The notes under the pieces are model-generated. The model searched no databases. It was not told where the DNA came from and saw nothing but the letters and a program-made list of their open reading frames with translations. Made by a program: the position numbers and the translations under genes. 64,000 nt of DNA from Streptomyces sp. Q6 (GTDB lineage Bacteria; Actinomycetota; Actinomycetes; Streptomycetales; Streptomycetaceae), in NCBI RefSeq assembly GCF_036967205.1, contig NZ_CP146022.1, positions 6,138,001 through 6,202,000 on the forward strand, given 5' to 3'. Shown one piece after another: positions 1-64,000 of this stretch (within the stretch, counting starts at the first letter, position 1; each line of letters begins with the position of its first letter).

Positions 1-137
<137 letters not shown>

Positions 138-168
138 CCGAATCGACGAACGGAACGGGAGTCGCTGG

Positions 169-2768
169 GTGACGAGTGTGAACGACGTACGGACCGACCA
201 AGCGGACGACGACAACGCTGCACCCAGCGGCTACGCGGCGGCCCGGCTGCGCCTCCTCCAGGGGAGGCGCGGTCCGGGCCGCCGCGCCGTGCGGCCCTCG
301 CGGAGCTGACCGACGACTGGCTCACCGAACTGTTCGGCAGCGGCGCGCCGGGGGTCTCGCTCGTGGCGGTCGGCGGGTACGGGCGCGGTGAACTCTCCCC
401 GCGCAGCGACCTCGACCTGCTCCTGCTGCACGACGGCTCGGCGGAGCCGGGCACGATCGCCGCTCTCGCCGACCGCATCTGGTACCCGGTCTGGGACCTC
501 GGCCTCGCCCTCGATCACTCCGTCCGTACGCCGGCCGAGGCGCGCAAGACGGCGGGCGACGACCTCAAGGTGCAGCTGGGACTCCTCGACGCCCGGCATC
601 TCGCCGGCGACCTGGGCCTCACGGCCGGACTGCGCACCGCCGTCCTCGCGGACTGGCGCAACCAGGCGCCCAAGCGGCTGCCGGAGCTGCGCGAGCTGTG
701 CGAGGAGCGCGCCGAGCGCCAGGGCGAGCTGCAGTATCTGCTGGAGCCCGATCTGAAGGAGGCCCGGGGCGGGCTGCGGGACGCGACCGCGCTGCGGGCC
801 GTCGCCGCGTCCTGGCTCGCGGACGCGCCGCGCGAAGGTCTGGACGACGCGCGCCGGCGCCTGCTCGACGTCCGGGACGCCCTCCACCTGACGACCGGCC
901 GCGCCACCGACCGCCTCGCCCTCCAGGAGCAGGACCAGGTCGCCGCGGAACTCGGCCTGTTGGACGCCGACACCCTGCTGCGTCAGGTGTACGAGGCCGC
1001 GCGCACGGTGTCGTACGCGAGCGACGTGACCTGGCGCGAGGTGGGCCGGGTCCTCAAGTCCCGTGCGGTACGGCCGCGGTTGCGCTCCATGCTGGGCGGC
1101 GGGAAGTCCGCCGCGGTGGAGCGCTCGCCGCTGGCCGAGGGCGTTGTCGAGATGGACGGCGAGGTCGTGCTCGCGCGCGCCGCGAAGCCCGACCGGGACC
1201 CGGTGCTCCCGCTGCGCGCCGCCGCCGCTGCCGCCCAGGCGGGACTCCCGCTGTCGCTGCACGCGGTGCGGCGGATGGCCGCCGCAGCGCGGCCGCTGCC
1301 CACGCCGTGGCCCGCCGAGGCGCGCGAACAGCTGGTCACGCTGCTCGGCGCGGGCCGCCCCACCGTCGAGGTGTGGGAGGCACTGGAGGCCGAGGGGCTG
1401 ATCACGCGGTTGCTGCCGGACTGGGAGCGGGTGCGATGCCGGCCGCAGCGCAACGCCGTGCACACCTGGACCGTCGACCGGCACCTCGTCGAGACGGCGG
1501 TGTGCGCGTCGGAGCTCACCCGGCGCGTCGGCCGCCCCGACCTGCTGCTCGTGGCCGCGCTGTTGCACGACATCGGCAAGGGCTGGCCCGGGGACCACTC
1601 GGTCGCCGGCGAGATCATCGCGCGTGACGTCGCGGCGCGGATCGGCTTCGACCGCTCGGACGTCGCCGTCCTCGCCTCGCTCGTCCGCCACCACCTGCTG
1701 CTCATCGAGACCGCCACGCGCCGCGATCTGGAGGATCCGGCGACGGTACGCGCCGTCGCGGACGCCGTCGGTTCGACCGGGACGCTGGAACTGCTGCACG
1801 CCCTGACCGAGGCGGACGCGCTGGCCACCGGGCCCGCCGCCTGGTCGACCTGGCGGGGTTCGCTCGTCGCCGACCTGGTCAAGCGGGTCGCGGCGGTGCT
1901 CGCGGGGGACGAACCCGTCGACCCGGACGCCGCCGAACCCACCGCCGAGCAGGAGCGGCTCGCCGTCGAGGCGTTCCGCACCGGTGGGCCCGTGCTCGCG
2001 CTGCGGGCCCAGACGGAAGGGGTGGTGACCGCGGCGTCGACGTCCGGTTCTGCCGCGACCTCGGCTTCGGCTTCGACTTCGGACGATGCCTCGGGTGCCG
2101 TCGAGCCGGAGCCGCTGGGCGTCGAGCTGTTGATCGCCGTGCCCGACCAGGCCGGGGTGCTGCCCGCCGTCGCCGGGGTCCTCGCCATGCACCGGCTGGC
2201 GGTCCGCGCCGCGGAACTGCGGTCGCTGACCCTGCCGGAGGAATGGGGCCAGGGAAAGGAACAGCCTCCTGCCGGGAGCGGTGGCGAGCGCCGGGAGGGC
2301 GGCTCCGTCCTGCTCCTGAACTGGCGGGTCGCCGCCGAGTACGGATCGCTGCCGCAGGCCGCCCGGCTGCGCGCCGATCTCGTACGCGCCCTCGACGGGA
2401 GCCTCGACATCGCCGCCCGGCTCGCCGAGCGCGACGCCGCCTACCCGCGCCGGCGTGGTGTCGTCGCGCCGCCGCCCCGGGTGACGCTCGCGTCGGCCGG
2501 GTCCCGGCTCGCGACCGTCATCGAGGTCAGGGCCCAGGACGCGCCCGGACTGCTGCACCGGATCGGCAGGGCCCTGGAGACCGCCGACGTACGCGTGCGG
2601 TCGGCGCACGTCTCGACGCTGGGATCCAACGCCGTCGACGCGTTCTACGTCACCGGGCCCCAGGGCGCGCCCCTGCCCGCGGCGGAGGCCACGTCGGTGG
2701 CCCGGTCGCTGGAGAAGGCGCTCCAGCCGGCTCCCGGCGACGGCCGCGCGAAGTCCGGCAGAGCCTGA
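169..2768 (+). pseudogene. glnD: GlnD, PII nucleotidyltransferase, apparent 1-nt frameshift
   Basis: This bifunctional enzyme modifies and demodifies PII; in Streptomyces it is known as an adenylyltransferase for GlnK. The GTG at 169 (GGGAG at 157-161) opens a frame reading MTSVNDVRTD...YAAARLRLLQ, which fails at the G-run 261-264 and stops at 309. One extra base there joins it to the long frame ending at 2768 and gives about 866 residues. That frame holds the nucleotidyltransferase motif GGYGRGELSPRSDLD, a central HD motif (LLHDIGKG, near residue 462) and two C-terminal ACT domains (near residues 650 and 780), with a Ser/Thr-rich linker before the first ACT. Translation from the internal GTG 363 would start inside the catalytic motif, so as sequenced the gene is broken. 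Real mutation or sequence error cannot be separated here. Confidence 0.85.
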
Positions 2769-2789
2769 CGGAGGCGCGGGCCGTCCGAC

Positions 2790-2899
2790 GTCGGGGGCCG
2801 TGCCGGAACACCGCCCCCGACCATGCCGACGTACCTCCGGGCAGGTCGGGGGCCGTGCCGGAACACCGCCCCCGACCATGCCGACGTACCTCCGGGCAG
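2790..2899 (+). repeat. two tandem 55-bp units, each with a terminator-like hairpin
   Basis: The unit 2790-2844 is repeated exactly at 2845-2899, and a third copy begins (GTCGG at 2900) before diverging. Each unit carries the inverted repeat GTCGGGGGC...GCCCCCGAC (arms 2790-2798 and 2813-2821 in unit 1), a 9-bp GC stem with a 14-nt loop. It lies directly after glnD and before ffh, so tandem factor-independent terminators are the likely role. No U-tract follows, which is common in Streptomyces. Confidence 0.8.
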
Positions 2900-2917
2900 G
2901 TCGGCGGGACCGGGCCG

Positions 2918-2946
2918 CTGACCCAATCCGTCGCGCCCGATACCCT
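2918..2946 (+). promoter_or_regulatory. candidate ffh promoter
   Basis: CTGACC (2918-2923) and TACCCT (2941-2946) are separated by 17 bp and resemble a vegetative -35/-10 pair. They lie between the hairpin repeats and the ffh start, where a promoter is expected. The match to consensus is only partial. Confidence 0.35.
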
Positions 2947-2996
2947 GGAGGGCGACCTGTCCGTTAAGCCACCCGACCCGAGGATTCGCGACCGCC

Positions 2997-4550
2997 GTGT
3001 TCGATACTCTTTCCGATCGCCTTGCAGCGACATTCAAGAACCTCCGCGGCAAGGGGCGCCTCAGCGAGGCGGACATCGACGCCACGGCGCGCGAGATCCG
3101 GATCGCGCTCCTTGAAGCCGACGTGGCCCTGCCCGTCGTCCGGGCGTTCATCAAGCAGGTCAAGGAGCGCGCGGCCGGTGCCGAGGTCTCCCAGGCGCTG
3201 AACCCCGCCCAGCAGGTCATCAAGATCGTCAACGAGGAGCTCGTCGGCATCCTCGGTGGCGAGACCCGCCGTCTGCGCTTCGCCAAGACCGGCCCGACCG
3301 TGATCATGCTCGCGGGTCTCCAGGGTGCCGGTAAGACGACCCTCGCCGGAAAGCTCGGCAGCTGGCTCAAGGGCCAGGGGCACTCGCCGCTGCTCGTGGC
3401 CTGTGACCTCCAGCGCCCGAACGCCGTGAACCAGCTGTCCGTCGTCGCCGAGCGCGCCGGCGTCGGCATCTACGCCCCGCAGCCTGGCAACGGCGTGGGC
3501 GACCCGGTCCAGGTCGCCAAGGACTCCATCGAGTACGCGAAGTCCAAGGTCTACGACGTCGTCATCGTCGACACCGCGGGCCGCCTCGGTATCGACCAGG
3601 AGCTGATGCAGCAGGCCGCGGACATCCGCGACGCCGTCAGCCCCGACGAGGTCCTCTTCGTCGTCGACGCCATGATCGGTCAGGACGCGGTCAACACGGC
3701 CGAGGCCTTCCGTGACGGTGTCGGCTTCGACGGCGTGGTGCTCTCCAAGCTCGACGGCGACGCCCGTGGTGGTGCCGCCCTGTCGATCGCGCACGTCACC
3801 GGCCGCCAGATCATGTTCGCCTCGAACGGCGAGAAGCTGGACGACTTCGACGCGTTCCACCCGGACCGCATGGCGTCCCGCATTCTCGGCATGGGCGACA
3901 TGCTCACGCTGATCGAGAAGGCCGAGCAGACCTTCTCGCAGCAAGAGGCCGAGAAGATGGCCTCCAAGCTGGCCTCCAAGAAGGGCCAGGACTTCACGCT
4001 CGACGACTTCCTGGCTCAGATGGAGCAGGTCAGGAAGATGGGGTCGATCTCGAAGCTGCTCGGGATGCTCCCGGGCATGAACCAGATCAAGGACCAGATC
4101 AACAACCTCGACGAGCGCGATGTCGACCGCACGGCCGCCATCATCAAGTCGATGACCCCGGCCGAGCGCGCCGACGCCACGATCATCAACGGCTCCCGCC
4201 GTGCCCGTATCGCCAAGGGCTCCGGCGTCGAGGTCAGCGCGGTCAAGAACCTGGTCGAGCGGTTCTTCGAGGCCCGCAAGATGATGTCCCGCATGGCTCA
4301 GGGCGGCGGCATGCCGGGGATGCCCGGGATGCCGGGCATGGGCGGCGGCGCCGGCCGGACGAAGAAGCAGCCGAAGAAGGCCAAGGGCAAGCAGCGCTCC
4401 GGCAACCCGATGAAGCGCAAGCAGCAGGAGCAGGAGGAGGCCGCCCGTCGTGCGGCCGCCGCCGAGGCGGGCGGCGCGCTCGGTCTGCCCGGCCAGGAAG
4501 GCGCCAAGGACTTCGAACTCCCCGACGAGTTCAAGAAGTTCATGGGCTGA
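2997..4550 (+). CDS. ffh: signal recognition particle protein Ffh (SRP54)
   Basis: This GTPase binds the 4.5S RNA and signal sequences of nascent membrane and secreted proteins and delivers ribosomes to FtsY. The 517-aa protein has the N domain (MFDTLSDRLAATFKNLRG), the G domain with GLQGAGKTT near residue 107, then DTAGRL and the SRP GTPase motif KLDGDARGGAAL. The M domain begins near residue 300, and a Met/Gly stretch (GGGMPGMPGMPGMGGG) is followed by a Lys-rich tail. GTG 2997 is preceded by CGAGGA. It is flanked by terminators on both sides, suggesting its own transcription unit. Confidence 0.97.
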   Translation: MFDTLSDRLAATFKNLRGKGRLSEADIDATAREIRIALLEADVALPVVRAFIKQVKERAAGAEVSQALNPAQQVIKIVNEELVGILGGETRRLRFAKTGPTVIMLAGLQGAGKTTLAGKLGSWLKGQGHSPLLVACDLQRPNAVNQLSVVAERAGVGIYAPQPGNGVGDPVQVAKDSIEYAKSKVYDVVIVDTAGRLGIDQELMQQAADIRDAVSPDEVLFVVDAMIGQDAVNTAEAFRDGVGFDGVVLSKLDGDARGGAALSIAHVTGRQIMFASNGEKLDDFDAFHPDRMASRILGMGDMLTLIEKAEQTFSQQEAEKMASKLASKKGQDFTLDDFLAQMEQVRKMGSISKLLGMLPGMNQIKDQINNLDERDVDRTAAIIKSMTPAERADATIINGSRRARIAKGSGVEVSAVKNLVERFFEARKMMSRMAQGGGMPGMPGMPGMGGGAGRTKKQPKKAKGKQRSGNPMKRKQQEQEEAARRAAAAEAGGALGLPGQEGAKDFELPDEFKKFMG

Positions 4551-4603
4551 CACCGACCGGCCTGACTTCAGGGGCCGATGGCCTTTCCGTACGCGGAGGG
4601 GGA

Positions 4604-4634
4604 GGGGCGCTCGCTGCGTGCGGGCGCCCCTTTT
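4604..4634 (+). terminator. rho-independent terminator after ffh
   Basis: GGGGCGC (4604-4610) pairs with GCGCCCC (4624-4630) and is followed directly by TTTT. It lies 54 bp after the ffh stop and before a convergent gene. Confidence 0.8.
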
Positions 4635-4737
4635 CCGTCCGGTCGTACGGGCGGTTCCACTCCCCGCTCGCCGGGACGGTGAGTCACTCTGCCGTGCAGA
4701 GCCCTCGCCGGGGTGCCGGTCGACAGGCCAGTGAGCA

Positions 4738-5682
4738 TCAGTAGGAAGGAGTGCGCGCGCCTCGCAGCACCTCGGACTGCGACCGGAGGACCTGGGAGAG
4801 GTCGAGGGCCTCCCGTACCGCGGCGAGGGTGGTCGCGCCCCCGGGTCGGCCGATGATCGCCGCATGTGAGTGGCGCAGCGCCGGATCGCGCGTGACCTCG
4901 TCGCCGAGCGGGAGGACGTCCACCTCCATGTCGAGCCTTCCCCGCGTCTCGTCCAGGTTCCAGACAGTGGCGTCGATCCGCTTCTGCGCGAACAGGTCGC
5001 GCAGCCGTACGGACGGCGAGTCGACCCACTGGATGTCGCCGCGGCCCGCGAAGGCGCGCTCCGCCAGCATGCGCTGGTCCAGCGACGCGCGGTCGACGGC
5101 GACGCGCAGCCCAGGAGCGTCGAGCGAGACGCCTTTACGCACGAGGAAGCCGTGCGCGCCTACATAGGTGGCCGGTCCGAGGTCGGCGACGAGGGTCAGC
5201 CGGCCCCTGTGCTGGTCGACCAGGTCGTCGGCCGCGAACCGCGACAGCACCACCAGATCGACCGTGCCTTCGAGGAGAGCCGTGGTCCGCGCGCCCGCAC
5301 CACGCATGAAGGTGAGGGCGAACGGCGTACCGGCCTCTACGAAGGCGGCGCGCAGGCCGGTGGCGAGGCCTTCGTAGCGGCGTGAGTGGGGGAGCGGCAT
5401 CGCGGCCAGCAAGGTGCCCAGCCCGGAGAGGCGCCAGAGCAGGGCGCGGTCGGAGGCGACCAGGAAGGTGCCGAGGTGGCCCCGGGCGGCGGTCTCGATG
5501 GCGCCCGACTCCTCCAGGAGGCGCAGAGCGGCCTGCACGGTTCCGTTCCCGCAGCCCAGGTCCTGGGCGAAGTCCTTCACGCGGGGCAGCCGCGTCTGCG
5601 GCTCGTGCCCCATCAGAAGGACCGCGAGCCGGCGGGCCGCCAGGCCGTTGCGCGTCAGGAAACGACCGTCGGAACCGTCCAC
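4738..5682 (-). CDS. YhfZ-family (GntR-like) transcriptional regulator
   Basis: The 314-aa product has an N-terminal winged-helix part (MGHEPQTRLPRVKDFAQDLG...VQAALRLLEESGAIE) and a C-terminal periplasmic-binding-like domain with AMPLPHSRRYEGLATGL. It ends in TPSY, close to the EPSY end of E. coli YhfZ (301 aa) as I recall it. The frame is open further upstream, but the GTG at 5682 gives the family length. It is divergent from ftsH with 124 bp between them. The regulated target is unknown because no yhf-type operon is adjacent. Family assignment is fairly secure; function is inferred from homology only. Confidence 0.75.
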   Translation of the reverse strand: MDGSDGRFLTRNGLAARRLAVLLMGHEPQTRLPRVKDFAQDLGCGNGTVQAALRLLEESGAIETAARGHLGTFLVASDRALLWRLSGLGTLLAAMPLPHSRRYEGLATGLRAAFVEAGTPFALTFMRGAGARTTALLEGTVDLVVLSRFAADDLVDQHRGRLTLVADLGPATYVGAHGFLVRKGVSLDAPGLRVAVDRASLDQRMLAERAFAGRGDIQWVDSPSVRLRDLFAQKRIDATVWNLDETRGRLDMEVDVLPLGDEVTRDPALRHSHAAIIGRPGGATTLAAVREALDLSQVLRSQSEVLRGARTPSY

Positions 5683-5806
5683 AAAAACGACAGTAACCAG
5701 GATTCTGGATACTGGCAAGAGATGTGGATCTGTGCGGTTATGGGGCCCAAGGCTCAGGCCCTGGAGACGGCGGCTGAGGCGGTAGGCGGCAGGAGGAGAG
5801 ACAGGC

Positions 5807-7750
5807 GTGGCGAACCCCGTACCCCCGCGTGACCGCACGGATCAGCCCTGGCGATCCGAAGGCGCGCCGCCCCCACCGCCCCCACAGTCGCCCAAGCGCA
5901 AGATGCCCGGCGGCTGGGGCAGCCTCATCCTGACGGCCCTGATCGTCTACCTGATCGCGAACCTGGTGCTCTCGTTCTTCAACGAGGGCGACGAGGCGAC
6001 GATCTCGTACACCGAATTCAGCAAGCAGGTCGCGAACGACAACGTCACCAAGATCTACTCCAAGGGTGACGCGATCCAGGGGCAGCTCAAGAAGGAGCAG
6101 CCCACGCCGGACGGCAGTGACAGCGGCAAGAAGAACTACACGAAGTTCACGACCCAGCGGCCGTCGTTCGCCGACGACGACCTGTGGGCCAACCTGGAGA
6201 AGCACGACGTCACCGTGACGGCCGAGCCGGTCGTCCAGGAGCGCAGCTTCCTGTCCAACCTCCTCATCTCGCTCGCCCCGATGCTGCTCCTCGTCGTTCT
6301 GTGGATCTTCATCGCGCGGCGTATGAGCCAGGGCATGGGCGGCGGCGCGGGCGGCATGCTGGGCCGCAAGCAGCCACCCAAACCGGTCGAGCTGGAACCG
6401 GGCAAGAAGCGCACCACCTTCGAGGACGTCGCCGGCATCGACGAGGTCGAGGGCGAACTCAACGACGTCGTCGACTTCCTCAAGAACCCCGACGCGTACC
6501 GCGCCATGGGCGCCAAGATGCCGCGCGGCGTGCTGCTCGCGGGACCGCCCGGAACCGGCAAGACGCTGCTCGCGCGCGCGGTGGCCGGCGAGGCCGGCGT
6601 GCCGTTCTTCTCGGCGTCCGCCTCGGAGTTCATCGAGATGATCGTCGGCGTCGGCGCCTCCCGCGTCCGTGAGCTCTTCGCCGAGGCGCGCAAGGTCGCC
6701 CCGTCGATCATCTTCATCGACGAGATCGACACGATCGGCCGCGCGCGCGGCGGCGGCAGCGGCATGGGCGGCCACGACGAGCGCGAGCAGACCCTGAACC
6801 AGATCCTCACCGAGATGGACGGCTTCACCGGCTCCGAGGGCGTCATCGTCATCGCCGCCACCAACCGGGCCGACGTCCTCGATCCCGCTCTGACCCGACC
6901 GGGCCGCTTCGACCGCATCGTCAACGTCTCGCCGCCCGACCGCGGCGGCCGCGAGTCGATCCTCAAGATCCACACCCGGGACATCCCGATGGCGACCGGT
7001 GTCGACCTCGCCCAGGTCGCCCGTACGACACCGGGCATGACCGGCGCCGAACTCGCCAACCTCACCAACGAGGCCGCGCTCCTCGCGGTCAAGCGCAAGC
7101 AGAAGGAGGTCACGCAGGCCGACCTCTCCGAAGCGCTGGAAAAGGTCCAGCTGGGCGCCGAACGGCCTTTGGTGATGCCCGAGGAGGAGCGCCGCCGCAC
7201 CGCGTACCACGAGAGCGGCCACGCCCTGTTGGGCATGCTCCAGCCCGGCGCCGACCCCGTCCGCAAGATCACCATCGTGCCGCGCGGCCGGGCCCTCGGC
7301 GTGACCCTGTCCACGCCGGACGCCGACAAGTACGCGTACACGGAGGAGTACCTGCGAGGGCGCATCATCGGCGCACTGGGAGGCATGGCGGCCGAACAGG
7401 TCGTCTACGGAGTCATCACCACAGGAGCCGAGAACGACCTGGAGCAGGTGACGAACCTGGCCCGCGGCATGGTCGCCCGCTGGGGCATGAGCGAGAAGGT
7501 CGGCCGTCTGTCCGCCCTCCCGAACGATGCCCAGCAGGCCTACGGCCTCTCCGCGGCCCCCGAGACACTCGACACGATCGACGGCGAAATGCGGCGCATC
7601 GTGGACGAGTGCTACGAGGAGGCGTGCCAGAAGCTGCGCGACAACCGCCACAAGCTGGACGCGCTGGCCACGGCACTCCTGGAGAACGAGACGCTGGAGG
7701 AGGCCGACGCGTACCGCATCGCCGGTGTCGCACGACTCACCAAGGAGTGA
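5807..7750 (+). CDS. ftsH: ATP-dependent zinc metalloprotease FtsH
   Basis: This membrane-bound AAA+ protease degrades misfolded membrane proteins and short-lived regulators. The 647-aa protein has two transmembrane helices (about residues 36-57 and 148-170) flanking an extracytoplasmic loop. The AAA domain has Walker A GPPGTGKT near residue 246, Walker B IIFIDEID and the second region of homology [20 protein letters not shown]. The zinc site HESGH is near residue 468. A very strong ribosome site (AGGAGGAGAG) precedes GTG 5807. It appears monocistronic between a divergent regulator and a convergent methyltransferase. Confidence 0.97.
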
Positions 7751-7777
7751 GCCGTCCGCCGCGTCACTTACAGGAGC

Positions 7778-8641
7778 TCACGCGGTACGGGCTATCAAGT
7801 ACCGGAAGACATTGGGCATCCACACGGTTCCGTCGGCCCGTACGTAGGGCTGGAGCGCCTCCGTGACCTCCTTGTCCACCTGAGGGAGGTCCGTCGCTCC
7901 CACCGCCGCGTCGAACAACCCGGTCGACAGCAGGCCGCGGACCGCGCTCTCCGCGTCGGCGTACCCGAAGGGGCACGCCACACGGCCGGACCCGTCGGGC
8001 CGCAGCCCCGCACGCTGGGCCACCTCCTCCAGGTCGTCACGCTGCGCAGGCCGCCAACTCCGCGTACTGCGCAGCGGGTCGGCGAGCTTGGTGGCCACCC
8101 GGAGCACCGACGACGTGGTGCAGCGCTCGGGGGGACCCCAGCCGACGAGCACCACCGGAGCGCCGCGCCGCGCCATCGGGGCCGCGCTCTCCAGAAGGGC
8201 GGAGAGCCCTTCAGAGTCCCCGGCCGTGCAGCCGATCGGCTGGAAGGCGGTGATCAGGTTGTACGGCGCGTCACCCGACTCCATGAGGTCGATGTCGTGC
8301 TCGCTGCCGTCCGTCAGGCGCGTGTCGCCGTGTCCGCGCCCCTCCCACGCCTCGGGCAGCAACCGCTGCCTGGCCAGGGCGAGCCGCTCCGGTTCCGCGG
8401 CCTCCACACCCGTCACGGACGCGCCGCGCGACGCCGCCATGAGGAGAGCGAGCCCCGAACCGCAGCCGAGCCCGAGGAGCCGAGTACCGGGGCCCACCTC
8501 CAGCCGTTCGTACACCGCTTCGTAGACAGGAACCAGCATCCGCTCCTGGATCTCCGCCCAGTCACGCGCGCGTGCGCACAGGTCCACGCGCGGCACAGGA
8601 GCCGCGTGGGGAAGGTGCCGCTGCACGAGCGTAGGTGTCAT
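7778..8641 (-). CDS. class I SAM-dependent methyltransferase
   Basis: The 287-aa product has the Rossmann motif I LLGLGCGSGLALLMAASRG and the acidic motif II VTGVEAAE, typical of small-molecule methyltransferases. The C-terminal part contains FDAAVGATDLPQVDKEV, as in conserved Streptomyces methyltransferases of unassigned substrate. ATG 8641 is chosen because MTPTLVQRHL begins the conserved region; the frame is open to 8812. It is divergent from proS and convergent with ftsH. No substrate can be named from sequence. Confidence 0.8.
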   Translation of the reverse strand: MTPTLVQRHLPHAAPVPRVDLCARARDWAEIQERMLVPVYEAVYERLEVGPGTRLLGLGCGSGLALLMAASRGASVTGVEAAEPERLALARQRLLPEAWEGRGHGDTRLTDGSEHDIDLMESGDAPYNLITAFQPIGCTAGDSEGLSALLESAAPMARRGAPVVLVGWGPPERCTTSSVLRVATKLADPLRSTRSWRPAQRDDLEEVAQRAGLRPDGSGRVACPFGYADAESAVRGLLSTGLFDAAVGATDLPQVDKEVTEALQPYVRADGTVWMPNVFRYLIARTA

Positions 8642-8899
8642 CGAAGTGCCCCAATCCGCCGAGAGATGCCGAGAGTTGTCGCCGTGGCGTACCGGCCGTG
8701 TTCGCGCGCTGCTCGCACTCCCCCCCGTATGCCAGAAAACTCCGCATCGTCCGTCACGTCTAGGGGGTGTTGGGCACACGAGCCCACAATGCGTGCAGGC
8801 ACTGTCGTGCACCTCTTAAGGGGGGCTTGCCAGGGGCATACGGGTAGTCGGGCGAAAAGGATTCCCGTGCTCCGCAGCCCGCGCCGTAGCATGCGCGCC

Positions 8900-10315
8900 A
8901 TGGCCAAGACCCCCGTGCTCACGCCCCAGGCGGAAGACTTCCCGCGCTGGTACCAGGACCTGATCTCCAAGGCCGAACTGGCCGACAACGGACCGGTGCG
9001 CGGCACGATGGTCATCCGACCGTACGGCTACGGGCTGTGGGAGCGGATGCAGCAGGACATGGATGCGCGCATCAAGGAGACGGGCACGCAGAACGCGTAC
9101 TTCCCGCTCCTGATCCCGCAGTCGTACCTCACCAAGGAGGCCGACCACGTCGAGGGCTTCGCGCCCGAACTGGCCGTGGTGACGCACGGCGGCGGCAAGG
9201 AGCTGGAGGAGCCGGCGGTCGTCCGTCCCACCTCGGAGATGATCGTCAACGCCTCCTTCGCCAAGTGGGTGCAGAGCTACCGCGACCTGCCGCTGCTCAT
9301 CAACCAGTGGGCGAACGTGGTCCGTTGGGAGCTGCGGCCGCGCCTGTTCCTGCGCACGACGGAGTTCCTGTGGCAGGAGGGCCACACGGCGCACGCGACG
9401 TACGAAGAGGCGCGCGACTTCGCGGCGCGCATCCACCGGCACGTCTACGCGGACTTCATGGAGAACGTGCTCGCCATGGACGTCGTCCTGGGGCGCAAGA
9501 CGCCCAAGGAGCGCTTCGCGGGAGCCATCAACACCCTCACCCTGGAAGGAATGATGGGCGACGGCAAGGCCCTCCAGATGGGGACCAGCCACGAGCTCGG
9601 CCAGAACTTCGCCAAGGCCTTCCACACGCAGTACCTGTCGAAGGACGGCAAGCAGGAGCTGGTCTGGCAGACGTCCTGGGGATCGACCACCCGCATGATC
9701 GGCGCCCTCGTGATGATGCACGGCGACGACCACGGCCTGCGCGTGCCGCCCCGGCTCGCGCCCGTCCAGGTCGTCGTCCTCGCCATCAAGGGCGACGAAG
9801 CGGTCCTCGCCAAGGTGCGCGAGATCGGTGACGCTCTGAAGGCGGCCGGAATCCGCGTCCGGGTCGACGACCGCACCGACACCCCCTTCGGGCGCCGCGC
9901 CGTGGACTGGGAGCTGAAGGGCGTCCCCGTACGCGTCGAGGTCGGCCCGCGCGACCTGGAGAACGACACCGCGATGCTCGCCCGCCGCATCCCCGGCGGC
10001 AAGACGTCCGTGGCGATCGGCGCACTCACCGAAGTGCTCCCCAAGATCCTCGAGGAGGACCAGGCGCTGCTCCTCGCGCAGGCGCGGGAGCGGCGCGAAC
10101 TCCGCACGAGCGACGTGACGACGGTCGACGACGCCGTCGAGGCGACCGCGGCGGGCGGCTGGGCGCGCATCCCGTGGTCCGACCTGGGCGAGACGGGCGA
10201 GAACGCACTCGCCGAGCACGGCGTCTCGGTACGTTGCCTGCTCGCCGCCGACGGGTCGGTGCCGGACTCCGACGACGCACCCGGTAACGTCGCGGTCGTG
10301 GCACGCGCCTACTGA
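8900..10315 (+). CDS. proS: prolyl-tRNA synthetase, short type-3 (archaeal/eukaryotic-like)
   Basis: This class II aminoacyl-tRNA synthetase charges tRNA-Pro. At 471 aa it lacks the bacterial editing insertion and matches ProS type 3. Visible elements are RPTSEMIV, motif 2 (LFLRTTEFLWQEGHTAH), motif 3 with MMHGDDHGLRVPPRLAP, and a C-terminal domain ending in Tyr (VAVVARAY). ATG 8900 (MAKTPVLTPQAEDF) is chosen over ATG 8891. As I recall, streptomycetes normally also carry a long bacterial ProS elsewhere, which would make this a second enzyme. It may be constitutive or confer tolerance to a ProRS inhibitor; the sequence does not decide. Confidence 0.92.
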   Translation: MAKTPVLTPQAEDFPRWYQDLISKAELADNGPVRGTMVIRPYGYGLWERMQQDMDARIKETGTQNAYFPLLIPQSYLTKEADHVEGFAPELAVVTHGGGKELEEPAVVRPTSEMIVNASFAKWVQSYRDLPLLINQWANVVRWELRPRLFLRTTEFLWQEGHTAHATYEEARDFAARIHRHVYADFMENVLAMDVVLGRKTPKERFAGAINTLTLEGMMGDGKALQMGTSHELGQNFAKAFHTQYLSKDGKQELVWQTSWGSTTRMIGALVMMHGDDHGLRVPPRLAPVQVVVLAIKGDEAVLAKVREIGDALKAAGIRVRVDDRTDTPFGRRAVDWELKGVPVRVEVGPRDLENDTAMLARRIPGGKTSVAIGALTEVLPKILEEDQALLLAQARERRELRTSDVTTVDDAVEATAAGGWARIPWSDLGETGENALAEHGVSVRCLLAADGSVPDSDDAPGNVAVVARAY

Positions 10316-10541
10316 GGCCGAAACAGCACTTGTGCATCGGACGCCTCGGCGCGCGACCCCTGTCTACGCGCCGGGGCGTACGTGGGACTACGCACCACCT
10401 TGGTGCGAGCTGTGAGCCTTCTCCCCAGATCAGCGCACCCGCCCTCGTCAGGACGCATCAGCGGCAACTGACTGGTACGTGCAAATTATTTGGGATGCCC
10501 CGGAATAGGAACACAGAGGCACCCCGGCTCGTTGTCACGAC

Positions 10542-11138
10542 GTGAGCACGACACCACCTGTTCTCGCCGCAGAGCTGGCAGGGGCGTGGGCCGACATTCA
10601 GCGGCACCACCCCGAACTGCCGGATCTCGCCGCGCCCGAATCCCTGATCGGGGAGTCGTCGTCCGCCTGCGGACACGAGCTCTCCTTCGAGCGACTCCTC
10701 CATGAGGCAGTCCACGGCATCGCCGCAGCGCGCGGAATCCGCGACACCTCGCGCGCCGGCCGATACCACAACCGCAGATTCCTGGCCATCGCCGAGGAGC
10801 TGGGCCTCGACCACCCCGAGGAGCCGCACCCGAGCAGCGGCTTCTCGCTGGTCACGCTCAACTCCGAGGCGAAGCAGCGCTACCGGCAGACCATCGAGCG
10901 CCTTCAGCGGGCGCTGAAGGCGCACACGGTGGCGACCGCCGCGGACACCAAGCGCAGCTTCCGCGGTCCGGCCGCGCGGCACGGCTCCTCGGGAGGCGGC
11001 GTCCGCGTGAAGGCCGTCTGCGACTGCGGCCGCAATGTCCGCGTCGTGCCCTCGGTCCTCGCTCAGGCCCCCATCGTGTGCGGCGGCTGCGGCAAGCCGT
11101 TCCGTATCCCGGAGGTCGTCGGCGCCGCCGTGGGGTGA
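10542..11138 (+). CDS. SprT-like zinc protein with C-terminal zinc ribbon
   Basis: The 198-aa product contains HEAVHGIAAARG (an HExxH motif, near residue 51) followed by RYHNRRFLAIAEELGL, the arrangement seen in SprT-like metalloproteins. A C-terminal ribbon has CDCG near residue 164 and CGGCG near residue 182. This suggests a small metallopeptidase, but no substrate is known to me. GTG 10542 has no strong ribosome site. It stands alone between proS and rpsP with an AT-rich patch (AAATTATTTGGGA, near 10482) upstream that could hold its promoter. Confidence 0.65.
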   Translation: MSTTPPVLAAELAGAWADIQRHHPELPDLAAPESLIGESSSACGHELSFERLLHEAVHGIAAARGIRDTSRAGRYHNRRFLAIAEELGLDHPEEPHPSSGFSLVTLNSEAKQRYRQTIERLQRALKAHTVATAADTKRSFRGPAARHGSSGGGVRVKAVCDCGRNVRVVPSVLAQAPIVCGGCGKPFRIPEVVGAAVG

Positions 11139-11337
11139 CGGCCCCGGCCCTGGTGGGGCGGCCGCATCCGGGTTCGGCCGCCCCGGCGAGGTGTGGCACA
11201 ATGGCTAGCTGTACTCGACAGTCGCACAGGACCCCTCTCTCCTCCGGCTGACGCGTCCATCGGGCACTCGGGTACCGCAACCCCACGCGGCAATCTCGCC
11301 GTGCCCACCCACGTCAACACCAGGAGACACCACTCCC

Positions 11338-11760
11338 GTGGCAGTCAAGATCAAGCTGAAGCGTCTGGGCAAGATCCGTTCGCCTCACTACCGCATCGTC
11401 GTCGCCGACTCCCGTACCCGCCGTGACGGCCGGGCCATCGAGGAGATCGGCCTGTACCACCCGGTGCAGAACCCGTCGCGCATCGAGGTCGACTCGGAGC
11501 GCGCGCAGTACTGGCTGGGTGTCGGCGCGCAGCCGACCGAGCCGGTCATGGCCATCCTGAAGCTCACCGGTGACTGGCAGAAGCACAAGGGTCTGCCCGC
11601 CCCGGAGCCGCTGAAGGTCGCCGAGCCGAAGAAGGCCCGCCCCTCGTTCGAGGCGCTGGCCACGGCCGACGAGCCCAAGGGTGAGGCCATCACCCAGAAG
11701 AAGAAGGCTGAGAAGAAGGACGAGGCCGCTGAGGCTGCGTCCGAGTCGACCGAGGCCTGA
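11338..11760 (+). CDS. rpsP: 30S ribosomal protein S16
   Basis: The 140-aa protein begins [18 protein letters not shown], diagnostic of S16, with [16 protein letters not shown] next. The C-terminus has an acidic and Lys-rich extension ([16 protein letters not shown]), usual in actinobacteria. It is the first gene of the rpsP-khpA-rimM-trmD-rplS cluster and has a leader of about 200 bp free of genes. Translation starts at GTG 11338 after CCAGGAGACACC. Confidence 0.97.
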
Positions 11761-11762
11761 GC

Positions 11763-12002
11763 ATGCTCGAGGAGGCTCTTGAGCACCTCGTGAAGGGCAT
11801 TGTCGACAACCCCGACGATGTGCAGGTCGCCTCGCGCAACCTGCGCCGTGGGCGCGTTCTCGAGGTTCGGGTCCACCCCGACGACCTCGGCAAGGTGATC
11901 GGTCGCAACGGCCGCACCGCGCGCGCTCTGCGTACTGTCGTGGGCGCCATCGGCGGCCGCGGAGTCCGCGTCGACCTCGTCGACGTCGACCAGGTTCGCT
12001 GA
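11763..12002 (+). CDS. khpA: KH-domain RNA-binding protein KhpA
   Basis: The 79-aa single KH-domain protein contains the RNA-binding signature GKVIGRNGRTARALRT. Family members bind RNA, often with a KhpB/Jag partner, and are conserved between rpsP and rimM in Gram-positive bacteria. ATG 11763 lies 2 bp after the rpsP stop, so it is translated as part of the operon. Confidence 0.95.
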   Translation: MLEEALEHLVKGIVDNPDDVQVASRNLRRGRVLEVRVHPDDLGKVIGRNGRTARALRTVVGAIGGRGVRVDLVDVDQVR

Positions 12003-12081
12003 CAAGTTGAACACCGGCTCGGGCCGGGGAGGGCTTTCGAGCCGTCCCCGGCCCTAGTCGTATGACAGGAGAGTTTCCGAC

Positions 12082-12624
12082 GTGCAGTTGGTAGTCGGGC
12101 GCATCGGCCGCGCCCACGGCATCAAGGGTGAGGTCACCGTCGAGGTGCGCACCGACGAGCCCGAGCTGCGGCTCGGTCCCGGCGCCGTGCTCGCCACGGA
12201 CCCGGCCGCCACAGGTCCCCTCACCATCGAGTCCGGCCGGGTCCACTCCGGCCGCCTCCTGCTGCGCTTCGAGGGCGTACGCGACCGGACCGGCGCGGAG
12301 GCGCTGCGCAACACCCTCCTCATCGCCGAGGTCGATCCGGAGGAGCTGCCGGAGGACGAGGACGAGTTCTACGACCACCAGCTCATGGACCTGGACGTCG
12401 TCACGGTCGACGGCATCGAGGTCGGTCGCATCACGGAGATCTCCCACCTGCCCTCGCAGGACCTGTTCATCGTGGAGCGGCCCGACGGCAGCGAGGTCAT
12501 GATCCCGTTCGTCGAGGAGATCGTCACCGAGATCGACCTCGAGGAGCAGAAGGCGATCATCGACCCGCCGCCCGGCCTGATCGACGACCGCGCCGAGATC
12601 GCTTCACCGCGCGAGGACTCGTAA
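12082..12624 (+). CDS. rimM: ribosome maturation factor RimM
   Basis: RimM binds S19 and assists maturation of the 30S head. The 180-aa product has the N-terminal motif [19 protein letters not shown] and the PRC-barrel part [15 protein letters not shown]...[21 protein letters not shown] 12082 follows a GAGAG ribosome site. Its stop overlaps the trmD start (TAATG), indicating translational coupling. Confidence 0.97.
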
Positions 12625-13445
12625 TGCGCCTCGACGTCGTCACGATCTTCCCCGAGTACCTGGAACCGCTGAACGTCTCGCTGGTCGGCAAGGCCCGCGC
12701 GCGCGGGCAACTCGACGTCCACGTGCACGACTTGCGGGACTGGACGCACGACCGGCACAACACGGTCGACGACACTCCGTACGGCGGCGGCCCCGGCATG
12801 GTCATGAAGACCGAGCCGTGGGGCGAGTGCCTCGACGACGTGCTCGCCGAGGGGTACGAGAGCGGGGCGCACGGGCCCGTCCTGGTCGTCCCCACGCCCA
12901 GCGGGCGCCCCTTCACCCAGGAACTCGCCGTGGAGCTCTCCGAGCGCCCCTGGCTGGTGTTCACGCCGGCGCGCTACGAAGGCATCGACCGCCGCGTCAT
13001 CGACGAGTACGCGACCCGTATGCCGGTCTACGAGGTCTCCATCGGTGACTACGTCCTCGCGGGCGGGGAAGCGGCCGTGCTCGTCGTCACGGAGGCCGTG
13101 GCGCGCCTGCTGCCGGGTGTCCTCGGCAACGCGGCCTCGCACCAGGACGACTCCTTCGCGCCGGGCGCCATGGCCAACCTCCTCGAAGGCCCCGTCTTCA
13201 CCAAGCCGCCCGAGTGGCGCGGCCGGGACATCCCGGATGTGCTGCTCAGCGGCCACCACGGCAAGATCGCGCGCTGGCGGCGGGACGAGGCACTGCGCCG
13301 AACCGTGCGCAACCGGCCCGATCTGATCGTGCGCACCGACCCGAAGGCCTTCGACAAGAAGGACCGGGAAATGCTCTCGATCCTGGGCTGGGGCCCCGGC
13401 TCCGACGGCCGATTTGGGCCAACGCCCGGAGCCGTGGAAGAATAA
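12624..13445 (+). CDS. trmD: tRNA (guanine37-N1)-methyltransferase TrmD
   Basis: TrmD makes m1G37 in tRNAs that read CNN and GGG-type codons, preventing +1 frameshifting. The 273-aa SPOUT enzyme begins [13 protein letters not shown] and has the knot segments [26 protein letters not shown] and [13 protein letters not shown], followed by the C-terminal helical domain. Its start overlaps the rimM stop. Confidence 0.97.
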
Positions 13446-13615
13446 GCCGCTGCTGTACGTCCAGCTTGCGCCCCTGCCACAGGGGGAACGGTCGAAGCTT
13501 GCTCCCCGCTCACACGGGGATGGCCCAGACGCAAGGCCCGACGCGAACAGCTACCGAAACTCATCGCATACCTCCCGCCTATGACCTGTGGCATGGGCGA
13601 AGAAAGCAGACGATC
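13446..13615 (+). other. rplS leader with two short hairpins
   Basis: This 170-bp gap between trmD and rplS holds CCCCT...AGGGG and TCCCCG...CGGGGA hairpins (between about 13470 and 13525), then an unstructured stretch and AAGAAAGCAG as the ribosome site. It may be an untranslated leader used for autoregulation of L19. The role is inferred from position only. Confidence 0.4.
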
Positions 13616-13966
13616 ATGTCTCACCTGCTCGACTCCGTCGACTCCGCGTCGCTGCGCAGCGACATCCCGGCCTTCCGCCCGGGTGACACCGTCAACGTCC
13701 ACGTCCGCGTCATCGAGGGCAACCGCTCCCGTGTGCAGCAGTTCAAGGGCGTAGTCATCCGCCGCCAGGGCGCCGGTGTCCGCGAGACCTTCACGGTCCG
13801 CAAGGTCTCCTTCTCCGTGGGCGTCGAGCGCACCTTCCCGGTGCACACCCCGATCGTCGAGAAGATCGAGCTCGTCACCAAGGGTGACGTGCGTCGCGCC
13901 AAGCTGTACTACCTGCGCGACCTGCGCGGCAAGGCTGCGAAGATCAAGGAGAAGCGCGAGAACTGA
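13616..13966 (+). CDS. rplS: 50S ribosomal protein L19
   Basis: The 116-aa protein contains [22 protein letters not shown] and [12 protein letters not shown], typical of L19, and ends in a basic tail ([11 protein letters not shown]). ATG 13616 (MSHLLDSVD) is chosen over upstream codons of the same open frame, which lie in the trmD shadow. It is the last gene of the S16 cluster. Confidence 0.97.
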
Positions 13967-14044
13967 GTCGCCCGACGCCCCCTGGGGGCGTCAGCGCATC
14001 TCGCGTACGGAGTCCTCAGGAGAGCCGGATAGCATCTGGCCTCG

Positions 14045-14761
14045 ATGGACACCGAAGCACAGCATGTGGAGCGCGACCGCTCCTCCGAGCCCCTCGAGAT
14101 CACCTCAGAGGGCGAGGAGGACCGGTCGCGCTCCTCTTTGCTTTCCCGCGGCATCGAGGCGGTCGCCGCCTGGCTGCCGGGTGGCCGGATCACGCTCTCC
14201 CTGCTCCTGTGCATGGCGTTCCTCCTGGCCTTCACCGTTTTCGTGATGCAGCCGTTCCAGATCCCCAGCGGCTCCATGGAGACCACATTGAGGGTCGGGG
14301 ACCGCGTTCTCGTAAATAAGTTGGCGTACCGTTTCGGTGCCGAACCGGAGCGCGGGGACGTGGTCGTTTTCGACGGCAGCGGGTACTTCGGTGAGGCGGA
14401 CTACATCAAGCGCGTCGTGGGTGTGGGGGGCGACCATGTGGTCTGCTGCGACAGCAAGGGGAGGATCGAGGTGAACGGGCAGTCCGTGGACGAGCGCTCC
14501 TTGTTGCACGCGGGAGACGCGGCTTCAGAGGTGCCGTTCGACATCGAGGTTCCGCAGGGCACCCTCTTTCTGCTCGGAGACCACCGCAGCGACTCCCGTG
14601 ACTCCCGCGACTACCTGGGCGCCCCGGGCGGCGGGTTCGTTCCCGTCGACCATGTGATCGGCAAGGCCCTGTGGATCGCGTGGCCGACCGGACACTGGCA
14701 CTCCTTGTCACGCGAAGACGTCTACGCGCGCGTGCCCGCGACCGGCGGCGGCCATGGGTAG
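14045..14761 (+). CDS. sipW: type I signal peptidase, SipW-like
   Basis: The 238-aa protein is a membrane-anchored serine-lysine peptidase that removes signal peptides from secreted preproteins. A transmembrane segment (LSLLLCMAFLLAFTVFVM) precedes the nucleophile box FQIPSGSME; the general-base Lys is in YIKRVVGVGGD. The C-terminal domain has LGDHRSDSRDSRD. Unlike its neighbours it has no clear C-terminal membrane helix, as reported for SipW of S. lividans. The stop overlaps the next start by 8 bp. Confidence 0.92.
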   Translation: MDTEAQHVERDRSSEPLEITSEGEEDRSRSSLLSRGIEAVAAWLPGGRITLSLLLCMAFLLAFTVFVMQPFQIPSGSMETTLRVGDRVLVNKLAYRFGAEPERGDVVVFDGSGYFGEADYIKRVVGVGGDHVVCCDSKGRIEVNGQSVDERSLLHAGDAASEVPFDIEVPQGTLFLLGDHRSDSRDSRDYLGAPGGGFVPVDHVIGKALWIAWPTGHWHSLSREDVYARVPATGGGHG

Positions 14762-15866
14762 CCGGGGGAAGCGGTCCGGTCACCGCGGCGACACCCGGCT
14801 GCCCACCGGGAGCCGGCCCACCAGCGGGCCCGTCCTGCCCGGCCGCGCCGAGCGCCGCAAGCTCGCACGCAAGGTGAAGCGCCGCAGAAGGCGCTCCGCG
14901 ATCAAGGAGATACCTCTCCTCATAGGCGTGGCCCTGCTCATAGCCCTCGTCCTGAAGACGTTCCTCCTCCAGGCGTTCGTGATCCCGTCGGGCTCCATGG
15001 AGCAGACGATCAAGATCGGCGACCGGGTCGTGGTCGACAAACTCACCCCCTGGTTCGGCGCCGAGGTGCAGCGCGGCGATGTCGTCGTCTTCAAGGACCC
15101 CGGCAAGTGGCTGGAGCAGGAGACCGGGCAGACGAAGGACGACCCCGTCGGCGTCAAGCAGGTCAAGGCAGGTCTGACCTGGATCGGGCTGCTGCCCTCC
15201 GCCGACGAGCGCGATCTGATCAAGCGGGTCGTCGGAGTCGGTGGCGACACCGTGAAGTGCTGCGACAAGCAGGGCCGTGTCACGGTCAACGGGACGCCGC
15301 TGAACGAGACCGCGTACATCCACCCCGGCAACGCCCCCTCCAAGTTCGACTTTTCGGTGAAGGTTCCTCCGGGCCGGCTCTTCGTGATGGGCGATCACCG
15401 CGCCAACTCGGCGGACTCGCGGTACCACCTCACCGAGGGGTTCAACGGAACCGTCTCCGAGGCGTCGGTCGTGGGACGCGCCCGCGCGATCGTCTGGCCG
15501 ATCGGCCACTGGACCACGCTCGGCGAGCCGGAGACGTTCGCCGCCGTGGCCGACGCGCAAGGCTCCGGATCGACCGCGGCGTCCGGTACGTCGCATAGGG
15601 TGGCCTCCGCGAACAGCACCGCGTCGAATGCGAACACATCGAATTCGGACGGATTGATCCCCCTCCCGAGCCCTGCGGAACTCCCGCTCGTTATGGGAGT
15701 GGTGGGCCTGCATCGCGTAGGGATCAGGCAGCGGCACGGACTGAGGAGTGGATGTGGGGGACTTGGCGGTCGGCGCACGGTCAGGGCATGGGCCCGAAGA
15801 GCAGCCCGGGCGATCCGACGACGCGGCGAGTCCCGCCGTGACGGGCCCGGTTCCCGAGGGCGGTGA
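14754..15866 (+). CDS. sipX: type I signal peptidase, SipX-like
   Basis: The 370-aa product has a basic N-terminus, a membrane anchor (IPLLIGVALLIALVLKTFLLQ), the nucleophile box FVIPSGSMEQ, Lys in LIKRVVGVGGD and MGDHRANSADSRYH. After residue about 290 it continues through a weakly hydrophobic patch (ELPLVMGVVG) into an Arg/Gly-rich tail that overlaps the start of the next gene by more than 100 bp. The tail may be poorly constrained. It is the second of four adjacent paralogues, which divide secretory processing in Streptomyces. Confidence 0.9.
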   Translation: MGSRGKRSGHRGDTRLPTGSRPTSGPVLPGRAERRKLARKVKRRRRRSAIKEIPLLIGVALLIALVLKTFLLQAFVIPSGSMEQTIKIGDRVVVDKLTPWFGAEVQRGDVVVFKDPGKWLEQETGQTKDDPVGVKQVKAGLTWIGLLPSADERDLIKRVVGVGGDTVKCCDKQGRVTVNGTPLNETAYIHPGNAPSKFDFSVKVPPGRLFVMGDHRANSADSRYHLTEGFNGTVSEASVVGRARAIVWPIGHWTTLGEPETFAAVADAQGSGSTAASGTSHRVASANSTASNANTSNSDGLIPLPSPAELPLVMGVVGLHRVGIRQRHGLRSGCGGLGGRRTVRAWARRAARAIRRRGESRRDGPGSRGR

Positions 15867-16731
15867 CGGAGTGGACGCGTCCCCCGCGAGTGCCTCGGAA
15901 GCCGGTGACGGCGAGTCCAAGGGCAAGGAGAAGAAGCCTCGCTCATTCTGGAAGGAGCTGCCGCTCCTCATCGTCATCGCGCTGGTCCTGGCCCTGGTCA
16001 TCAAGACGTTCCTGGTCCAGGCGTTCTCGATCCCGTCGGCCTCGATGGAGAACACGCTTCAGATCGGCGACCGCGTACTCGTCGACAAGCTCACCCCGTG
16101 GTTCGGCTCGGAGCCGGAGCGCGGCGAGGTCATCGTCTTCCATGACCCGGACGGCTGGCTGAACGGCGAGCCCACGGCCGAGCCGAACGCGGTGCAGCAG
16201 GTCCTGAGCTGGGTCGGCCTGATGCCGTCCGCCGACGAGAAGGACCTCATCAAGCGCGTGATCGGCGTCGGCGGCGACACCGTCGAGTGCAAGGGCACGG
16301 GCCCGCTCAAGGTGAACGGCAAGGCGCTGAACGAGCCGTACGTCTACGCCGACAACACCCCGTGCACCGCCGACAACATGGGCGGAACCTTCAAGGTGAA
16401 GGTTCCTGAGGGCAAAGTTTGGGTCATGGGCGATCACCGCCAGGACTCGATGGACTCCCGCTACCACCAGAACGACAAGAACGAGGGCTTCGTCCCGGTC
16501 GACAACGTCGTGGGCCGCGCCATCGTCGTCGCCTGGCCGCCCACCCACTGGTCGACGCTGCCGGTGCCGGACACCTTCGACCAGTCCGGTATCAACGCCG
16601 CGGCGAGCGTGGCCCCGGGGGCCCTCGGCCTCGCCGGTGCCGCACCGCTGGTGCTGTGGCGCAGGCGCAAGATCAACAAGAGCCTTACCGACGGGAACAC
16701 CAGGGTTTCTGCGACCGGTACCGCCGGGTAG
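15754..16731 (+). CDS. sipY: type I signal peptidase, SipY-like
   Basis: The protein has an acidic N-terminal extension, the anchor LPLLIVIALVLALVIKTFLVQ, nucleophile box FSIPSASME, Lys in LIKRVIGVGGD, MGDHRQDSMDSRYH, and a C-terminal membrane helix (PGALGLAGAAPLVLW) followed by RRRK. GTG 15754 is preferred to GTG 15748 because the GAGGAG site (15743-15748) is properly spaced only for the former. It overlaps the sipX 3' end by 113 bp. Confidence 0.9.
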   Translation: MGDLAVGARSGHGPEEQPGRSDDAASPAVTGPVPEGGDGVDASPASASEAGDGESKGKEKKPRSFWKELPLLIVIALVLALVIKTFLVQAFSIPSASMENTLQIGDRVLVDKLTPWFGSEPERGEVIVFHDPDGWLNGEPTAEPNAVQQVLSWVGLMPSADEKDLIKRVIGVGGDTVECKGTGPLKVNGKALNEPYVYADNTPCTADNMGGTFKVKVPEGKVWVMGDHRQDSMDSRYHQNDKNEGFVPVDNVVGRAIVVAWPPTHWSTLPVPDTFDQSGINAAASVAPGALGLAGAAPLVLWRRRKINKSLTDGNTRVSATGTAG

Positions 16732-16823
16732 GGTGCCGTCCCAGATCGCCGATCTTCCGTGGCCCGACATCCGTCGAGGCCGGGCCGGAAGATCGATTTC
16801 TCCGACGCGGGGGAGCAACTGGG

Positions 16824-17564
16824 ATGAGCACGACACGTCGTACGGCCGAGGGCCGCGGCAAGGTCGGCAGCGCGCTGTCGGGCATAGCCGTGGCCCTCGG
16901 CTGTGTGCTGTTCCTCGGCGGGTTCGTGTGGGGCGCCTTCGTGTACCAGCCGTACACGGTGCCGACCGACTCCATGTCACCGACGATCGGCGCGGGTGAC
17001 CGGGTGCTCGCGCAGCGGATCGACGGCAGCGAGATCAAGCGCGGTGACGTCGTCGTCTTCCAGGAGGCGACCTGGGGCGAGCTGCCGATGGTCAAGCGGG
17101 TCGTCGGCATCGGCGGGGACACGATCGCCTGCTGCACGGACGGCAAGCTGACCGTCAACGGCAAGAAGATCGACGAACCGTATCTTCAGGCCGGCAAGAA
17201 CGCCTCGCTCATCGGTATCGAGTCCACGACCGTCCCCAAGGGCCGGCTCTTCCTGCTCGGTGACGAGCGCAGCGGCTCCCTGGACTCCACCGTCCACCTC
17301 GACGACGGCGTGCACGGCTCGGTGGAGCGCGGTGCCGTGCAGGCCCGGGTGGACGCCGTGGCCTGGCCCATGGACGGCATGCTGCCCAAGCCCACCGGGT
17401 TCGAGGAGCTGCCCGGCGGGATCTCGCAGCCGGGGCCGCTCAAGCTGATGCTGACCGCTGTCGTCGTGGGCGCGGTGCTCGTGCTCGGTGGGGCGGCGTA
17501 CGGGCCGATCGCGAAGCGGACCCGGCGCTCGCGGACCCGGACTCCGGAGCCGGTGCGTGCCTGA
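16824..17564 (+). CDS. sipZ: type I signal peptidase, SipZ-like
   Basis: The 246-aa protein carries an N-terminal anchor (IAVALGCVLFLGGFVWGAFVY), the nucleophile box YTVPTDSMSP, Lys in MVKRVVGIGGD, LGDERSGSLDS and a C-terminal helix (LMLTAVVVGAVLVLGGAAYG) followed by basic residues. ATG 16824 follows GGGAGCAACTGGG; the open frame upstream is a shadow. Its end overlaps the Nudix gene by 8 bp, so the two are probably co-translated. Confidence 0.92.
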   Translation: MSTTRRTAEGRGKVGSALSGIAVALGCVLFLGGFVWGAFVYQPYTVPTDSMSPTIGAGDRVLAQRIDGSEIKRGDVVVFQEATWGELPMVKRVVGIGGDTIACCTDGKLTVNGKKIDEPYLQAGKNASLIGIESTTVPKGRLFLLGDERSGSLDSTVHLDDGVHGSVERGAVQARVDAVAWPMDGMLPKPTGFEELPGGISQPGPLKLMLTAVVVGAVLVLGGAAYGPIAKRTRRSRTRTPEPVRA

Positions 17565-18066
17565 GCTCGGCGGCGAACTGCGCAAGGTGGCCCGGGTCGT
17601 CCTGCTCGATCCCGAGAACCGCGTCCTGTTGCTGCACGGGCACGAGCCCGACGACAGCGCGGACGACTGGTGGTTCACGCCGGGCGGCGGCCTGGAGGGC
17701 GACGAGACGCGTGATCAGGCGGCGCTGCGGGAACTCGCCGAGGAGACCGGCATCACGGACGTGGAGCTGGGGCCTGTGCTGTGGCGGCGGATCTGCTCGT
17801 TCCCGTTCGACGGACGGCGCTGGGATCAGGACGAGTGGTACTTCCTGGCGCGTACGACGTCGACCGCGGCGCATGCGGTGATCAACGAGAAGGGCCTGAC
17901 CGACCTGGAACGACGCAGCGTCGCGGGAGCACGTTGGTGGACGTACCGGGAACTGGCCGAGGCGCATGAGACGGTGTATCCGACCAGACTCGCCGAGCTG
18001 CTGAACCGGCTGCTCGTCGAGGGTCCCCCGAGCCGGCCGCTGGTTCTCGACACGGAAATCGTCTAG
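17557..18066 (+). CDS. Nudix hydrolase
   Basis: The 169-aa enzyme has a complete Nudix box, GGGLEGDETRDQAALRELAEETGI (in pieces GGGLEGDE and RELAEETG), which binds a divalent metal and cleaves nucleoside diphosphates linked to X. The substrate is not deducible. GTG 17557 overlaps the sipZ stop. The neighbouring organisation suggests cotranscription with the signal peptidase cluster. Confidence 0.9.
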   Translation: MPELGGELRKVARVVLLDPENRVLLLHGHEPDDSADDWWFTPGGGLEGDETRDQAALRELAEETGITDVELGPVLWRRICSFPFDGRRWDQDEWYFLARTTSTAAHAVINEKGLTDLERRSVAGARWWTYRELAEAHETVYPTRLAELLNRLLVEGPPSRPLVLDTEIV

Positions 18067-18121
18067 AGGCTCCAGAGGCTGGCGCACAATAGGGGGACGC
18101 ACGGCTGAAGGGGAACATGCC

Positions 18122-18430
18122 ATGAGCGCCGAGGACCTCGAGAAGTACGAGACCGAGATGGAGCTGAAGCTCTACCGGGAGTACCGCGACGTCGTCGGGC
18201 TGTTCAAATATGTGATCGAGACCGAACGTCGTTTCTACCTCACCAATGACTATGAGATGCAGGTGCACTCGGTCCAGGGGGAGGTGTTCTTCGAGGTGTC
18301 GATGGCGGATGCCTGGGTCTGGGACATGTACCGGCCCGCTCGTTTCGTCAAGCAGGTACGCGTTCTCACGTTCAAGGACGTGAATATCGAGGAGCTCAAC
18401 AAGAGCGATCTTGAGCTTCCCGGCAGCTGA
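18122..18430 (+). CDS. DUF2469 family protein
   Basis: The 102-aa protein MSAEDLEKYETEMELKLYRE...YDVV-type sequence is a highly conserved actinobacterial family of unknown function, usually located just upstream of yraN. It is rich in aromatic and acidic residues (FEVSMADAWVWDMYRPARFVK). ATG 18122 follows GAAGGGGAACATGCC. No catalytic motif is visible. Confidence 0.93.
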   Translation: MSAEDLEKYETEMELKLYREYRDVVGLFKYVIETERRFYLTNDYEMQVHSVQGEVFFEVSMADAWVWDMYRPARFVKQVRVLTFKDVNIEELNKSDLELPGS

Positions 18431-18567
18431 GCCGTTGTCCTGACCCCGTGATGCCCGCCGGATCGCCCCGTGACGGTGACGGAGTTTTCCACAACCCGTA
18501 GGTAGTTCACCAAGATCCACTTCTGTGTCGCCCGTGCCTCAACGTGGGCGTCGGAGGTGGTGCCGAC

Positions 18568-18945
18568 GTGAACGCACGGGGCGCGATGGGGAAGTACGGC
18601 GAGGACCTGGCCGCCAGGCGGCTGGCCGACGCCGGTATGACGGTGCTCGCCAGGAACTGGCGGGCGGGCCGACGCGGCGAGATCGACATCGTGGCGCGGG
18701 ACGGCGACGCGATCGTCGTCTGCGAGGTCAAGACGCGCAGGGGACAGGGCGCGGCCGACGGGGCCTTCGAGCATCCGATGGCCGCGATCACCCCGGTCAA
18801 GGCTCGGCGACTGAGGGATCTCGCCGAGCGCTGGGTGCAGGAACACGGGGGAGCGCCACCGGGCGGCGTCCGGATCGACCTGGTGGGCGTGCTGCTCCCG
18901 GAGCGCGGAGCACCGCGGGTCGAGCATGTGCGGGGGGTCTCCTGA
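18568..18945 (+). CDS. yraN: YraN/UPF0102 family nuclease-fold protein
   Basis: The 125-aa protein has the YraN signature: [11 protein letters not shown], the Holliday-junction-resolvase-like motif [11 protein letters not shown]...[10 protein letters not shown], and [12 protein letters not shown] 18568 is favoured by GGAGG at 18553-18557; ATG 18586 is a possible alternative. The stop overlaps the comM start, and yraN-comM-dprA is a conserved operon linked to DNA uptake and processing. Confidence 0.92.
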
Positions 18946-20558
18946 TGGGATTCGCGCGTACGTGTTCCGTGGCCCTGGTCGGTGTCGAGGGCGTCGTCGT
19001 CGAGGTGCAGGCGGATCTGGAACCGGGCATCGCCGCGTTCACACTCGTGGGGCTGCCCGACAAGAGCCTGGTCGAGAGCCGGGACCGGGTCAGGGCCGCC
19101 GTGGTCAACTCCGGAGCGGACTGGCCGCAGAAGAAGCTCACGGTGGGGCTCAGCCCGGCGTCCGTGCCCAAGGCCGGCTCGGGATTCGACCTGGCCGTCG
19201 CGTGTGCGGTCCTCGGTGCGGCCGAGCGGATCGATCCGCGGGTCCTCGCCGACATCGTGATGATCGGGGAGCTGGGGCTGGACGGGCGGGTGCGGCCGGT
19301 GCGGGGCGTCCTGCCGGCTGTCCTCGCCGCCGCCGACGCGGGGTACGAGCAGGTCGTGGTCCCCGAGTGCACGGCAGGCGAGGCGTCCCTGGTGCCGGGG
19401 GTCTCCGTGCTCGGGGTGCGCAGCCTGCGCCAGCTCATCGCCGTGCTCACGGACGAGCCCGTGCCGCAGGAGGAGCCGACGGAGCGGGGCCGTCCCGATT
19501 CGACGCTCGCCGGGCTCAGCATGCCGGGCACCGGCGCGGGCACCGGACTGGGCGGGCCGCTGAACGAGGCGCACGATCTCGCCGATGTCGTCGGGCAGAT
19601 GTCGGCCCGCACCGCGATCGAGGTCTCGGCAGCGGGGGGCCACCACGTGATGCTGTCGGGGCCACCGGGCGCGGGCAAGACGATGCTCGCCGAGCGGCTG
19701 CCGGCCATCCTGCCGCCGCTCACCCGCGAGGAGTCCCTGGAGGTCACGGCGATCCACTCGGTGGCGGGCATGCTGCCCCCGGGCAAGTCCATGATCGACA
19801 CCGCGCCGTACTGCGCGCCGCACCACTCGGCGACCATGCAGTCCCTCGTCGGGGGCGGGCCGGGGGTGGCGCGGCCGGGGGCGGTCTCGCTGTCGCACCG
19901 CGGGGTGCTCTTCCTGGACGAGGCGCCGGAGTTCAGCGGGCGGGCGCTCGACGCTCTGCGGCAGCCGCTCGAATCGGGGCACGTGGTGATCGCCCGCAGT
20001 GCCGGGGTGGTGCGGCTGCCCGCGCGGTTCCTGATGGCGCTGGCCGCCAATCCTTGTCCCTGCGGCCAGTACCGGGCACTCGGCGGGGAGTGCGACTGTC
20101 CGCCGGCGACCGTGCGCCGCTACCAGGCGCGGTTGTCGGGGCCGCTGCTCGACCGGGTCGATCTGCGGGTCGAGGTGGACGCCGTCACGCGCAGCGAACT
20201 GGCCGGATACGGGCCGCGCGGCGAGTCCACCCAGGTCGTCGCGGACCGGGTGCGCGAAGCCAGGGCGCGGGCGCTCGCGCGGCTCGCGGACACGCCCTGG
20301 CGGACCAACAGCGAGGTGCCCGGACATGCGCTGCGCACCCGCTGGCCCACCGCGCCCGGCGCCCTGGACGAGGCCGAACTGGATCTGGAGCGCGGCTTCT
20401 TGACGGCCCGCGGGCTCGACCGGGTGCTACGGGTGGCCTGGACCGTGGCGGACCTCGCCGGGCACGAGCGGCCCTTCGCCCAGGACGTGGCCCTCGCACT
20501 GCAACTGCGGACCGGGATCTCGCGCGGGGCGCCCATGACGATCGGGGCCGGGGGGTGA
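18945..20558 (+). CDS. comM: YifB/ComM-family Mg-chelatase-like AAA ATPase
   Basis: The 537-aa protein has an N-terminal Lon-protease-like domain (SVALVGVEGVVVEVQADLE) and an AAA domain with Walker A GPPGAGKT near residue 239 and Walker B GVLFLDEAPEF. A Cys cluster (NPCPCGQY, CDCPP) precedes the C-terminal helical domain. ComM is a helicase that promotes branch migration during transformation in other bacteria; in Streptomyces the role is not established. It overlaps yraN by 1 bp and dprA by 4 bp. Confidence 0.94.
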   Translation: MGFARTCSVALVGVEGVVVEVQADLEPGIAAFTLVGLPDKSLVESRDRVRAAVVNSGADWPQKKLTVGLSPASVPKAGSGFDLAVACAVLGAAERIDPRVLADIVMIGELGLDGRVRPVRGVLPAVLAAADAGYEQVVVPECTAGEASLVPGVSVLGVRSLRQLIAVLTDEPVPQEEPTERGRPDSTLAGLSMPGTGAGTGLGGPLNEAHDLADVVGQMSARTAIEVSAAGGHHVMLSGPPGAGKTMLAERLPAILPPLTREESLEVTAIHSVAGMLPPGKSMIDTAPYCAPHHSATMQSLVGGGPGVARPGAVSLSHRGVLFLDEAPEFSGRALDALRQPLESGHVVIARSAGVVRLPARFLMALAANPCPCGQYRALGGECDCPPATVRRYQARLSGPLLDRVDLRVEVDAVTRSELAGYGPRGESTQVVADRVREARARALARLADTPWRTNSEVPGHALRTRWPTAPGALDEAELDLERGFLTARGLDRVLRVAWTVADLAGHERPFAQDVALALQLRTGISRGAPMTIGAGG

Positions 20559-21733
20559 CCGGGGCGGGCGGAGTCCCGGAGCAGGTGCGTCTCGCGCGGG
20601 CACGGCTGACGCGGATCGTCGAGCCGGGGTGGGAGCCGGCCGGGCGGTGGCTGCGGGAGTTCGGGGCGGTGGAGACGGCGCGACGGATCGACGCCGCCGC
20701 CGAGGGGGACGACGAGCCGCTGCCCGGGGTACGGGCCGAGCGCTGGGCGGGGCTCGTCGGGCGGGCCCGTGAAGCGCCGCCGCCCGAGCGGGATCTGACG
20801 CGGGCCGAGGGGTGCGGGGTGCGGTTCGTGTGCCCGGGGGACGCCGAGTGGCCGGGGCAGTTGGACGACCTGGGGGACGTGCGGCCCCTCGGGCTGTGGG
20901 TGCGGGGCGGGCCCAGCCTGCGCATGTGGGCCCTGCGCTCCGTCGCGGTGGTCGGCGCGCGGGCCTGCACGGACTACGGGGTGCGCATGGGCGCGAGCCT
21001 CGGCGCCGGGCTCGCCGAGCGCGGCTGGGTCGTCGTCTCGGGCGGGGCGTACGGGGTCGACGCGGCAGCCCACCGAGGGGCGCTCGGGGCGACCGGTGCC
21101 ACGGTGGCGGTCCTCGCCTGCGGGGTCGACCGCGCCTATCCCCGCGGGCACGCCCAGTTGATCGACAGGGTCGCGGAACAGGGGCTCGTGGTGGGGGAGT
21201 TGCCACCGGGTGATCATCCGACGCCCAGCCGCTTCATCCTCAGGAACCGGGTGATCGCCGCCCTCACGCGCGGCACCGTCGTGGTCGAGGCGGCGTACCG
21301 GAGCGGGGCGCTGGGCACGGCTCGCTGGGCGCAGCGGCTCGGCAGGCATGCGATGGGCATTCCGGGGCCGGTGACCAGCAGCGTCTCCGCCGGGGTGCAT
21401 GAACTGCTGCGCAAGGAGGGCGTGCTGGTGACCGACGCGGCGGAAGTCGTCGAGCTGGTCGGGGAGATGGGGGAGCTGGCGCCGGAGCGGCGCGGGCCCG
21501 TGCTCTCCCGTGACCTTCTGGCGCCGGACGCTGCGCGGGTGCTCGCGGCGCTGCCGGCGCGCGGCACACGCACCGTGGGGGAACTCGCGCGGGGCGCCGG
21601 GGCGACCGAGGACGAGGCGATCGGGAGGTTGTACGAACTGCGCTCGTTGGGGTTCGTCGAACGACACGGCGATGGCTGGCAGTTGACACGCCAGGAGTTC
21701 GGTTCGGTCTTTCCGGAAGGGGGTGTTCCCTGA
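20555..21733 (+). CDS. dprA: DNA-processing protein DprA
   Basis: The 392-aa protein contains the Rossmann-like DprA core: SVAVVGARACTDYG, VVSGGAYGVDAAAHRGAL, VAVLACGVDRAYPRGH and FILRNRVIAALTRGTVVVEA. DprA loads RecA on incoming single-stranded DNA. The N-terminus lacks an obvious SAM domain, and the C-terminus has a winged-helix (DrpA_WH) segment. GTG 20555 overlaps the comM stop. Confidence 0.95.
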   Translation: MTGAGGVPEQVRLARARLTRIVEPGWEPAGRWLREFGAVETARRIDAAAEGDDEPLPGVRAERWAGLVGRAREAPPPERDLTRAEGCGVRFVCPGDAEWPGQLDDLGDVRPLGLWVRGGPSLRMWALRSVAVVGARACTDYGVRMGASLGAGLAERGWVVVSGGAYGVDAAAHRGALGATGATVAVLACGVDRAYPRGHAQLIDRVAEQGLVVGELPPGDHPTPSRFILRNRVIAALTRGTVVVEAAYRSGALGTARWAQRLGRHAMGIPGPVTSSVSAGVHELLRKEGVLVTDAAEVVELVGEMGELAPERRGPVLSRDLLAPDAARVLAALPARGTRTVGELARGAGATEDEAIGRLYELRSLGFVERHGDGWQLTRQEFGSVFPEGGVP

Positions 21734-22065
21734 CGCAGGGTGTTCCGCCGTCCGGATGACCCCCGATGACCTTGGCAATTCCGGCAGTTGGCGCGTCGGC
21801 CCGGTCACGTACGGAGACGGAAGCGTCCGCGCAAGTCGCTCAACGGAACGTATCTGCGCGCGTACGATCCCCTACCCTTCGCACACTGCGACACTCCAGT
21901 CACGCTACGCTCACCAGGATTCGGGTTCGTCCCCTCAAATCCGGAATCAGGCAGGCAGCTCGGCAGCAGTCATGACCAGACGGGCAACACGGCATTTTCA
22001 CCAGTAAAGCGATCACTCCTCTTTCCCAGTCCCTCGGTACGCAGCAGAACGGCACAAGGCGGCGC
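21734..22065 (+). other. 332-bp whiG upstream region
   Basis: I see no gene here. Base composition is less GC-rich between about 21880 and 22040 than in the flanking genes, which is compatible with the whiG promoter region. I could not pick a convincing -35/-10 pair or repeat. Confidence 0.4.
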
Positions 22066-22905
22066 ATGCCACAGCACACCTCCGGGTCCGACCGGGCGCC
22101 GGTACCCCCCGCCGCCCGCGGCTCCAGCGTGCGGCCTCCGGCTCCCTCCTCCGTCGAGGAGCTGTGGAGGTCGTACAAGGCGACGGGCGACGAGCGACTT
22201 CGCGAGCAGCTGATCCTGCACTACTCGCCACTGGTGAAGTACGTCGCGGGGCGGGTCAGTGTGGGGCTGCCGCCCAACGTCGAGCAGGCGGACTTCGTCT
22301 CGTCCGGGGTCTTCGGGCTGATCGACGCCATCGAGAAGTTCGACATCGAGCGCGAGATCAAGTTCGAGACGTACGCGATCACCCGGATCCGTGGCGCGAT
22401 GATCGACGAACTGCGGGCCCTGGACTGGATTCCCCGTTCCGTACGGCAGAAGGCGCGCAACGTCGAGCGCGCCTACGCCACCCTCGAGGCCAAGCTGCGG
22501 CGCACCCCGTCGGAGAGCGAGGTGGCGGCCGAGATGGGGGTGGCGCTGGAGGAACTGCACGCTGTTTTCAGTCAGTTGTCGCTGGCGAACGTGGTGGCGC
22601 TGGAGGAGTTGCTGCACGTCGGCGGTGAGGGCGGTGACCGGCCGAGCCTGATGGACACGCTGGAGGACCACGCCGCGGACAACCCGGTGGAGGTCGCCGA
22701 GGACCGCGAGCTGCGGCGGTTCCTGGCGCGGGCGATCAACACCCTGCCGGACCGCGAGAAGACCGTGGTCACGCTCTACTACTACGAGGGACTCACGCTC
22801 GCCGAGATCGGGAACGTGCTGGGGGTCACCGAGAGCCGGGTCAGTCAGATCCACACGAAGTCGGTCTTGCAGCTGCGGGCGAAGCTGGCCAGTTTCGGGC
22901 GGTGA
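22066..22905 (+). CDS. whiG: sporulation RNA polymerase sigma factor WhiG
   Basis: WhiG is the FliA-type sigma factor that commits Streptomyces aerial hyphae to sporulation. The 279-aa protein has region 2 ([41 protein letters not shown]), region 3 and region 4.2 ([20 protein letters not shown]). In Streptomyces its activity is restrained by the anti-sigma factor RsiG with cyclic di-GMP. ATG 22066 follows GGCGGCGC with no perfect ribosome site. Confidence 0.96.
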
Positions 22906-23000
22906 CGCGTGGCTGTTTCCCGTGGTGACGAATCGTCCCTGCCCATCCGGGCCTGTCGGTGCGACTCCCGTCAGGGGCGGCGCGTCCGTAAAGTGGAGAC

Positions 23001-23582
23001 GTGCCAAGGATTCGAGCGGCCTCAGTGGCCGAGCACCGGTCGATGCAGCGCGGCGCCCTTCTGGACGCGGCGCGTTCCCTGCTGTCCGAGGGCGGGACGG
23101 AGGCGCTGACCTTCCCCGCGCTGGCGGAGCGGACGGGGCTCGCGCGGTCGTCCGTGTACGAGTACTTCAAGTCCCGGGCGGCCGTCGTCGAGGAGCTGTG
23201 CGCGGTCGACTTTCCGGTGTGGGCCGCGGAGGTCGAGGCCGGGATGGCCCGCGCCGCGACGCCCGAGGGCAAGGTCGAGGCCTATGTGCGGGAGCAGCTG
23301 GCGCTGGTGGGGGACCGCCGGCACCGGGCCGTCGTCGCCATCTCGGCCAGCGAGCTGGACGCCGGGGCGCGGGAGAAGATCCGGGCCGCGCACGGTGGGC
23401 TCGTCGCGATGATCGTGGAGGCGCTGGGGGACATGGGGCACGAGCAGCCCCGGCTCGCGGCGATGTTGTTGCAGGGTGTGGTGGACGCGGCGGTGCGGCG
23501 GATCGAGCTGGGGGCCGCGGAGGATCCCGGAGTGATCGTGGACGCGGCGGTGGGGATGGCGCTGCGGGGCGTTCGGGGCTGA
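23001..23582 (+). CDS. TetR/AcrR family transcriptional regulator
   Basis: The 193-aa regulator has an N-terminal helix-turn-helix (ALLDAARSLLSEGGTEALTF; GLARSSVYEYFKSRAAVVEEL) and a divergent C-terminal ligand domain. It lies between whiG and a convergent M23 peptidase gene, with no neighbour that identifies a ligand. GTG 23001 is used. A C9 run lies between its stop and the next gene, which is worth caution in assembly. Confidence 0.9.
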   Translation: MPRIRAASVAEHRSMQRGALLDAARSLLSEGGTEALTFPALAERTGLARSSVYEYFKSRAAVVEELCAVDFPVWAAEVEAGMARAATPEGKVEAYVREQLALVGDRRHRAVVAISASELDAGAREKIRAAHGGLVAMIVEALGDMGHEQPRLAAMLLQGVVDAAVRRIELGAAEDPGVIVDAAVGMALRGVRG

Positions 23583-23620
23583 GGTCTCGCCCGCCCCCCC
23601 CCGCATGTCGTCGGCTGTCC

Positions 23621-24151
23621 TCACAGGGGCAGCCCCCAGACCGGGAGCAGTCGGGCCGGGCCCGACCTGAGCAGGGACGGGTCCAGCAAGGACAGCGGGT
23701 CCAGGTAGGTGTCCGCGCGGCGCAGGCCCCAGTGCAGGCAGGACGGGGCCGCGGGTGGGCAGTGGCCCGTCGGCAACTCCACCACGCCCAGGACGTCGCC
23801 GGCGCCGACCTCGTCTCCCCGGGCCACCGTCGCCGCCACCGGTTCGTAGGACGTGCGCAGGGGTGGCTCACCGGTGCCGGACAGCTCCACCGTCACCACG
23901 CCCCTGCCCGCCACCTCCCCCGCGAAGGAGACGCGGCCGTCCGCCACCGTGCGGACCGGGGCGCCGATCGGGGCCGCGAGGTCGACGCCTCGGTGGCCGG
24001 GGCCGTAGGGCGTGGTCGGTGGCGCCCAGGGGCGCACCACCGCCGGGCGGTCGCCGGTCGGCCAGAGCCGGGCTTCGCCGGCGGACGCGGGATGAACGGC
24101 AGTGACGTAGAAGAAGAGCAGGGTCAGCGTCACGCAGAGTAGTTTTCGCAT
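23621..24151 (-). CDS. secreted M23-family metallopeptidase
   Basis: The 176-aa precursor starts with a signal peptide ([24 protein letters not shown]) cleaved after ASA. The LytM/M23 fold is shown by [27 protein letters not shown] and SCLHWGLRR, with the metal ligands H and D in HRGVD and H in HWG. Likely role is peptidoglycan cross-link cleavage outside the cell. It is divergent from rpsB, across a 278-bp gap that must hold both promoters. Confidence 0.92.
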
Positions 24152-24429
24152 GGCTCGGAGGATTCCGGACCGGAGGGAATCCGGGGGATCATGGCCGGGA
24201 AACGTGGACTACCGGGCGGTTGTGGACAGCGGCGTCACCCGGTACCTCCAGGGTCCCGTACACTTCATGTGGCGATCCGGGCCACCGGATCGACTTCGCA
24301 CGCCCCGACACCAGGACGCGAGTCCAGTGGGTGCAGCGCCCATCGGTCCCGTACCAGCGAAAGCGACGTACGCGGCAGGCGCGCATCGGGGCGTCAGGAA
24401 ACAACCGAGAACACCAGAGGAGTACGGCC

Positions 24430-25335
24430 ATGGCCGTCGTCACGATGCGGGAGCTGCTGGAGAGCGGCGTCCACTTCGGTCACCAGACCCGTCGTTGGAA
24501 CCCGAAGATGAAGCGCTTCATCTTCACGGAGCGCAACGGCATCTACATCATCGACCTGCTCCAGTCGCTGTCGTACATCGACCGCGCCTACGAGTTCGTC
24601 AAGGAGACCGTCGCCCACGGCGGCACGGTCATGTTCGTCGGCACGAAGAAGCAGGCGCAGGAAGCGATCGCCGAGCAGGCGACCCGCGTCGGCATGCCCT
24701 ACGTGAACCAGCGCTGGCTGGGCGGCATGCTCACCAACTTCTCGACCGTCTACAAGCGTCTGCAGCGCCTCAAGGAGCTCGAGCAGATCGACTTCGAGGA
24801 CGTCGCCGCGTCCGGTCTCACCAAGAAGGAGCTTCTCGTGCTCTCGCGCGAGAAGGCCAAGCTGGAGAAGACCCTCGGCGGTATCCGCGAGATGTCCAAG
24901 GTTCCCAGCGCTGTCTGGATCGTGGACACCAAGAAGGAGCACATCGCTGTCGGCGAGGCCCGGAAGCTCAACATTCCGGTCGTCGCGATCCTCGACACGA
25001 ACTGTGACCCCGACGAGGTCGACTACAAGATCCCGGGCAACGACGACGCGATCCGCTCCGTCACCCTGCTCACCCGCGTGATCGCCGACGCCGTCGCCGA
25101 GGGCCTCATCGCCCGTTCCGGCGTCGCCACCGGCGACCAGAAGCCGGGCGAGAAGGCCGCCGGCGAGCCGCTCGCCGAGTGGGAGCGCGACCTGCTCGAG
25201 GGTGAGAAGAAGGCCGACGAGAAGCCCGCCGAGGCCGCCCCGGCCGCCGCCGAGGCCCCCGCCGCCGACGCCGAGGCCCCCGCTGCCGAGGCGCCCGCCG
25301 CCGAGGCTCCGGCCGCCGACGCCGAGCAGGCCTGA
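24430..25335 (+). CDS. rpsB: 30S ribosomal protein S2
   Basis: The 301-aa protein has [29 protein letters not shown] and the rest of the S2 core. The C-terminal 40 residues are Ala/Pro/Glu repeats ([19 protein letters not shown]), a common actinobacterial extension. ATG 24430 follows AGAGGAGTACGGCC. It is the promoter-proximal gene of rpsB-tsf. Confidence 0.97.
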
Positions 25336-25360
25336 CCCTCACGGGTACCGGGTTTCATGA

Positions 25361-25398
25361 GGTGACGGCGGGGGCCATTTCAGGTCCCCGCCGTCACC
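25361..25398 (+). terminator. strong hairpin between rpsB and tsf
   Basis: Arms 25361-25376 and 25383-25398 form a 16-bp stem (one G-U pair) with a 6-nt ATTTCA loop. There is no U-tract. It probably lowers tsf transcription relative to rpsB by partial termination or stabilises the upstream message. Confidence 0.8.
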
Positions 25399-25460
25399 TG
25401 TGAACCTCTTCTTCAGACTTCGAGTCAGACTCCAGACTTCGTAGAGAGAAAACCAGGATC

Positions 25461-26297
25461 ATGGCGAACTACACCGCCGCTGACGTCAAGAAGCTCCGTG
25501 AGCTCACGGGCGCCGGCATGATGGACTGCAAGAAGGCGCTCGACGAGGCCGACGGCAACGTCGACAAGGCCGTCGAGGCTCTGCGCATCAAGGGCCAGAA
25601 GGGCGTCGCCAAGCGCGAGGGCCGCTCCGCCGAGAACGGTGCCGTCGTCTCCCTCATCGCCGACGACAACACCTCCGGTGTCATCGTCGAGCTGAAGTGC
25701 GAGACGGACTTCGTCGCCAAGGGCGAGAAGTTCCAGGCCGTCGCGAACGAGCTGGCCGCGCACGTCGCCAAGACGAACCCCGCGGACATCCAGGCCCTGC
25801 TCGCCTCCGAGATCGAGGCCGGCAAGACCGTCCAGGCCTTCGTCGACGAGGCCAACGCCAACCTCGGCGAGAAGATCGTCCTGGACCGCTTCGCGCAGTT
25901 CTCCGGCGCCTTCGTCACCGCCTACATGCACCGCACCATGCCCGACCTGCCCCCGCAGATCGGTGTTCTGGTCGAGCTGGACAAGGCCGACGCCGCGCTC
26001 GCCAAGGGTGTCGCGCAGCACATCGCCGCCTTCGCGCCGAAGTACCTCTCCCGCGAGGACGTCCCGGCCGAGGTCGTCGAGTCGGAGCGTCGCGTCGCCG
26101 AGGAGACCACGCGCGCCGAGGGCAAGCCCGAGGCCGCCCTCCCGAAGATCGTCGAGGGTCGCGTCAACGGCTTCTTCAAGGAGGCCACGCTGCTCGGTCA
26201 GCCGTACGCCCTCGACAACAAGAAGTCCGTCGAGAAGGTCCTCCAGGAGGCCGGTGTCACCCTGAAGCGCTTCGCGCGCATCAAGGTCGGCATCTGA
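25461..26297 (+). CDS. tsf: translation elongation factor Ts
   Basis: EF-Ts exchanges GDP for GTP on EF-Tu. The 278-aa protein begins MANYTAADVKKLRELTGAGM, then MDCKKALDEADGN and the second family motif ELKCETDFVA. Length and domain order are complete. ATG 25461 follows a weak GAGAGAAAACCAGG site. Confidence 0.97.
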   Translation: MANYTAADVKKLRELTGAGMMDCKKALDEADGNVDKAVEALRIKGQKGVAKREGRSAENGAVVSLIADDNTSGVIVELKCETDFVAKGEKFQAVANELAAHVAKTNPADIQALLASEIEAGKTVQAFVDEANANLGEKIVLDRFAQFSGAFVTAYMHRTMPDLPPQIGVLVELDKADAALAKGVAQHIAAFAPKYLSREDVPAEVVESERRVAEETTRAEGKPEAALPKIVEGRVNGFFKEATLLGQPYALDNKKSVEKVLQEAGVTLKRFARIKVGI

Positions 26298-26459
26298 GTC
26301 CGTACCGCGCCCGACGCGAGACCCCGCTAGGGTCGACAGCAGTCGTCCGGGTATGTGCCGGACGACCGCAGATGTGACGAGGAGGCCATTGCCGCGCATG
26401 GGATGCGAAACACCCCACCGGCAGTGGCCTTCTTCGTATGTGCACCACGAGGAGATTCC

Positions 26460-27230
26460 ATGACCAGCACCCAGGCCGACAAGAGCGACAACAGCGACGA
26501 CGGCAAAGGCGCGGGGCGCTTCATGCTGAAGCTCTCCGGCGAGGCTTTCGCCGGGGGCGGGGGTCTCGGAGTCGACCCCGACGTGGTGCACGCCATCGCC
26601 CGTGAGATCGCGGCTGTCGTCCGCGGCGGCGCGCAGATCGCCGTCGTCATCGGCGGCGGCAACTTCTTCCGCGGCGCCGAGCTCCAGCAGCGCGGCATGG
26701 ACCGGGCCCGCTCCGACTACATGGGCATGCTCGGCACCGTGATGAACTGCCTCGCGCTCCAGGACTTCCTGGAGAAGGAGGGCATCGACAGCCGCGTGCA
26801 GACCGCCATCACGATGGGCCAGGTCGCCGAGCCCTACATCCCGCTGCGCGCCGTGCGCCACCTGGAGAAGGGCCGCGTCGTCATCTTCGGCGCCGGTATG
26901 GGCATGCCGTACTTCTCCACCGACACGACCGCCGCGCAGCGCGCCCTGGAGATCGACGCCGAGGCGCTGCTCATGGGCAAGAACGGTGTCGACGGCGTCT
27001 ACGACTCGGACCCGAAGACCAACCCTGAGGCCGTGAAGTTCGACGCCCTCAGCTACGGCGAGGTCATCACCCGTGACCTCAAGGTCGCCGACATGACCGC
27101 GATCACCCTGTGCCGCGACAACGACCTCCCGATTCTCGTCTTCGAGCTCCTCACGACGGGCAATATCGCGCGTGCCGTCAAGGGTGAGAAGATCGGGACG
27201 CTCGTGGGCGAGCAGGGCACCCGCGCCTGA
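26460..27230 (+). CDS. pyrH: uridylate kinase (UMP kinase)
   Basis: PyrH phosphorylates UMP to UDP in pyrimidine nucleotide synthesis. The 256-aa amino-acid-kinase-fold protein has [24 protein letters not shown], the Met-rich [12 protein letters not shown] and [15 protein letters not shown] 26460 follows CACGAGGAGATTCC, so upstream codons of the same frame are excluded. It is separated from tsf by 162 bp. Confidence 0.96.
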
Positions 27231-27361
27231 CCCTCCCGTCCGTAACACCCCGCGAGGGATGGACAATGTCCTGCCGGTCGGACACCGTGCAGGAAAGACA
27301 CGCGACGCAGCCGGCCGCCCCCGTGCACGCCGGGCCTCACTCAAGACAGCAGGAGCAAGTG

Positions 27362-27919
27362 GTGATCGAAGAGACCCTCCTCGAGGCCGAGGAAAAGATG
27401 GAGAAGGCCGTCGTGGTCGCCAAGGAGGACTTCGCCGCGATTCGCACCGGTCGTGCGCACCCGGCGATGTTCAACAAGATCGTGGCCGACTACTACGGCG
27501 CACTGACGCCGATCAACCAGCTGGCCTCGTTCTCGGTGCCCGAGCCGCGGATGGCCGTGGTGACCCCGTTCGACAAGAGCGCGCTGCGCAACATCGAGCA
27601 GGCGATCCGGGACTCCGACCTGGGCGTCAACCCGAGCAACGACGGCAACATCATTCGTGTGACGTTCCCCGAGCTCACGGAGGAGCGCCGCCGCGACTAC
27701 ATCAAGGTCGCCAAGAGCAAGGCGGAGGACAGCAAGGTGTCCATCCGTTCCGTCCGTCGCAAGGCCAAGGAAGCCATCGACAAGGCGATCAAGGACGGCG
27801 ACATCGGCGAGGACGAGGGTCGTCGCGGCGAGAAGGAACTGGACGACACCACCTCCAAGTACGTGGCCCAGGTGGACGAGCTGCTCAAGCACAAGGAAGC
27901 CGAGCTGCTCGAAGTCTGA
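27362..27919 (+). CDS. frr: ribosome recycling factor
   Basis: RRF splits post-termination ribosomes together with EF-G. The 185-aa protein starts [17 protein letters not shown] and contains [17 protein letters not shown], with the helical arm ending [13 protein letters not shown] 27362 follows AGGAGCAAGT; the frame is open further upstream but those codons are not RRF-like. Confidence 0.97.
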
Positions 27920-27951
27920 GCGAGCGCGGAAGATCGAGGTTCGAGGAATCC

Positions 27952-29217
27952 GTGAACGACTCTTCCTGGGGGGCGCCGACCGGGCCCGGACACTGGGGGC
28001 CCGCCGACCAAGGGCCCGCATACGGTCAGGGGCCCGCTCAAGGCCAGGACCCGGCCTACGGGCAGGGTCCGGCCTACGGTCAGGCGCCTTCGTACGGTCA
28101 GGGACCCGCCTACGGGCAAGGGCCCTCGTACGACCAGGGGCGCGCCCCGGCGGGTCCCGCGTACGAACGGCACGCGGTTGAGGAGACTCGGCCCATGCCC
28201 ATCGTGCCCGATATGCCCGACGTGCCCGCCGGTGGCGGTGACGCAGACCAGGATGGCGACCAGGGGGCCGCTCGGCTGAGCGGCCCCTTGTTCCGCGACG
28301 AGACGCCCGCACGGGCGCCGCAGACTCCGCAGGAGCCCATGCCCACCGCAGCACCGCAGCCGCCGTCGCAGCCTCAGGCGGAGCCGGCTCCGAAGCAGAA
28401 GAAGAGCGCGGGCCGGGACCTGGGGGCGGCCATAGGGGTCGGTGTCGGGCTCGGTGCGGTGATCATCGCGTCGCTCTTCATCGTCAAGGCCGTGTTCATC
28501 GGCGTGATAGCTGTCGCCGTCGTGGTGGGTCTGTGGGAGCTGACTTCGCGGCTCGAGGAGCGCAAGGGCATCAAGGCGCCGCTCGTGCCGCTGGCCGTGG
28601 GTGGCGCCGCGATGGTCGTCGCCGGATACGTCCGGGGCGCCGAGGGTGCCTGGGTGGCGATGGCGCTGACCGCGCTCGCCGTCCTGGTGTGGCGCATGAC
28701 GGAACCGCCCGAGGGTTACCTCAAGGACGTCACGGCGGGTGTCTTCGCGGCCTTCTACGTCCCGTTCCTCGCGACGTTCGTGGCGTTGATGCTCACGGCG
28801 GACGACGGTGCCTGGCGCGTCCTGACGTTCCTGATCCTGACCGTGGTCAGCGACACCGGGGCGTACGCCATCGGCTGGCGCTTCGGCAAGCACAAGCTGG
28901 CGCCGCGCATCAGCCCCGGAAAGACCCGCGAGGGACTGTTCGGCGCGGTGTCGTTCGCGATGGTGGCGGGCGTGCTGTGCATGCAGTTCCTGATCGATGA
29001 CGGGACCTGGTGGCAGGGCCTGATCATCGGCGCCTGCGTCGCCGCGAGCGCGACCCTCGGCGACCTCGGTGAGTCCATGATCAAGCGGGACCTCGGCATC
29101 AAGGACATGGGCACGCTGCTGCCGGGTCACGGCGGCATCATGGACCGCCTCGACTCGCTGCTGCCGACGGCGCCGGTGGTGTGGTTGCTGCTGGTGTTGT
29201 TCGTCGGGGCCGGCTGA
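27952..29217 (+). CDS. cdsA: phosphatidate cytidylyltransferase with long N-terminal repeat region
   Basis: CdsA makes CDP-diacylglycerol for phospholipid synthesis. The enzyme core (about residues 155-421) has multiple membrane helices and the signature SDTGAYAIGWRFGKHKL with ISPGKTREG and HGGIMDRLDS. The first 150 residues are low complexity: repeated YGQGPAYGQ units, then Pro/Gln-rich linker. GTG 27952 follows CGAGGAATCC. The repeat region is cytosolic by prediction and probably disordered. Confidence 0.93.
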   Translation: MNDSSWGAPTGPGHWGPADQGPAYGQGPAQGQDPAYGQGPAYGQAPSYGQGPAYGQGPSYDQGRAPAGPAYERHAVEETRPMPIVPDMPDVPAGGGDADQDGDQGAARLSGPLFRDETPARAPQTPQEPMPTAAPQPPSQPQAEPAPKQKKSAGRDLGAAIGVGVGLGAVIIASLFIVKAVFIGVIAVAVVVGLWELTSRLEERKGIKAPLVPLAVGGAAMVVAGYVRGAEGAWVAMALTALAVLVWRMTEPPEGYLKDVTAGVFAAFYVPFLATFVALMLTADDGAWRVLTFLILTVVSDTGAYAIGWRFGKHKLAPRISPGKTREGLFGAVSFAMVAGVLCMQFLIDDGTWWQGLIIGACVAASATLGDLGESMIKRDLGIKDMGTLLPGHGGIMDRLDSLLPTAPVVWLLLVLFVGAG

Positions 29218-29302
29218 ACCGCGGCGGCCTTCTCCGTAGCCTTGCCGAGCTTTACGGGCCTTCGTCCTTTGGGCGGGGGCCCGTTCGCTTAGGGTCCCTG
29301 TC

Positions 29303-29485
29303 ATGGGGGAGCGAGCTCGGATCGAGAAGGACGGCACGTACACCGGTGACCTGCCGTGCAAGTGGTGCCAGGTACTCATCGACCAGGGCGGGCGGCGCCG
29401 GGTGCGGCGGTACTGTCGCGGCACGCACCGTTGGAAGCAGTACGGGGCGAACGTGGTGGCCGTGGTCGCCGGCATCCTCAGCTGA
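29303..29485 (+). CDS. 60-aa CxxC-containing small protein
   Basis: The 60-residue product has LPCKWCQVLIDQ, then RRRVRRYCRGTHR, so three Cys and one His could bind a metal. TAGGGT (about 29290-29295) lies 7 bp upstream of the ATG, which fits a leaderless transcript. I do not recognise a function; similar short proteins occur in streptomycetes. Confidence 0.7.
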   Translation: MGERARIEKDGTYTGDLPCKWCQVLIDQGGRRRVRRYCRGTHRWKQYGANVVAVVAGILS

Positions 29486-29488
29486 GGG

Positions 29489-29842
29489 TCAGCGGCGGGC
29501 CTCCTGGGCCGTCGCCCGCCGAACCGAGTAGCCCCAGTGCGTGAGCGACCGGACTACGGTCTCGGAGCCGATGGGGTTGGCGCTGTGCACGAAGACTGTG
29601 CCGATCCGGAAGGGCCGCTCGTTGAACGCGGCTTCTTCCATAAGGGTCACCACGGGCAGGATGCTGTCGTCGCCGCCGAGGTCGTGGTCGAGCCAGAGTT
29701 CGTCGATGAAGCTGTCGCGATGCTCTTGCAGGAGCTTGATTCCTTCCCCGCTGCTGCGCGCGATTCGTGTGGTCCAGGGCAGCGGTCGGAGGTCGTCTAT
29801 GCCGAGGATGACGGGCGCTCGCGTCGGCGGGTCTTCTGTCAC
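29489..29842 (-). CDS. cyclic-phosphate processing receiver-like (cREC) domain protein
   Basis: The 117-aa product contains DDLRPLPWTTRIARS and the conserved stretch DELWLDHDLGGDDSI, followed by VFVHSANPIGSETVVR. This fits the cREC receiver-like family predicted to act near cyclic phosphate or nucleotide signalling, but no role is established. It is the last gene before the integrated element and lies tail to tail with the 60-aa gene (3-bp gap). Confidence 0.7.
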   Translation of the reverse strand: MTEDPPTRAPVILGIDDLRPLPWTTRIARSSGEGIKLLQEHRDSFIDELWLDHDLGGDDSILPVVTLMEEAAFNERPFRIGTVFVHSANPIGSETVVRSLTHWGYSVRRATAQEARR

Positions 29843-30209
29843 CCGACCATTGTGGCGGCAGGTTTCCTCGGGGACCGGTCACGTCCGTGGATCACTTCAC
29901 ATCGCCGCCGGGAAAACCCGTGACCGACAGCAAGAACATCACCCCCCGTGGGCCAGGGCGGCGGGCAGCGTAGGAAGCAGTCGCGCGCCGAGTGACAGAA
30001 CGACGCACCGCAACCTCGACCGCCAGCTCGCGGCCGACAAGAAGGCGGAGCTGCTGCCCAAGACGCGCGAGAAGACGGGCGTGGCTGAGACGGGCGCAGG
30101 CGAGGCCACTGGGCAGGCGGGGGGACGACACCGCTGCGAACTGACGCGTCACTGGCGCCGCCGCTGAGGCCGCCAGTGACAGGGGGCAACGGGGACGACT
30201 CCAGGGCAT
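29843..30209 (+). other. chromosomal flank left of attL, possible gene remnant
   Basis: No intact gene was found in these 367 bp. One frame from about 29994 to 30167 encodes THRNLDRQLAADKKAELL..., charged and coding-like, but it lacks a usable start in frame, so it may be a decayed gene. CACTGGCG (30150-30157) pairs with CGCCAGTG (30171-30178). The segment 30170-30209 is related to 39905-39944 on the other side of the element. Confidence 0.45.
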
Positions 30210-30258
30210 GCCCGTTCGTCTGCGACACTGGTACAGCCATGCCTAAGCCCGGAGAACT
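30210..30258 (+). repeat. attL, 49-bp direct repeat
   Basis: This is identical to 39945-39993. It includes the sequence GACACTGGTACAGCC and the first codons of rlmN (MPKPGE), so the chromosomal target is the rlmN 5' end rather than a tRNA gene. Here the rlmN-like start leads into element sequence. Confidence 0.93.
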
Positions 30259-30279
30259 GGCAGTGATCCGGCACCAAAA

Positions 30280-30318
30280 AGGCCCCCGGCCTGCGCGTTT
30301 GGCGCGGATCAGGGGCCT
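30280..30318 (-). terminator. terminator after int
   Basis: On the minus strand AGGCCCC (30318-30312) pairs with GGGGCCT (30286-30280) and is followed by a T5 run. An inner GCGC stem may extend it. It ends the repSA-xis-int transcript before attL. Confidence 0.8.
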
Positions 30319-30326
30319 GTTTTGGC

Positions 30327-31589
30327 TTATGGGGCCGTCTCTGGGCCGTCAGGCTCGGGAGGCGGTGGCAGGAACACCCGGTCCACGGCGTTCCTGGTCC
30401 GCTCCTGGCTCGACGGCATCAGGTGGGCGTACACCCGCAGCGTCAGCGCCGGGTCGGTGTGTCCGAGGTACTGGCTTACGGCCTTGATGCTCTCCCCGGC
30501 GTCCAGGAGGACGGACGCGTAGAAGTGCCTCAACGCGTGCATGCCGTGCTCGCGTGCCGACTCGTACTTGCCGTCGGGCCCGGCGTGCGGGATGAGGCCA
30601 GCGAGCGCGAGAGCGGGCTTCCAGTCCTGCACGTTGAAGTTGCTGCGCCACACGATCCCGCCCGCGGAGTTCGTGAACAGGAGACGGGCCGTCACTTTCG
30701 GGCCGTCCGGCTTCCGCCACGGAAGCGTGATCTCAACCGGCTTGAAGGTGTCCATGTGGATGCGCAGCGCCTCAGCGACGTACGAAGGCAGCGGGACGTC
30801 TCGCTCCTTGCCGCACTTCGGCGGGGCGAACACGGCCTTGCCCCGGATGAGCTTCACCTGACGGACCACGCGAAGGGTGCCGCCCTCGAAGTCGATCGCT
30901 TCTTCAGCAAGCCCGACGATCTCGCCCTGGCGGAGGCCGCACCCGGCGCCCGTGTCCACCATGGTCCGGTAGCGCTGGGGGAGCGCTGCGCGAACGGCCT
31001 GCACCTGCGTGGGCAGCCATGGAACGACGCGCCGTCGCTCAGCAGTCGGCGGGCGGACGGACTTCGCAGAGCACGGGTTCCGGGAGAGGAGACCGTCGTC
31101 CACGGCTGCGCTCAGCACGGCACGAACGTCGCCGTAGATGTTGCGCGCGTAGGCGCCGCTCACTGCCGGGTTGGCCTCCAGGGCGCTGGTGAGCTGGCGG
31201 ATGTGCTCGGGGCGGAACGAGTCCAGCGGGCGTGTCCCGATCACCGGGAACGCGTGCAGTCGAAGCCGCTGCTCCGTGACGATCTGGCTCGACACGTCAG
31301 CGGTATGCGCCGTGAGCCACTTCTCGGCGTACTTCTTGAAGGTGATCCGAGCGGCGCGAGGATCGACGTAGTTGCCACGCGACATGTCCGAAGCAATGTC
31401 GATCAGCCATTGCTCCGCGAGCCGCTTCTGCCGGTCCGGAAAGCTCTTGGACTTCTCGGATCCGTCCGGCCCGATGTAGCGGGCGCGATAGCGGAGACCG
31501 ACGCCGTAGCGGTCGCTCTTGACCTTGACGGGCTTGCCGTCCGGGCCGGGCTCGACCTTGAACCAGCGGTCTTGGATGTGTCCGGCCAT
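30327..31589 (-). CDS. int: tyrosine site-specific integrase
   Basis: The 420-aa recombinase catalyses integration and excision between attP and the rlmN attB. The catalytic residues are visible as R in GCGLRQGEIVGL, H-R in HALRHFYAS, H in LGHTDPALT and Tyr in LRVYAHL. The N-terminal part has an AP2-like arm-binding region and a SAM-like core-binding domain (ITFKKYAEKWLTAH). ATG 31589 overlaps the xis stop by 1 bp. The gene ends next to attL, as expected for an AICE. Confidence 0.96.
   Translation of the reverse strand: MAGHIQDRWFKVEPGPDGKPVKVKSDRYGVGLRYRARYIGPDGSEKSKSFPDRQKRLAEQWLIDIASDMSRGNYVDPRAARITFKKYAEKWLTAHTADVSSQIVTEQRLRLHAFPVIGTRPLDSFRPEHIRQLTSALEANPAVSGAYARNIYGDVRAVLSAAVDDGLLSRNPCSAKSVRPPTAERRRVVPWLPTQVQAVRAALPQRYRTMVDTGAGCGLRQGEIVGLAEEAIDFEGGTLRVVRQVKLIRGKAVFAPPKCGKERDVPLPSYVAEALRIHMDTFKPVEITLPWRKPDGPKVTARLLFTNSAGGIVWRSNFNVQDWKPALALAGLIPHAGPDGKYESAREHGMHALRHFYASVLLDAGESIKAVSQYLGHTDPALTLRVYAHLMPSSQERTRNAVDRVFLPPPPEPDGPETAP
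30332..30350 (+). repeat. candidate integrase arm site, left
   Basis: GGGCCGTCTCTGGGCCGTC contains two GGGCCGTC units. It matches 39857-39875 at 18 of 19 positions, in the same orientation, and each copy lies about 70 bp inside its att core. That layout suggests arm-type binding sites for Int or Xis. The left copy is within the 3' end of int. Confidence 0.5.
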
Positions 31590-31786
31590 CAGGCGGCGGC
31601 TCCTTCCATGAGGGAACCGACCCAGGCGCGGACGTCGGCGGGGTCGAAACGAAGGTGCCGGCCGACGCGGAATCCCTTCGGACCCGTGCGCTTGCGCCGC
31701 CACTGGTAGACGGTCTCGACCGAGACGCCCAGGAGTTCGGCGACGTCAACAGGGGTCATGTAGCGGTCGGGCAAGGCGTGCTGCAT
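31589..31786 (-). CDS. xis: excisionase, helix-turn-helix
   Basis: The 65-aa product has a MerR-type winged-helix motif (MTPVDVAELLGVSVETVYQW; GRHLRFDPADVRAWV), standard for AICE Xis proteins that direct Int toward excision. ATG 31786 is 10 bp from AAGGAG; upstream GTG codons at 31792 and 31795 are too close to it. It overlaps the end of repSA and the start of int, giving a coupled operon. Confidence 0.9.
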   Translation of the reverse strand: MQHALPDRYMTPVDVAELLGVSVETVYQWRRKRTGPKGFRVGRHLRFDPADVRAWVGSLMEGAAA

Positions 31787-31788
31787 CG

Positions 31789-33177
31789 TCACCACTCCTT
31801 CTCGTCTGCCAGGTCTGCAAGTGCCTCGCGTGCTGTCTCGCGGTTCAGTTGGAGGTCACGCCGGATGTTGGAGGCGAGCCAGGACTCACCCGGGGTGTGG
31901 CCATGTCCGGCGTAGGCCCAGTGGGCGAGCGTGAGCGTGGTCTCCTCGGGGATCTCGTCCGGGTCGGGCAAGCCGAGGGCTGCGCGGTGCTGGGCGGCGC
32001 GGTAGTCGGCGCGGACTTGGCGGAGGGCGCCGAGGGTGGTGGAGAAGCGGCGGGACTTGGTGGAGAAGTGGCCGCGGAAGCCGAGCATGTGGGCCCAGTC
32101 GCGGAGCTTGCGGTCCGGGTAGGAGGCGTGCAGGTCGAGACAGGCCTCGATCAGGCGGCGTGGGTGGTCGGGCACGTCGAGGAGGACCAAGGCCTCCTTG
32201 TTGCCGATGCGGCGGTCGACGGTGCCGGTGGTCTCGGCGGCTTTAGTGGCGTACTTGGCCACGTAGGAGGCGACGGCCTGTTCGGTGATTTCGGAGCCGT
32301 CGCCGAAGGCTTTGATGGGCTGGACGTCGAGCCGGTCGCCCCAGCCGAAGACGCGGGCGGGGTGGTCGCCGGAGGCGTCCAAGTCGACGCGGACGCGAGC
32401 AGCTGCAGCGCGGATCGCGTCGGTCAGGAGCGAGAGCGTGGCCCAGTGCGGGGGAGGGGAGTCGGGACCGTCCGGGCCGTCGAAGCGGATCACGGCGTGA
32501 AAGTGGATCGCGCCACGCTTCTGGTACTCGGCGACCTTGCCGAAGGAGAGCCGGGACTGTTCCTTTGCCGCCTTCTGGGTGAGTCCGGCGCGGGCGGCGA
32601 TCTCGCGGCGGAGGTAGATCGTGAAGTAGCGCCACAGGTCGGAGGCGTGGTTGTTCCAGAGCACCGAGCCCGCGTAGTCGTAGGTGTCCGGGTCGAGGGG
32701 CGTGCCCAACTCGGCTGCGTCTTCCAGGTGCCGGATGCCGCAGCGGCACGGGCGGGTGCCGGGCCGGTTGTGCACGGGGCCGAAGCTCGGGGCGGTGAGC
32801 GTGGCGAAGACGCGGGGGTGCTCGCGCAGGGTGCGTGGGGTGCCCTTGTCGGGGTCGCCGACGAGTCCGGCGCGGATCAGGTGGTAGGTGTCGCCCGCGT
32901 AGGTCCAGGCGCAGGACGGGCAGCGCGAGGCACGGCGGTTGCCGCAGGCGACCCGGAGCCGTCCGCCGGGCTCGGTGTCGGTCGAGTAGCTGTAGAGGAC
33001 CTGGCCGGTGGTGCGGTCGCGGGTGACGGTGGCGCCCTGGAGGTGGATGGGGTCGGTGCAGCCGCCGGTCCGGCGGATCTGGTCTTGGATGCGGTCGAAG
33101 CCCGGGGACCCGGCGACCCTCAGCACGTCGGCGAGGGTGGCCGGGTCCAGGCCCGCCATGGCGGCGGAGTCGGTCAT
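31789..33177 (-). CDS. repSA: rolling-circle replication initiator RepSA
   Basis: The 462-aa protein resembles pSAM2 RepSA. The HUH metal motif is in GAIHFHAVIRFDG near residue 215, and candidate nicking tyrosines are in VASYVAKYATK. A Cys-rich part (CGNRRASRCPSCAW, CRCGIRH) lies in the N-terminal third. It would nick the double-strand origin and start rolling-circle replication after excision. It heads the repSA-xis-int operon. Confidence 0.92.
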   Translation of the reverse strand: MTDSAAMAGLDPATLADVLRVAGSPGFDRIQDQIRRTGGCTDPIHLQGATVTRDRTTGQVLYSYSTDTEPGGRLRVACGNRRASRCPSCAWTYAGDTYHLIRAGLVGDPDKGTPRTLREHPRVFATLTAPSFGPVHNRPGTRPCRCGIRHLEDAAELGTPLDPDTYDYAGSVLWNNHASDLWRYFTIYLRREIAARAGLTQKAAKEQSRLSFGKVAEYQKRGAIHFHAVIRFDGPDGPDSPPPHWATLSLLTDAIRAAAARVRVDLDASGDHPARVFGWGDRLDVQPIKAFGDGSEITEQAVASYVAKYATKAAETTGTVDRRIGNKEALVLLDVPDHPRRLIEACLDLHASYPDRKLRDWAHMLGFRGHFSTKSRRFSTTLGALRQVRADYRAAQHRAALGLPDPDEIPEETTLTLAHWAYAGHGHTPGESWLASNIRRDLQLNRETAREALADLADEKEW

Positions 33178-33184
33178 CGGCAGG

Positions 33185-33367
33185 TCACCGGCCCGCGCGT
33201 GCGAGGGCGGCGCGGGTGGTGTGGCCGTGGCCGTTGCAGGTGCGGCAGGTGGCGGTGAGGATCTGGCGGGAGCCGTCGCGGTTGCGGAGGCCGGTGGTGA
33301 TCGCGACGGCGGGGAAGCCGTCGCAGTCGGCGCAGATGCGTGCGCGGGCAGGGGTGGGCTGGGCCAT
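33185..33367 (-). CDS. small Cys-rich AICE protein
   Basis: The 60-aa product has CADCDGF near the N-terminus and CRTCNGHGHTT near the C-terminus, a DnaJ-like zinc-finger pattern. Short proteins of this type commonly sit just upstream of repSA in AICEs; no function is known to me. It ends 7 bp before repSA. Confidence 0.7.
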   Translation of the reverse strand: MAQPTPARARICADCDGFPAVAITTGLRNRDGSRQILTATCRTCNGHGHTTRAALARAGR

Positions 33368-33458
33368 GATGGATGTTCCTTCCGGATCTGTTGGTTCGGG
33401 CAGGAGTCACGGCTCCGGAGCGGACGAAACTTGGCGGTAGAGGCCGCTCCGGGGCCGG

Positions 33459-33779
33459 TCAGCGGTTCTTGATCTCGCTGTTGATGAGCGAGCGGACGAC
33501 GAGCGCGACGAGCGCGAGCGACCCGGCGGTGATGGCGACCGCGAGGAGCATGGAGACCAGCACGGTGCCGACAACGAGCACGGCCGCAGTGCCGCCGCCG
33601 ACGAGCAGCGCGATCGAGCCGGGGGTGAGTTGCACGGTGGGCCGGTTGGTCGCGGCCGGGGCAGGGTGCTGGCAGGAGCAGGCGGCCGGGGCGTGCTGGT
33701 GACCGTCCACGGCCGTGGTGCCGAGCGGGATGATCTGGCCGGTGGGCTGGTCGTTGACCGGGATCTTCGGGGTGAACAC
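33459..33779 (-). CDS. SpdD-like spread protein
   Basis: The 106-aa product has a hydrophilic His/Cys-containing N-terminus (HQHAPAACSCQHPAPA) and a long hydrophobic segment (IALLVGGGTAAVLVVGTVLV, continuing through AITAGSLALVALVV). This matches SpdD-type proteins of Streptomyces plasmids and AICEs that promote intramycelial spread. GTG 33779 follows GGAAGGGAGTACCGCC. Confidence 0.75.
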   Translation of the reverse strand: MFTPKIPVNDQPTGQIIPLGTTAVDGHQHAPAACSCQHPAPAATNRPTVQLTPGSIALLVGGGTAAVLVVGTVLVSMLLAVAITAGSLALVALVVRSLINSEIKNR

Positions 33780-33804
33780 GGGCGGTACTCCCTTCCGGGG
33801 CAGG

Positions 33805-33960
33805 TCAGTTGATGAGGGAGCCGACGGCGGGGCCGAGGAAGCTGTCGGCGATCAGGTAGCCGCCGAGCAGGAGCAGGACCACAAGCCAGATCGGCGGGCG
33901 GGTGAGCTTGATCCCGAGCCATCCGACGACGATCAGAGCGAGCCAGAGCGGGACGTCCAC
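33805..33960 (-). CDS. 51-aa membrane protein, SpdC-like position
   Basis: The gene encodes MDVPLWLALIVVGWLGIKL...IN and is almost entirely one or two hydrophobic segments (LALIVVGWLGI; WLVVLLLLGGYLIADSFLG). It has a clear ribosome site (TAGGAGACCGCC) before GTG 33960. It lies between spdD and the 62-aa transfer protein with short gaps, so it is probably another spread protein. Strong codon continuity supports it. Confidence 0.7.
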   Translation of the reverse strand: MDVPLWLALIVVGWLGIKLTRPPIWLVVLLLLGGYLIADSFLGPAVGSLIN

Positions 33961-33969
33961 GGCGGTCTC

Positions 33970-34158
33970 CTAGGCGGTGCAGCGGTGGGTACGGGCGGCG
34001 AGTTCGGCGGCGGAGCGGTTGTCGTACTCCGTGGAGAAGTCACAGCGGGGCGCGGTGCAGGCGGCGGCGTGGCGCTCGCGGCCGCGCCCGTCGAAGAAGG
34101 TGGCGACCTGGACGGGGCCGATCTTCTGTACGTTGCGGAAGCGCCGGTATGCGGTCAT
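33970..34158 (-). CDS. mobile element transfer protein
   Basis: The 62-aa product (MTAYRRFRNVQKIGPVQVAT...CTAPRCDFSTEYD...RTHRC) matches a short protein found in most Streptomyces AICEs and annotated as mobile element transfer protein. ATG 34158 is chosen because AAAGGA lies upstream; the frame is open to 34185. Three Cys residues could bind metal. Confidence 0.8.
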   Translation of the reverse strand: MTAYRRFRNVQKIGPVQVATFFDGRGRERHAAACTAPRCDFSTEYDNRSAAELAARTHRCTA

Positions 34159-34177
34159 ATCGGGACGTCCTTTCTGG

Positions 34178-34852
34178 TCAGGCAAGTTGGAGGTGGGCGG
34201 CGATCGATTCGACGACCGGCGCGGGAAGCCCGAGCTGGGCTCGCAGGTTGGCGACCGGGAGCGGACTGCCGGTGGTCGCGCGGTGGTGGTCGGCGAGCTT
34301 GCGGGCGTGGTCCAGGAGTGCCGGCGGAACGCTCGCCGGGAGGGGCGCGGGCTCCTGGGCCGGTTCGGCAGCCGGGAGTTCCTGGGCGGCCGGTTCGGGG
34401 AGTTCGGGTGTGCTGTCGGTGCGGTGCAGGTCGACCGCGGGCACCTCTTCGGTCGGCTCCGGCGCGGCAGGCACTGGGGCCGGGGTGGTCTCGGTCGGGG
34501 TGTGGACCAGGAGCGTGCCGCCGAGGAAGGCGAGCGCGGGCCATCCGGCGACGACGATCCGCAGCCAGGCCGGGACGTTGGCCAGGTCGAGGAGTCCGGC
34601 GGTGGCGATGTTCGCGCCGAGTGAGGCGAACAGGGCGATCACGAACCAGGCCCAGGCGGCGCGGTCGCGGCGGCTTGTGCGCAGGCGGCGCCAGGCCGCG
34701 ACGAGGAGCAGGTCGACGCTGATCGGGTAGGCCCAGGCCTTCCAGCCGGACTGTCCGGCGGCGTCGGCCAGGTCGTGCAGGTGGGAGAAGGACAGGGCTC
34801 CGGCGATCACGGCTTGGATGAGTACGGCGTCCAGGCGGATCGAGCGGTTCAC
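34178..34852 (-). CDS. DUF2637 membrane protein (SpdB-like)
   Basis: The product has about four hydrophobic helices in its first 120 residues (LIQAVIAGALSFSHLHDLA; WFVIALFASLGANIATAG), followed by a Pro/Glu-rich linker and a C-terminal helical domain (LLDHARKLADHHR). DUF2637 proteins are linked to transfer and spread. AGGAGG at 34862-34867 fits GTG 34852 (8-bp spacing) better than ATG 34858 or GTG 34861. Confidence 0.82.
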   Translation of the reverse strand: MNRSIRLDAVLIQAVIAGALSFSHLHDLADAAGQSGWKAWAYPISVDLLLVAAWRRLRTSRRDRAAWAWFVIALFASLGANIATAGLLDLANVPAWLRIVVAGWPALAFLGGTLLVHTPTETTPAPVPAAPEPTEEVPAVDLHRTDSTPELPEPAAQELPAAEPAQEPAPLPASVPPALLDHARKLADHHRATTGSPLPVANLRAQLGLPAPVVESIAAHLQLA

Positions 34853-34989
34853 CGTCATCACCTCCTAGCAGGGGTGGGGCCGAGCGGGGCGGGGAGCAGT
34901 GCTCCGGCCGCCCGGCTTCGGCGGATTCAGGCATGGGTGGGGTAGGGACCTGGCGCGAGGCGGTCGCGCCGACCGGAGAGCGGGGAGTG

Positions 34990-36327
34990 TCAGGGGAACG
35001 CGGGTGCCGTCGTCGGCATGGGCGGGATCGTCGGCGCCGGGACCGAAACGGCCGGCCGGAAGGGCGCCAGGGCCGGAAGGTCCGGGATCAGGTGGGCGAA
35101 CTCGCGGCAAGCGGCCACGGTTTCGTCGACCGAGGTGTACGGGGTTCGGATGCGACCCCAGCCGCCGGAGGCGTCGGCGGCAACGGCCTGCCCGGGCCGG
35201 TCGGCGGGGATCGTGCACGCGGCCGGGACGGACTCCGGGGCCACGTCGTTCAGACCCATCTCTGCCGTCTGCTTGTCGTTGACGCGGTGCACCACGCGGC
35301 CGGTGAGCTGGGCCCGGAGCATGGTGGCACCCTTGCCGAGTTCGGAGCCGAAGCGCTGCCCGCAGATCTCCAGGTAGATGCCGACCGCGCGGGAGAGCTG
35401 GGCAAGGCGGATCAGGCCGGTGACGATGCGCTCGCGGCGTTCCTCGTCCTTCTTGGAGGATGTCAGGAAGAGTTCCGCGATCTCGTCGACCAGGACCACG
35501 ACCGGCGCCGGGCGCAGTTCCTCGGGCAGTTCCCACAGGTCTGAGACGCCGTGCTTGGCCAGCAGGTCGAAGCGGTCTTCCATCTCCGCCACCAGCACGT
35601 CGACCAGCGAAGCGGCGTCGTCGGGGTTGGTCGCCAGCGCGGACAGGCGGGGGGCGTAGCGGGACTGCTCGACCCCGCGCTTGCAGTCCATCCCGACCAG
35701 GGCGACGGGCAGTTGAGCGAGGCCCTTGATCAGGTTGCGCTGGTACATGGACTTCCCCGACTGGTTCGCGCCGAGGGTCAGCGCGTGCGGGATCTCGCGG
35801 TAGTCCCGCACATACGCCGTACCGTCGTCCCGGAGCGCGACTGGCACCACCAGATCGAGCGGGGCCGTCTTCTTCGGCATCTGTACCCGGTGCAGCAGGT
35901 CGTGCCCGGTCATCCGCAGTTCGACATAGCCCGGCTTCTTGGCGATCACGTGGACCGAGTGGACGCCCCAGGCGTGCCGCAGTCGCTCGGAGGCGGCGGC
36001 CAGGTCGGCGGGCTCCAGACCGGCGGGAAGCCGCAGCGTGACCCGAAGCCCAGTCGACGTGCCCCGCACGCGGCGGATCTTGGGAGCCACCGGCCGAACC
36101 TCGTGGCGGGCGACCCGGCGGGACATGAACGCCCGCAGTCCCGACGGCTGCACGGTCAGCCCGCACACATCCATCGTGTTCCGGTAGGAGAAAGCGAACC
36201 GGCCCCAGGTCATCGGAAGGCCCACGGCCGCCCAGTAGAGGCGCGGAGCCTTGTACTTGGCGTAGGTGACGCCTCCGGCGCCCGCTATGGCGCCCGACGC
36301 CTCGAACCACACGGCCAGGTCAGCCAC
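34990..36327 (-). CDS. traSA: FtsK/SpoIIIE-type conjugal translocase TraSA/TraB
   Basis: This 445-aa ATPase moves double-stranded element DNA between hyphae. Walker A is TLGANQSGKSMYQ near residue 200 and Walker B is VVVLVDEIAELFL. The N-terminal 60 residues contain hydrophobic stretches. It lies between the SCO3933-type regulator gene and the spread genes on the same strand, so it is probably read from the operator-controlled promoter near 36700. A clt site was not identified. Confidence 0.92.
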   Translation of the reverse strand: MADLAVWFEASGAIAGAGGVTYAKYKAPRLYWAAVGLPMTWGRFAFSYRNTMDVCGLTVQPSGLRAFMSRRVARHEVRPVAPKIRRVRGTSTGLRVTLRLPAGLEPADLAAASERLRHAWGVHSVHVIAKKPGYVELRMTGHDLLHRVQMPKKTAPLDLVVPVALRDDGTAYVRDYREIPHALTLGANQSGKSMYQRNLIKGLAQLPVALVGMDCKRGVEQSRYAPRLSALATNPDDAASLVDVLVAEMEDRFDLLAKHGVSDLWELPEELRPAPVVVLVDEIAELFLTSSKKDEERRERIVTGLIRLAQLSRAVGIYLEICGQRFGSELGKGATMLRAQLTGRVVHRVNDKQTAEMGLNDVAPESVPAACTIPADRPGQAVAADASGGWGRIRTPYTSVDETVAACREFAHLIPDLPALAPFRPAVSVPAPTIPPMPTTAPAFP

Positions 36328-36330
36328 GGC

Positions 36331-36663
36331 TCAGACCCCCGACGTGATCGCGATCGCGCGGAACGAGATGCCGTGCCGCTTCTCGCCGTTGAAGGTGTTC
36401 TCCCAGTCGCGGGCCTTGAGCCCGGTAACCCGGACCGGCGTGCCCGGCGCGAGGCCCTCGGGGATGCCCGTCTCCGGCACGGTCACCTGGTAGAGGTTGC
36501 CCTCTCCCTCGTCCGAGACCAGCAGGCCCACCGTCGACAGCGCCACGCTCGGGTTGTCCCGGTCCATGGCCCGCTCACCGGTCTTCTTGTTGATGAGCTT
36601 CGGCTCCGGCGCGGTCGCCACGAACACAACAGCGGTCTGAAGGTCGATCTTGAAGGACGGCAT
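36331..36663 (-). CDS. SCO3933-family AICE regulatory protein
   Basis: The 110-aa product (MPSFKIDLQTAVVFVATAPEP...) belongs to a small family found at this place in Streptomyces AICEs. It may correspond to Pra, the activator of rep-xis-int in pSAM2, but that equivalence is inferred from position and size. ATG 36663 follows GAGGAGACGCA. It heads the leftward tra operon. Confidence 0.75.
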   Translation of the reverse strand: MPSFKIDLQTAVVFVATAPEPKLINKKTGERAMDRDNPSVALSTVGLLVSDEGEGNLYQVTVPETGIPEGLAPGTPVRVTGLKARDWENTFNGEKRHGISFRAIAITSGV

Positions 36664-36694
36664 TGCGTCTCCTCTATACGAGCTTTTCTCCTGC

Positions 36695-36710
36695 ACTCAT
36701 GTACAGGAGT
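36695..36710 (+). promoter_or_regulatory. operator O1 (KorSA-type)
   Basis: ACTCATGTACAGGAGT is an imperfect palindrome about 32 bp upstream of the SCO3933-type gene. It shares 15 of 16 positions with the perfect copy at 36731-36746. Confidence 0.7.
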
Positions 36711-36730
36711 TATGAGTAGAAGAGTGCCCA

Positions 36731-36746
36731 ACTCATGTACATGAGT
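36731..36746 (+). promoter_or_regulatory. operator O2 (KorSA-type), perfect palindrome
   Basis: ACTCATGTACATGAGT is a perfect 16-bp palindrome, 36 bp from O1 centre to centre. Together O1 and O2 cover the promoter region of the leftward transfer genes and lie downstream of the repressor gene. Confidence 0.75.
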
Positions 36747-36797
36747 CAAGCAAGCAGGGTTGCCGCGCTTGGAGTTGGCCGAAATATGGTTCGGCTG

Positions 36798-37577
36798 TCA
36801 GTCCCGCGCGGCGAAGCGATAGTCCAAAACGAACTGGTCAGCGGCCATGATCGTGTCGCAGACCTCCACTACCCGATCTCCGTCCGTGATCGCGTTCCGG
36901 ACAAGGTGAATCACGGGTGCTCCCGGGCTCAGAGCCAAGGCGGAGCCCTCGGCCTTCGTCGCGAGGCGAGCGCTGACGGTCTCGACGAACTCGGCAAGCA
37001 GGTGGCCGTGCTCCTCCAGCCGGGCGTAGATGCCGCCGCCTCCGGGGTTGTCGGCGAACATCTCGGGGATGTCCTTCACCACGTCCCACGGCAGGTAGGA
37101 GGTCGCTTCTTCGGTAGGAACGCCATCCCGGAAGTAACGACGCTTGCGGGCGAGGACCTTCGAGCCCGCCGGCACTTCGAGCCGCTCAGCGATTTCCGCC
37201 GGTGCATCAACCGGCCCGACGAACAACACGTTCACCGACGGCACTCCGCCCGACCGCTCCGCCTCGGCGAGATAAGCAGCCTTCCCGGCCTTCCGGTGGG
37301 CCCTACGGAAGCGATCGGAAGACTTCCGCTGCACTGGCGGGCGCGAGCGCACGAAGGAACCGCGCCCGTGGTGGGTCTCGATCAACTGAGTAGCGCGGAG
37401 CTCGGCCACGGCCTTGCGCACGGTGCCGGACGCGACTCCGTATCGAGCCATCAAGTCCGATTCGCTAGGCACAGGAGACCCAGGTTCAAGCGTGCCCGCT
37501 TGGATCTGAGCGGCCAGGTCGTCCGCAATCTGTAGGTACTTCGCCTTCGCTGAAGACGCCACGCTGTCACTCGCCAT
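36798..37577 (-). CDS. korSA: GntR-family repressor, KorSA-like
   Basis: The 259-aa protein has an N-terminal GntR winged helix (YLQIADDLAAQIQAGTLEPG; YGVASGTVRKAVAELRATQ) and a C-terminal UTRA domain (VLARKRRYFRDGVPTEEATSYLP). In pSAM2 KorSA silences the replication and transfer activator and its own gene. ATG 37577 lies 20 bp from operator O3, supporting autoregulation. Another GntR role is unlikely given the operator copies around it. Confidence 0.85.
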   Translation of the reverse strand: MASDSVASSAKAKYLQIADDLAAQIQAGTLEPGSPVPSESDLMARYGVASGTVRKAVAELRATQLIETHHGRGSFVRSRPPVQRKSSDRFRRAHRKAGKAAYLAEAERSGGVPSVNVLFVGPVDAPAEIAERLEVPAGSKVLARKRRYFRDGVPTEEATSYLPWDVVKDIPEMFADNPGGGGIYARLEEHGHLLAEFVETVSARLATKAEGSALALSPGAPVIHLVRNAITDGDRVVEVCDTIMAADQFVLDYRFAARD

Positions 37578-37597
37578 AGTCCTACAGTCTCTCCTAT

Positions 37598-37613
37598 TCT
37601 CCTGTACATGAGT
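37598..37613 (+). promoter_or_regulatory. operator O3 between korSA and the Nudix gene
   Basis: TCTCCTGTACATGAGT is the reverse-oriented counterpart of O1 (ACTCATGTACAGGAGA on the minus strand). It covers the Nudix start codon (37608-37610). TATTCT at 37595-37600 could be a -10 box for a leaderless Nudix transcript, so repressor binding would block initiation directly. Confidence 0.7.
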
Positions 37614-38072
37614 AACAGCGACCGCCAGAAGCCGTCAACGCCTCTCCACTCTGTATCCGTGGCGGGGGTTGTTGTGCGCGAGGACGGGCGCGTGCTGGTG
37701 ATCCGTCGTGCCGACAACGGGCGGTGGGAGCCGCCGGGTGGGGTGTTGGAGCGGGACGAGGCCATCGAGGATGGGGTGTGCCGCGAGGTCTACGAAGAGA
37801 CCGGGATCAAGGTGCGCGTCGATCGGCTCACGGGCGTGTACAAGAACATGACGATCGGGGTCGTCGCCATGGTCTTCCGGTGCCGTCCGGACGGTGGGCA
37901 CGAACAGCTCTCTGACGAATCGACCGCAGTGACCTGGCTTGCCCCGGACGAAGCCATGGCCGCGATGAGCGAGGCCTACAGCGTCCGCATCGCAGATGCT
38001 CTCACCGACGACACGGCTCCCCACATCCGAACCCATGACGGACGCAACCTCACCGACCAGTCAGGCAACTAG
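37608..38072 (+). CDS. Nudix hydrolase, Pif-like
   Basis: The 154-aa product has a complete Nudix box (GGVLERDEAIEDG; REVYEETGI) after WEPPGG. In pSAM2 the Pif protein, which has a Nudix motif, prevents transfer between cells already carrying the element; the same place in this element suggests the same role. ATG 37608 has no ribosome site and lies inside operator O3, so a leaderless mRNA is likely. Confidence 0.78.
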   Translation: MSNSDRQKPSTPLHSVSVAGVVVREDGRVLVIRRADNGRWEPPGGVLERDEAIEDGVCREVYEETGIKVRVDRLTGVYKNMTIGVVAMVFRCRPDGGHEQLSDESTAVTWLAPDEAMAAMSEAYSVRIADALTDDTAPHIRTHDGRNLTDQSGN

Positions 38073-38373
38073 TCCAACTGCCCGGAGCCGGAGAGCTGTT
38101 ACAAGTTTCTCTACCTCATCAAGCACCCGGCTGCGCTCCGCTCCGCCGGGCGGGCTTCCCGGCTCCGCTCGGGGCGCCGCTCCTGCCTTCGGCCCGCTCC
38201 GCCCCGGCTGCGCCGACGCCCGCCCACAGTGGATAGGCCCGGAGGACATGAGTCGAGCACCCGACACGCTCGCGGCCCATGGTCACAGACGATGCCTCCG
38301 GCGGGGGATCGGCCGGCACCGGGTGGGAGGGGGCGCCGTTCTCGGCCGCGGGCACATCGTGGCGAGCGTGGTG

Positions 38374-38526
38374 GGCTCCCATCCCGTCCACCGTCGACCC
38401 AGGCGGAGCCGAGCAGACGCGGCCCATGGCGTCCAGGTCGTTCGTACAGTGGCGCGCTCCACCTGGACGCCATGAACCACGCCCGCTCCACAGACGTGTG
38501 GGTCGACGGCGGACGGGATGGGAGCC
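38374..38526 (+). repeat. nested inverted repeats (28-bp outer, 14-bp inner)
   Basis: Outer arms 38374-38401 and 38499-38526 match in 27 of 28 positions. Inside them CATGGCGTCCAGGT (38425-38438) pairs perfectly with ACCTGGACGCCATG (38461-38474). As single-stranded DNA this folds into a cruciform-like structure with a stem-loop on a stem. Confidence 0.9.
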
Positions 38527-38621
38527 TCTGAGGTGAGGAGTGTGGCTAAGGCGGATGGGCGCGCGTCGCCGCATTGTGTAAAAACTTGGCAATGCCCTAG
38601 TAATGAATTCACCAGGACGCC

Positions 38622-38705
38622 TTCACGCGATGGCCGGGCGGGCTACGCTCCGTGACCGAAGGTCAGCATAGCGACGGAGCGTAGCCCGCCCGGCCATCGC
38701 GTGAA
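38622..38705 (+). repeat. perfect 32-bp inverted repeat with 20-nt loop
   Basis: Arms 38622-38653 and 38674-38705 are exact reverse complements. The motif TACGCTCCGTGA at the inner end of the left arm recurs at 38717-38728, giving three related sites counting the inverted one. An AT-rich segment lies just left of it. Confidence 0.93.
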
Positions 38706-38759
38706 CCAGGCGCTGTTACGCTCCGTGAAAAATTCAGAGTCCGGCTAAGAGTGGCCAGG

Positions 38760-39005
38760 TCAGGCGGCTGCGAGCCTGCGACGGGTCGCGTCACCGAAGT
38801 ATCGCGAGTGCGTTTTGCGGAGGCTGGCCAATGAGATGCCCGTTAGGACGACGATCTCTGTGTCGTCGTGGCCGCGAAGCTCTCGCTCAAGCTGGAAGCG
38901 CGCCCGAAGTGCGTCGCGACCCTCGGAAGAAGCAAACTCTCGCCGCACATCCGTTTCGCCGGTGTGGCGGTTGTACACGAGGAGGAAGTGCTTCAGTGCC
39001 GTCAT
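38760..39005 (-). CDS. 81-aa protein downstream of alarmone synthetase, candidate antitoxin
   Basis: The product ([20 protein letters not shown]...TGISLASLRKTHSRYF...) is small, charged and has an alpha/beta look. Its ATG 39005 overlaps the synthetase stop (ATGA), with AAGGGAAGG as ribosome site, so the two are translationally coupled. No family function is known to me. Gene order and coupling suggest neutralisation or co-function with the synthetase; this is inference. Confidence 0.65.
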   Translation of the reverse strand: MTALKHFLLVYNRHTGETDVRREFASSEGRDALRARFQLERELRGHDDTEIVVLTGISLASLRKTHSRYFGDATRRRLAAA

Positions 39006-39787
39006 GTTGAGAGCCTTCCCTTGATCTCTTCCGTGTACCCCAGGACCTCGTGCAACTTGGCGAGTAGTGGTTGCTGGGCGTTCATCGTAGCGTCTCGATC
39101 GCTCTTGGAGCCCTCTTCCGCGTACGCCATACACTCCAGCTCGTACAGTCTAGCTGAGATGGCTTCCATCGATTCGATGACATCTGCCACAGCCTGTCCG
39201 CCAGACTCCGGTGGTTCGCCGTAACGGATGCCGCGGCCGAAGATGTCGGCGATGCGCTCGAAGACGTTGGCCCAAAGGTCCTGCCCCATCGTGCGCAACT
39301 GCACCTCAACATAACGGCCGTCGAGCGAGACGATCACATGGACGGCTCGATACCCGACCACCGGTTCAATGCGTCGGTCCTTCGTTGAGCAGCTGTGTCC
39401 TTGCCTCTCGAAGCGGTCGATGATCCAGTCTCGAAGTTGATCTTGTTCTTCGAGTGTGACCGCTCCAGACACTCGAATGCCGGCGATGTCCTGGATGCGC
39501 GCCAGATTTGTACTCGCGCCCTTCTCCTTGGCGCGCTGCAACTTCTGGACGAGAGTGTCCGTCGTCTTGAGCCGGTGCGTGACGCCTAGAGGCCACTCAA
39601 GGGTGTCGCAGAGTTCGTCCACTACGCCACGAGCAGCAGACAGCAGCTCGTCGTAGTCGACGAGCCAGTCCTCTAGGAGCGTGAGCGCCTCCTCTGAGGC
39701 CTGGCCTGGCACCTCAAGCCGCTTCCCCAGCTTCTGCACCGCCGACTTCGACATTTGCATCGCATCAAGATAGTTGGGAGCAATCAT
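39002..39787 (-). CDS. RelA/SpoT-domain small alarmone synthetase (toxSAS candidate)
   Basis: The 261-aa product has the full synthetase core and no hydrolase, TGS or ACT domain. Visible motifs are [13 protein letters not shown] (71-83), DIAGIRV (100-106), GYRAVHV (145-151) and VEVQLRT with W172. It could make (p)ppGpp or ppApp, or pyrophosphorylate tRNA as some toxSAS do. Base composition is lower in GC than the neighbours. ATG 39787 has no ribosome site; ATG 39760 is an alternative. Confidence 0.85.
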
Positions 39788-39856
39788 TTTGGTGGCACAG
39801 AAACAGAGACAGCCTTGGGACGGGGTTTCTGTGAGTCGATGCAGCGGCAGCTAGCT

Positions 39857-39875
39857 GGGCCGTCCCTGGGCCGTC
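39857..39875 (+). repeat. candidate integrase arm site, right
   Basis: GGGCCGTCCCTGGGCCGTC is the partner of 30332-30350, with one mismatch, 69 bp inside the attR core. Confidence 0.5.
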
Positions 39876-39944
39876 CAAGGCCGCTCAACAGCGACCAACG
39901 GCGACCGCCAGTGACAGGGGTCCTGCGCGACGACCCCAGGTCAC

Positions 39945-39993
39945 GCCCGTTCGTCTGCGACACTGGTACAGCCATGCCTAAGCCCGGAGAACT
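39945..39993 (+). repeat. attR, 49-bp direct repeat
   Basis: Identical to attL. It contains the rlmN start codon (39974) and its first codons, so the target gene is restored on integration. Confidence 0.93.
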
Positions 39994-41080
39994 TACTTTC
40001 GTTGCCCCCCGCGGAGCCAAGAAGCCGCCGCGGCACCTTGCTGATCTTTCGCCTGCTGAGCGGAAGGAAGCCGTTGCCGCGATCGGTGAGAAGCCGTTTC
40101 GCGCCAAGCAGCTGTCGCAGCACTACTTCGCGCGGTACGCGCACGACCCCGCGGAGTGGACCGACATTCCCGCCGGGTCGCGCGAGAAGCTGCGGGAGGC
40201 GCTGCTTCCCGAGCTGATGACCGTCGTGCGGCATCTGTCGACCGACCAGGACACCACCCGGAAGACCCTGTGGCGTCTGTTCGACGGGACGCTCGTCGAG
40301 TCGGTGCTCATGCGGTACCCGGACCGGGTGACGATGTGCATCTCGTCGCAGGCCGGGTGCGGGATGAACTGTCCGTTCTGTGCCACCGGGCAGGCCGGTC
40401 TCGACCGGAACCTGTCGACCGGTGAGATCGTGCACCAGATCGTGGACGGGATGCGCGCCCTGCGGGACGGCGAGATCCCCGGCGGGCCCGCGCGGCTCAG
40501 CAACATCGTGTTCATGGGGATGGGCGAGCCGCTCGCCAACTACAAGCGGGTCGTGCAGTCCATCCGCGCGCTCACCGACCCCGAGCCGGACGGGCTCGGG
40601 CTCAGCCAGCGCGGTATCACCGTGTCGACGGTCGGGCTGGTGCCCGCCATCAACCGGTTCGCCGACGAGGGCTTCAAGTGCCGCCTCGCCATCTCGCTGC
40701 ACGCCCCCGACGACGAGCTGCGCGACACCCTCGTACCGGTCAACACGCGGTGGAAGGTGCGGGAGGTGCTCGACGCCGGGTGGGAGTACGCCGCCAAGTC
40801 CGGGCGCCGGCTGTCCATCGAGTACGCGCTCATCCGCGACATCAACGACCAGGCCTGGCGCGGTGACCGGCTCGGGCGGTTGCTCCGCGGCAAGCCCGTG
40901 CACGTGAACCTGATCCCGTTGAACCCGACCCCCGGGTCGAAGTGGACCGCCTCGCGGCCCGAGGACGAGAAGGCGTTCGTCGAGGCCATCGCCGCGCACG
41001 GCGTGCCGGTGACCGTCCGGGACACCCGTGGGCAGGAGATCGACGGGGCCTGTGGACAGCTCGCCGCCACCGAGCGGTAG
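39974..41080 (+). CDS. rlmN: dual-specificity rRNA/tRNA adenine C2-methyltransferase RlmN
   Basis: RlmN is a radical SAM enzyme that makes m2A2503 in 23S rRNA and m2A37 in tRNA. The 368-aa protein has the CxxxCxxC cluster in [12 protein letters not shown] near residue 130, then [10 protein letters not shown] and a catalytic Cys region near the end (DIDGACGQL-like, here EIDGACGQL). ATG 39974 lies inside attR. The frame is open upstream to GTG 39911, and the equivalent residues PFVCDTGTA also occur at attL, so a longer start is possible. Its current upstream sequence is element-derived. Confidence 0.95.
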
Positions 41081-41111
41081 CCTGGCCATCGTCATCACAT
41101 CTGCATATTCC

Positions 41112-41196
41112 GACAGGGGAGCGCCACAGCGCTGAGAGTGCGGTAGCGACCGCAGACCCTCTGAACCTTGCCCAGGTCATTCTGGGTAGGAAGTTC
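41112..41196 (+). promoter_or_regulatory. TPP riboswitch (THI element)
   Basis: The aptamer landmarks are GGGGAGC (41117-41123), CTGAGAG (41132-41138), ACCCT and CTGAACCT (41156-41168) and GGGTAGGAAG near 41184. It precedes a thiamine-type ABC transporter operon and turns it off when thiamine pyrophosphate is plentiful. Confidence 0.93.
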
Positions 41197-41217
41197 GGAC
41201 ACCACTCAAGCTGTTGC

Positions 41218-41255
41218 GCCCTGCCCGAAGACCGTTCGCGGACTTCGGGCAGGGC
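41218..41255 (+). terminator. riboswitch expression-platform terminator
   Basis: GCCCTGCCCGAAG (41218-41230) pairs perfectly with CTTCGGGCAGGGC (41243-41255) over a 12-nt loop. It lies between the TPP aptamer and the ribosome site, so it probably ends transcription when TPP is bound. Confidence 0.85.
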
Positions 41256-41291
41256 CGCGTCTCTTCCTGGTCATGCCCAGGAGGAATTCAA

Positions 41292-42383
41292 GTGAGCAAG
41301 AACGTGAGCCGTAAGGCGTACGTCGCCGTGGCCGCTGGTCTCGGACTCGTCGCACTGTCCGCGTGCGGGTCGTCCGACGACTCGGGGAACGCGGCCGCGG
41401 ACTCCCGGACCGTCACCCTCGTCAGCCATGACTCGTGGGCGGTCTCGAAGAACGTCCTGAAGGACTTCGAGAAGCGGTCCGGGTACCAGGTCAAGGTGCT
41501 CAAGGACGGCGACGCCGGCGAGGCCGTCAACAAGGCCGTGCTGTCCAAGGGCAACCCGCAGGGCGACGTCTTCTTCGGCGTCGACAACACCCTGCTCTCG
41601 CGGGCGCTCGACAACGGGATCTTCACCTCGTACAAGGCCAAGGGCCTCGACCGGGTGAAGAGCGAGTACCAGCTCGATGCCGCGAAGAACCGGGTCACGC
41701 CCATCGACACCGGTTCCCTCTGCGTCAACTACGACAAGAAGTACTTCGCCGAGCACGACCTGACGCCGCCCGCCTCCTTCGCCGATCTGGCCGAGCCGGC
41801 GTACAAGAACCTGCTCGTCACCGAGAACGCGTCCACGTCCTCGCCCGGCCTCGGCTTCCTGCTCGGCAGCGTCGCGAAGTACGGCGACGACGGGTGGCAG
41901 GGCTACTGGAAGAAGCTCAAGGCCAACGGCGTGAAGGTCGTCGACGGCTGGGACCAGGCCTACAACGAGGAGTTCAGCGGCAGCGCCGGCGGCAAGAAGG
42001 CGGGTGGCGAGCGGCCGCTCGTCGTCTCGTACGCCTCCTCGCCGCCCGCCGAGGCCATCTACTCCGACCCGCAGCCCAAGACGTCGCCCGTCGGCGTCGC
42101 GACCGGCACGTGCTTCCGGCAGATCGAGTTCGCGGGCCTGCTCGACGGGGCGAAGAACACCGAGGGCGGCCAGGCACTCCTCGACTTCCTGATCTCCAAG
42201 GAGTTCCAGGAGGACATGCCGCTCAACATGTTCGTCGACCCGGTGACGCAGAACGCCACCGCGCCCGCCGACTACACCAAGTACGCCGTCAAGGTCGACG
42301 ACCCCGAGACCATGAGCCCGCGCACGATCGCGGACCACCGTGACGACTGGGTGAAGTCGTGGACCTCGCTCGTTCTCAAGTAG
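41292..42383 (+). CDS. thiB: thiamine ABC transporter substrate-binding lipoprotein
   Basis: The 363-aa precursor has a lipobox LSAC with Cys25. The mature part matches ThiB-type binding proteins (SHDSWAVSKNVLKDFEKRSGY; KGNPQGDVFFGVDNTLLSRAL). The TPP riboswitch in front supports thiamine or TPP as ligand. GTG 41292 follows GGAGGAATTCA. Confidence 0.93.
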   Translation: MSKNVSRKAYVAVAAGLGLVALSACGSSDDSGNAAADSRTVTLVSHDSWAVSKNVLKDFEKRSGYQVKVLKDGDAGEAVNKAVLSKGNPQGDVFFGVDNTLLSRALDNGIFTSYKAKGLDRVKSEYQLDAAKNRVTPIDTGSLCVNYDKKYFAEHDLTPPASFADLAEPAYKNLLVTENASTSSPGLGFLLGSVAKYGDDGWQGYWKKLKANGVKVVDGWDQAYNEEFSGSAGGKKAGGERPLVVSYASSPPAEAIYSDPQPKTSPVGVATGTCFRQIEFAGLLDGAKNTEGGQALLDFLISKEFQEDMPLNMFVDPVTQNATAPADYTKYAVKVDDPETMSPRTIADHRDDWVKSWTSLVLK

Positions 42384-44038
42384 TCACCAAGGCGCGTACG
42401 GGGAGCGCGGCCCGGCTCGGCCTGATGGTCCTGCCCGTCGCGTTCTTCGGTGTCTTCTTCGCGTACCCCGTCGCCGCGATCGTCGAGCGCGGGCTGCACG
42501 TCGACGGCGCCTGGGAGTTCGGGCGGATCCTGGACGTCCTCGGGCAGTCGGACATCCGGCACGTGCTGTGGTTCACGGTGTGGCAGGCGCTCGCGTCGAC
42601 CGCGCTCACGCTGCTGATCGCGCTGCCGGGGGCGTACGTCTTCGCCCGGTTCGACTTTCCGGGCAAGCAGGTGCTGCGGGCCGTCGTGACCGTGCCGTTC
42701 GTGCTGCCGACCGTCGTGGTCGGCACGGCGTTCCTGGCCATGCTCGGGAACGGCGGCCTGCTCGACGAACTGTGGGGCGTGCGCCTGGACACCACGGTCT
42801 GGGCGATCCTGCTCGCGCACGTCTTCTTCAACTACGCGGTCGTCGTACGGACCGTGGGCGGGCTGTGGTCGCAGCTCGACCCCCGGCAGGAGGAGGCCGC
42901 GCGGATGCTCGGCGCTTCCCGCTTCGCCGCCTGGCGGACGGTGACGCTGCCCGCGCTCGGCCCGGCCGTCGCCGCCGCCGCGCTCATGGTGTTCCTCTTC
43001 ACGTTCACGTCGTTCGGCGTCGTGCAGATCCTCGGCGGGCCCGGCTTCTCGACCCTGGAGGTCGAGATCTACCGGCAGACCGCGCAGATCTTCGATCTGT
43101 CGACCGCCGCTGTGCTGACCATCGTGCAGTTCCTCGCCGTGGGCCTGATCCTCGCCGTGCACGCCTGGACCGTGCGGCGCAGGGAGAGCGCGCTGCGGCT
43201 GGTCGACGCCGCGCACACCGCCCGACGCCCGCGCGGAGCCGGTCAATGGGCCCTGCTCGGCGGGGTGCTGGCGAGCGTCGCGCTGCTGATCGTGCTGCCC
43301 CTCGGCGTGCTCGTGGAGCGCTCGCTCGACGCCCCGGGCGGGTACGGGTTCGCCTACTACCGGGCGCTGACCTCGGCCGACGGCGGCACCTTCCTCGTAC
43401 CGCCGATCGACGCGGTCGGGAACTCCCTGGAGTACGCGCTCGCCGCCACCGCCCTCGCGCTGCTGATCGGCGGCCTCGCCGCCGCCGCCCTCACCCGGCG
43501 GGCGGGGCGGCTCGTGCGCGGTTTCGACGCGCTGCTGATGCTGCCGCTCGGGGTGTCCGCGGTGACCGTCGGGTTCGGGTTCCTGATCACCCTCGACGAG
43601 CCGCCGCTCGATCTGCGGGCCTCGTGGATCCTGGTGCCGCTCGCGCAGGCGCTGGTGGGCGTGTCCTTCGTCGTACGGACCATGCTGCCCGTCCTGCGCG
43701 CCGTCGACGGACGCCTGCGCGAGGCCGCCGCCGTGCTCGGGGCGTCTCCGCCGCGGGCCTGGCGGGAGGTCGATCTGCCGCTGGTGCGCCGGGCACTGCT
43801 GGTCGCGGCCGGGTTCGCCTTCGCCGTGTCGCTCGGCGAGTTCGGGGCGACCGTGTTCATCGCGCGGCCCGACAACCCGACCCTTCCGGTCGCCGTGGCG
43901 CGGCTGCTCGGACGGGCCGGTGACCTCAACTACGGGCAGGCGATGGCCCTCTCGACCGTCCTCATGGTCGTGTGCGCGGCGTCGCTGCTGGTACTGGAAC
44001 GGATTCGGCCCGCGCGGGCCACGACCGGGGAGTTCTGA
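42359..44038 (+). CDS. thiP: thiamine ABC transporter permease (fused two-domain)
   Basis: The 559-aa membrane protein contains two permease modules, each with the EAA-type loop (EEAARMLGASRFAAWRTVTLP; REAAAVLGASPPRAWREVDLP). This fused form is typical of ThiP. GTG 42359 overlaps the thiB end by 25 bp; no other early start is available. Its stop overlaps the ATPase start. Confidence 0.92.
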   Translation: MDLARSQVVTKARTGSAARLGLMVLPVAFFGVFFAYPVAAIVERGLHVDGAWEFGRILDVLGQSDIRHVLWFTVWQALASTALTLLIALPGAYVFARFDFPGKQVLRAVVTVPFVLPTVVVGTAFLAMLGNGGLLDELWGVRLDTTVWAILLAHVFFNYAVVVRTVGGLWSQLDPRQEEAARMLGASRFAAWRTVTLPALGPAVAAAALMVFLFTFTSFGVVQILGGPGFSTLEVEIYRQTAQIFDLSTAAVLTIVQFLAVGLILAVHAWTVRRRESALRLVDAAHTARRPRGAGQWALLGGVLASVALLIVLPLGVLVERSLDAPGGYGFAYYRALTSADGGTFLVPPIDAVGNSLEYALAATALALLIGGLAAAALTRRAGRLVRGFDALLMLPLGVSAVTVGFGFLITLDEPPLDLRASWILVPLAQALVGVSFVVRTMLPVLRAVDGRLREAAAVLGASPPRAWREVDLPLVRRALLVAAGFAFAVSLGEFGATVFIARPDNPTLPVAVARLLGRAGDLNYGQAMALSTVLMVVCAASLLVLERIRPARATTGEF

Positions 44039-45429
44039 TGGCGACGCCCATGCTCGCACTCGACGACGCGACCGTACGGTTCGGTGGCCGCGCCGTGCTC
44101 GACGCCGTGGACCTGGAGGTCGCCGAGCACGAGATCGTGTGCGTCCTCGGCCCCAGCGGCAGCGGCAAGTCCACCCTGCTGCGGGCCGTCGCCGGACTCC
44201 AGGGGCTGGACGGCGGGCGGGTGGTCCTCGACGGCCGCGACCAGGCGCGGGTGCCCGCGCACAAGCGGGGCGTGGGCCTGATGTTCCAGGACCATCAGCT
44301 GTTCCCGCAGCGGGACGTGGGCGGGAACGTCGCGTTCGGGCTGCGCATGCACGGCGCCTCACGGGCCGAACAGGCGGTGCGCGTAGGGGAGTTGCTCAGC
44401 CTCGTCGGGCTTCCCGGCGCCGAGCGGCGGGCTGTCGCCGCGCTCTCCGGCGGGGAGCAGCAGCGCGTCGCGCTCGCCCGCGCGCTCGCGCCGCGGCCCC
44501 GGCTGCTGATGCTGGACGAGCCGCTCGGGCAGCTCGACCGGTCGCTGCGTGAGCGTCTCGTCGTGGAACTGCGGGAGCTCTTCGGCGAGTTGGGCACGAC
44601 CGTCCTCGCCGTCACGCACGATCAGGGCGAGGCTTTCGCGCTCGCCGACCGGGTCGTCGTCATGCGTGACGGCCGCATCGCCCAGTCCGGCACCCCTCTT
44701 GAGGTCTGGCAGCACCCTGCGGACGCGTTCGTGGCCCGGTTCCTCGGGTTCGACAACGTCGTGGAGGCGACGGTCACCGGGGCTGTCGCCTCCACGCCCT
44801 GGGGCAAGGTGCCGGTGCCGGCCGGGTCGCCGCAGGGGCCGGGCGAGATCCTCGTACGGCCCGCGGGCGTACGGCTCGTCGATGCCGCCGACGCCCAGGT
44901 GACCTGCACGGTCGCCGCCCGCACGTTCCGCGGGACGCACGTGGCGCTCCAGTTGCAGCCGCGTGACGCGCCCCGCCTCGAAGCGGCGTGCGCGCTGCGG
45001 GACGCGCCGGAGCCGGGCGCCGAGGTCGGCGTCGCCTTCGACGCGGCGGAGATCGTGGTCCTGGAAAGGGCGGGCCGCACCGTACGGTGCGGCCCGCCCT
45101 CACGGGTGATCCGGCCGACTAGCCCTTGGCCGTCCCGCCGCGCTTGCGGAGCGCGAACACCACGCCGCCGCCCGCGACGACGAGCGCCGCCGCGATGCCG
45201 GCGAAGAGACCGGTGTTGGAGTTCGCACCCGTCTCGGCGAGGTCCGAACCACCGGCCGGGGAGGCCGAGTTGGAGGGCGCCGGGGCCGGGGCGGCCGCGG
45301 ACGTGGACGCGGAGGCCGACGGGGTCGGCTTCGCGGACGGGGCCGAGGTGCTCGGCGCCGGGGACGACGGCGACGGGGTCGCGGTCGTCGTGGCGCAGCC
45401 CTTGTCGGGCGTCGTCAGGTTCGGCTTGA
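44038..45429 (+). CDS. thiQ: thiamine ABC transporter ATP-binding protein, with readthrough tail
   Basis: The ATPase core has Walker [10 protein letters not shown] near residue 40, the signature [16 protein letters not shown], Walker B LLMLDEP and H-loop AVTHDQ. A C-terminal TOBE-like regulatory part ends near residue 345. The frame then continues for about 115 Arg/Pro-rich codons through the terminator palindrome and 311 bp antisense to the next gene. That tail is probably not original; the native stop may have been lost or a frameshift may lie upstream of 45067. Confidence 0.8.
45067..45100 (+). terminator. 34-bp perfect palindrome, bidirectional terminator
   Basis: The palindrome is perfect and centred on ACCGTACGGT, with GC-rich arms starting AGGGCGGGCCGC. 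It lies between convergent genes, the usual place for a shared terminator, although the ATPase reading frame runs through it. Confidence 0.85.
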
Positions 45430-45790
45430 TGTCGTCGTCGACCTGGCCGCCGTTGGCCTTCACGTGCACGCGGTACGTGGCCTTCGGCTGCCAGTTCTCC
45501 TGGAACGTGACAGTGACGCCCTCGCGGGTGCCCTCCACGTCCTTCGTGCCGACGAGCTTCTCCGAGCCGCCGGACTGGAGGTAGACCTCGACGGTCGCCT
45601 TGGCGCCCGAGGGGTCCTTGTCGGTGACGGTGATGACGCCCTGCTCACCGGTGCAGGTGGCGGCGGCGGTGAACTCGCTGATGTTGCACGCCGACGCGGA
45701 ACCGGCGACACCCAGGGTGAGCGCCGTCGCGGCGGCCGCCACACCGGCGAAACGGGTGGCGCGTGCGGATATACGGGGGGTTACGGACAC
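45119..45790 (-). CDS. LAETG-motif sortase-dependent surface protein
   Basis: The 223-aa precursor has a signal peptide (about 33 residues, ending ASA before CNISEF), an extracellular domain, a Pro/Ser/Ala/Thr-rich wall-spanning region, the sorting motif LAETG, a transmembrane helix and RKRGG tail. LAETG is the class E sortase motif of Streptomyces. GTG 45790 follows GAAGGACAACC. The function of the exposed domain is unknown. Confidence 0.92.
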
Positions 45791-45931
45791 GGTTGTCCTT
45801 CACGGGATCAAGTGCAGATGATGGGGGGTGCGGTGAGGGAGCACACGGGCTCCTGCCTCAGCACCCTCACGGTCCCCTCACGTTTACAAGCGCCCGTGAC
45901 GCAGCGTCAATACGCGGACGGGGCAAAGGGT

Positions 45932-47128
45932 TCAGTCTTGACTGTTGCTTGACCCGATGTGCGCGAGAGCGTCCGCCGCCTCCTCCACCGTGTCGACGAG
46001 CGCGATCCGCGACTCCATCGCGCGATCGCGGGCCAGCGCCTTCAACAGCGGCCAGGTGGGCAGCCGTTCGGTCCAGTGCGCGCGGTCGACGAGGACCATC
46101 GGGGTCGGTTCGCCGCGCGACTCGTAGTAGTTGGGCGTGGCGTTGTCGAAGATCTCCTGAACGGTGCCCGCGGCGCCCGGCAGGAAGATCACGCCGGCGT
46201 TGGAGCGGGCCAGCAGGCCGTCCTCGCGGGTGGCGTTCGCGAAGTACTTGGCGAGGTGCGCCGCGAACGCGTTCGGCGGCTCGTGCCCGTAGAACCAGGT
46301 CGGGATGCCGACCGAGCCGCCACCGCCCGGCCACCGGCCGCGCACCTCGAAGGCGGCGCCCGCCCAGTCGCCGATCGACGGCGTGAACGACGGTGCCTTC
46401 GCGAGGAGTTGGAGCGCCTCGGTCAGCATCGTGTCGTCGTGCGGTGCCGCGTACGCGCCCAGGTTCGCGGCCTCCATCGCGCCCGGACCGCCGCCCGTCG
46501 CGACGGTGAAACCGGAGCGCGCGAGCGTCCGGCCGAGCCGTGCGGCACCGGCGTACGCGTCCGTGCCGCGCGCCATCGCGTGACCGCCCATGACGCCCAC
46601 CACCCGCGCCCCGGCGAGGAGTTCGTCGAGCGCGTCGGAGATCGAGTCGTCGTGGACGGCGCGCAGCATCGACGCGAACACGTCTCCGTCGGCCTTGGTC
46701 CGCTGGAACCAGGCGTACGCGCGGGAGTCCGGCGTCGCCGCGTAGCCGTCCGGCGTGGACAGGCCCTCGAAGAGCTCGTCCGGGGTGTACAGCTGCCCCC
46801 GGTACGGGTCGAAGGGGAGGCCGGGGACCGGCGGGAAGACGAGCGCGCCGCGGGCCCTGACCTGCGCGGCCGCCTCCTCTTCCATGGGACAGCCGAGGAA
46901 TATGGCGCCCGTGACCTCGGCGGCGAGCAGCCGGTGCGTACGGTCCGTCAGGTCGACGGCCTGGACACGGTGTCCGGCGAGGGTGCCGTCCTCGGCGAGG
47001 ACGGCGTCGAACTCGTCGAGCGTCTCGATCTCACGGTCGGCGGCGGCGCCGGGAAGAGCGGTCGGGGCGGACTCGGCGGACGGCTGCGGGGCGGATGACT
47101 GCGAAGGATTCGGGTGCACCCGCCCCAT
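45932..47128 (-). CDS. LOG-family protein (TIGR00730-like)
   Basis: The protein has the LOG fold motifs GVMGGHAMARG, ATGGGPGAMEAANLGA and PGAAGTVQEIFD, related to cytokinin riboside 5'-monophosphate phosphoribohydrolases. At about 398 aa it is longer than typical LOG enzymes, and the usual PGGxGTxxE reads PGAAGTVQE, so activity may differ. ATG 47128 (MGRVHPNPS) is preferred to GTG 47137. Confidence 0.85.
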   Translation of the reverse strand: MGRVHPNPSQSSAPQPSAESAPTALPGAAADREIETLDEFDAVLAEDGTLAGHRVQAVDLTDRTHRLLAAEVTGAIFLGCPMEEEAAAQVRARGALVFPPVPGLPFDPYRGQLYTPDELFEGLSTPDGYAATPDSRAYAWFQRTKADGDVFASMLRAVHDDSISDALDELLAGARVVGVMGGHAMARGTDAYAGAARLGRTLARSGFTVATGGGPGAMEAANLGAYAAPHDDTMLTEALQLLAKAPSFTPSIGDWAGAAFEVRGRWPGGGGSVGIPTWFYGHEPPNAFAAHLAKYFANATREDGLLARSNAGVIFLPGAAGTVQEIFDNATPNYYESRGEPTPMVLVDRAHWTERLPTWPLLKALARDRAMESRIALVDTVEEAADALAHIGSSNSQD

Positions 47129-47158
47129 GCTAAGCACCGCCCCGCGGACGGATGTCGC

Positions 47159-47566
47159 TCAGCCCTCGACGACCGACGGGTCCATCCACATGACCTCGAA
47201 GGTGTGGCCGTCCAGGTCGTCGAAGGCGCGGCCGTACATGAATCCGTGGTCCTGCTTCTCGCCGGTCTCGGTGCCACCGGCGGCGATCGCCCGGTCGACG
47301 AGCTCGTCGACCTTCTCGCGGCTCTCGGCGCTCAGACACAGCAGCACCTCGCTGCTCGTCGTCGAGTCGACGATCGCCTTCTTCGTGAACCCCGCGTACT
47401 TCTCCTTCGTGAGCAGCATGATCACGATCTGCTCGCTGATCACGACGGAGGTGCAGGTGTCGTCCGAGAACTGGGCGTTGCGCTCGTACCCCAGCTCGGT
47501 GAAGAACTTGGTGGCGGCGGCCAGGTCGTTCACGGCCAGGTTCGGGAAGATCATCTGCTGGTACAT
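47159..47566 (-). CDS. VOC-family (glyoxalase-like) protein
   Basis: The 135-aa protein starts MYQQMIFPNLAVNDLAAATKFF and ends with DLDGHTFEVMWMDP, the beta-alpha-beta-beta-beta pattern of vicinal oxygen chelate proteins. Members include glyoxalases, dioxygenases and resistance proteins; the metal-ligand set cannot be fixed here. ATG 47566 follows a GAAGAAGAAGGCGACGG purine run. Confidence 0.88.
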   Translation of the reverse strand: MYQQMIFPNLAVNDLAAATKFFTELGYERNAQFSDDTCTSVVISEQIVIMLLTKEKYAGFTKKAIVDSTTSSEVLLCLSAESREKVDELVDRAIAAGGTETGEKQDHGFMYGRAFDDLDGHTFEVMWMDPSVVEG

Positions 47567-47670
47567 GGAGTCCGTCGCCTTCTTCTTCTGCTGCTGACGT
47601 CAGCTTGGATGGGTCGCGATGAGTCGCTGTCGTGCCGTACGCAGAGTTAGACGGGGGGCGGCGGCAAAAC

Positions 47671-48855
47671 TCATCGGCCGGTCAGCGGAATCGCCGAAAG
47701 TTCTGCTACGGCCCAGGTCAGCGGCCCAAACACGGCGAGCAGGGCGCCCGCGCGCAGGGCCGCGGAGCCGCGCAGCATGGAGGCGGGGGCACCGAGTCGC
47801 AGCAGCGCGGCCGTCGTGTGCCTGCGGGCCTGGCGGGCCTCCACGACGGCGGTGATCAGCGTGGCGACGGCACAGCCGACCACGAGGATCGCGCCGAGCG
47901 TGGAGAGCGGGCCGAGGTCGGGCGCCGATTTGCCGCCGCGCTCGTACAGGACGCTGGCCGCGTACGCCCCCGACGCCACGGCGCAGACCACGCCGAGCGG
48001 GCGTCCGATGCGCCGCGCCTCCTCCTGGAGGACGCGCCCCGCGAGCAGTCGTACGGCTCCCGGACGGATGGCCTGGAGAGCACGCCCGCACTGGTACGTG
48101 AGTCCGGGTCCGGCGAGCGCCAGGCCGAACGCGGTCAGCGCCCACCCGGCGAGCACCCCGCTGGGACTGCCGCCGAGGCCGCCCGGCATGGGCGGTCCCG
48201 CGGTGCCGGGCGCGTGCGAGGCGTAGGTCTCCACGGCGAGTCCGACGGCGAGCAGGGCGACGCCCCACGGCAGTCCGGTCGGCGGGGCGGCCGGCTCTCC
48301 CTCCTGCGCGGGTGCCCGCGCTTCGTCGGGCTTGCCCGGCCTGGCGGTCCGCGGGCGCAGGGTGAGGGCGCTGGCGGCGGACGCCGTGACCGGCACGAAG
48401 GTCAGCAGAGTGAGCGCGGCGGCCAGCGGCAGCGGTTCGTCGGCGGCGAGAAGTCCGCGGGCCGCGCCGTCGAACGGGAGCCCCGACAGATCGCCCCGCA
48501 GGTGCAGGAAGAAGAGCAGCGCCAGCATCGAGCCGAGCGTGCAGGCGATGGCCGTGGAGATCGCGGCGAGGAGCGTGAGGCGGGCGGGGCCGAGACCCAC
48601 GGCGGACAGGCCCGCGCGCGGCTTGGTCCCCGGGTCGGAGCGGGCGACGGCGACCGCGAAGTACACGGTGGCGGCGAGCGGCGCGACGCACCAGGCGAGC
48701 CGGAGCACGGCGTCGGCGGCGGCTTCGGGGTGGCCCATCGCGTAGCCGAGCGTGCACAGCAGCAGGAATCCGGTGCCGGCCGAGGCGGCGGCCACCAGGA
48801 GTCTGCGGACCTGGACGAGCGGGTGGGCGCCGCGGGCTAGACGGAGAGCGAGCAC
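47671..48855 (-). CDS. ABC transporter permease (FtsX-like)
   Basis: The 394-aa protein has several hydrophobic segments (LLVAAASAGTGFLLLCTLGYA; VAPLAATVYFAVAVA; LGAILVVGCAVATLITAVV), consistent with a MacB/FtsX-type exporter subunit. GTG 48855 overlaps the ATPase gene by 19 bp, which pairs the two. No substrate is evident. Confidence 0.75.
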   Translation of the reverse strand: MLALRLARGAHPLVQVRRLLVAAASAGTGFLLLCTLGYAMGHPEAAADAVLRLAWCVAPLAATVYFAVAVARSDPGTKPRAGLSAVGLGPARLTLLAAISTAIACTLGSMLALLFFLHLRGDLSGLPFDGAARGLLAADEPLPLAAALTLLTFVPVTASAASALTLRPRTARPGKPDEARAPAQEGEPAAPPTGLPWGVALLAVGLAVETYASHAPGTAGPPMPGGLGGSPSGVLAGWALTAFGLALAGPGLTYQCGRALQAIRPGAVRLLAGRVLQEEARRIGRPLGVVCAVASGAYAASVLYERGGKSAPDLGPLSTLGAILVVGCAVATLITAVVEARQARRHTTAALLRLGAPASMLRGSAALRAGALLAVFGPLTWAVAELSAIPLTGR

Positions 48856-49802
48856 GCGGCCCGGCCTTCCGTGCCGGTGGCTCCGGTGGGGCCGGTGGGG
48901 CCGGTGGGGCCAGAGTGACCCGGCTGTCCAGAGTGACCCGACTGGCCCGAGTGACCCGACAGGCCGGACTGACCTGAGTGACCAGTGGCACCCGAGGAAT
49001 CGGAGGAGCCGGAGGAGCCAGAAGAGCCCGATGAGGGAGCGGAACCTGAGGAGCCAGAAGAGGCGGGGGAGGCAGCGGATCCGGCAGCGCCGGCCGGATC
49101 CGGGAGCCCCGCCGGCAGGTGCACCGTATTGACCCGGCGGCCGTCCAGGAGCGACACCGAGCGGTCCGCGAGCGCGCTGACCTCGGCGTCGTGCGTGGCC
49201 AGCACCACGGTGATGGCGTGCGAGCGGGCCGCGGCGGTCAGGGTGCGCAGCACGTGCGCGCGGTCGGCGCGGTGCAGGGTCGCGGTCGGTTCGTCGGCGA
49301 ACACCACGTCGGGGGCGTGCACGAGGGCGCGGGCGATGGCGACGCGCTGCCGCTCGGCCATGACGAGGGCGTGCGGGCGCTTGCGGGCGAGGTGGCCGAC
49401 GTCGAGCCGGTCGAGCCACTCGTGGGCGGCGGTCTTGGCGGGGCGGCGCCCGGTGCCGCGCAGCATCAGCGGAAGGGCCGCGTTCTCCCACACGTTCAGT
49501 TCGGGGACGAGGGCGGGTTCGGGGTCGATCCAGCCGAACCGGTCGCGGCGCAGACGCTCGCGCACGATCGGGCCCATGGTGTGCACGGGCGTGCTGTTGA
49601 ACCACACCTCGCCCTGGTGAGGCAGGAGTTGACCCGACAGGCATTTCAGGAGCGTCGTCTTGCCGGCGCCGCGCGGGCCCGTGACGGCGAGGATCTCGCC
49701 CTCGCGGACACCGAGCGAGATGCCGGTGAGCGCGGGCGAGCCGCTGTGGGAGAAGTGCAGGGCGCGTGCCCAGAGCACGTCGTTGTCCGGCGGGGCCACC
49801 AT
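48837..49802 (-). CDS. ABC transporter ATP-binding protein with collagen-like tail
   Basis: The N-terminal 230 residues are an ABC ATPase: Walker A TGPRGAGKTT, Walker B VVFADEPTA and H-loop LATHDAE. The usual LSGGQ signature is replaced by VMAERQRVAIARAL. The C-terminal 85 residues are Ser/Gly-rich and then Gly-X-Y triplets (GHSGQSGLSGHSGQ; GPTGPTGPTGATG). ATG 49802 is chosen for the upstream GAGGTGTACGCC. It is paired with the overlapping permease gene. Confidence 0.85.
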   Translation of the reverse strand: MVAPPDNDVLWARALHFSHSGSPALTGISLGVREGEILAVTGPRGAGKTTLLKCLSGQLLPHQGEVWFNSTPVHTMGPIVRERLRRDRFGWIDPEPALVPELNVWENAALPLMLRGTGRRPAKTAAHEWLDRLDVGHLARKRPHALVMAERQRVAIARALVHAPDVVFADEPTATLHRADRAHVLRTLTAAARSHAITVVLATHDAEVSALADRSVSLLDGRRVNTVHLPAGLPDPAGAAGSAASPASSGSSGSAPSSGSSGSSGSSDSSGATGHSGQSGLSGHSGQSGHSGQPGHSGPTGPTGPTGATGTEGRAACSLSV

Positions 49803-49916
49803 GGCGTACACCTCGGTTCAGATCAGTTGCCTTTCCCCCTATCGGGGGAACGAAGGCGGGGCCGATCGGTCACTGGGCACGGTAGGTACGCGCGGGCGGG
49901 GGCCGGAGAAAAGACG

Positions 49917-49961
49917 CGGCCCGGTTACGCCCATCTCACTCGGATGGGCGTAACCGGGCCG
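49917..49961 (-). terminator. terminator after the aminotransferase
   Basis: Arms 49917-49934 and 49944-49961 form a perfect 18-bp stem with a 9-nt loop. It lies 20 bp after the aminotransferase stop and separates it from the ABC genes on the same strand. Confidence 0.85.
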
Positions 49962-49980
49962 TCGTTCACCGCGGTGGGGC

Positions 49981-51342
49981 TCAGATCTTGGTCCAGGCCT
50001 CCGTGAGGACCTGGCGGATGATCCCCTCGATCTCGTCGAACGTGGACTGGTCCGAGATCAGCGGCGGGGAGAGCTGGATCACCGGGTCGCCACGGTCGTC
50101 GGCACGGCAGTACAGGCCGTACTCGAAGAGCTTCTTGGAGACGAAGCCGTAGAGCACGCGCTCCGACTCCTCGTCCGTGAAGGACTCCTTGGTGGCCTTG
50201 TCCTTGACGAGCTCGATGCCGTAGAAGAAGCCGTTGCCGCGGACGTCACCGACGATCGGCAGGTCGTGCAGCTTCTGGAGCGTCTGGAGGAAGTTGGCCT
50301 CGTTGTCGAGGACGTGCTGGTTGAGGCCCTCGCGCTCGAACAGGTCGAGGTTGGCGATACCGACGGCGGCCGACACCGGGTGGCCACCGAAGGTGTAGCC
50401 GTGCAGGAAGGTGTTGTCGCCCTTGTAGAACGGCTCCGCGATGCGGTCGGACACGATGGCCGCGCCGATCGGGGAGTAGCCGGACGTCATGCCCTTGGCG
50501 CAGGTGATGATGTCCGGGATGTAGCCGAACTTGTCACAGGCGAACATGGTGCCGAGGCGGCCGAAGGCGCAGATGACCTCGTCGGAGACGAGCAGCACGT
50601 CGTACTTGTCGCAGATCTCGCGCACGCGCTGGAAGTAGCCGGGCGGCGGCGGGAAGCAGCCGCCGGCGTTCTGCACCGGCTCGAGGAAGACGGCCGCGAC
50701 CGTCTCGGGGCCCTCGAAGAGGATCTCCTGCTCGATCTGGTCGGCGGCCCAGCGGCCGAAGGCCTCCGGGTCGTCGCCGTGGATCGGGGCGCGGTAGATG
50801 TTCGTGTTCGGCACCTTGTGCGCGCCCGGGACGAGCGGCTCGAAGGGGGCCTTGAGGGCCGGCAGGCCGGTGATGGACAGGGCGCCCTGCGGGGTGCCGT
50901 GGTAGGCGACCGCGCGGGAGATGACCTTGTACTTCGTGTGGTTGCCGGTGAGCTTGTGGTACTGCTTCGCCAGCTTCCACGCGGTCTCGACGGCCTCGCC
51001 GCCACCGGTGGTGAAGAAGACCTTGTTGAGGTCGCCCGGGGCGTAGTGGGCCAGGCGCTCGGCCAGCTCCACGGCCTTGGGGTGGGCGTACGACCACACG
51101 GGGAAGAAGGCCAGCTCGGCGGCCTGCTTGGCGGCGACCTCGGCGAGCTCCTGGCGGCCGTGTCCGGCCTGGACCACGAACAGGCCGGAGAGGCCGTCGA
51201 GGTACTTCTGGCCCTTGTCGTCGTAGATGTAGGTGCCCTCGCCACGCACGATGGTGGGAACGGGCGCGTTCTCGTACGACGACATGCGGGTGAAGTGCAT
51301 CCACAGGTGGTCGTACGCGGTTCGGCTGAGGTCCTTGCTCAC
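49981..51342 (-). CDS. class III PLP-dependent aminotransferase
   Basis: The 453-aa enzyme has the fold-type I pattern FTTGGGEAVETAWKLAKQYH, AVAYHGTPQGAL and VSDEVICAFGRLG, with the likely Schiff-base Lys in ITCAKGMTSGYSPIGA. Related enzymes use putrescine, GABA or omega-amino acids with pyruvate or 2-oxoglutarate. The neighbouring dehydrogenases and PotD proteins suggest polyamine or GABA catabolism. GTG 51342 lies 2 bp after the Lrp gene. Confidence 0.9.
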   Translation of the reverse strand: MSKDLSRTAYDHLWMHFTRMSSYENAPVPTIVRGEGTYIYDDKGQKYLDGLSGLFVVQAGHGRQELAEVAAKQAAELAFFPVWSYAHPKAVELAERLAHYAPGDLNKVFFTTGGGEAVETAWKLAKQYHKLTGNHTKYKVISRAVAYHGTPQGALSITGLPALKAPFEPLVPGAHKVPNTNIYRAPIHGDDPEAFGRWAADQIEQEILFEGPETVAAVFLEPVQNAGGCFPPPPGYFQRVREICDKYDVLLVSDEVICAFGRLGTMFACDKFGYIPDIITCAKGMTSGYSPIGAAIVSDRIAEPFYKGDNTFLHGYTFGGHPVSAAVGIANLDLFEREGLNQHVLDNEANFLQTLQKLHDLPIVGDVRGNGFFYGIELVKDKATKESFTDEESERVLYGFVSKKLFEYGLYCRADDRGDPVIQLSPPLISDQSTFDEIEGIIRQVLTEAWTKI

Positions 51343-51344
51343 GG

Positions 51345-51863
51345 CTATCGGGTTCCCCACATGTAGGTCTGCTTCTTGAGCTTGAGGTAGACGAAGCTCT
51401 CGGTGGAGCGCACTCCGGGAAGGGCCCGGATGCGTTTGTTGATGACGTCCAGAAGGTGGTCGTCGTCCTCGCAGACGACCTCCACCATCAGGTCGAACGA
51501 GCCCGCCGTCATCACGACGTACTCGCACTCCGGCATGGCCGTCAGCGCATCCGCCACGGGATCCAGGTCGCCTTCGACGTTGATGCCGACCATCGCCTGC
51601 CTGCGGAAGCCCACGGTGAGCGGGTCCGTGACGGCGACGATCTGCATGACGCCCTGGTCGAGCAGTTTCTGGACGCGCTGGCGCACGGCTGCCTCGGACA
51701 GGCCGACGGCCTTTCCGATGGCGGCGTACGGGCGCCTGCCGTCCTCCTGGAGCTGCTCGATGATGGCGAGGGAGACGGCGTCGAGCGACGGGGTGCCCCC
51801 GCCGTTCCTCGAACTGGGTCCCTTGGGGTCTGCGCTGCGACTGGCCACGACCTCACTGTGCAC
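51345..51863 (-). CDS. Lrp/AsnC-family regulator
   Basis: The 172-aa protein has an N-terminal helix-turn-helix (DAVSLAIIEQLQEDGRRPYAAIG; GLSEAAVRQRVQKLLDQG) and a C-terminal RAM ligand domain (VVMTAGSFDLMVEVVCEDDD). It is cotranscribed with the aminotransferase (2-bp gap) and divergent from an aldehyde dehydrogenase, so it likely regulates both. GTG 51863 (MHSEVVASRS) is chosen over the longer frame to 51884. Confidence 0.88.
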   Translation of the reverse strand: MHSEVVASRSADPKGPSSRNGGGTPSLDAVSLAIIEQLQEDGRRPYAAIGKAVGLSEAAVRQRVQKLLDQGVMQIVAVTDPLTVGFRRQAMVGINVEGDLDPVADALTAMPECEYVVMTAGSFDLMVEVVCEDDDHLLDVINKRIRALPGVRSTESFVYLKLKKQTYMWGTR

Positions 51864-51925
51864 GAGGACTCGTCTGTTCCGCAACCCTGGATCGATGAAA
51901 TTCGTTGTTTACGGGCTCGATACTC

Positions 51926-51936
51926 ACGGATTCCGT
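51926..51936 (+). promoter_or_regulatory. candidate operator ACGGATTCCGT
   Basis: This 11-bp palindrome lies between the Lrp gene and the first aldehyde dehydrogenase. Its GATTCCGT half recurs as an inverted repeat upstream of the second aldehyde dehydrogenase (61742-61777). Confidence 0.4.
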
Positions 51937-52027
51937 AGTTCGTGGGGGGTGGGGGGTGTCGAAAACGTCGGTGTACGGACTAGGGTGGGTGTCTCAAGCT
52001 TTGGACAGTCGAACAGGAGGGCCGGCA

Positions 52028-53479
52028 GTGAGCACCAGTGAGCTGGGACGGCTGCGTACGCTACGGAACTACGTTGCCGGTGAGTTCCGGGACGCCGCCG
52101 ACGGACGGACCACGGAGGTGGTCAACCCCGCCACGGGCGAGGCCTACGCGACCGCGCCGCTGTCCGGGCAGGCCGACATCGACGCGGCCATGGCCGCCGC
52201 CGAGGCCGCGTTCCCGGCCTGGCGCGACCTGACGCCGGCCGAGCGCCAGAAGGCCCTCCTCAAGATCGCGGACGCGTTCGAGGAGCGGGCCGAGGAGCTC
52301 ATCGCCGCCGAGGTCGAGAACACGGGCAAGCCGATCGGCCTGACGCGGAGCGAAGAGATCCCGCCGATGGTCGACCAGATCCGGTTCTTCGCCGGTGCGG
52401 CCCGGATGCTCGAAGGGCGCTCCGCGGGCGAGTACATGGAGGGCCTGACCTCCATCATCCGCCGCGAGCCGATCGGCGTCTGCGCGCAGGTCGCGCCGTG
52501 GAACTACCCGATGATGATGGCCGTGTGGAAGTTCGCCCCGGCCCTCGCCGCGGGCAACACGGTCGTCCTGAAGCCCTCGGACACGACCCCCGCGTCCACG
52601 GTCCTGATCGCCGAGATCATCGGCTCGATCGTGCCCAAGGGCGTCTTCAACGTCGTGTGCGGCGACCGCGACACGGGCCGCATGATGGTCGAGCACCCGA
52701 CCCCGGCGATGGCCTCCATCACCGGCTCCGTGCGCGCCGGCATGTCCGTCGCCGAGTCGGCGTCGAAGGACCTCAAGCGGGTCCACCTGGAGCTGGGCGG
52801 CAAGGCGCCGGTCGTCGTCTTCGAGGACACCGACATCGCCAAGGCCGTCGAGGACATCTCGCTCGCGGGCTTCTTCAACGCCGGACAGGACTGCACGGCC
52901 GCCACGCGCGTCCTCGTCCAGGAGTCGATCCACGACGAGTTCGTGGCCGCGCTCGCCAAGGCCGCCGCGGACACGAAGACCGGGCAGCCGGACGACGAGG
53001 ACGTGCTCTACGGCCCGCTCAACAACCCGAACCAGCTGAAGCAGGTCACCGGGTTCATCGAGCGCCTGCCCGCCCACGCCAAGGTCGAGGCCGGTGGCCA
53101 CCGCGTCGGCGAGAAGGGCTACTTCTACGCCCCGACCGTCGTCTCGGGCCTCAAGCAGGACGACGAGATCATCCAGAACGAGGTCTTCGGCCCCGTCATC
53201 ACCGTCCAGTCCTTCACGGACGAGGCGCAGGCCGTCGAGTGGGCCAACGGCGTCGACTACGCGCTCGCGTCGTCGGTGTGGACCAAGGACCACTCGCGCG
53301 CGATGCGCATGTCCAAGGTCCTCGACTTCGGCTGTGTGTGGATCAACACCCACATCCCGTTGGTGGCCGAGATGCCGCACGGCGGCTTCAAGAAGTCGGG
53401 CTACGGCAAGGACCTGTCGGGCTACGGCTTCGACGACTACACCCGCATCAAGCACGTCATGACGTCGCTGGACGCGTGA
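52028..53479 (+). CDS. aldehyde dehydrogenase, gamma-aminobutyraldehyde type (copy 1)
   Basis: The 483-aa NAD(P)-dependent enzyme has catalytic Cys in FFNAGQDCTAATR, the general-base Glu in LELGGKAP and the substrate-pocket part APWNYPMMMAVWK. It probably oxidises 4-aminobutanal to GABA in putrescine breakdown. GTG 52028 follows CAGGAGGGCCGGC. TAGGGT at 51981-51986 may be its -10 box. The stop overlaps the DUF1990 start. Confidence 0.92.
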   Translation: MSTSELGRLRTLRNYVAGEFRDAADGRTTEVVNPATGEAYATAPLSGQADIDAAMAAAEAAFPAWRDLTPAERQKALLKIADAFEERAEELIAAEVENTGKPIGLTRSEEIPPMVDQIRFFAGAARMLEGRSAGEYMEGLTSIIRREPIGVCAQVAPWNYPMMMAVWKFAPALAAGNTVVLKPSDTTPASTVLIAEIIGSIVPKGVFNVVCGDRDTGRMMVEHPTPAMASITGSVRAGMSVAESASKDLKRVHLELGGKAPVVVFEDTDIAKAVEDISLAGFFNAGQDCTAATRVLVQESIHDEFVAALAKAAADTKTGQPDDEDVLYGPLNNPNQLKQVTGFIERLPAHAKVEAGGHRVGEKGYFYAPTVVSGLKQDDEIIQNEVFGPVITVQSFTDEAQAVEWANGVDYALASSVWTKDHSRAMRMSKVLDFGCVWINTHIPLVAEMPHGGFKKSGYGKDLSGYGFDDYTRIKHVMTSLDA

Positions 53480-53964
53480 GTCTCACCTACGAGGAGGTGG
53501 GCGCGACCCTGACGGGCCCGGCCGACGGCCGGCTGCCCGCGGGGTACGCCCACCTGGACCGTCGCGTCCGTCTCGGCTCGGGGCACGAGTGCTTCGAGCG
53601 GGCGGGCGCGGCGGTTCTCTCATGGGGTGCCCAGCGCGGCGCCGGACTGCGCGTGACGCCGGGCGACGACGTCCGCGAGGGCGCGGACGTGGAACTGCGG
53701 TTCCTGTGGCTGCGGATCCCCTGCCGCGTGGTGCGGGTGGTGCGCTCCGAGGAACGGATCGGATTCGCGTACGGGACCCTGCGCGGGCACCCGGAGTGCG
53801 GCGAGGAGGCGTTCCTCGTCGAGCGGGACGCCGACGGTTCGGTGTTCTTCCGGATCCGGGCGTTCTCGCGGCCGGGGCGCTGGTACGCGCGCCTGGGCGG
53901 GCCGGTCGCCCGGGGTGTTCAACTGTGGGTGACGCGGCGGTACTTGAAGGCCATCGAGGTCTAG
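53476..53964 (+). CDS. DUF1990 family protein
   Basis: The 162-aa product (LTYEEVGATLTG...; RVRLGSGHECFERAGAAVLSW; FLWLRIPCRVVRVV; EEAFLVERDADGSVFF) fits DUF1990, a SRPBCC-like domain of unknown function. GTG 53476 overlaps the dehydrogenase stop, so it is translationally coupled to it. Confidence 0.88.
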   Translation: MSLTYEEVGATLTGPADGRLPAGYAHLDRRVRLGSGHECFERAGAAVLSWGAQRGAGLRVTPGDDVREGADVELRFLWLRIPCRVVRVVRSEERIGFAYGTLRGHPECGEEAFLVERDADGSVFFRIRAFSRPGRWYARLGGPVARGVQLWVTRRYLKAIEV

Positions 53965-54030
53965 TACGGCCGTCGTCGCCCTGGCCGCCGCGCACGGCGG
54001 GCGCGTGCGGGCCTGGCCGGGTGGGGATGT

Positions 54031-54056
54031 GGGCGGCCTCCTCGTCGAGGCCGCCC
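54031..54056 (+). terminator. bidirectional terminator between DUF1990 and the aldo/keto reductase
   Basis: GGGCGGCCTC (54031-54040) pairs perfectly with GAGGCCGCCC (54047-54056) over a 6-nt loop, between convergent genes. Confidence 0.8.
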
Positions 54057-54077
54057 TTGCGCGCGCCTGATCGCGGC

Positions 54078-55100
54078 TCACCCCAGGTGGGCCAGGTCCT
54101 CCGCGGTCAGTTCGAGGTGAGCGGCCCGCGCCCAGTCGGCCAGTTGCTCCGGGCCGCGCGCCCCCGCGATCACCCCCGTCACCCCGCGCTGCGCGAGCGC
54201 CCACGCCAGGGCGACGGAGCCGACCGTGACCCCGTGCCGCCCGGCGACCGTGCGCAGCCGCTCCACGATCTCCAGGTTGCGGTCCAGGTCCCGGGTGAAG
54301 TCCGGGTGGGTGCGCCGCCAGTCACCGGCGTCGAGCTGCGCGGCCCGCTCCCGGGTGAACGTGCCGGACAGCAGACCGGAGTGCAGCGGCTGGTACGCGA
54401 TCACGCCCGTGCCGTGGTCCGCCGCCCAGTTGATCTCCGGCACCGCCGCGCGGTTGACCAGCGACAGCGGCGGCTGGATCGCGTCGACCGGCGCGACCGC
54501 GGCGGCCGCGGCGAGCTGCGCCGGGTCGTGGTTCGACAGGCCGATGGCGCGGACCTTGCCCTCCTTCTTCAGGTCGGCCATCGTCTGCCAGTACTCCTCA
54601 AGGGGCGTGACATGGGCGGGAGTTGCCGCGTCCGCGCCGTTCTCGTCCCAGTTCAGCGCGGCGCCCGTGTCCGGCCAGTGCACCTGGTAGAGGTCGATGG
54701 CCTCGACGCCCAGCCGGCGCAGCGAGTCCTCCAGCTCGCGGCGGACGCTGTCCGGCCGCATGATGCGGCGCGGCGCCTGCTCCGGGTCCCGCGGGTCCCA
54801 CACCAGGCCCACCTTGGTGAACACGAACGGCCGCTGTTCCTGCGGGAGTTGGGCGATCGCCTTGCCGACGACCTCCTCCGAGTGGCCGAGTCCGTACACG
54901 GCGGCCGTGTCGATCCAGTTGACGCCGGCCTCCACGGCGGCGTGCACCACCGCGATCGAGCGGGCGTCGTCCTGGCCGCCCCACGAGAAGCGCCACCCCT
55001 CGCCGCCGAAGGCCCAGCTGCCGAGGCCGATCGTGGACAGCTCCATGCCGGTGGTGCCGAGCTCGCGACGGGGCAGTCCGCTGTTGTTGACAGTCGTCAT
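54078..55100 (-). CDS. aldo/keto reductase
   Basis: The 340-aa NADPH-dependent TIM-barrel enzyme shows the catalytic tetrad as Asp and Tyr in DTAAVYGLGHSE, Lys in FTKVG and His in QVHWPD. The C-terminal cofactor part includes GVIAGARGPEQL. It is divergent from the XRE regulator gene, which may control it. The substrate is unknown. Confidence 0.92.
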   Translation of the reverse strand: MTTVNNSGLPRRELGTTGMELSTIGLGSWAFGGEGWRFSWGGQDDARSIAVVHAAVEAGVNWIDTAAVYGLGHSEEVVGKAIAQLPQEQRPFVFTKVGLVWDPRDPEQAPRRIMRPDSVRRELEDSLRRLGVEAIDLYQVHWPDTGAALNWDENGADAATPAHVTPLEEYWQTMADLKKEGKVRAIGLSNHDPAQLAAAAAVAPVDAIQPPLSLVNRAAVPEINWAADHGTGVIAYQPLHSGLLSGTFTRERAAQLDAGDWRRTHPDFTRDLDRNLEIVERLRTVAGRHGVTVGSVALAWALAQRGVTGVIAGARGPEQLADWARAAHLELTAEDLAHLG

Positions 55101-55243
55101 CGTCGTACGTCCTTGCTCTCGATGGTCGTTGTCGTGCTGACGGGACGACTGTGCGCCCTGGGCACCACCCCCCGACAGGCACAGCCGAGAGGGGGGAAAG
55201 ACTTGACCCCCCAGGGACGCGCGACGCGGGCGATACTCGGGGC

Positions 55244-56095
55244 ATGGACGCCACCGTGGAACGCCGCGCCGAACTCAGCCAGTTCCTCCGCTCGCGCCGG
55301 GCCCGCCTCAAGCCCGCCGACGTCGGCCTCGTCCCGTACGGGCCGCGACGCGTGCCGGGCCTGCGCCGCGAGGAGCTGGCGCAGCTCGCCGGGGTCAGCG
55401 TCGAGTACTACGTACGCCTGGAGCAGGGCCGCAACCCGCATGTGTCGGACGGCGTCCTCGACTCCGTCGGCCGCGCCCTGCGCCTGGACCCCGCCGAGCA
55501 GGAGCACCTGCGCAATCTCGCCCGGCCCGACCGCGCCAGGCCCGCGGCCCGCGACCGCACGCTTCCGCGCCCCGAGCCGGTACGCCCCGCGCTGCGGCGC
55601 CTGATCGACGCGCAGCCGGGACCGGCCTATCTGACCGGCCCGCTCACCGAGGTCGTCGCCTGGAACGGGCAGGCCGCGGCGGTCTTCGGCGACTTCGGCC
55701 GACTCCCGCGGGAACAGCGGACGTTCGCGCACCTGGTCTTCCTCGACACGGACTACCGCGCACTGTTCGCCGACAGCTGGCGGGCGAAGGCCGAGTCGAC
55801 GGTCGCCTTCCTGCGGGTCGGAGTCGGTCGGCACCCCGACGACCCCGCCCTCGCCTCCCTCATCGGCACGCTCGCCATGAAGAGCGAGGAGTTCGGCGAG
55901 ATGTGGGCCCGCCAGGACGTCCGCGGCAAGGAGGCGGGCCGGTACGCACTCCGGCATCCGGTCGTCGGCCCGCTCGAACTCGACTTCGAGATCCTGCACC
56001 TCCCCGACGCCGGACAGGTCCTGGTCAGCTATCTGCCGGCGCCGGACACGGACACCGCCGAGAACCTCGGGCTGCTCGCCAGCTGGACGGGCTGA
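55244..56095 (+). CDS. XRE-family regulator with MmyB-like ligand domain
   Basis: The 283-aa protein has an N-terminal helix-turn-helix (RREELAQLAGVSVEYYVRLEQG) and a C-terminal MmyB-like PAS-type domain (LRRLIDAQPGPAYLTGPLTEVVAWN; LVSYLPAPDTDTAENL). Such regulators are often divergent from an oxidoreductase, as here with the aldo/keto reductase. ATG 55244 is chosen at MDATVERRAEL. Confidence 0.9.
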   Translation: MDATVERRAELSQFLRSRRARLKPADVGLVPYGPRRVPGLRREELAQLAGVSVEYYVRLEQGRNPHVSDGVLDSVGRALRLDPAEQEHLRNLARPDRARPAARDRTLPRPEPVRPALRRLIDAQPGPAYLTGPLTEVVAWNGQAAAVFGDFGRLPREQRTFAHLVFLDTDYRALFADSWRAKAESTVAFLRVGVGRHPDDPALASLIGTLAMKSEEFGEMWARQDVRGKEAGRYALRHPVVGPLELDFEILHLPDAGQVLVSYLPAPDTDTAENLGLLASWTG

Positions 56096-56190
56096 CCGCG
56101 CACCCCGATCGACAGGGTGTCGCCCGCGGGGCGGCGTGCTCGACGAGGCGTCCATTGCCGGGCGGAGCTGCCCGGCGGCATCCTGCGCTG

Positions 56191-57393
56191 GTGCGAGCGA
56201 AGATCACCACCCCCCAGGTCACCCGTCGTTCCCTGCTGCGCGCCCTGGGCGGTGGTGCCACGGCCGCGGCGGTCGGCGCACTCGCCACCGGGTGCGGGGT
56301 GCCCGCCGCGTACGTCGCGCCCGGCGACCGCGCGGCCCCGGATCTGTCCCCCGGCGACAAGCGGCTGACCTGGGCGAACTGGCCGCTCTACATCGACGTC
56401 GACGACGACGATCCGGCCAGCAGGCCGACCCTCGACGCGTTCGAGAAGCGGACCGGGATCCGGGTCAAGTACACCGAGGAGATCAACGACAACGACGAGT
56501 TCTTCGGGAAGATCAGCCCGTCCCTGATGAACCACCAGCGGACCGGGCGCGACCTGATCGTCATCTCCGACTGGATGTGCTCGCGCTTCGTGCGGCTCGG
56601 CTGGGTGCAGGAGATGGACCGCGCCCGCCAGCCGAACGTCACCGCGCACCTGGACCCGCTGCTGCGCTCCCCGTCCTTCGACCCGGGCCGCAAGTACACC
56701 GTGCCGTGGCAGTCCGGCATCACCGGCATCGCGTACAACAAGCGGAAGCTGGGTCGCGAGATACGCCATGTCTCCGATCTGTGGGCCGCCGACCTGAAGG
56801 GGCGGGTCACGCTGCTCTCCGGACTCGACGAGTCCTTCGCGCTCCTCATGCAGGGCAACGGCGTCGACATCACGCGGTGGAAGGCCGACGACTTCCACCG
56901 GGTCTGCGACCAGGTCGAGAAGCTCGTGAAGTCCCAGCACATCCGCCGCTTCACCGGCAACGACTACATCAAGGACCTCTCCAGCGGCGACGTCCTCGCC
57001 TGCCAGGCCTACAGCGGCGACATCATCCAGCTCCAGGCCGACGACCCGGACATCGAGTTCGTCGTCCCGGAGGAGGGCGCCGAGCTCTGGGCGGAGTCCC
57101 TCATGATCCCCAACCTCGCCGACCACAAGGCCAACGCCGAGCTGTTGATCGACCACTACTACCAGCCGGAGATCGCCGCCGAACTGGCCGCGTGGGTCAA
57201 CTACGTCTGCCCGGTCCCGGCCGCCCGGGACGTCCTCGCCTCCGCGAAGGACAAGGAGACGGCCGCCCTCGCCGAGGACCCGTTGATCTTCCCCGACGAC
57301 GCGATGCGCTCGCGGCTCGCGATCGCCCGGGACATCAGGTCGTCGGAGCGCACGGAGTTCGCGAAGCGGTGGAACGCGATCGCCGGGCTTTAG
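56191..57393 (+). CDS. spermidine/putrescine ABC substrate-binding lipoprotein (PotD-like, copy 1)
   Basis: The 400-aa precursor has a Tat-like start (TRRSLLRALG, Arg12-Arg13) and a lipobox with Cys35 (LATGC). The mature part has WANWPLYID, KYTEEINDNDEFFGK and VPWQSGITGIAYN, as in PotD proteins for polyamines. No permease or ATPase is adjacent, so it is an orphan or works with the system near the right edge. GTG 56191 lacks a clear ribosome site. Confidence 0.88.
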   Translation: MRAKITTPQVTRRSLLRALGGGATAAAVGALATGCGVPAAYVAPGDRAAPDLSPGDKRLTWANWPLYIDVDDDDPASRPTLDAFEKRTGIRVKYTEEINDNDEFFGKISPSLMNHQRTGRDLIVISDWMCSRFVRLGWVQEMDRARQPNVTAHLDPLLRSPSFDPGRKYTVPWQSGITGIAYNKRKLGREIRHVSDLWAADLKGRVTLLSGLDESFALLMQGNGVDITRWKADDFHRVCDQVEKLVKSQHIRRFTGNDYIKDLSSGDVLACQAYSGDIIQLQADDPDIEFVVPEEGAELWAESLMIPNLADHKANAELLIDHYYQPEIAAELAAWVNYVCPVPAARDVLASAKDKETAALAEDPLIFPDDAMRSRLAIARDIRSSERTEFAKRWNAIAGL

Positions 57394-57467
57394 GGCGGGC
57401 GTCCACCGGGGGGAGTGGCGTCCCCGCTCGGATGGGAACGGTGATCCCGTCGTGTCACGATGAAGCC

Positions 57468-58085
57468 ATGCCACCGCAGACCCCCGAGCCGCAGCCCCGT
57501 GACCAGCGGCCCGCCGCGTCGCCGTCGCCTGCGTAGCCGTCGCCTGCGTCGCCGTCCCGGACACCGTCGTCCCGGACACCGTCGTCCCGGACACCGTCGT
57601 CCCGTACGGCCAAGTCGCGTACGGCGACGTCGCGTACGGCCAGGCCGCGCTCGGAGGCGCTGTCCCGGGAGCGGATCGTCGGGGCCGCCGTCGAGCTGCT
57701 GGACGCGGCCGGGGAGAGCGGGCTGACGTTCCGGGCGCTGACCGAGCGGCTCGCCACCGGGTCCGGGGCGATCTACTGGCACGTGGCGAACAAGGGCGAG
57801 TTGCTCGGCGCCGCCACCGAGGCCGTCGTGGGGCCGGTGCTGGCCGCCGAGTCCGGCGGATCGCCGCGCGACCGGGTCCACGGGGTCGCGCTCGGGCTGT
57901 TCGGCGCGATGGAGGAGCACCCGTGGCTCGCCCCGCAACTCGTCGCGCAGCTCGCCCATGACCCTTGGGGCCCGGTGGCGCCGCGGCTCGTCGAGGCCAT
58001 CGGGCGGCAGGTGCGCGAGCACGACGACCGCGAGCAGTTCCTCGCCGGCCTCGACCTGATCCTCGACGGCGTCGGCGCTTCCTGA
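57468..58085 (+). pseudogene. TetR-family regulator with in-frame TAG
   Basis: The frame from ATG 57468 meets TAG at 57534-57536 (codon 23). Past it, the same frame encodes a complete TetR regulator: helix-turn-helix ERIVGAAVELLDAAGESGLTF...GSGAIYWHVANKGEL and a ligand domain to 58085. The stop lies in a Ser/Pro repeat linker where TCG would give the expected Ser. No ATG, GTG or TTG lies between the stop and the helix-turn-helix, so a truncated start (GTG 57783) would lose DNA binding. Confidence 0.8.
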
Positions 58086-58096
58086 CCGGGGGGGGC

Positions 58097-58659
58097 GTGA
58101 AGCGGCGTGCGGGCGCGGGGAGTTCATCGGGGGACGAGAAGCTGTCGGCGGCCGTCACGCTCGGCCTCTTCGCCGCCTGGGCGCTGCACGACACCGAAGA
58201 GCCGCTCACCGCTCCGCGCTGGATCCGCGACCACGTACCGCAGTTGCGGGAGCGGTGGCCCGAACTGCCCGAGCGCGTACGGCGGGTGAGGAAGGGCATC
58301 GACGAGCGGGAGTTGCGGGCCGCCGTCGCGGTGATGGCGGGCATCGTCGGTGCGGGAGCGGCCTCCGGCCGGGCGAGCGGCGGGCGGGGCGCGGTGTGCC
58401 AGGCGATGCTGAACGCCTTCGGGCCGCACGGGCGCGTCCACCTGGGCCAGGCCGTCGCCTGCCGCGGCCGCACCCCGGCGTCGCGACCTCCCCGACCCTC
58501 GTCGTGCCGTTCACCCCGTGGGCGCGGTACCGGCTCGCGAGCGCCGGGGTGCCGCGCCCGGCGTGGGGCAGGGACATCGTCACTGGGGTCGTCGGGGCGG
58601 GGGCGGCGACGGTTCTCGCGCACGGGGTCGCGCGGCGCGTCGTCGGGGCGCGTTCCTGA
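58097..58659 (+). pseudogene. HXXEE-domain membrane protein, frameshifted
   Basis: GTG 58097 opens a frame with LFAAWALHDTEEPLTAPRW, the HXXEE motif (HDTEE), and continues to VHLGQAVACRG. The matching C-terminal half (GVATSPTLVVPFTPWARY...) is in the next frame, ending at 58659. Adding one C to the C4 run at 58473-58476 restores about 187 residues. The function of HXXEE proteins is unknown; several helices suggest a membrane protein. Confidence 0.78.
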
Positions 58660-58681
58660 TCGCCGCCCCCGGGACCGGCCG

Positions 58682-59362
58682 TCAGGCTCCACGCAGTGAC
58701 GTCAGGGCGTCGATGCGGTTCGTCGTGATGGAGTCCACGCCCACGTCGAGCAGCCGGCGCATCGCGCTCTTCGTGTCCGGCGTCCACGCCGAGACGAGGT
58801 ACCCGTCGCGGTGCACGCGGGCCGCCAGGTCCCGACTCACCAGCGGGAAGCGGTAGTTGAGCCAGCGAGGGCGGACCGCGTCGAGCAGCGCCGGTCGTGC
58901 CGGGGCCAGCGTCGTCCAGGTCAGGGCGATCTCGGCGGCCGGGTCGGCGGCGCGGACCCGGAGCATCGTCTCCGCGCCCGCGCAGTAGTAGACCCGCTCC
59001 TCGGCGCCGCAGTCCCGGATCACTCCGACGACCGTGCGCACCGCCTTCGCGCTCGCGCCGGGCAGGTCGACCATGAGCCGGGCCTCCCCGGCCGCGGCCA
59101 GCGCGTCGACGAGCGTGGGCACACCGCCCGCCGTCAGGCCGCGCACCTCGTCGGCCGAGAGCGCGGACAGCGGGCGGTCGTGCTTCCACAGCCGCTCCAG
59201 CGTCGCGTCGTGCAGCAGCACGGGCACGCCGTCGCGCGTCAGTCGTACGTCGATCTCCACCGCGTCCGCGCCCCGTTCGAGCGCGGAGCGCAGGGACGGG
59301 AGGGTGTTCTCGCGGACGCGGTAGGGGTCGCCTCGGTGGGCCACGGCAGTCACGGTGCGCAT
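58682..59362 (-). CDS. glycerophosphodiester phosphodiesterase
   Basis: The enzyme hydrolyses deacylated phospholipids to glycerol-3-phosphate and an alcohol. It has the GDPD motif AHRGDPYRVRENTLPS, VEIDVRLTRDGVPVLLHD and SAWTPDTKSAMR near the C-terminus. No signal peptide is seen, so it is probably cytosolic. ATG 59362 is chosen at MRTVTAVAHRG. Confidence 0.92.
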   Translation of the reverse strand: MRTVTAVAHRGDPYRVRENTLPSLRSALERGADAVEIDVRLTRDGVPVLLHDATLERLWKHDRPLSALSADEVRGLTAGGVPTLVDALAAAGEARLMVDLPGASAKAVRTVVGVIRDCGAEERVYYCAGAETMLRVRAADPAAEIALTWTTLAPARPALLDAVRPRWLNYRFPLVSRDLAARVHRDGYLVSAWTPDTKSAMRRLLDVGVDSITTNRIDALTSLRGA

Positions 59363-59399
59363 GGCCACCATTGTGCGGGGCGCGCTCGCCCCGGCCGGG

Positions 59400-60434
59400 T
59401 CAGGCGGTCAGCCAGGTGTCCGTGTACGTGTCGATCTCGGCGGCGATCCGCTCCTGTCCGGCCTTGTCGAGGAACGAGGCGCGCACCGCGTTCTTCGCCA
59501 GCTCGGCGAGACCCCGCTCGTCGAGGCCGAGGAGGCGGGCCGCGACGCCGTACTCGATGTTGAGGTCGGTGGAGAACATCGGCGGGTCGTCCGAGTTGAT
59601 CGTGACCGTCACGCCCGCGTCGACGAACTGCTTCAGCGGGTGCTCCTCCAGGGTGCGCACGGCGCGCGTCGCGATGTTCGACGTCGGGCACACCTCCAGC
59701 GGGATGCCGTGCTCGGCCAGGTGCGCGAGGAGCTTCGGGTCCTGGGCCGACGACGTGCCGTGCCCGATGCGCTCGGCGCGCAGGTACGTCAGCGCGTCCC
59801 ACACCGTCTCCGGGCCCGTCGTCTCACCCGCGTGCGGCACCGAGCGCAGGCCCGCGGCGATCGCGCGGTCGAAGTACGGCTTGAACTGCGGGCGCGGGAC
59901 GCCGATCTCGGGTCCGCCGAGCCCGAACGACACCAGCCCCTCCGGGCGCAGCGCGTCGTCCGTGGCGAGCCGGGTCGTCTCCTCCGCGGCCTCCAGACCC
60001 GCCTCGCCGGGGATGTCGAAGCACCAGCGCAGGACCGTGCCGAACTCCGACTCGGCCGCCTTGCGGGCGTCCTCGATCGCGTCCATGAACGCGCGGGCGT
60101 CGATACCGCGGCGGGTCGACGAGAACGGGGTGAGGGTCAGCTCGGCGTACCGGACGTTCTGCCGGGCCAGGTCGCGGGCCACCTCGTACGTGAGGAGGCG
60201 GACGTCCTCCGGCGTACGGATCAGGTCGACGACGGACAGGTACACGTCGATGAAGTGCGCGAAGTCCGTGAACGTGAAGAAGTCCGCGAGCGCCTCGGGG
60301 TCCGTCGGCACCTTGGAGTCGGGGTGCCGGGCGGCCAGCGTCGAGACGATCCTGGGGGAGGCGGAGCCCACGTGGTGCACATGGAGTTCGGCTTTGGGCA
60401 GTCCGGCGATGAAGGTCTGCATGGTCTGGCTCAC
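59400..60434 (-). CDS. add: adenosine deaminase
   Basis: The 344-aa enzyme deaminates adenosine to inosine in purine salvage. Metal ligands appear in LPKAELHVHHVGS, where HVHHVG replaces the common HLHLEG, and in VPHAGETTGP, ERIGHGTS and INSDDPPMF. GTG 60434 follows GGGGAGGAACCC. The chromosomal frame upstream is a shadow. Confidence 0.94.
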   Translation of the reverse strand: MSQTMQTFIAGLPKAELHVHHVGSASPRIVSTLAARHPDSKVPTDPEALADFFTFTDFAHFIDVYLSVVDLIRTPEDVRLLTYEVARDLARQNVRYAELTLTPFSSTRRGIDARAFMDAIEDARKAAESEFGTVLRWCFDIPGEAGLEAAEETTRLATDDALRPEGLVSFGLGGPEIGVPRPQFKPYFDRAIAAGLRSVPHAGETTGPETVWDALTYLRAERIGHGTSSAQDPKLLAHLAEHGIPLEVCPTSNIATRAVRTLEEHPLKQFVDAGVTVTINSDDPPMFSTDLNIEYGVAARLLGLDERGLAELAKNAVRASFLDKAGQERIAAEIDTYTDTWLTA

Positions 60435-60542
60435 GGGTTCCTCCCCAGGAACTTCACTGATCGGCTGATCGGGGTCCCGGCCATCGTATGCGGGCCGGAA
60501 CCGGCCCCTTCCGTGGCCGCCGACAGGACCTAGCATGTGCGG

Positions 60543-61052
60543 ATGACCGAGCACGACCCGTACGGCCGCGGCCCCTGGAGCGCGCCCGCGCCGCAGCCGC
60601 CGTACGGCTACGCCAACCCGTACGCCCCGCCCGGCGAGCCCGTCCCCCCGCCGCCCGTCGGCCCGGAAGGGCCGGGCGTCTTCCCCTGCCCCGCGTACGG
60701 ATACGGGTGGAACACGGTGCCGACGGGTCCGAGCAACGGGCTCGGGGTCGCCGCCCTGGTCCTCGGGATCCTCACGGCCGTCGGTTTCCTGCTCTGGCCG
60801 CTCGCGATCGTCACCGGCGTGCTCGCGGTCGTCTTCGGTGTCATCGGGCGGCGCCGGGCAGGCCGCGGCGCCGCGACCAACGGCGGGCAGGCCCTCGCCG
60901 GATTCATCTGCGGCCTGGGCGGACTGCTGCTCGCGCTGCTGCTCTGCGTGGTGTTCCTGGCCGGGGCGCTCGACGACGACCGTGACGCGCCGGGCGACGG
61001 CGACCGCGGCCCCGGATCGGACGACCCCGGGTACTCCGTCGTCCTGCGCTGA
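60543..61052 (+). CDS. DUF4190 membrane protein
   Basis: The product has a Pro/Tyr-rich cytosolic N-terminus and two hydrophobic segments (LGVAALVLGILTAVGFLLWPL; GFICGLGGLLLALLLCVVFLA), the DUF4190 pattern. The C-terminus is Asp/Gly-rich. ATG 60543 is preferred to GTG 60537. Function unknown. Confidence 0.87.
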   Translation: MTEHDPYGRGPWSAPAPQPPYGYANPYAPPGEPVPPPPVGPEGPGVFPCPAYGYGWNTVPTGPSNGLGVAALVLGILTAVGFLLWPLAIVTGVLAVVFGVIGRRRAGRGAATNGGQALAGFICGLGGLLLALLLCVVFLAGALDDDRDAPGDGDRGPGSDDPGYSVVLR

Positions 61053-61114
61053 GCGAGCGGCCCCGGCGCCGGCCGAGCCTCCACCGGGCCGCGACCTGAT
61101 CCCCCGGGCAGGCC

Positions 61115-61669
61115 CTAGCCCGCCAACCGCGCCCGCGCCTCCATCAGCGCGAACCCCAGCAGATTCGGCCCCCGCCACCGGCGCGGATCCTGCGCCGCCG
61201 GGTCGTCGGCGGCCAGACCGATGCCCCACACCCGGTCCACCGGACTCGCCTCGACCAGGACCCGGTCGCCCGTGGTCAGGAGGTAGCCGCGCAGCGCCGG
61301 GTCCGAGGCGAACTTGTGGACGCTGCCCTCGACCACGACGGCGAACCGCTCCCGCTCCCACACCGTGTCGTCGAAGCCGCGCACCAGGCGGCCCGCCTTC
61401 TTGGCCTGCGCGGGGTGGCCCGCCGTGATCGCCGCCCGCTCGGCCTCGGCGTCAGCGAACAGCCGGGCCTTGCCCGCCATCATCCAGTGCTCCGCCGTCG
61501 CGTACTCCACACCGTCCACCGTGAACGGCGACGGCCACCACTGACTCAGACAACTCGGTCCGAGCGTCCCGTCCTCGCGCGGTGTGTGCCCCCAGAAGTA
61601 CAGGTACTTGACCCGCGCCCCCGCGTCCAGGGCCCCGACCAGCGACTCCCTGCTGTTGATCATCCCCAT
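61115..61669 (-). CDS. NADAR-family protein (YbiA-like)
   Basis: The 184-aa product has the NADAR fold: FWGHTPREDGTLG, LSQWWPSPFTVDGVEYATAEHWMM and RVWGIGLAADDP. Family members cleave riboflavin precursors or remove ADP-ribose from guanine as N-glycosidases. The role here is not decided. ATG 61669 is chosen over the longer frame to 61693. Confidence 0.9.
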   Translation of the reverse strand: MGMINSRESLVGALDAGARVKYLYFWGHTPREDGTLGPSCLSQWWPSPFTVDGVEYATAEHWMMAGKARLFADAEAERAAITAGHPAQAKKAGRLVRGFDDTVWERERFAVVVEGSVHKFASDPALRGYLLTTGDRVLVEASPVDRVWGIGLAADDPAAQDPRRWRGPNLLGFALMEARARLAG

Positions 61670-61741
61670 GCACGCGAGTCTGGCACGCACCACGGACAGT
61701 CCGTCCTGGGTTTTCCAGGCCCACTCGACAGTCGGTCGACA

Positions 61742-61796
61742 GATTCCGTCGCGTAACCAAAAGGCAACAACGGAATCACTTGTTGGAGTACTACTC
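61742..61796 (+). promoter_or_regulatory. candidate operators upstream of aldehyde dehydrogenase 2
   Basis: GATTCCGT (61742-61749) and ACGGAATC (61770-61777) form an inverted repeat, followed by the 11-bp palindrome GAGTACTACTC (61786-61796). The GATTCCGT half also occurs at 51929-51936, in front of dehydrogenase 1. Confidence 0.4.
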
Positions 61797-61887
61797 CTCT
61801 GTCAGGATCGGCACTCAAATCGAGCTGGAGCCACGCCGGGGCCCGTGGGACGGGACGCCGGCGGAGGAGAGCGAGAGCGAGAACCTC

Positions 61888-63393
61888 ATGCACAACCCCT
61901 TCCCCGCACAGGAACGATTCGCCGACGGCGCGAACTTCATCGCGGGCCGGTTGACCCGGGGCACCTCGGGCCGCACCCACGCCGTCGTCGACCCGGCGAC
62001 CGGCAAGGACGTCTACACGTACGAGCTCGCGAGCACGGCCGACGTGGACGCCGCCGTCGCGGCCGCCGCCGACGCCTTCCCGGGCTGGGCCGGAGCGACG
62101 CCGGGCGAGCGCTCCGACGCGCTGCACGCCTTCGCCGGGGTGCTCGCCGAGCGGGCCGAGGAGTTCGCGCAGGCCGAGTCGCTCCAGTGCGGCAAGCCGA
62201 TCAAGCTGAGCCGCGAGTTCGACGTGCCGGGCACCGTGGACAACACCGCGTTCTTCGCCGGCGCCGCCCGCCACCTCCAGGGCCAGTCCGCCGGGGAGTA
62301 CAGCGGCGACCACACCTCGTACGTACGCCGTGAACCGATCGGGGTCGTCGGCTCCATCGCCCCCTGGAACTACCCGCTCCAGATGGCCGCGTGGAAGGTC
62401 CTGCCGGCCATCGCCGCGGGCAACACGATCGTCCTCAAGCCCGCCGAGCTGACCCCGCTGACCTCGCTCCTGTTCGCCGAGGCGGCGACGGCGGCCGGCA
62501 TCCCCGACGGCGTCGTCAACGTCGTCACGGGCGCGGGCCGGGACGCGGGCGAGCACCTCGTCGGCCACCCCGGCGTCGCCATGACCTCCTTCACCGGCTC
62601 CACCGGCGTCGGCAAGCGCGTCGCCGAGGTCGCCACCGCCACCGTGAAGCGGCTGCACCTCGAACTCGGCGGCAAGGCCCCCTTCGTGGTCTTCGACGAC
62701 GCCGACCTCGACGCCGCCGTGCACGGCGCCGTCGCGGGCTCCCTCATCAACACCGGGCAGGACTGCACCGCCGCCACCCGCGCCTACGTGCAGCGCCCGC
62801 TCTACGACGCGTTCGTCGAGAAGACGGCCGCCCTCATGGAGACCGTGCGGCTCGGCGACCCGTTCGCCGACGACACCGACCTCGGCCCGCTCATCTCGCA
62901 CGCCCAGCGCGACCGCGTCGCCGGATTCGTCGACCGTGCCCGCGGCTACGCGCGCGTGGTCACCGGCGGCGAGGCGCTCGATCACCCGGGCGCCTACTAC
63001 CGGCCGACCCTGATCGCCGACGCCGCGCAGGACAGCGAGATCGTGCAGTCCGAGATCTTCGGCCCGGTCCTCGTCGTGCTGCCCTTCGACAGCGACGACG
63101 AGGGCATCCGGCTCGCGAACGACACTCCCTACGGTCTCGCCGCCTCCGCCTGGTCGACGAACGTCTACCGCGCGAACCGCGCCACCCGCGACATCAAGGC
63201 GGGCTGCGTCTGGATCAACGACCACATTCCGATCCTCAGCGAGATGCCGCACGGCGGCTACAAGGCGTCCGGCTACGGCAAGGACATGTCTGCCTACTCC
63301 TTCGAGGAGTACACGCAGATCAAGCACGTCATGTTCGACAACACCGCGGTGGTCCGCAAGGACTGGCACCGCACGATCTTCGGGGACCGATAG
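61888..63393 (+). CDS. aldehyde dehydrogenase, gamma-aminobutyraldehyde type (copy 2)
   Basis: The 501-aa enzyme has catalytic Cys in INTGQDCTAATRAYV, Glu in LELGGKAP and SIAPWNYPLQMAAWKVLP. It is closely related to copy 1, and both fit the PatD/GabD-like family in putrescine degradation. The adjacent PotD gene 56 bp downstream links it to polyamine use. ATG 61888 is chosen at MHNPFPAQERF. Confidence 0.9.
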   Translation: MHNPFPAQERFADGANFIAGRLTRGTSGRTHAVVDPATGKDVYTYELASTADVDAAVAAAADAFPGWAGATPGERSDALHAFAGVLAERAEEFAQAESLQCGKPIKLSREFDVPGTVDNTAFFAGAARHLQGQSAGEYSGDHTSYVRREPIGVVGSIAPWNYPLQMAAWKVLPAIAAGNTIVLKPAELTPLTSLLFAEAATAAGIPDGVVNVVTGAGRDAGEHLVGHPGVAMTSFTGSTGVGKRVAEVATATVKRLHLELGGKAPFVVFDDADLDAAVHGAVAGSLINTGQDCTAATRAYVQRPLYDAFVEKTAALMETVRLGDPFADDTDLGPLISHAQRDRVAGFVDRARGYARVVTGGEALDHPGAYYRPTLIADAAQDSEIVQSEIFGPVLVVLPFDSDDEGIRLANDTPYGLAASAWSTNVYRANRATRDIKAGCVWINDHIPILSEMPHGGYKASGYGKDMSAYSFEEYTQIKHVMFDNTAVVRKDWHRTIFGDR

Positions 63394-63448
63394 TCGACAG
63401 GCCGCACCGACCAGCGGCCGCCAACCTCCCGAAAGGGCAACCACGCGC

Positions 63449-64000
63449 ATGGAGCAGTACGAGCCCGACCCCCTTGCCCCGGCCCAACTGGCCGCCATGC
63501 GGCGCAGTCTGAGGAACGGCAGGGCCAGGGCCTCCCTGTCCCGCCGCTCGCTGCTGCGCGCATCGACGGGGGGCGCGCTCGCCATCGGCGGGCTCGGCAC
63601 CCTCAGTGCCTGCGGCATCCCCGCGGCGAGCAAGTCCCAGGGCGGCATATCGTCCGAGGACCACTCGGCCAAGGAGAAGACGATCAACTTCTCCAACTGG
63701 ACCGAGTACATCGACATGAGCGACGACGAGAAGCACCGGCCGTCGCTGGAGGCGTTCACCAAACGCACCGGGATCCAGGTCAAGTACACCGAGGACATCA
63801 ACGACAACGTCGAGTTCTTCGGCAAGATCAAGCCCCAGCTGGCCGCCGGTCAGGACACCGGGCGCGACATCATCGTGCTCACCGACTGGCTGGCCGCCCG
63901 CCTCATCCGCTACGGCTGGGTGCAGAAGCTCGACGCGGCGAACCTGCCGCACGCGTACACGAACCTGTCCTCCCAGTTCCGCAACCCCGACTGGGACCCG
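63449..64000 (+). CDS. PotD-like polyamine-binding lipoprotein (copy 2), partial at window end
   Basis: The frame is open from ATG 63449 to the edge (184 codons). It has a Tat motif (SRRSLLRAST, Arg32-Arg33), a lipobox Cys55 (LSAC) and the family motifs FSNWTEYIDM and KYTEDINDNVEFFGK, very like copy 1. A complete potABCD-type operon may follow beyond the window. Confidence 0.9.
   Translation, partial: MEQYEPDPLAPAQLAAMRRSLRNGRARASLSRRSLLRASTGGALAIGGLGTLSACGIPAASKSQGGISSEDHSAKEKTINFSNWTEYIDMSDDEKHRPSLEAFTKRTGIQVKYTEDINDNVEFFGKIKPQLAAGQDTGRDIIVLTDWLAARLIRYGWVQKLDAANLPHAYTNLSSQFRNPDWDP

What the first reader, a model, noticed from the sequence alone, without database searches (positions are those of the whole stretch)
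39002..39787. Small alarmone synthetase as cargo of a conjugative element, coupled to an 81-aa ORF
The AICE carries a stand-alone RelA/SpoT synthetase with all core motifs (HRLK, DIAGIR, GYRAVH, EVQLRT, W172), no hydrolase, and an 81-aa ORF (38760-39005) coupled through an ATGA overlap. The pair lies next to attR, is lower in GC than the element backbone and has no part in transfer. toxSAS families are known as toxins with antitoxins, and some act in phage defence. The 81-aa protein is a new antitoxin candidate to me.
Basis: partly seen in the sequence, partly recalled or inferred. Interest (0 to 1): 0.82.

Follow-up and report, generated by a model that had tools for sequence, protein, structure and literature searches.

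The report
Toxin-antitoxin pair on conjugative element
A mobile DNA element in a soil bacterium (probably Streptomyces) carries a known kind of two-gene growth-arrest switch, a toxin related to alarmone-making enzymes and the small protein that holds it off, most likely used against phages; it is a new member of a known family, not a new system.

Summary
A 261-aa RelA/SpoT-type synthetase (39002-39787, -) with intact catalytic motifs is coupled by ATGA to an 81-aa ORF (38760-39005, -), at the rlmN (attR) end of a pSAM2-type actinomycete integrative and conjugative element (AICE).

Both genes are homologous, in the same order, to Mycobacterium phage Phrann gp29/gp30, which the literature names PhRel:ATphRel (36% identity over 208 columns; 46% over 50). 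The 81-aa model best resembles the solved toxSAS antitoxins ATfaRel2 and CapRel, and keeps the [Y/H]xxY motif. The toxin groups with PhRel/CapRel proteins, not RelP or long RSH, on a branch of its own. Both genes appear under purifying selection.

Best reading: a two-gene toxSAS module that pyrophosphorylates tRNA when phage infection relieves the antitoxin. No activity was tested.

Beyond the finding: the module fills a cassette (38526-39855) that a near-identical AICE at the same rlmN site fills with unrelated genes; a third carries a CBASS-type cyclase there. The five closest actinomycete loci found share order and orientation beside one conserved non-coding locus. New member of a known kind.

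The parts
39002..39787 (-). PhRel-type toxSAS toxin (RelA/SpoT synthetase domain only), 261 aa
   Evidence: Pfam RelA_SpoT; 36% identity over 208 columns to Phrann gp29; 33 invariant columns in the 10-row alignment A2, including the motif residues; tree; AlphaFold model pLDDT 86.1, best Foldseek match CapRel E 2.1e-9
38760..39005 (-). ATphRel-type antitoxin, 81 aa, with the H66-S-R-Y69 form of the YxxY neutralisation motif
   Evidence: 46% identity over 50 columns to Phrann gp30; invariant H66, R68, Y69, F70 in 10 rows; model pLDDT 87.6; top VIA-align matches ATfaRel2 and CapRel
39002..39005 (-). ATGA overlap coupling toxin stop to antitoxin start
   Evidence: sequence; GTGA in S. coelicoflavus, TAGATG in G167
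38526..39855 (.). exchangeable cargo cassette that holds the module
   Evidence: homology to two AICEs at the same rlmN site stops at 38525/38526 and resumes at 39855/39857
38622..38705 (.). perfect 32-bp inverted repeat with 20-nt loop, downstream of the antitoxin; role unknown (terminator or insulator-like hairpin?)
   Evidence: z -9.7; 42 nt of it recur beside the S. coelicoflavus pair
38093..38525 (.). conserved non-coding palindrome-rich locus of the AICE beside the cassette
   Evidence: found in 165 of 295 same-genus genomes at E <= 1e-40 and on 23 plasmid records
30170..30258 (.). attL copy of the direct repeat
39905..39993 (.). attR copy; last 49 nt identical to attL and include the rlmN ATG (39974)
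30327..31703 (-). tyrosine integrase
   Evidence: Pfam Phage_integrase 2.7e-14
31789..33177 (-). RepSA replication initiator
   Evidence: Pfam RepSA 2.2e-151
34990..36327 (-). TraB-like FtsK/SpoIIIE DNA translocase
   Evidence: Pfam 3.7e-29
36798..37577 (-). GntR/UTRA regulator (KorSA-like by position; name recalled)
37608..38072 (+). NUDIX protein (Pra-like by position; name recalled)
39974..41080 (+). rlmN, chromosomal target gene whose 5' end is the att site
   Evidence: Pfam RlmN_N and Radical_SAM

Best explanation
The pair is a bicistronic toxSAS toxin-antitoxin module of the PhRel:ATphRel type, carried as cargo by an AICE. Shown here: homology of both proteins to Phrann gp29 and gp30 in the same order, conserved catalytic residues, translational coupling, an antitoxin fold like ATfaRel2 with the [Y/H]xxY motif, and signs of purifying selection on both genes. 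Inferred from the family: the 81-aa protein binds the toxin and pushes Y69 (with H66 in place of the first tyrosine) into the ATP donor site, so the toxin is silent; infection by some phages, through an unknown trigger, disturbs the complex; the freed toxin pyrophosphorylates the 3'-CCA end of uncharged tRNA, translation stops, and the infected cell or hyphal compartment fails to yield phage. The AICE gains by protecting its host; TA stabilisation of the element may be a side effect.
Against: No toxicity, binding, tRNA or phage assay. Identity to Phrann is moderate, and the tree puts the window branch outside the five-row Phrann clade, so substrate and trigger may differ. The toxin profile scores RelP (5e-13) slightly above CapRel (1e-11) in solved structures. 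The antitoxin profile finds no toxSAS antitoxin by sequence in the PDB; hhalign to CapRel is weak (probability 7.6% and 4.7%); Foldseek to ATfaRel2 has E 0.31, not significant alone. dS is near saturation.
Confidence: 0.74

Rival explanations
1. Element addiction: the module mainly stabilises the AICE by killing or stalling cells that lose it, and phage defence is incidental.
For: It lies on a mobile element next to attR; PMC9513070 (passages) proposes that TA systems on AICEs are addiction systems.
Against: Characterised relatives act in phage defence. A near-identical AICE backbone (L087) does without the module and carries other genes in the same slot, and another carries a CBASS-type cyclase, which fits defence cargo better than a required stabiliser.
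Confidence: 0.15
2. It is a toxin of the other toxSAS class, making (p)ppApp or (p)ppGpp, not modifying tRNA.
For: The RelA/SpoT fold is shared; sequence profile search ranks RelP and RelQ with or above CapRel.
Against: Tree places it with PhRel/CapRel; the antitoxin looks like a pZFD-type protein, which PMC11782079 (passages) links to tRNA-targeting toxSAS, not a Tis1-like one.
Confidence: 0.07
3. Housekeeping small alarmone synthetase (RelP/RelQ-like) picked up by an AICE, with an unrelated small ORF.
For: Stand-alone synthetase domain, no hydrolase.
Against: 22 bits against the 320-bit YjbM cut-off; tree; conserved coupled small ORF with antitoxin fold.
Confidence: 0.02
4. Decaying cargo without function.
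For: PMC9513070 (passages) reports many AICE cargo genes as pseudogenes.
Against: Intact frames, intact motifs, dN/dS below 0.21 in both genes.
Confidence: 0.02

Closest known systems
PhRel:ATphRel of Mycobacterium phage Phrann (gp29:gp30)
   Same: Same two genes in the same order; 36% identity over 208 columns and 46% over 50; same HSRYF motif
   Different: In a prophage, not an AICE; genes not overlapping (7 nt apart); separate tree branch
CapRel (SJ46, fused; unfused in Actinobacteria)
   Same: Related toxin domain and antitoxin motif; hhalign sets HSRYF on YPNYF; best Foldseek match of the toxin model
   Different: SJ46 CapRel is one protein; the nine-row CapRel clade excludes the window (100/100)
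FaRel2:ATfaRel2
   Different: 12% identity in the antitoxin; FaRel2 is only rank 31 for the toxin model
PADLOC PDC-S33 (candidate phage defence family)
   Same: One model covers both window proteins in order
   Different: The model is a single 349-position protein; here it is two genes

Membership tests
toxSAS toxin-antitoxin, PhRel-type | Single RelA/SpoT synthetase domain, no hydrolase | tested here: met
toxSAS toxin-antitoxin, PhRel-type | Catalytic and ATP-site residues intact | tested here: met
   FaRel2 numbering from passages, matched by spacing
toxSAS toxin-antitoxin, PhRel-type | Homologous antitoxin gene directly downstream | tested here: met
toxSAS toxin-antitoxin, PhRel-type | Antitoxin of pZFD-like fold with YxxY-type motif | tested here: met
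   first tyrosine is His, as in Phrann gp30
toxSAS toxin-antitoxin, PhRel-type | Falls inside the PhRel clade proper (Phrann group) | tested here: inconclusive
   outside the five-row Phrann clade (97/91), inside the wider PhRel/CapRel group; few rows, long branches
toxSAS toxin-antitoxin, PhRel-type | Toxic alone, neutralised by the partner; tRNA 3'-CCA pyrophosphorylation; phage defence | not testable with these tools
   needs bench work
CapRel subfamily | Groups with SJ46 CapRel in a toxin tree | tested here: not met
   nine-row CapRel clade (100/100) excludes the window
RelP/RelQ housekeeping SAS | Reaches the curated YjbM (RelQ) cut-off; groups with RelP | tested here: not met
   22 of 320 bits; tree with two partial RelP rows
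FaRel ((p)ppApp) type | SAH hydrolase antitoxin beside the toxin, or Tis1-like antitoxin | tested here: inconclusive
   neither module protein has a hydrolase hit; the antitoxin model resembles ATfaRel2, but absence of Tis1 from the list is not a test
AICE (pSAM2 type) | Integrase, RepSA, TraB-like FtsK protein and att repeats | tested here: met

The most novel reading that the evidence does not exclude
The rlmN-proximal slot of this AICE family is a dedicated, cleanly exchangeable defence cassette site beside a conserved cis locus, in which PhRel modules were acquired at least twice; and the actinomycete PhRel branch, distinct from phage PhRel, may sense incoming conjugative elements as well as phages, so that it works in exclusion between AICEs or in the growth delay (pocks) seen during transfer.
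Probability: 0.12. Interest if true: 0.55.

Novelty: new member of a known kind. Interest (0 to 1): 0.3.

Why it matters
It extends the PhRel:ATphRel group from phages and plasmids to conjugative elements of mycelial actinomycetes and gives a defined pair, with natural cargo-swapped sister elements as controls, for testing toxSAS defence in Streptomyces. It also shows a concrete slot where AICEs exchange defence-like genes. As a system it is already understood in outline.

Tried and rejected
Own-genome copies: PF04607 hits three loci in the genome, two others in long frames (924 and 756 aa) and this one. Rfam found nothing at E <= 0.1 in 30000-40500. A promoter scan of 38500-40050 found no sigma-70-like site, and one terminator-like site, as many as in shuffles. 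The order-wide PDC-S33 search (292 of 294 genomes) was uninformative because long RSH proteins match; of six further loci fetched from it (G206, G157, G167, G264, G217, G287) only G167 has the small ORF. A direct search with the 81-aa protein found it in 3 of 392 same-genus genomes, the window's own included.

Dropped rows: the tree left out L051, L052, L054, L055 (other synthetases), L061 (fragment), L078, L084, L085 (duplicates of Phrann or L082, or truncated); the second long RSH had no hit because my script took a frame on the wrong strand. The two RelP rows are partial segments, and the program warned of long branches.

Idea that all such AICE slots hold defence genes: not borne out as a rule. 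Of 20 loci chosen by similarity to the non-coding locus, I scanned 10 ORFs from 7 loci with PADLOC: 2 clear hits (DzbB 5e-10; NsnA 1.2e-52), 1 weak (2TM effector 9e-4), 7 none; 13 loci were not scanned, and L110 has a tRNA directly after the locus. I did not search those 20 for PhRel.

Not followed: antitoxins beside the ten further plasmid hits; the unannotated record MT838824; L088 and L090 slot ORFs.

Full report
Observation. Stop and start share ATGA, with AAGGGAAGG upstream; S. coelicoflavus has GTGA and G167 has TAGATG at the same place, so close coupling is kept though its form varies. The cassette is 0.603 GC against 0.695 in the backbone.

The element. Integrase, RepSA, TraB-like, GntR and NUDIX genes lie between an 89-nt direct repeat, 30170-30258 and 39905-39993, whose last 49 nt are identical and hold the rlmN start codon. 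This is a pSAM2-type AICE in the 5' end of rlmN. An AICE in rlmN has been reported before (PMC9513070, passages). The window's genus is not named by the tools; probable Streptomyces is inferred from the Streptomyces relatives.

What the pair is. tblastn of the toxin in 50,697 phage records gave 6 records; the best are phage WST1 (38%) and Phrann gp29 (36%). The small ORF matched the 72-codon ORF after the WST1 toxin (58% over 50 aa) and an ORF after the Pasteurella phage toxin; in the 10-row alignment A1 it is 45% identical to Phrann gp30, and H66, R68, Y69 and F70 are invariant. Pairwise, gp29 gives 36% over 208 columns (E 3e-32) and gp30 46% over 50 (E 5e-10). Of 72,556 plasmid records 12 matched the toxin, and 2 of them (Pseudarthrobacter, Arthrobacter) also the small ORF, in the same order. 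PADLOC PDC-S33 covers both window proteins in order; Phrann gp30 and the WST1 small protein themselves give no PADLOC hit. PHROGs links both proteins to families without known function.

Published identity. Passages seen say that Phrann gp29/gp30 defend M. smegmatis lysogens against phage Tweety and others (PMC9262239), that the pair is PhRel:ATphRel and that PhRel targets tRNA (PMC11559606), that CapRel SJ46 is the related fused form and that unfused forms are usual in Actinobacteria (PMC9712102), and that ATfaRel2 and the CapRel antitoxin domain block the ATP site with a YxxY motif (PMC11782079). The original descriptions (Dedrick 2017, Jimmy 2020) are recalled; a look-up of the latter found it not held.

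Tree. In a 29-row tree 26 toxSAS rows split from two RelP segments and one long RSH (100/100). The nine CapRel rows form a 100/100 clade without the window; the Phrann clade (five rows, 97/91) also excludes it. The window, S. coelicoflavus and G167 form their own clade (98/98). So it is a PhRel-like branch of its own, not a proven member of the Phrann clade. Rows are few and some branches long.

Spread and co-occurrence. The small-ORF profile hit 11 of 396 genomes sampled across the phylum. Of the 10 other than the window, 6 have an intact synthetase directly upstream (L057, L060, L062, L064, L065, L066), L061 a fragment, and L059, L063, L067 none; L067 is a weak hit (7.7e-4) and may be chance. 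Of 7 IMG/VR contigs found with the toxin profile 6 carry the small ORF; L084, a truncated copy, does not. In the same genus the 81-aa protein was found in 3 of 392 genomes, own included, so the pair is rare there. With G167 and S. coelicoflavus this gives five close loci. In these five the pair lies beside the same conserved non-coding locus and is transcribed towards it; G520, G508 and G167 also show AICE genes nearby, while S. coelicoflavus is cut by its contig end.

Cassette. G520 has an AICE at the same rlmN site (Int 81%, RepSA 83%, TraB 70%) with its own PhRel pair, 42% identical. G340 has a near-identical backbone (RepSA 95%, TraB 97%) at rlmN without the pair; homology to the window stops at 38525 and resumes at 39857, and for G520 at 38525 and 39855. 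G340 carries an 8xMP membrane protein (6.5e-20) and a weak Nuc_deoxyrib_tr/TIR-like protein; G289 carries a CBASS-type cyclase (1.3e-39) and a 4TM effector (4.2e-18). These four are the rlmN elements seen that also have the non-coding locus. Eight integrase relatives were fetched (of 104 of 295 genomes with a match at E <= 1e-150); rlmN was seen beside six and the non-coding locus in two. G492 has a subtilase near rlmN; the L089 ORF gave no Pfam hit. A wider survey showed mixed cargo (see Tried and rejected).

Selection. dN/dS is 0.16-0.20 (toxin) and 0.10-0.15 (small ORF) among three relatives; dS of 1.2-1.7 is near saturation, so the ratios are rough.

Mechanism and verdict. Best reading: antitoxin-gated tRNA pyrophosphorylation released by phage infection. 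Homology, coupling, fold and motif are shown; toxicity, substrate, trigger and defence are inferred. Searches for toxSAS with Streptomyces (2 papers), CapRel with conjugative (8 listed), PhRel with toxSAS (8) and pSAM2 with AICE and defence (2) showed no title or abstract start describing PhRel on AICEs; most of those papers were seen as listings only, and most subscription papers are not in the library. AICE cargo with TA and phage-resistance genes as such is already reported.

Noticed in passing
window 38093-38525; also L050, L053, L049, L001, L087, L092: Palindrome-rich non-coding locus, found in 165 of 295 same-genus genomes at E <= 1e-40 and on 23 plasmid records, up to 97% identical. Perhaps a transfer (clt) or single-strand replication origin; not in Rfam at E <= 0.1.
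   Followed up: partly
window 38622-38705: Perfect 32-bp inverted repeat with a 20-nt loop downstream of the antitoxin, fold z-score -9.7; 42 nt recur beside the S. coelicoflavus pair.
   Followed up: partly
L087 9691-10700; L092 15628-17419; L091 17146-18966: Other cargo at the rlmN end of related elements: 8xMP with a TIR/deoxyribosyltransferase-like protein; CBASS-type cyclase with 4TM effector; subtilase.
   Followed up: partly
L055 4388-5542: A different 384-aa RelA_SpoT protein on another AICE-like locus (TraB 53%) in G217, with low third-position GC (0.57).
   Followed up: no
window 37608-38072: The AICE NUDIX protein matches PADLOC candidate defence model PDC-S07 (1.6e-13).
   Followed up: no
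G000:C1:3027133-3028491: A second integrase, 62% identical, with one stop in frame, elsewhere in the same genome: probably a decayed element.
   Followed up: no
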